Assembly: GCA_029210545.1 (NCBI GenBank) | Contig: JARGFV010000099.1 | Span: 1 to 9,001, forward strand | Source of the DNA: a bacterium | Lineage (GTDB): Bacteria; BMS3Abin14 | Length of the DNA: 9,001 bases | Direction: 5' to 3' | In this document: in pieces, positions 1-9,001 of the stretch | How positions within the stretch are numbered: position 1 is the first letter of the stretch | Layout of the letters: each line of letters starts with the position of its first letter | Notes under the pieces: model-generated | What the model was told of the DNA's origin: nothing | The model's input: the letters and a program-made list of their open reading frames with translations, nothing else | The model's database searches: none | Made by a program: the position numbers and the translations under genes

Positions 1-474
1 AATGGCCTTCTCCTGAACCGTGGTATCGACATTGACACGCTTCATATGCTGCCTGGTCAGATGCTTTTCCCGCTTGGCTGTTTCAAGAGTCTCACTCAGT
101 AGCTGCTCCACATTCTTCGGACCTATCCGTTGCCGCCAACGCGTCATGGAGGTTGGATCCACAGGCAGGTCATGAATGAAAAATTCGAAACCACAAAAAT
201 ATTGCCAATAACCATTTTCCAGCAATCGAGCAACAACAGATTCGTCGCTTTCATCGAAGGCGTGTTTCAGGTAATGCAGGCCGACCATTAAGCGCGTCGG
301 CTTTCCGGGGCGCCCTTTGTTCTCGGAGTAAAGGCTGCCAAACTTGTTATCAAAGGTCGACCAGTCTATTTGATCAGCAAGCACAAACAGCGGATGCTTA
401 CGATTTAGAATGTGGTCGAGTCGCGACCGAAAAAGGTCGTCCTGATTGTTATGATTCGGAGCTTTTGGCTTCAT
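1..474 (-). CDS. IS5-family transposase, N-terminal 158 codons (partial)
   Basis: This is a DDE-type transposase that would cut and join the ends of its own element. It starts at the ATG complementary to 472-474 and stays open to the window edge. The start is supported by an AAGGTG Shine-Dalgarno sequence (complement of 480-485) five bases upstream. The protein begins MKPKAPNHNNQDDLFRSRLD. It shows the helical N-terminal IS5 region with GRPGKPTRLMVGLHYLKHAF near residues 53-72, a WRQRIG motif near 113-118, and VDTT near residues 150-153. The Asp of VDTT is the expected first residue of the DDE catalytic triad. The second Asp and the Glu lie beyond the window, so intactness cannot be judged. 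No internal stop or frameshift is seen. The family call is firm; the subgroup is not. Confidence 0.88.
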   Translation of the reverse strand, partial: MKPKAPNHNNQDDLFRSRLDHILNRKHPLFVLADQIDWSTFDNKFGSLYSENKGRPGKPTRLMVGLHYLKHAFDESDESVVARLLENGYWQYFCGFEFFIHDLPVDPTSMTRWRQRIGPKNVEQLLSETLETAKREKHLTRQHMKRVNVDTTVQEKAI

Positions 475-521
475 AAAATCACCTTGTTTTAGGGGTCCAA
501 TAACTATTTATGGTGATTTTA
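474..521 (-). promoter_or_regulatory. Inverted repeat covering the transposase start and SD
   Basis: Arms TAAAATCACC (474-483) and GGTGATTTTA (512-521) are perfect 10-bp complements separated by 28 bases. The inner arm covers most of the transposase Shine-Dalgarno sequence and the first base of its ATG. A transcript entering from outside the element would contain both arms and could hide the start. A transcript from the candidate internal promoter would begin after the outer arm and stay translatable. IS10 and IS50 are known to use this arrangement to block expression from read-through. Its use here is inferred. Confidence 0.5.
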
Positions 522-536
522 ACAGCACTAAATCAA
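507..536 (-). promoter_or_regulatory. Candidate transposase promoter
   Basis: On the minus strand a TTGATT -35 box (complement of 531-536) is followed after 18 bases by a CATAAA -10 box (complement of 507-512). Transcription would begin near 499, about 25 bases before the transposase ATG. The boxes match the sigma-70 consensus only moderately, and the AT-rich context makes chance matches likely. Confidence 0.4.
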
Positions 537-590
537 TAAATAAACCAATAAATTCAACTAGTTATGAATTTTTCAGGCACAACTAATTAG

Positions 591-737
591 GGCCATATTT
601 TCCGGTATGCTCCGACTGAGGATCAGAACATTTATTATCTCTCCACTGACAACCTGACTGTGGGGACTTGGGAATTACAAGTTGCGCTGGATGATGACAA
701 GGATCAGCTTGCATACTTCTGGATACCGATCATGTGA
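591..737 (+). pseudogene. 3' remnant of a gene for a surface/secreted-type protein, cut by the IS
   Basis: The frame is open from about 591 to the TGA at 735-737 and encodes about 48 residues containing FRYAPTEDQN, IYYLSTDNL and GTWELQVALDDD, ending in FWIPIM. The pattern (aromatic-rich strand, then 'LST..L..GTW.L.V.LDD') resembles the C-terminal beta-sandwich end of PxKF or Ig-like modules in large secreted or surface proteins; this resemblance is from memory. There is no start codon or ribosome binding site, and upstream the frame runs into a stop at 588-590 and then IS sequence. I therefore read it as the tail of a gene truncated by the insertion. The rest of the gene should lie beyond the far end of the IS. 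The protein itself is not identified. Confidence 0.6.
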
Positions 738-836
738 AGTCAGTAGTATTTGTTCGTATATATGTGGGGAAATGCGCCCCTATGTCAGGGCGGTTAACAC
801 TCAGGAACCCCTTTTCGGTGCTATTTGTAGATTGTA

Positions 837-872
837 TTGACAATCAGCACCACATCAATTATGGTTTCACCA
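837..872 (+). promoter_or_regulatory. Sigma-70-like promoter for the ATPase gene, possibly leaderless
   Basis: TTGACA (837-842, perfect -35) is followed after 17 bases by TATGGT (860-865, four of six bases matching TATAAT). A start seven bases past the -10 box falls at about 872, the first base of the preferred ATG. No Shine-Dalgarno sequence precedes that ATG, so the mRNA may be leaderless. The hexamers and spacing are read directly; use in the cell is inferred. Confidence 0.5.
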
Positions 873-2086
873 TGATCCGCAGGGAGATCGAGGATACCGT
901 AAGACGGTACGCCAGGGAGTACCCGGTGGTGACCATCACCGGTCCGCGCCAGTCCGGGAAAACGACCCTGTGCAAAATGGTTTTCCCTGAGATGCCCTAC
1001 GCCTCCCTCGAGGACCCGGAGGAGAGGGAGTTCGCCCTCAACGACCCGCGAGGTTTCCTGGTGCGATTTCCCGACGGCGCCGTGCTCGACGAGATCCAGC
1101 GCGCACCCGACCTGCTCTCGTACATACAGGGCATCGTGGATGAACGGCAGCGACCGGGCCATTTCGTGGTCACAGGCAGCCAGAATTTCGAACTCCTTCA
1201 AACCGTCAGCCAATCCCTGGCTGGCCGTACGGCCATCGCAAGACTGCTGCCATTTTCCCTTGCGGAGATCCGCAAACTGCGACCGGCCCCCCTTTCCATG
1301 GACGAGGCCATTTACTCCGGCTCCTATCCCCGGATATTCGACAGGAAACTCGACCCCAGGGAGGCTCTCGCCTTTTACTTTGCCACCTACGTGGAGCGGG
1401 ACCTGCGCCAGCTGATCAACGTCAGGGACCTGTCTGGTTTCGAGATATTTATGAAGCTCTGCGCCGCCAGGTGCGGACAACTGGTGAACCTGTCTTCACT
1501 GGGCAACGACTGTGGGGTGGCCCACAACACCGTGAAACAGTGGCTTTCGATCCTGGAAGCGAGCTACATCATCAAGCTGCTCCCACCCTACTACCGGAAC
1601 CTCGGAAAGAGGCTGGTGAAGACACCCAAGATGTACTTCATCGACACAGGGCTGGCGTCGTACCTGCTTGGTATTCAAAAGGTGGACCACGTCTCGGCCC
1701 ACCATCTGAAAGGTGCCCTCTTCGAAAACCTTGTCCTTTCGGAACTTATCAAGAGCCGGTTCAACAGGGGAAGAGATGACAACCTCTATTTCCTGAGGGA
1801 CCGCAAAGGCAAGGAAGTAGACATTTTGCTGGATTACGGTACATCCCTGGACCTCGTGGAAGTGAAAGCTGGTCAGACCATATCTGGCAGCTTCTTTTCG
1901 GGGATCGAGTATTACCGTCGTATTTATGCGGAAACGAGAAACTGCCTGCTCGTCTATGGAGGAGCCAAGGCCCACGTCCAGGAAGGCGTGAGTGTTATCC
2001 CCTGGAAAGGACTTCCGGATCTGGATATTGAAACACATACTCCGTCATCGGATGTTTCCTTTTCAGGGGAACCTTCCAGAACCTGA
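872..2086 (+). CDS. AAA_14 / DUF4143-type ATPase
   Basis: This 404-residue soluble P-loop ATPase belongs to a widespread family (AAA_14 plus DUF4143) whose cellular role is not established. The Walker A motif is GPRQSGKTT at residues 24-32 (Lys30), Walker B is VLDE at 71-74 with Asp73 and Glu74, and VVTGSQ at 99-104 matches the sensor strand. A winged-helix-like stretch lies near 212-240 (NTVKQWLSILEASYII). The C-terminal part has KEVDILL (Asp317) and LVEVK (Glu330, Lys332), the spacing of a PD-(D/E)XK nuclease-like core, which is known in parts of this family. Length fits the family. The frame is open upstream to a GTG at 734, but the family normally begins right before the MIRREIEDT-like helix, so 872 is chosen. 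No membrane segment or signal peptide is present. The acetyltransferase gene follows after 19 bases, suggesting co-transcription. The last ~15 residues look poorly conserved. Confidence 0.9.
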   Translation: MIRREIEDTVRRYAREYPVVTITGPRQSGKTTLCKMVFPEMPYASLEDPEEREFALNDPRGFLVRFPDGAVLDEIQRAPDLLSYIQGIVDERQRPGHFVVTGSQNFELLQTVSQSLAGRTAIARLLPFSLAEIRKLRPAPLSMDEAIYSGSYPRIFDRKLDPREALAFYFATYVERDLRQLINVRDLSGFEIFMKLCAARCGQLVNLSSLGNDCGVAHNTVKQWLSILEASYIIKLLPPYYRNLGKRLVKTPKMYFIDTGLASYLLGIQKVDHVSAHHLKGALFENLVLSELIKSRFNRGRDDNLYFLRDRKGKEVDILLDYGTSLDLVEVKAGQTISGSFFSGIEYYRRIYAETRNCLLVYGGAKAHVQEGVSVIPWKGLPDLDIETHTPSSDVSFSGEPSRT

Positions 2087-2105
2087 AACTGTGAGGCAGA
2101 CACCC

Positions 2106-3236
2106 ATGAGTATCCAGGTGCTACAAGTTGCAAACCGGGCCGACCTGAAACGCTGGGTCAAGCTGCCCTGCGGGCTCTACGAGGGTGATCCATACCATGT
2201 CCCACAGCTTTTCTCCGACGAGCTCGCTTACTTCGACCGGCGCAAGAACCCGGCCTTCGAGATATCGGACGTAAGGCTGCTGCTGGCCGTCGACAACCAG
2301 AGACCCCTCGGGAGAGTCTGCGGCATCGTCAACAGCCTTGAATCAGCGAAGCTCGGCTTCAAGCGCGGCCGGTTCGGCTGGTTCGAGTGCGTCGACGATC
2401 AGCGGGTGGCCGATCTGCTGCTGGACAGTCTCAAGGACTGGTTTCGCGAAGCGGGCTGTGCCGAGATGAGCGGCCCTCAGGGCTTCACGGACCTCGATGT
2501 CGAAGGGCTCCTGGTCGAAGGATTTGATCATCTGCCGACCATCAGCGGAAGCTACAACCATCCCTACTACCAGAAACTCATCGAAAATTACGGGTTTGAA
2601 AAGGACGCCGACTACGTGGAATTCCGATCCCGGATCCCGCGGGAATCTTCGCTGCTCGAGAGGTTTCGCAGGCGTTACGCCGGCAACGAGGACTACAAGG
2701 TGGTTACCTGTAAAAACCGCAAGGAACTCCTCTCCCACGCCGATGCCTTCTGGGATTTGCTGGAAACCTGTTTCGAGCCGCTGTACGGGGTTACACCTCT
2801 GTCCAGGAAGCAGACCGATTTCTACACGAAAAAGTATTTCGGATTTCTGGATCCGAAATACGTCAAGTTGACATTCTCCAGGCAGGGAGAGCTGGTAGGG
2901 TTCTTTATCGGGATGCCAAACCTCAGTCGCAGCTTCAAGAGGGCCAACGGACGGCTCCTCCCCTTCGGCCTGCTGCACATACTAAGGGAGTACCGTAAGC
3001 CGGAGACCATGGATTTTCTCCTCGCAGGCGTCAAGCCCGGTGAGCCATCCGGCCTTATCATCGCGATCAGCGCCATCGAAATGTACGACACGCTCCGCCG
3101 ACGCGGCATCCGATACATGGAAACGAACAGGGAGCTGGAGGAAAACACCACCGTCACGGGCATCTGGTCAAAGTTCGAACGGGTCTGGTTTCGCCGCTCC
3201 CGGGTCTACCGCCTGGATCTGCGCCAAGACCCATAA
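2106..3236 (+). CDS. YghO-like GNAT-fold protein (putative N-acetyltransferase)
   Basis: This 376-residue protein matches the YghO-like group of large GNAT-fold proteins. Landmarks are the opening 'R.DLK.WVKLPCGLYEGDP..VP' (residues 11-33), RKNPAFEISDVRLLLAV (46-62), a GRVCGIVN strand (69-76), FGWFECVDD (90-98), and MSGPQGFTD followed by GLLVEGFD near 121-141. A second GNAT-like half runs from about 195 to the end, including GELVGFFIGMPN (261-272) and the closing METNRELEENT (338-348). The substrate is unknown; acyl transfer from an acyl-CoA is inferred from the fold only. The frame extends upstream inside the ATPase gene, but ATG 2106 sits nine bases after GAGG (2093-2096) and begins where homologues begin. 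It lies 19 bases after the ATPase stop, so the two are probably one operon. No signal peptide or membrane segment is seen. Confidence 0.82.
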   Translation: MSIQVLQVANRADLKRWVKLPCGLYEGDPYHVPQLFSDELAYFDRRKNPAFEISDVRLLLAVDNQRPLGRVCGIVNSLESAKLGFKRGRFGWFECVDDQRVADLLLDSLKDWFREAGCAEMSGPQGFTDLDVEGLLVEGFDHLPTISGSYNHPYYQKLIENYGFEKDADYVEFRSRIPRESSLLERFRRRYAGNEDYKVVTCKNRKELLSHADAFWDLLETCFEPLYGVTPLSRKQTDFYTKKYFGFLDPKYVKLTFSRQGELVGFFIGMPNLSRSFKRANGRLLPFGLLHILREYRKPETMDFLLAGVKPGEPSGLIIAISAIEMYDTLRRRGIRYMETNRELEENTTVTGIWSKFERVWFRRSRVYRLDLRQDP

Positions 3237-3265
3237 CGCTGCAACGCCCACGCCGGAGTCATGTA

Positions 3266-3284
3266 CCCCCGGCAAAGCCGGGGG
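3266..3284 (+). terminator. GC-rich hairpin after the ATPase/GNAT operon
   Basis: CCCCCGGC (3266-3273) and GCCGGGGG (3277-3284) form a perfect 8-bp stem with an AAA loop, 29 bases past the upstream stop codon. The downstream tract (ATTTCC) is only weakly T-rich on the + strand, and there is none on the minus strand. It may be an inefficient intrinsic terminator, an mRNA 3' stabiliser, or a repetitive palindrome. It lies between the converging ends of the + operon and the minus-strand gene. Confidence 0.5.
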
Positions 3285-3366
3285 ATTTCCCTAAGTATTA
3301 AACCGAGGGAGCGTTGAGCCGAGGCTCCTCCCCTCACTCCAACCCTCTCCCCCCCTCCGGCGGCGC

Positions 3367-4365
3367 TTACTTCCTGATCACCCCGTAGTCCACCATGTTC
3401 TGCTGGACCAGGTCCACCGTCGCGTCGAGCTCCGCGAAATAGTCACCCAGAAAATAACCCATCGCCACCTGCATGTAGCCACTGCTCAGGGCTGCGAACT
3501 GGTCGTGGATCGCCTGGCTGTAAGGATCCGTTGGATCATAGGGCATGCCCAGGTACCCCATCCCGAAGGTTGCCAGGTGTAACGCCGTGGCCCACAACGC
3601 CTCCCCGGGATCTGCAATGGTGAGCAGTAAAGCCTCATTGGTCACTACATTCCTGTGAAAGATCTCCGTCGTTGCGATAAATACCTCAGGATCACCGATA
3701 CCGGGTCCGCAAACCCCCGCAACCTCGTTGGCAAAGGCGTCCGCGAGCACCAGGGGGAACGGCTCGTCATAGGACCAGAAATTTGCCGAGGCCAGAAGTG
3801 TCGGACCGACCCACGGAGCAGCCTCCTTGAGAAGCAGGTCAGCCGAGTACTCGATGATGGTGTGGTAGAGCTGATGGACCGTGTCCGGGTCCGGAACGAT
3901 CCCCATGCTCAGCAGGACGTCCTGCAGCGGATAAACTCCCGGGATCCCGGGACTAATGAGATAGGCATTCATGACTTCCGCTTTGAGGTTGACGTAACCT
4001 CCGGGCCAGCCGTTAACGGCGCTCATAATATGCGCCGTATGGTCGATCCCGAATGGCTGGTTGTGCATAACCACCCCCGCCGCGATCCATTTCTCGAGCC
4101 CCCTGTTCTTCGTGTCGTACACGTCCATGAAATCGGTGTCGTGGGTCACGGCGTACAGGGCGTCGTAGTCGCAGTCCGCCTCGAAAGCGTAGTTGAAAAG
4201 ATCGGGAAGAGTTGACCCGTAGACCTCGTTGAGGTTCGGGTCACCTCCCCGCTTGCCGATCTCGCCGGCGACGTAGGCATGGGTGCCGAACCCCCACCCG
4301 AATGCCGTGGCCGCCACCATGACAGCTGCCCCAAAAACCACCGTTGATACAACTGCTCTTCTCAT
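3367..4365 (-). CDS. Secreted zinc-dependent phospholipase C-like protein
   Basis: This 332-residue protein has a clear Sec signal peptide: MRR, a hydrophobic run to about residue 20, then Ala21-Phe-Gly23 before Trp24. The predicted mature protein begins WGFGTHAYVAGEIG. The family resemblance to zinc-dependent phospholipase C (PF00882 type) rests on this WG...TH start (Trp24, His29), LPD at 53-55 (Asp55), and further candidate metal ligands His75, His101, Asp108, His109 and His112 in GIDHTAH. In Bacillus PC-PLC the mature N-terminal Trp itself binds zinc, so cleavage after Gly23 would match. The rest is divergent, so the substrate cannot be stated; a metal-dependent phosphoesterase outside the cytoplasm is the best guess. 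The start is firm: GGAGGG (complement of 4372-4377) lies six bases before the ATG. The neighbour upstream is the PAS kinase, on the same strand after a 156-base gap. Confidence 0.68.
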   Translation of the reverse strand: MRRAVVSTVVFGAAVMVAATAFGWGFGTHAYVAGEIGKRGGDPNLNEVYGSTLPDLFNYAFEADCDYDALYAVTHDTDFMDVYDTKNRGLEKWIAAGVVMHNQPFGIDHTAHIMSAVNGWPGGYVNLKAEVMNAYLISPGIPGVYPLQDVLLSMGIVPDPDTVHQLYHTIIEYSADLLLKEAAPWVGPTLLASANFWSYDEPFPLVLADAFANEVAGVCGPGIGDPEVFIATTEIFHRNVVTNEALLLTIADPGEALWATALHLATFGMGYLGMPYDPTDPYSQAIHDQFAALSSGYMQVAMGYFLGDYFAELDATVDLVQQNMVDYGVIRK

Positions 4366-4521
4366 CCCGCACCCTCCATTTCATGGCCGACTCGGGAACT
4401 GGATTGTCCCCGCCCCATCAGCCTTTTCCCTTGCGCCCATGTGAGTTATGGACCGGGGACATTACTGTTCACAAAAAAGTCATCAAATTTGAGACCTGAG
4501 ATCTGGGATCTGAGATCAGCC
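4366..4521. other. Intergenic spacer between the kinase and phospholipase-like genes
   Basis: This 156-base spacer holds the heptamer array at its right end. It also holds an 8-bp inverted repeat, TGTCCCCG (4405-4412) and CGGGGACA (4454-4461), and a run of six A at about 4473-4478 that reads as T on the coding strand of the neighbouring genes. That T run could end kinase transcription, but no strong stem directly precedes it. No convincing promoter for the phospholipase-like gene was seen. Confidence 0.5.
4490..4517. repeat. Heptanucleotide tandem repeat, four copies
   Basis: Four consecutive 7-bp units are TGAGACC, TGAGATC, TGGGATC and TGAGATC, each differing from TGAGATC by at most one base. 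They begin four bases past the outer edge of the PAS kinase stop codon, between it and the phospholipase-like gene. Short heptamer arrays like this change copy number by slippage. The units are partly self-complementary through GATC, so transcripts could form weak local pairs. No function is evident. Confidence 0.85.
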
Positions 4522-7500
4522 TTAAACCACCGGCAGGGAGAAATAGAAGGTTGCCCCCTTCCCCCTGGCTGAATCGAGACGCAGGATACCCCCTTCACTC
4601 TCCACGACGCGCTTGACGATGGCAAGGCCGACTCCCGTTCCTTCCGTTGAGCTCTTTGGCGAACGGGTGAACAGCCCGAAAATGGCATCGTGGAACTTCT
4701 TCTCGATCCCGATCCCGTTATCCCGGACATAGAAAAGTTGGTGCCCTTCCGGCACCAGCCCTTTGTGATCGGTGGCCGTTCCAACCTCGACCTCGAGGGG
4801 ACGGCCTTCCCTGCCGAACTTCAAGCTGTTAGACAGGAGGTTCTTAAACACCTGGTAAGCCCTTGTTTGCGACATGTCGACCATGGGCATCTTGCCCTGG
4901 ATGGTTACCAACGGCTTCGGCTGCATTCCGTCGATGTTCTCTTCTTCCAGGATCCGCTCCACAAGATCCCTGACGTCCATAGGTTTGTGTTCTCCCTCCG
5001 CGATCCCGGTCTGGGAGTAATCCAGGAGATCGCGAAGAAGGTTGTCAAAGTGCCGGACATTGGCGTCGATCCGGCCCAGCATGTAAGTGTGTTCCTTTTC
5101 AAGCATACCCGCCAGTTCGCACCTGAGGAGATCGATAAAGCCCAGAACGCTGATAATGGGTGTTCTCAGGTCGTGGGCGGCCGTATACACGAACGCCTCG
5201 AGTTCCCTGTTCTTCCCCTCGAGGTTCATCAGGGCATGCTTGAGGGTATATTCCGCCTGTTTGAGGTCCTCTATGTCCCTTGTTACAGAAACGACGTGAG
5301 GTTTGCCGTCCATGGTGACTACGTGGGCCGAGAGCAGCCCTGTCCTGACGCGGCCGTCCTTGAGACGAAAACCGGCTTCGAAGTTGCTGACCCGGCCTTT
5401 TTTCTTGAGGGTCCCGATCAACCGGGCCAGCTTATCCTGATCGATCCAGAGGCCGACACTGCCCAGGGGCACCCCTACAACATCGTCCGGTGTGTAGCCG
5501 GTGAGCGCAGTGAACCCGTCGTTGATCTCCATGTAGACACCGTCTTCCATCCGGTTGATGCTCACCGCATCCGGACTTGCCTGGAAGATGGTCCTGAACA
5601 GTTCCTCGCTCTGCCTCAGGGCCTCTTCGAACCTCTTGCGGTGTGTCACGTCGATGAACGACCCGATCATCATCCGGGTCTGGCCATCCTCGCCGACGAC
5701 CATGTTGGCGGTAAACTGGGCGTAAAAAACGGAATCGTCCTTACGCCTTGCCGTTATCTCACCGGACCACCTGCCGGTCTTGTCAATGGCCTTGACCACG
5801 CGAGCCGCCTCCTCACGGCTGGCCCAGAAGTCCATCATGGACTCTCCCGCCACTTCCCCTTCCTCCTCATATCCCCACATGTCCAAAAAAGCCTGGTTCA
5901 CGTAGGTCAGCCTCCCCTCCAGGTCGGCCAGGGCAAACCCGCTGATGGACGCCCTGATGGCATCATCCCGAACCCTGAGTTCGGTCCCCACCGCCTTGAG
6001 GTCTGATATGTCCACAAAGCTTTCCACCAGCATCGGTTTTTCCTGAAGGTTCACCGAAACCACCGTCTTCAAAATGGGGACTTTTGTGCCGTCGGCCTTG
6101 ACGAGGACACGTTCCGAGTTGTCCACCACTTCGCGCAGATCGGTTATGGGACATTTTCCGATCTCGACCGGGCAGATGAACTCGTGGCACGTGCGGCCGA
6201 CAATATCTTCCCTGGGAAGTCCGATCATCTCTGCTGCCTTGATGTTGATGTTGGCAATCTTGTGTTCGTCAGGGTCGATGACCATGATCCCGGCCCGCAC
6301 GTTGTTGAAGATCGCGGAAAGGAACTGCTCGCTGGTCTTGAGCGCCTCCTGCGCGTCCCTGATCTCCGACATGTCCCTGGCGACTACCAGGGCGTGGTGC
6401 CTGCCATTATAGAGGAAGGGTGCGATCCTCAGGTCCGTGGGAAAAAAGGTCCCCCTTTTTTTCAGGTCCAGGGACTCGCCGTGAAACACCTCGCCCTGCG
6501 CAACCAGACGTTGAGCCTCCTGAAAGAGGTGATGGGAATCAGGGGAAATGAACTCTGTGCAACTGATGCCCACCATTTCCTCCCTCGAATAGCCGTACAT
6601 CCGGCAGGCAGCCGGGTTGACGTCCACGATCCGGCATTCCCCGTTGAAGATCATGACCGCGTCTGCCTGGGATTCGAACATGCTCCTGTACTGGGCTTCC
6701 CCCTGCTTGAGTTTTTCCTGGTAGAGCCTCTGCTCTGTGATATCCCGGATCACGCCCACCGTGGCAATAGGTTCGCCCCCCTCCCCCACGACCATGGATG
6801 TGCTCAGGGCGATGGGGAAGTGGTGCCCGTCCCTGTGCCTGACCTCGAGTTCCCCGGACCAGTGGCCCGTATCCATGATGGCCGGAAGGATGTGCCGCCC
6901 GGCAAATTCGGGATCCGCGTTGAGTTCGTTGACATGACGTCCCTCAAACTCCCGGGGGGTAAAACCGTAGATCTTCTCGACTGCCCGGTTGGAATAGATG
7001 ACGCGGCCTTCCAGATCGACGAGCTGGATCCCTTCGGCTGCTTCTTCCAACGCCGCGGAGAAGAGCCGAAGCCTTTCCCTCTCTTCGGACCCCGACAACA
7101 GGTCACTGGCCAGCACCGTCCCGGTAACGTCGTTGACGATGACGACACCGGCCTCCTTCCCCTCGAAAAGAATCCTGTTGGAGGAGATGTCAGCATGAAT
7201 AACGGAACCGTCCTTCTTCCGGTGCCGGAGGGGCGAAGACGTGCTGAAGGAAACGGCACCGTTTTCGATCCATTCCCCCATTTCGCGCGAATACCGGTCA
7301 AGATCCTCTTCCAGCCACAGTTGGGCGAGAGCCATCCCGGGGAGATCTTTTGCCCTGCAGCCGTAAAGGCCACTGGCAGCCTTGTTGGCGGCGAGGATGG
7401 TGTACCGGAGCGGGTCACCGGAGCTGATGTCGACGACGAAAGCGGGCAGGGGAAGGTTCCCCAGGAGGGAGCGGAACTGCTCCCTGTCGGTAACGCAGCG

Positions 7501-7554
7501 GGCCTGGCAATCCTTGTTCCCGGTTTTTTCCCCTGGCAATGGAGCATCCCCCAA
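4522..7554 (-). CDS. Cytoplasmic histidine kinase with six PAS domains
   Basis: This 1010-residue sensor autophosphorylates on histidine and should pass the phosphate to an unlinked response regulator. Six PAS domains run at about 26-144, 165-275, 287-398, 408-520, 530-637 and 650-763. A short coiled coil (about 764-786) follows, then HisKA with the phosphoacceptor His794 in AAHDLRTPI. The ATPase domain (about 895-1010) has its N box NLLSNSLKF (Asn905, Asn909), G1 motif RDNGIGIE (944-951), F box near 956-962 and G2 motif GTGVGLAIV (972-980). All catalytic motifs look intact. There is no membrane segment, signal peptide or receiver domain, so it senses an internal signal. PAS4 carries Cys456, Cys461 and Cys468, possibly for a metal or redox cofactor. 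The start is uncertain: TTG 7554 is given, but TTG 7539 has GGGGGA seven bases upstream and is at least as likely. The frame is open further upstream without ATG, GTG or TTG. Confidence 0.93.
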   Translation of the reverse strand: MGDAPLPGEKTGNKDCQARCVTDREQFRSLLGNLPLPAFVVDISSGDPLRYTILAANKAASGLYGCRAKDLPGMALAQLWLEEDLDRYSREMGEWIENGAVSFSTSSPLRHRKKDGSVIHADISSNRILFEGKEAGVVIVNDVTGTVLASDLLSGSEERERLRLFSAALEEAAEGIQLVDLEGRVIYSNRAVEKIYGFTPREFEGRHVNELNADPEFAGRHILPAIMDTGHWSGELEVRHRDGHHFPIALSTSMVVGEGGEPIATVGVIRDITEQRLYQEKLKQGEAQYRSMFESQADAVMIFNGECRIVDVNPAACRMYGYSREEMVGISCTEFISPDSHHLFQEAQRLVAQGEVFHGESLDLKKRGTFFPTDLRIAPFLYNGRHHALVVARDMSEIRDAQEALKTSEQFLSAIFNNVRAGIMVIDPDEHKIANINIKAAEMIGLPREDIVGRTCHEFICPVEIGKCPITDLREVVDNSERVLVKADGTKVPILKTVVSVNLQEKPMLVESFVDISDLKAVGTELRVRDDAIRASISGFALADLEGRLTYVNQAFLDMWGYEEEGEVAGESMMDFWASREEAARVVKAIDKTGRWSGEITARRKDDSVFYAQFTANMVVGEDGQTRMMIGSFIDVTHRKRFEEALRQSEELFRTIFQASPDAVSINRMEDGVYMEINDGFTALTGYTPDDVVGVPLGSVGLWIDQDKLARLIGTLKKKGRVSNFEAGFRLKDGRVRTGLLSAHVVTMDGKPHVVSVTRDIEDLKQAEYTLKHALMNLEGKNRELEAFVYTAAHDLRTPIISVLGFIDLLRCELAGMLEKEHTYMLGRIDANVRHFDNLLRDLLDYSQTGIAEGEHKPMDVRDLVERILEEENIDGMQPKPLVTIQGKMPMVDMSQTRAYQVFKNLLSNSLKFGREGRPLEVEVGTATDHKGLVPEGHQLFYVRDNGIGIEKKFHDAIFGLFTRSPKSSTEGTGVGLAIVKRVVESEGGILRLDSARGKGATFYFSLPVV

Positions 7555-7578
7555 AGGCAGTTCGCTGATGTTTCCCCT

Positions 7579-7608
7579 GCAGCGTGTCGGGAAACCTCGG
7601 CACGCTGC
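7579..7608. promoter_or_regulatory. Strong hairpin in the kinase leader
   Basis: GCAGCGTG (7579-7586) pairs perfectly with CACGCTGC (7601-7608), and the inner TCGGG/CTCGG adds five pairs including two wobbles, leaving an AAAC loop. It lies 25 bases upstream of the TTG at 7554. On the kinase strand it is followed directly by AGGGGAAAC. It could be a leader structure controlling kinase translation, or simply a palindrome. No T tract follows on either strand, so an intrinsic terminator is unlikely. Confidence 0.55.
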
Positions 7609-7723
7609 TATTCCACCACATGAATACCCGAAATGGCAATGGGTATGATCACGGGTAGGCTCATTTTGAGGGGCAGTTGTAGTTGCAGGTGAACTGAAGT
7701 GCGGTTATCCTTATATTCAAAAA

Positions 7724-7886
7724 CGTTGATAGATTCGCAAAAAGTCCAATCCGGGACTTTTCGCTCCACGGAAAGGGAAAAGCGTCGTTTTCCCTTTCCT
7801 TACAAATCAATGACTTACGGGGTGAGTCATTGATTTGGGCGCCCCGCGCGGGGCGCGTTGATGGACTTTTTGCGAGTTCATCAACG
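7724..7886. repeat. Compound palindromic element with imperfect inverted ends
   Basis: The ends (7724-7747 and 7863-7886) are 24-bp inverted repeats with three mismatches, sharing CGTTGAT and CGCAAAAAGTCC. Inside are three tandem hairpins: GGAAAGGGAAAA (7770-7781) with its complement at 7788-7799; a 13-bp stem CAAATCAATGACT (7803-7815) with 7825-7837; and an 18-base perfect palindrome GCGCCCCGCGCGGGGCGC (7839-7856). The left end can instead fold locally (AAAAGTCC 7740-7747 with GGACTTTT 7754-7761). The right end can also fold locally (CGTTGATG 7856-7863 with CATCAACG 7879-7886). The build resembles a MITE or a REP/BIME-type repeat. No clear target duplication is seen and no protein is encoded. 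Confidence 0.85.
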
Positions 7887-7909
7887 TTGATAGACCGTGA
7901 AAAAGTCTC
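7885..7909 (+). repeat. Partial third copy of the element's end repeat
   Basis: CGTTGATAGA (7885-7894) and AAAAAGTC (7900-7907) match the left end of the palindromic element (7724-7747) at the same spacing and orientation, with five differing bases between. It overlaps the right end by two bases and leads into the fmdB-like leader. It suggests the element belongs to a family whose end unit occurs in direct and inverted orientation. Confidence 0.65.
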
Positions 7910-7943
7910 TTCGAGACATTTTAAGCGGCAGGGGAGGTTTCAG

Positions 7944-8108
7944 ATGCCCACATACGAGTTCAGATGCCAGGGGTGTAAAAAAGTCTTTACCCTTACCATG
8001 AAGATCACCGAGCTGGAGGAGGGAAAGGCCGCCTGCCCCAGCTGCGCTACTGCCAAGGTCACACAGGTTCTTTCCGGTTTTTTCGCGAAAACACGCAGGA
8101 AAAGCTGA
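7944..8108 (+). CDS. FmdB-type small zinc ribbon protein
   Basis: This 54-residue protein begins MPTYEFRCQGC, the hallmark opening of the FmdB/CxxC zinc ribbon family. Two CxxC pairs, Cys8/Cys11 and Cys31/Cys34, should bind one zinc ion. The C-terminus is basic (KTRRKS). Members are usually 50-110 residues and are described as putative regulators after FmdB of formamidase operons, but their actual function is mostly unknown. The start is well supported: GGGGAGG (7931-7937) is followed by six bases and then ATG. The frame is open upstream to 7830, but that part is palindromic repeat and not coding. The gene sits immediately downstream of the repeat element and is followed by a terminator-like structure, so it may be transcribed alone. 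Confidence 0.9.
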   Translation: MPTYEFRCQGCKKVFTLTMKITELEEGKAACPSCATAKVTQVLSGFFAKTRRKS

Positions 8109-8109
8109 T

Positions 8110-8173
8110 CCATTGCCACCGGCCCGGCCTGGGTCACGCCAGAGGCGTGACCAATGGGCATTAAGGTTTTTTT
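8110..8173 (+). terminator. Terminator-like hairpin after the fmdB-like gene
   Basis: GGTCACGCC (8132-8140) and GGCGTGACC (8144-8152) form a perfect 9-bp stem with an AGA loop. CCATTG (8110-8115) and CAATGG (8152-8157) can pair outside it. A run of seven T (8167-8173) follows, 14 bases after the inner stem, farther than in a classical intrinsic terminator. Position just after the fmdB-like stop codon supports the call. Confidence 0.55.
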
Positions 8174-8303
8174 ATCTTCTCTGGAAATAGAAAACTGGTT
8201 GCGGCCGCTCCCTGTTTTCTTTCCTCGACGTCACCTTGGTGACCTGGCTTTTCAAAAGAAAGAGTACCGCAGCCTGACATCGAACCTGGACCGGCTATTT
8301 TGA
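8154..8303 (+). CDS. Possible 49-residue small ORF of unknown function
   Basis: An ATG at 8154 opens a frame to the TGA at 8301-8303, giving a 49-residue product beginning MGIKVFLSSLEIENWLRPLP and ending SNLDRLF. AGAGG (8141-8145) lies eight bases upstream as a possible ribosome binding site, although it falls inside the terminator-like hairpin. The stop overlaps the TTG start of the next gene (TTGA), an arrangement typical of translational coupling. Against it, I recognise no family, and the T run of the putative terminator lies within the frame. It may be a real short leader gene, a decayed fragment, or chance. Confidence 0.3.
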   Translation: MGIKVFLSSLEIENWLRPLPVFFPRRHLGDLAFQKKEYRSLTSNLDRLF

Positions 8304-8929
8304 GCAACGCCTCAAGGCAACCTCTCAGGATCGGGCAGCGCCTGATGATCTGTTCATCGGACCGATGCGATCCGGTGGAGGAACGGATCCCCCTTTACCT
8401 GGGAACGGCCCGGGCCTTCGGGTCCGGTCTCCACGAGACCACTGTGAGCTGCCTCGAGGAGCTCGAGACCCTGGCGCCCCTCCAGGGTTTGACGGTCCTG
8501 GACGTGGGATGCGGGACGGGGATCCTTTCCATTGCGGCCCTTCTTCTGGGTGCCCGCTACGCGACTGCCTTCGACGTCGAGCCGGATGCGTCCTCCGCAT
8601 GCGCGGGCAACGCCCGTCTCAACGGAGTGCACGACCGGTTGAGCGTTTACTGCGGGACGATGGCAGCCTTGAAGGGGGAAGCCCTGGGTGAGAGCGCCCA
8701 CTTTGACCTCATCCTGGCCAATATCTACGGGGACATCATCCTCGATCTGGCCAGGGATCTGGCCGGACGACTGGCAGAGGACGGGAGACTGATCCTTTCC
8801 GGCATCGCTTTTGAGCACATGACGGATATCCGCACCAGCTTCCGGAAGCTGGGTCTTACATTGGTGACCAACCGGATGATGGAAGATTATGTAACAATGG
8901 TCTGGAGGAAAACAGGGTCTGGAGTCTAG
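8300..8929 (+). CDS. Ribosomal protein L11 methyltransferase (PrmA)-like, SAM-binding domain only
   Basis: This 209-residue protein is a class I S-adenosylmethionine methyltransferase most like PrmA. AFGSGLHETT (residues 39-48) matches the PrmA-specific 'FGTG.H.TT' loop. Motif I is VLDVGCGTG (66-74), the acidic end of strand two is FDVEPDA (91-97), and DLILANI (136-142) with GRLILSGI (162-169) matches the PrmA catalytic core. PrmA proteins are normally about 290 residues, with an N-terminal domain that recognises L11. That domain is missing here: similarity begins at PLRIGQRL (residues 8-15), at the usual linker. The substrate may therefore be something other than L11. The start is weak: TTG at 8300, overlapping an upstream stop, without a clear ribosome binding site. 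ATG 8345 is an alternative but would remove part of the fold. Confidence 0.8.
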   Translation: MSNASRQPLRIGQRLMICSSDRCDPVEERIPLYLGTARAFGSGLHETTVSCLEELETLAPLQGLTVLDVGCGTGILSIAALLLGARYATAFDVEPDASSACAGNARLNGVHDRLSVYCGTMAALKGEALGESAHFDLILANIYGDIILDLARDLAGRLAEDGRLILSGIAFEHMTDIRTSFRKLGLTLVTNRMMEDYVTMVWRKTGSGV

Positions 8930-9001
8930 CCCGGACTATTCACGAGGTTCTTTTCCGTTCCGGCGGCGTTGCTGAGTCGTTCGCTTGTGCGGAATACTAA
9001 A
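8930..9001. other. Right edge, no feature seen
   Basis: The last 72 bases after the methyltransferase-like gene show no gene start, clear hairpin or T tract. Whether another gene begins further right cannot be seen. Confidence 0.6.

Follow-up and report, generated by a model that had tools for sequence, protein, structure and literature searches.

Prokaryotic MITEs were reviewed in 2024 (PMC10969869), and several of the elements summarized there resemble a palindromic unit within the window, by which we mean the whole 9,001-nucleotide stretch of bacterial DNA analysed here. By host and form, and compared by description only, the closest known MITE is Chunjie of Geobacter uraniireducens, which in the review's account is 178–235 bp long (PMC10969869). 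Like the window element, Chunjie is deltaproteobacterial, short, variable in length and mostly intergenic, and it has inverted ends with direct repeats; its 38 full-type copies (plus partials) stand against a few hundred copies of the window element, again by description only (PMC10969869). QMITE2 of Coxiella burnetii, as outlined in the same review, is ~190 bp long and has inverted ends of 23–29 bp, a stably folding predicted transcript and many truncated copies (PMC10969869). It shares inverted ends and direct repeats with the window element, but its direct repeats measure 7–9 bp rather than 6 (compared by description only), and the review's summary describes no modular hairpin core, unlike what is seen here (PMC10969869). 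ERIC and Correia elements, which are spread over related genera, are in that summary likewise short palindromic non-autonomous repeats with up to hundreds of intergenic copies (PMC10969869), and REP/REPIN sequences resemble the window element in being intergenic palindromes of high copy number (PMC3116915, PMC3733652). The ends and hosts of the ERIC and Correia elements differ from those of the window element. Moreover, ERIC and Correia are TA-target elements, whereas the window element has a 6-bp AANNTT duplication.

A first-pass annotation had described the unit as a nested palindrome with mutually exclusive folds and suggested, among other readings, a MITE-like repeat. That suggestion was well founded. 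Comparison of copies shows, at the level of genome sequence, a short non-coding element with ~20-bp inverted ends, a 6-bp AANNTT duplication and a few hundred copies that are mainly intergenic. We conclude that the unit is very probably a non-autonomous DNA transposon (MITE), since it is short, is without a transposase gene, and has common inverted ends, target duplications, an empty/filled site and many dispersed intergenic copies. Its parts are as follows.

7722–7727, no strand: left copy of the target-site duplication AACGTT (from the sequence and from 6-bp duplications at other copies)
7728–7882, + strand: putative 155-bp MITE, GATAGATTCGCAAAAAGTCC...GGACTTTTTGCGAGTTCATC (limits common to copies)
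7728–7747, + strand: left terminal inverted repeat, consensus GAYRRNNTCGYAAAAAGTC
7863–7882, - strand: right terminal inverted repeat
7737–7764 (7737–7747/7754–7764), + strand: hairpin 1, local fold of the left end (paired substitutions)
7770–7799, + strand: hairpin 2, GGAAAGGGAAAA/TTTTCCCTTTCC (repeat search; paired substitutions, helix 2)
7803–7837, + strand: hairpin 3, CAAATCAATGACTTAC/GTGAGTCATTGATTTG (repeat search; helix 3, nine pairs changed on both sides)
7839–7856, + strand: hairpin 4, GCGCCCC/GGGGCGC (fold; paired substitutions, helix 4)
7860–7882, + strand: hairpin 5, local fold of the right end, GATGGAC/GTTCATC (sequence; relatives)
7883–7888, no strand: right copy of the target-site duplication AACGTT (sequence)
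7889–7918, + strand: left end, truncated, of an element from a sibling subfamily (similar left ends at nine places in three genomes)

All the features reported at first pass (inverted ends, hairpins within them, local alternative folds and a third partial copy) are present in the sequence. In particular, a repeat search of the window returned inverted ends at 7722–7748/7862–7888 (27 nt, 89% complementary) and hairpin arms at 7803–7818/7822–7837 (16 nt, 94% complementary) and 7770–7781/7788–7799 (12 nt, perfect); the GC hairpin at 7839–7845/7850–7856 is also perfect by sequence. The local alternatives at 7740–7747/7754–7761 (AAAAGTCC/GGACTTTT) and 7856–7863/7879–7886 (CGTTGATG/CATCAACG) are exact complements. 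Two details had to be revised. The ends, given as 24 bp, do pair, but their outermost 6 bp (AACGTT) are the target-site duplication and lie outside the element, so that the second local hairpin owes its CGTT/AACG pairing to chance at this insertion site. The third, direct partial copy does exist, but it belongs to a sibling subfamily, whose left end it represents, and not to the ends of the same element. Element limits identical to those drawn here were seen at the filled/empty site of another locus. In the window copy hairpin 1 has one A-C mismatch; many relatives have it perfect, and its paired substitutions (helix 1) include CG to UA and AU to CG. Matched versions of hairpin 5 occur in relatives as GATGACTT..AAGTCATC and GATGGACT..AGTCCATC. 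The + strand folds at -84.4 kcal/mol, as compared with -44.8 ± 4.1 for 200 shuffles (z -9.75), and the corresponding z scores are -8.5 for the - strand and -8.9 for the DNA fold, which places the folded unit far from chance.

The sibling left end, truncated in the window, adjoins the right-hand AACGTT and carries GTCTC-TTC-GAGAC and ATTTT after the end motif; nine further instances of the sibling left end (end motif, then a GTCTC-NTC-GAG hairpin) were located across three genomes. At other places too, neighbouring elements lie head to tail with an overlap of ~6 bp (e.g. G006:C84 and G005:C196). On the left of the element lies a PAS histidine kinase gene (4522–7554, - strand), and on the right a zinc-ribbon fmdB-type gene (7944–8108, + strand), followed by prmA. 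Upstream of fmdB its reading frame continues without a stop into the element, where a TTG at 7830 could add 38 residues to the N terminus; a similar in-frame run was seen at locus L101.

In the 2.72-Mb genome there are 448 occurrences of the end motif (231 + 217, at most one mismatch) and none of the motif read backwards. Matches to the whole unit were scored at 40 places in its own genome, from 375 first-look candidates, and relatives were found in 10 of 11 genomes of the same family and in 0 of 29 genomes of other families. Among relatives, ends number 477 in G004, 299 in G003, 156 in G009, 70 in G007 and 16 in G008; the counts for G002 (4) and G001 (6) are close to background. A 770-kb genome sample contains 72 elements, which make up 1.37% of the sequence, and only 18% of element bases fall in ORFs (called by a simple greedy rule) versus 86% for the sample. 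Plasmids, phages and viral contigs yielded no copies, with weak matches at chance level. Many contigs of genome G000 start or stop within ~150 bp of an element end; the repeat breaks the assembly.

The genes around the copies are convergent in 10 cases, divergent in 11 and co-directional in 30, and within the co-directional class 15 copies lie on the same strand as the genes and 15 on the opposite strand. These counts bear on the proposal that the unit bounds transcription, or terminates it in both directions, between the kinase and fmdB genes. Its position between divergent genes and its strong hairpins invite such a reading, but the copies adjoin many unrelated genes with orientations of 15:15, are not concentrated between convergent genes, and contain no terminator-like site; moreover, the divergent genes of the window read away from the element, so that there would be little transcription to block. 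The sole terminator-like site (7917–7905, - strand; 0.7 expected by chance) lies in the neighbouring partial copy. We therefore consider a boundary function extremely unlikely.

Alignment of the flanks puts the element limits at GAT...ATC. Exact direct repeats bound 37 of 76 copies (33 with 6 bp and 4 with 7 bp), as compared with ~4% in a control in which the flanks of different copies were paired, and the duplicated target has the consensus AANNTT. Sites that depart from the consensus (AAGTAT, AAAGGT, AAGGAA and ACAGTT) are duplicated on both sides as well, so that the direct repeat is not merely part of the ends. The absence of an exact duplication from 39 of the 76 copies is as expected for old copies. 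At locus L062 a 188-bp copy interrupts another repeat, with AACTTT on both sides, and at L103 of the same genome an uninterrupted version of that repeat carries a single AACTTT. Target duplications together with this filled/empty pair show, by sequence comparison, that the element is mobile. Copies of 46 bp that are two ends alone also have duplications (L084, L098), indicating that the interior is apparently dispensable for movement. The interrupted repeat belongs to a second dispersed palindromic family, GTCGGAA...TTCCGACA with a GCAGCGTGTCGG motif, which was observed at L062 (around 3100–3440), L103 (1920–2090), L100, L094 and L086; a similar CAGCGTGTCGGGAAACCTCGGCACGCTG palindrome at 7577–7610 of the window, near the start of the kinase gene, is possibly the same repeat.

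The signs of movement also bear on whether the copies are REP- or REPIN-like palindromes mobilised by a tyrosine transposase of the RAYT (TnpA-REP) kind, a reading with which their high copy number, intergenic location and palindromic make-up would agree. REP/REPIN sequences, however, are much shorter units without target duplications and are linked to RAYT genes, and HUH enzymes leave no target duplication, whereas the element has 6-bp duplications, a filled/empty site and defined 20-bp inverted ends. The REP-like label given at first pass is consequently not supported, and we assign this origin a very small probability.

Elements differ in the number of their interior hairpins and range from 46 to 369 bp, with lengths of 155, 167, 175, 188, 200, 234, 271, 311 and 369 bp; the longer ones have additional hairpin modules, which fall into a few recurring types. 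For covariation, 44 diverse 155-bp copies were compared, in which the local hairpins contained 102 cells changed on both sides, as compared with 43.0 ± 6.3 after shuffling, and 17 pairs with changes on both sides, as compared with 10.7; many of these cells descend from a few source copies, so that the counts are of non-independent events, and those for helix 5, which is poorly aligned (one-base gap), are to be disregarded. Sliding the partners abolished the signal. The long-range pairing of the ends showed no excess (8 versus 7.1 shuffled). Hence both of the mutually exclusive folds can be drawn, but paired substitutions lend evolutionary support to the local one alone. The ends themselves look conserved as sequence, as would be expected for recognition by a transposase.

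Paired substitutions in the hairpins, like the very stable folds predicted on both strands, are what one would expect of a conserved structured RNA (a 5' UTR element or regulator) that had been multiplied, and at first pass such an RNA had been proposed upstream of fmdB. In addition, C-A intermediates (31; G-U on the - strand) outnumbered G-T intermediates (11) at the 13 covarying pairs, a weak hint of pairing on the - strand that does not settle the strand. Against an RNA stand the many unrelated neighbour genes, the representation of all gene arrangements, the even 15:15 split among co-directional genes, the lack of any Rfam match at the gathering threshold, and the freedom with which interior length and hairpin number vary. 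The proposal was not upheld for fmdB, and we judge a multiplied RNA highly unlikely.

The covariation might instead reflect recruitment of the hairpin interior of a mobile element as a DNA-level signal (e.g. a nucleoid-protein or replication-related site), a reading that is compatible with that of a MITE. Recruitment would explain why the arms stay complementary over divergent lineages, and paired substitutions between genera were seen in four internal hairpins. On the other hand, in other lineages the cores enclosed by these ends are unrelated, and templated correction at quasi-palindromes could produce the same paired changes without selection. We regard recruitment as unlikely, less so than an RNA.

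An exact scan for the left end on named contigs, in which we estimate that ~1 chance match would be expected, identified this end in MAGs labelled Proteobacteria, Pseudomonadota, Deltaproteobacteria, Desulfobulbaceae and Desulfobacterales, all of the named relatives being MAGs. In the four MAGs examined further outside the family of the window the end motif occurs 104, 60, 287 and 13 times; the elements that it bounds there differ in their cores, and several of them have exact 6-bp duplications. Within the phylum of G043 (a Desulfobacterales-labelled MAG), 19 of 79 genomes had exact matches and none had the motif read backwards. In G050, one of that set, elements of 110 bp with the same ends are 97–100% identical to one another, and 9 of 12 sites show exact duplications (L301–L310, L323, L324), so that movement there is recent; single ends in this genome, where traced, all proved to be short elements. 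At loci in other lineages (L193, L181, L185, L200, L184) these ends surround palindromes of the GTCATTGCGAGCGAAGCG type or the GTCATTCC...GGAATCC type. Palindromes of these two types resemble repeats of many bacterial genomes.

Copies share ends and target duplications, but a matching transposase was not found in the genomes and loci searched. No transposase gene flanked by element ends was found in ~1.95 Mb of three genomes, and the end motif did not occur on both sides of any DDE_Tnp_1 (PF01609) locus in 15 genomes, ISNCY_2 (NF033594) locus in 11, IS1595 (PF12762) locus in 9 or rve (PF00665) locus in 6; in MAGs, repeats that do not assemble would probably escape such searches. The ISNCY_2 loci in the genome of the window have a different repeated motif, TGTCCCC. 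At L101 (1291–2207; G000 contig C154) a DDE_Tnp_1 transposase gene is interrupted near its start by an element copy, inside which the contig ends; this transposase is not the source. A pair of inverted ends 3.76 kb apart (L075, 4403–8164; AAGAAT outside, AAGTAT inside) encloses radical-SAM, TVP38-like and FAD oxidoreductase-like ORFs. Considered as a compound element, it was set aside and judged probably a chance pair, given that a single match among 40 long pairs is close to the mismatched-flank rate.

On the reading of the unit as a MITE, a DDE-type transposase made elsewhere would recognise both ends and move the element in trans by cut-and-paste, a DDE enzyme being suggested by the fixed length of the target duplication together with the inverted ends. 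The interior would be a stack of DNA hairpins, apparently unneeded for movement, that gains or loses modules and whose arms stay complementary through selection on the DNA hairpin or through templated correction. The window copy itself probably serves no particular function for fmdB. A text search of the literature (few subscription journals) for the end sequence in mobile-element papers gave only unrelated matches; the family is apparently, though provisionally, undescribed. Tentatively, and with less than even confidence, we raise the broader possibility that GAYRRNNTCGYAAAAAGTC and the 6-bp AANNTT duplication mark one undescribed transposition system of the window's lineage, probably the candidate phylum BMS3Abin14, and of deltaproteobacterial genomes, which mobilises many unrelated palindromic cores, has been recently active in at least one genome, uses a transposase outside the families tested and keeps hairpin cores as part of its working.

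These findings mean that ~1.4% of the sampled part of the genome is one small mobile element, the hairpins of which could be mistaken for regulatory RNA. The paired changes in its arms allow a test of whether palindrome correction alone mimics the covariation of RNA structure. The ends common across lineages provide a simple probe for the mobilising transposase, and G050, with its recently active 110-bp relative, offers a practical starting point for that search.
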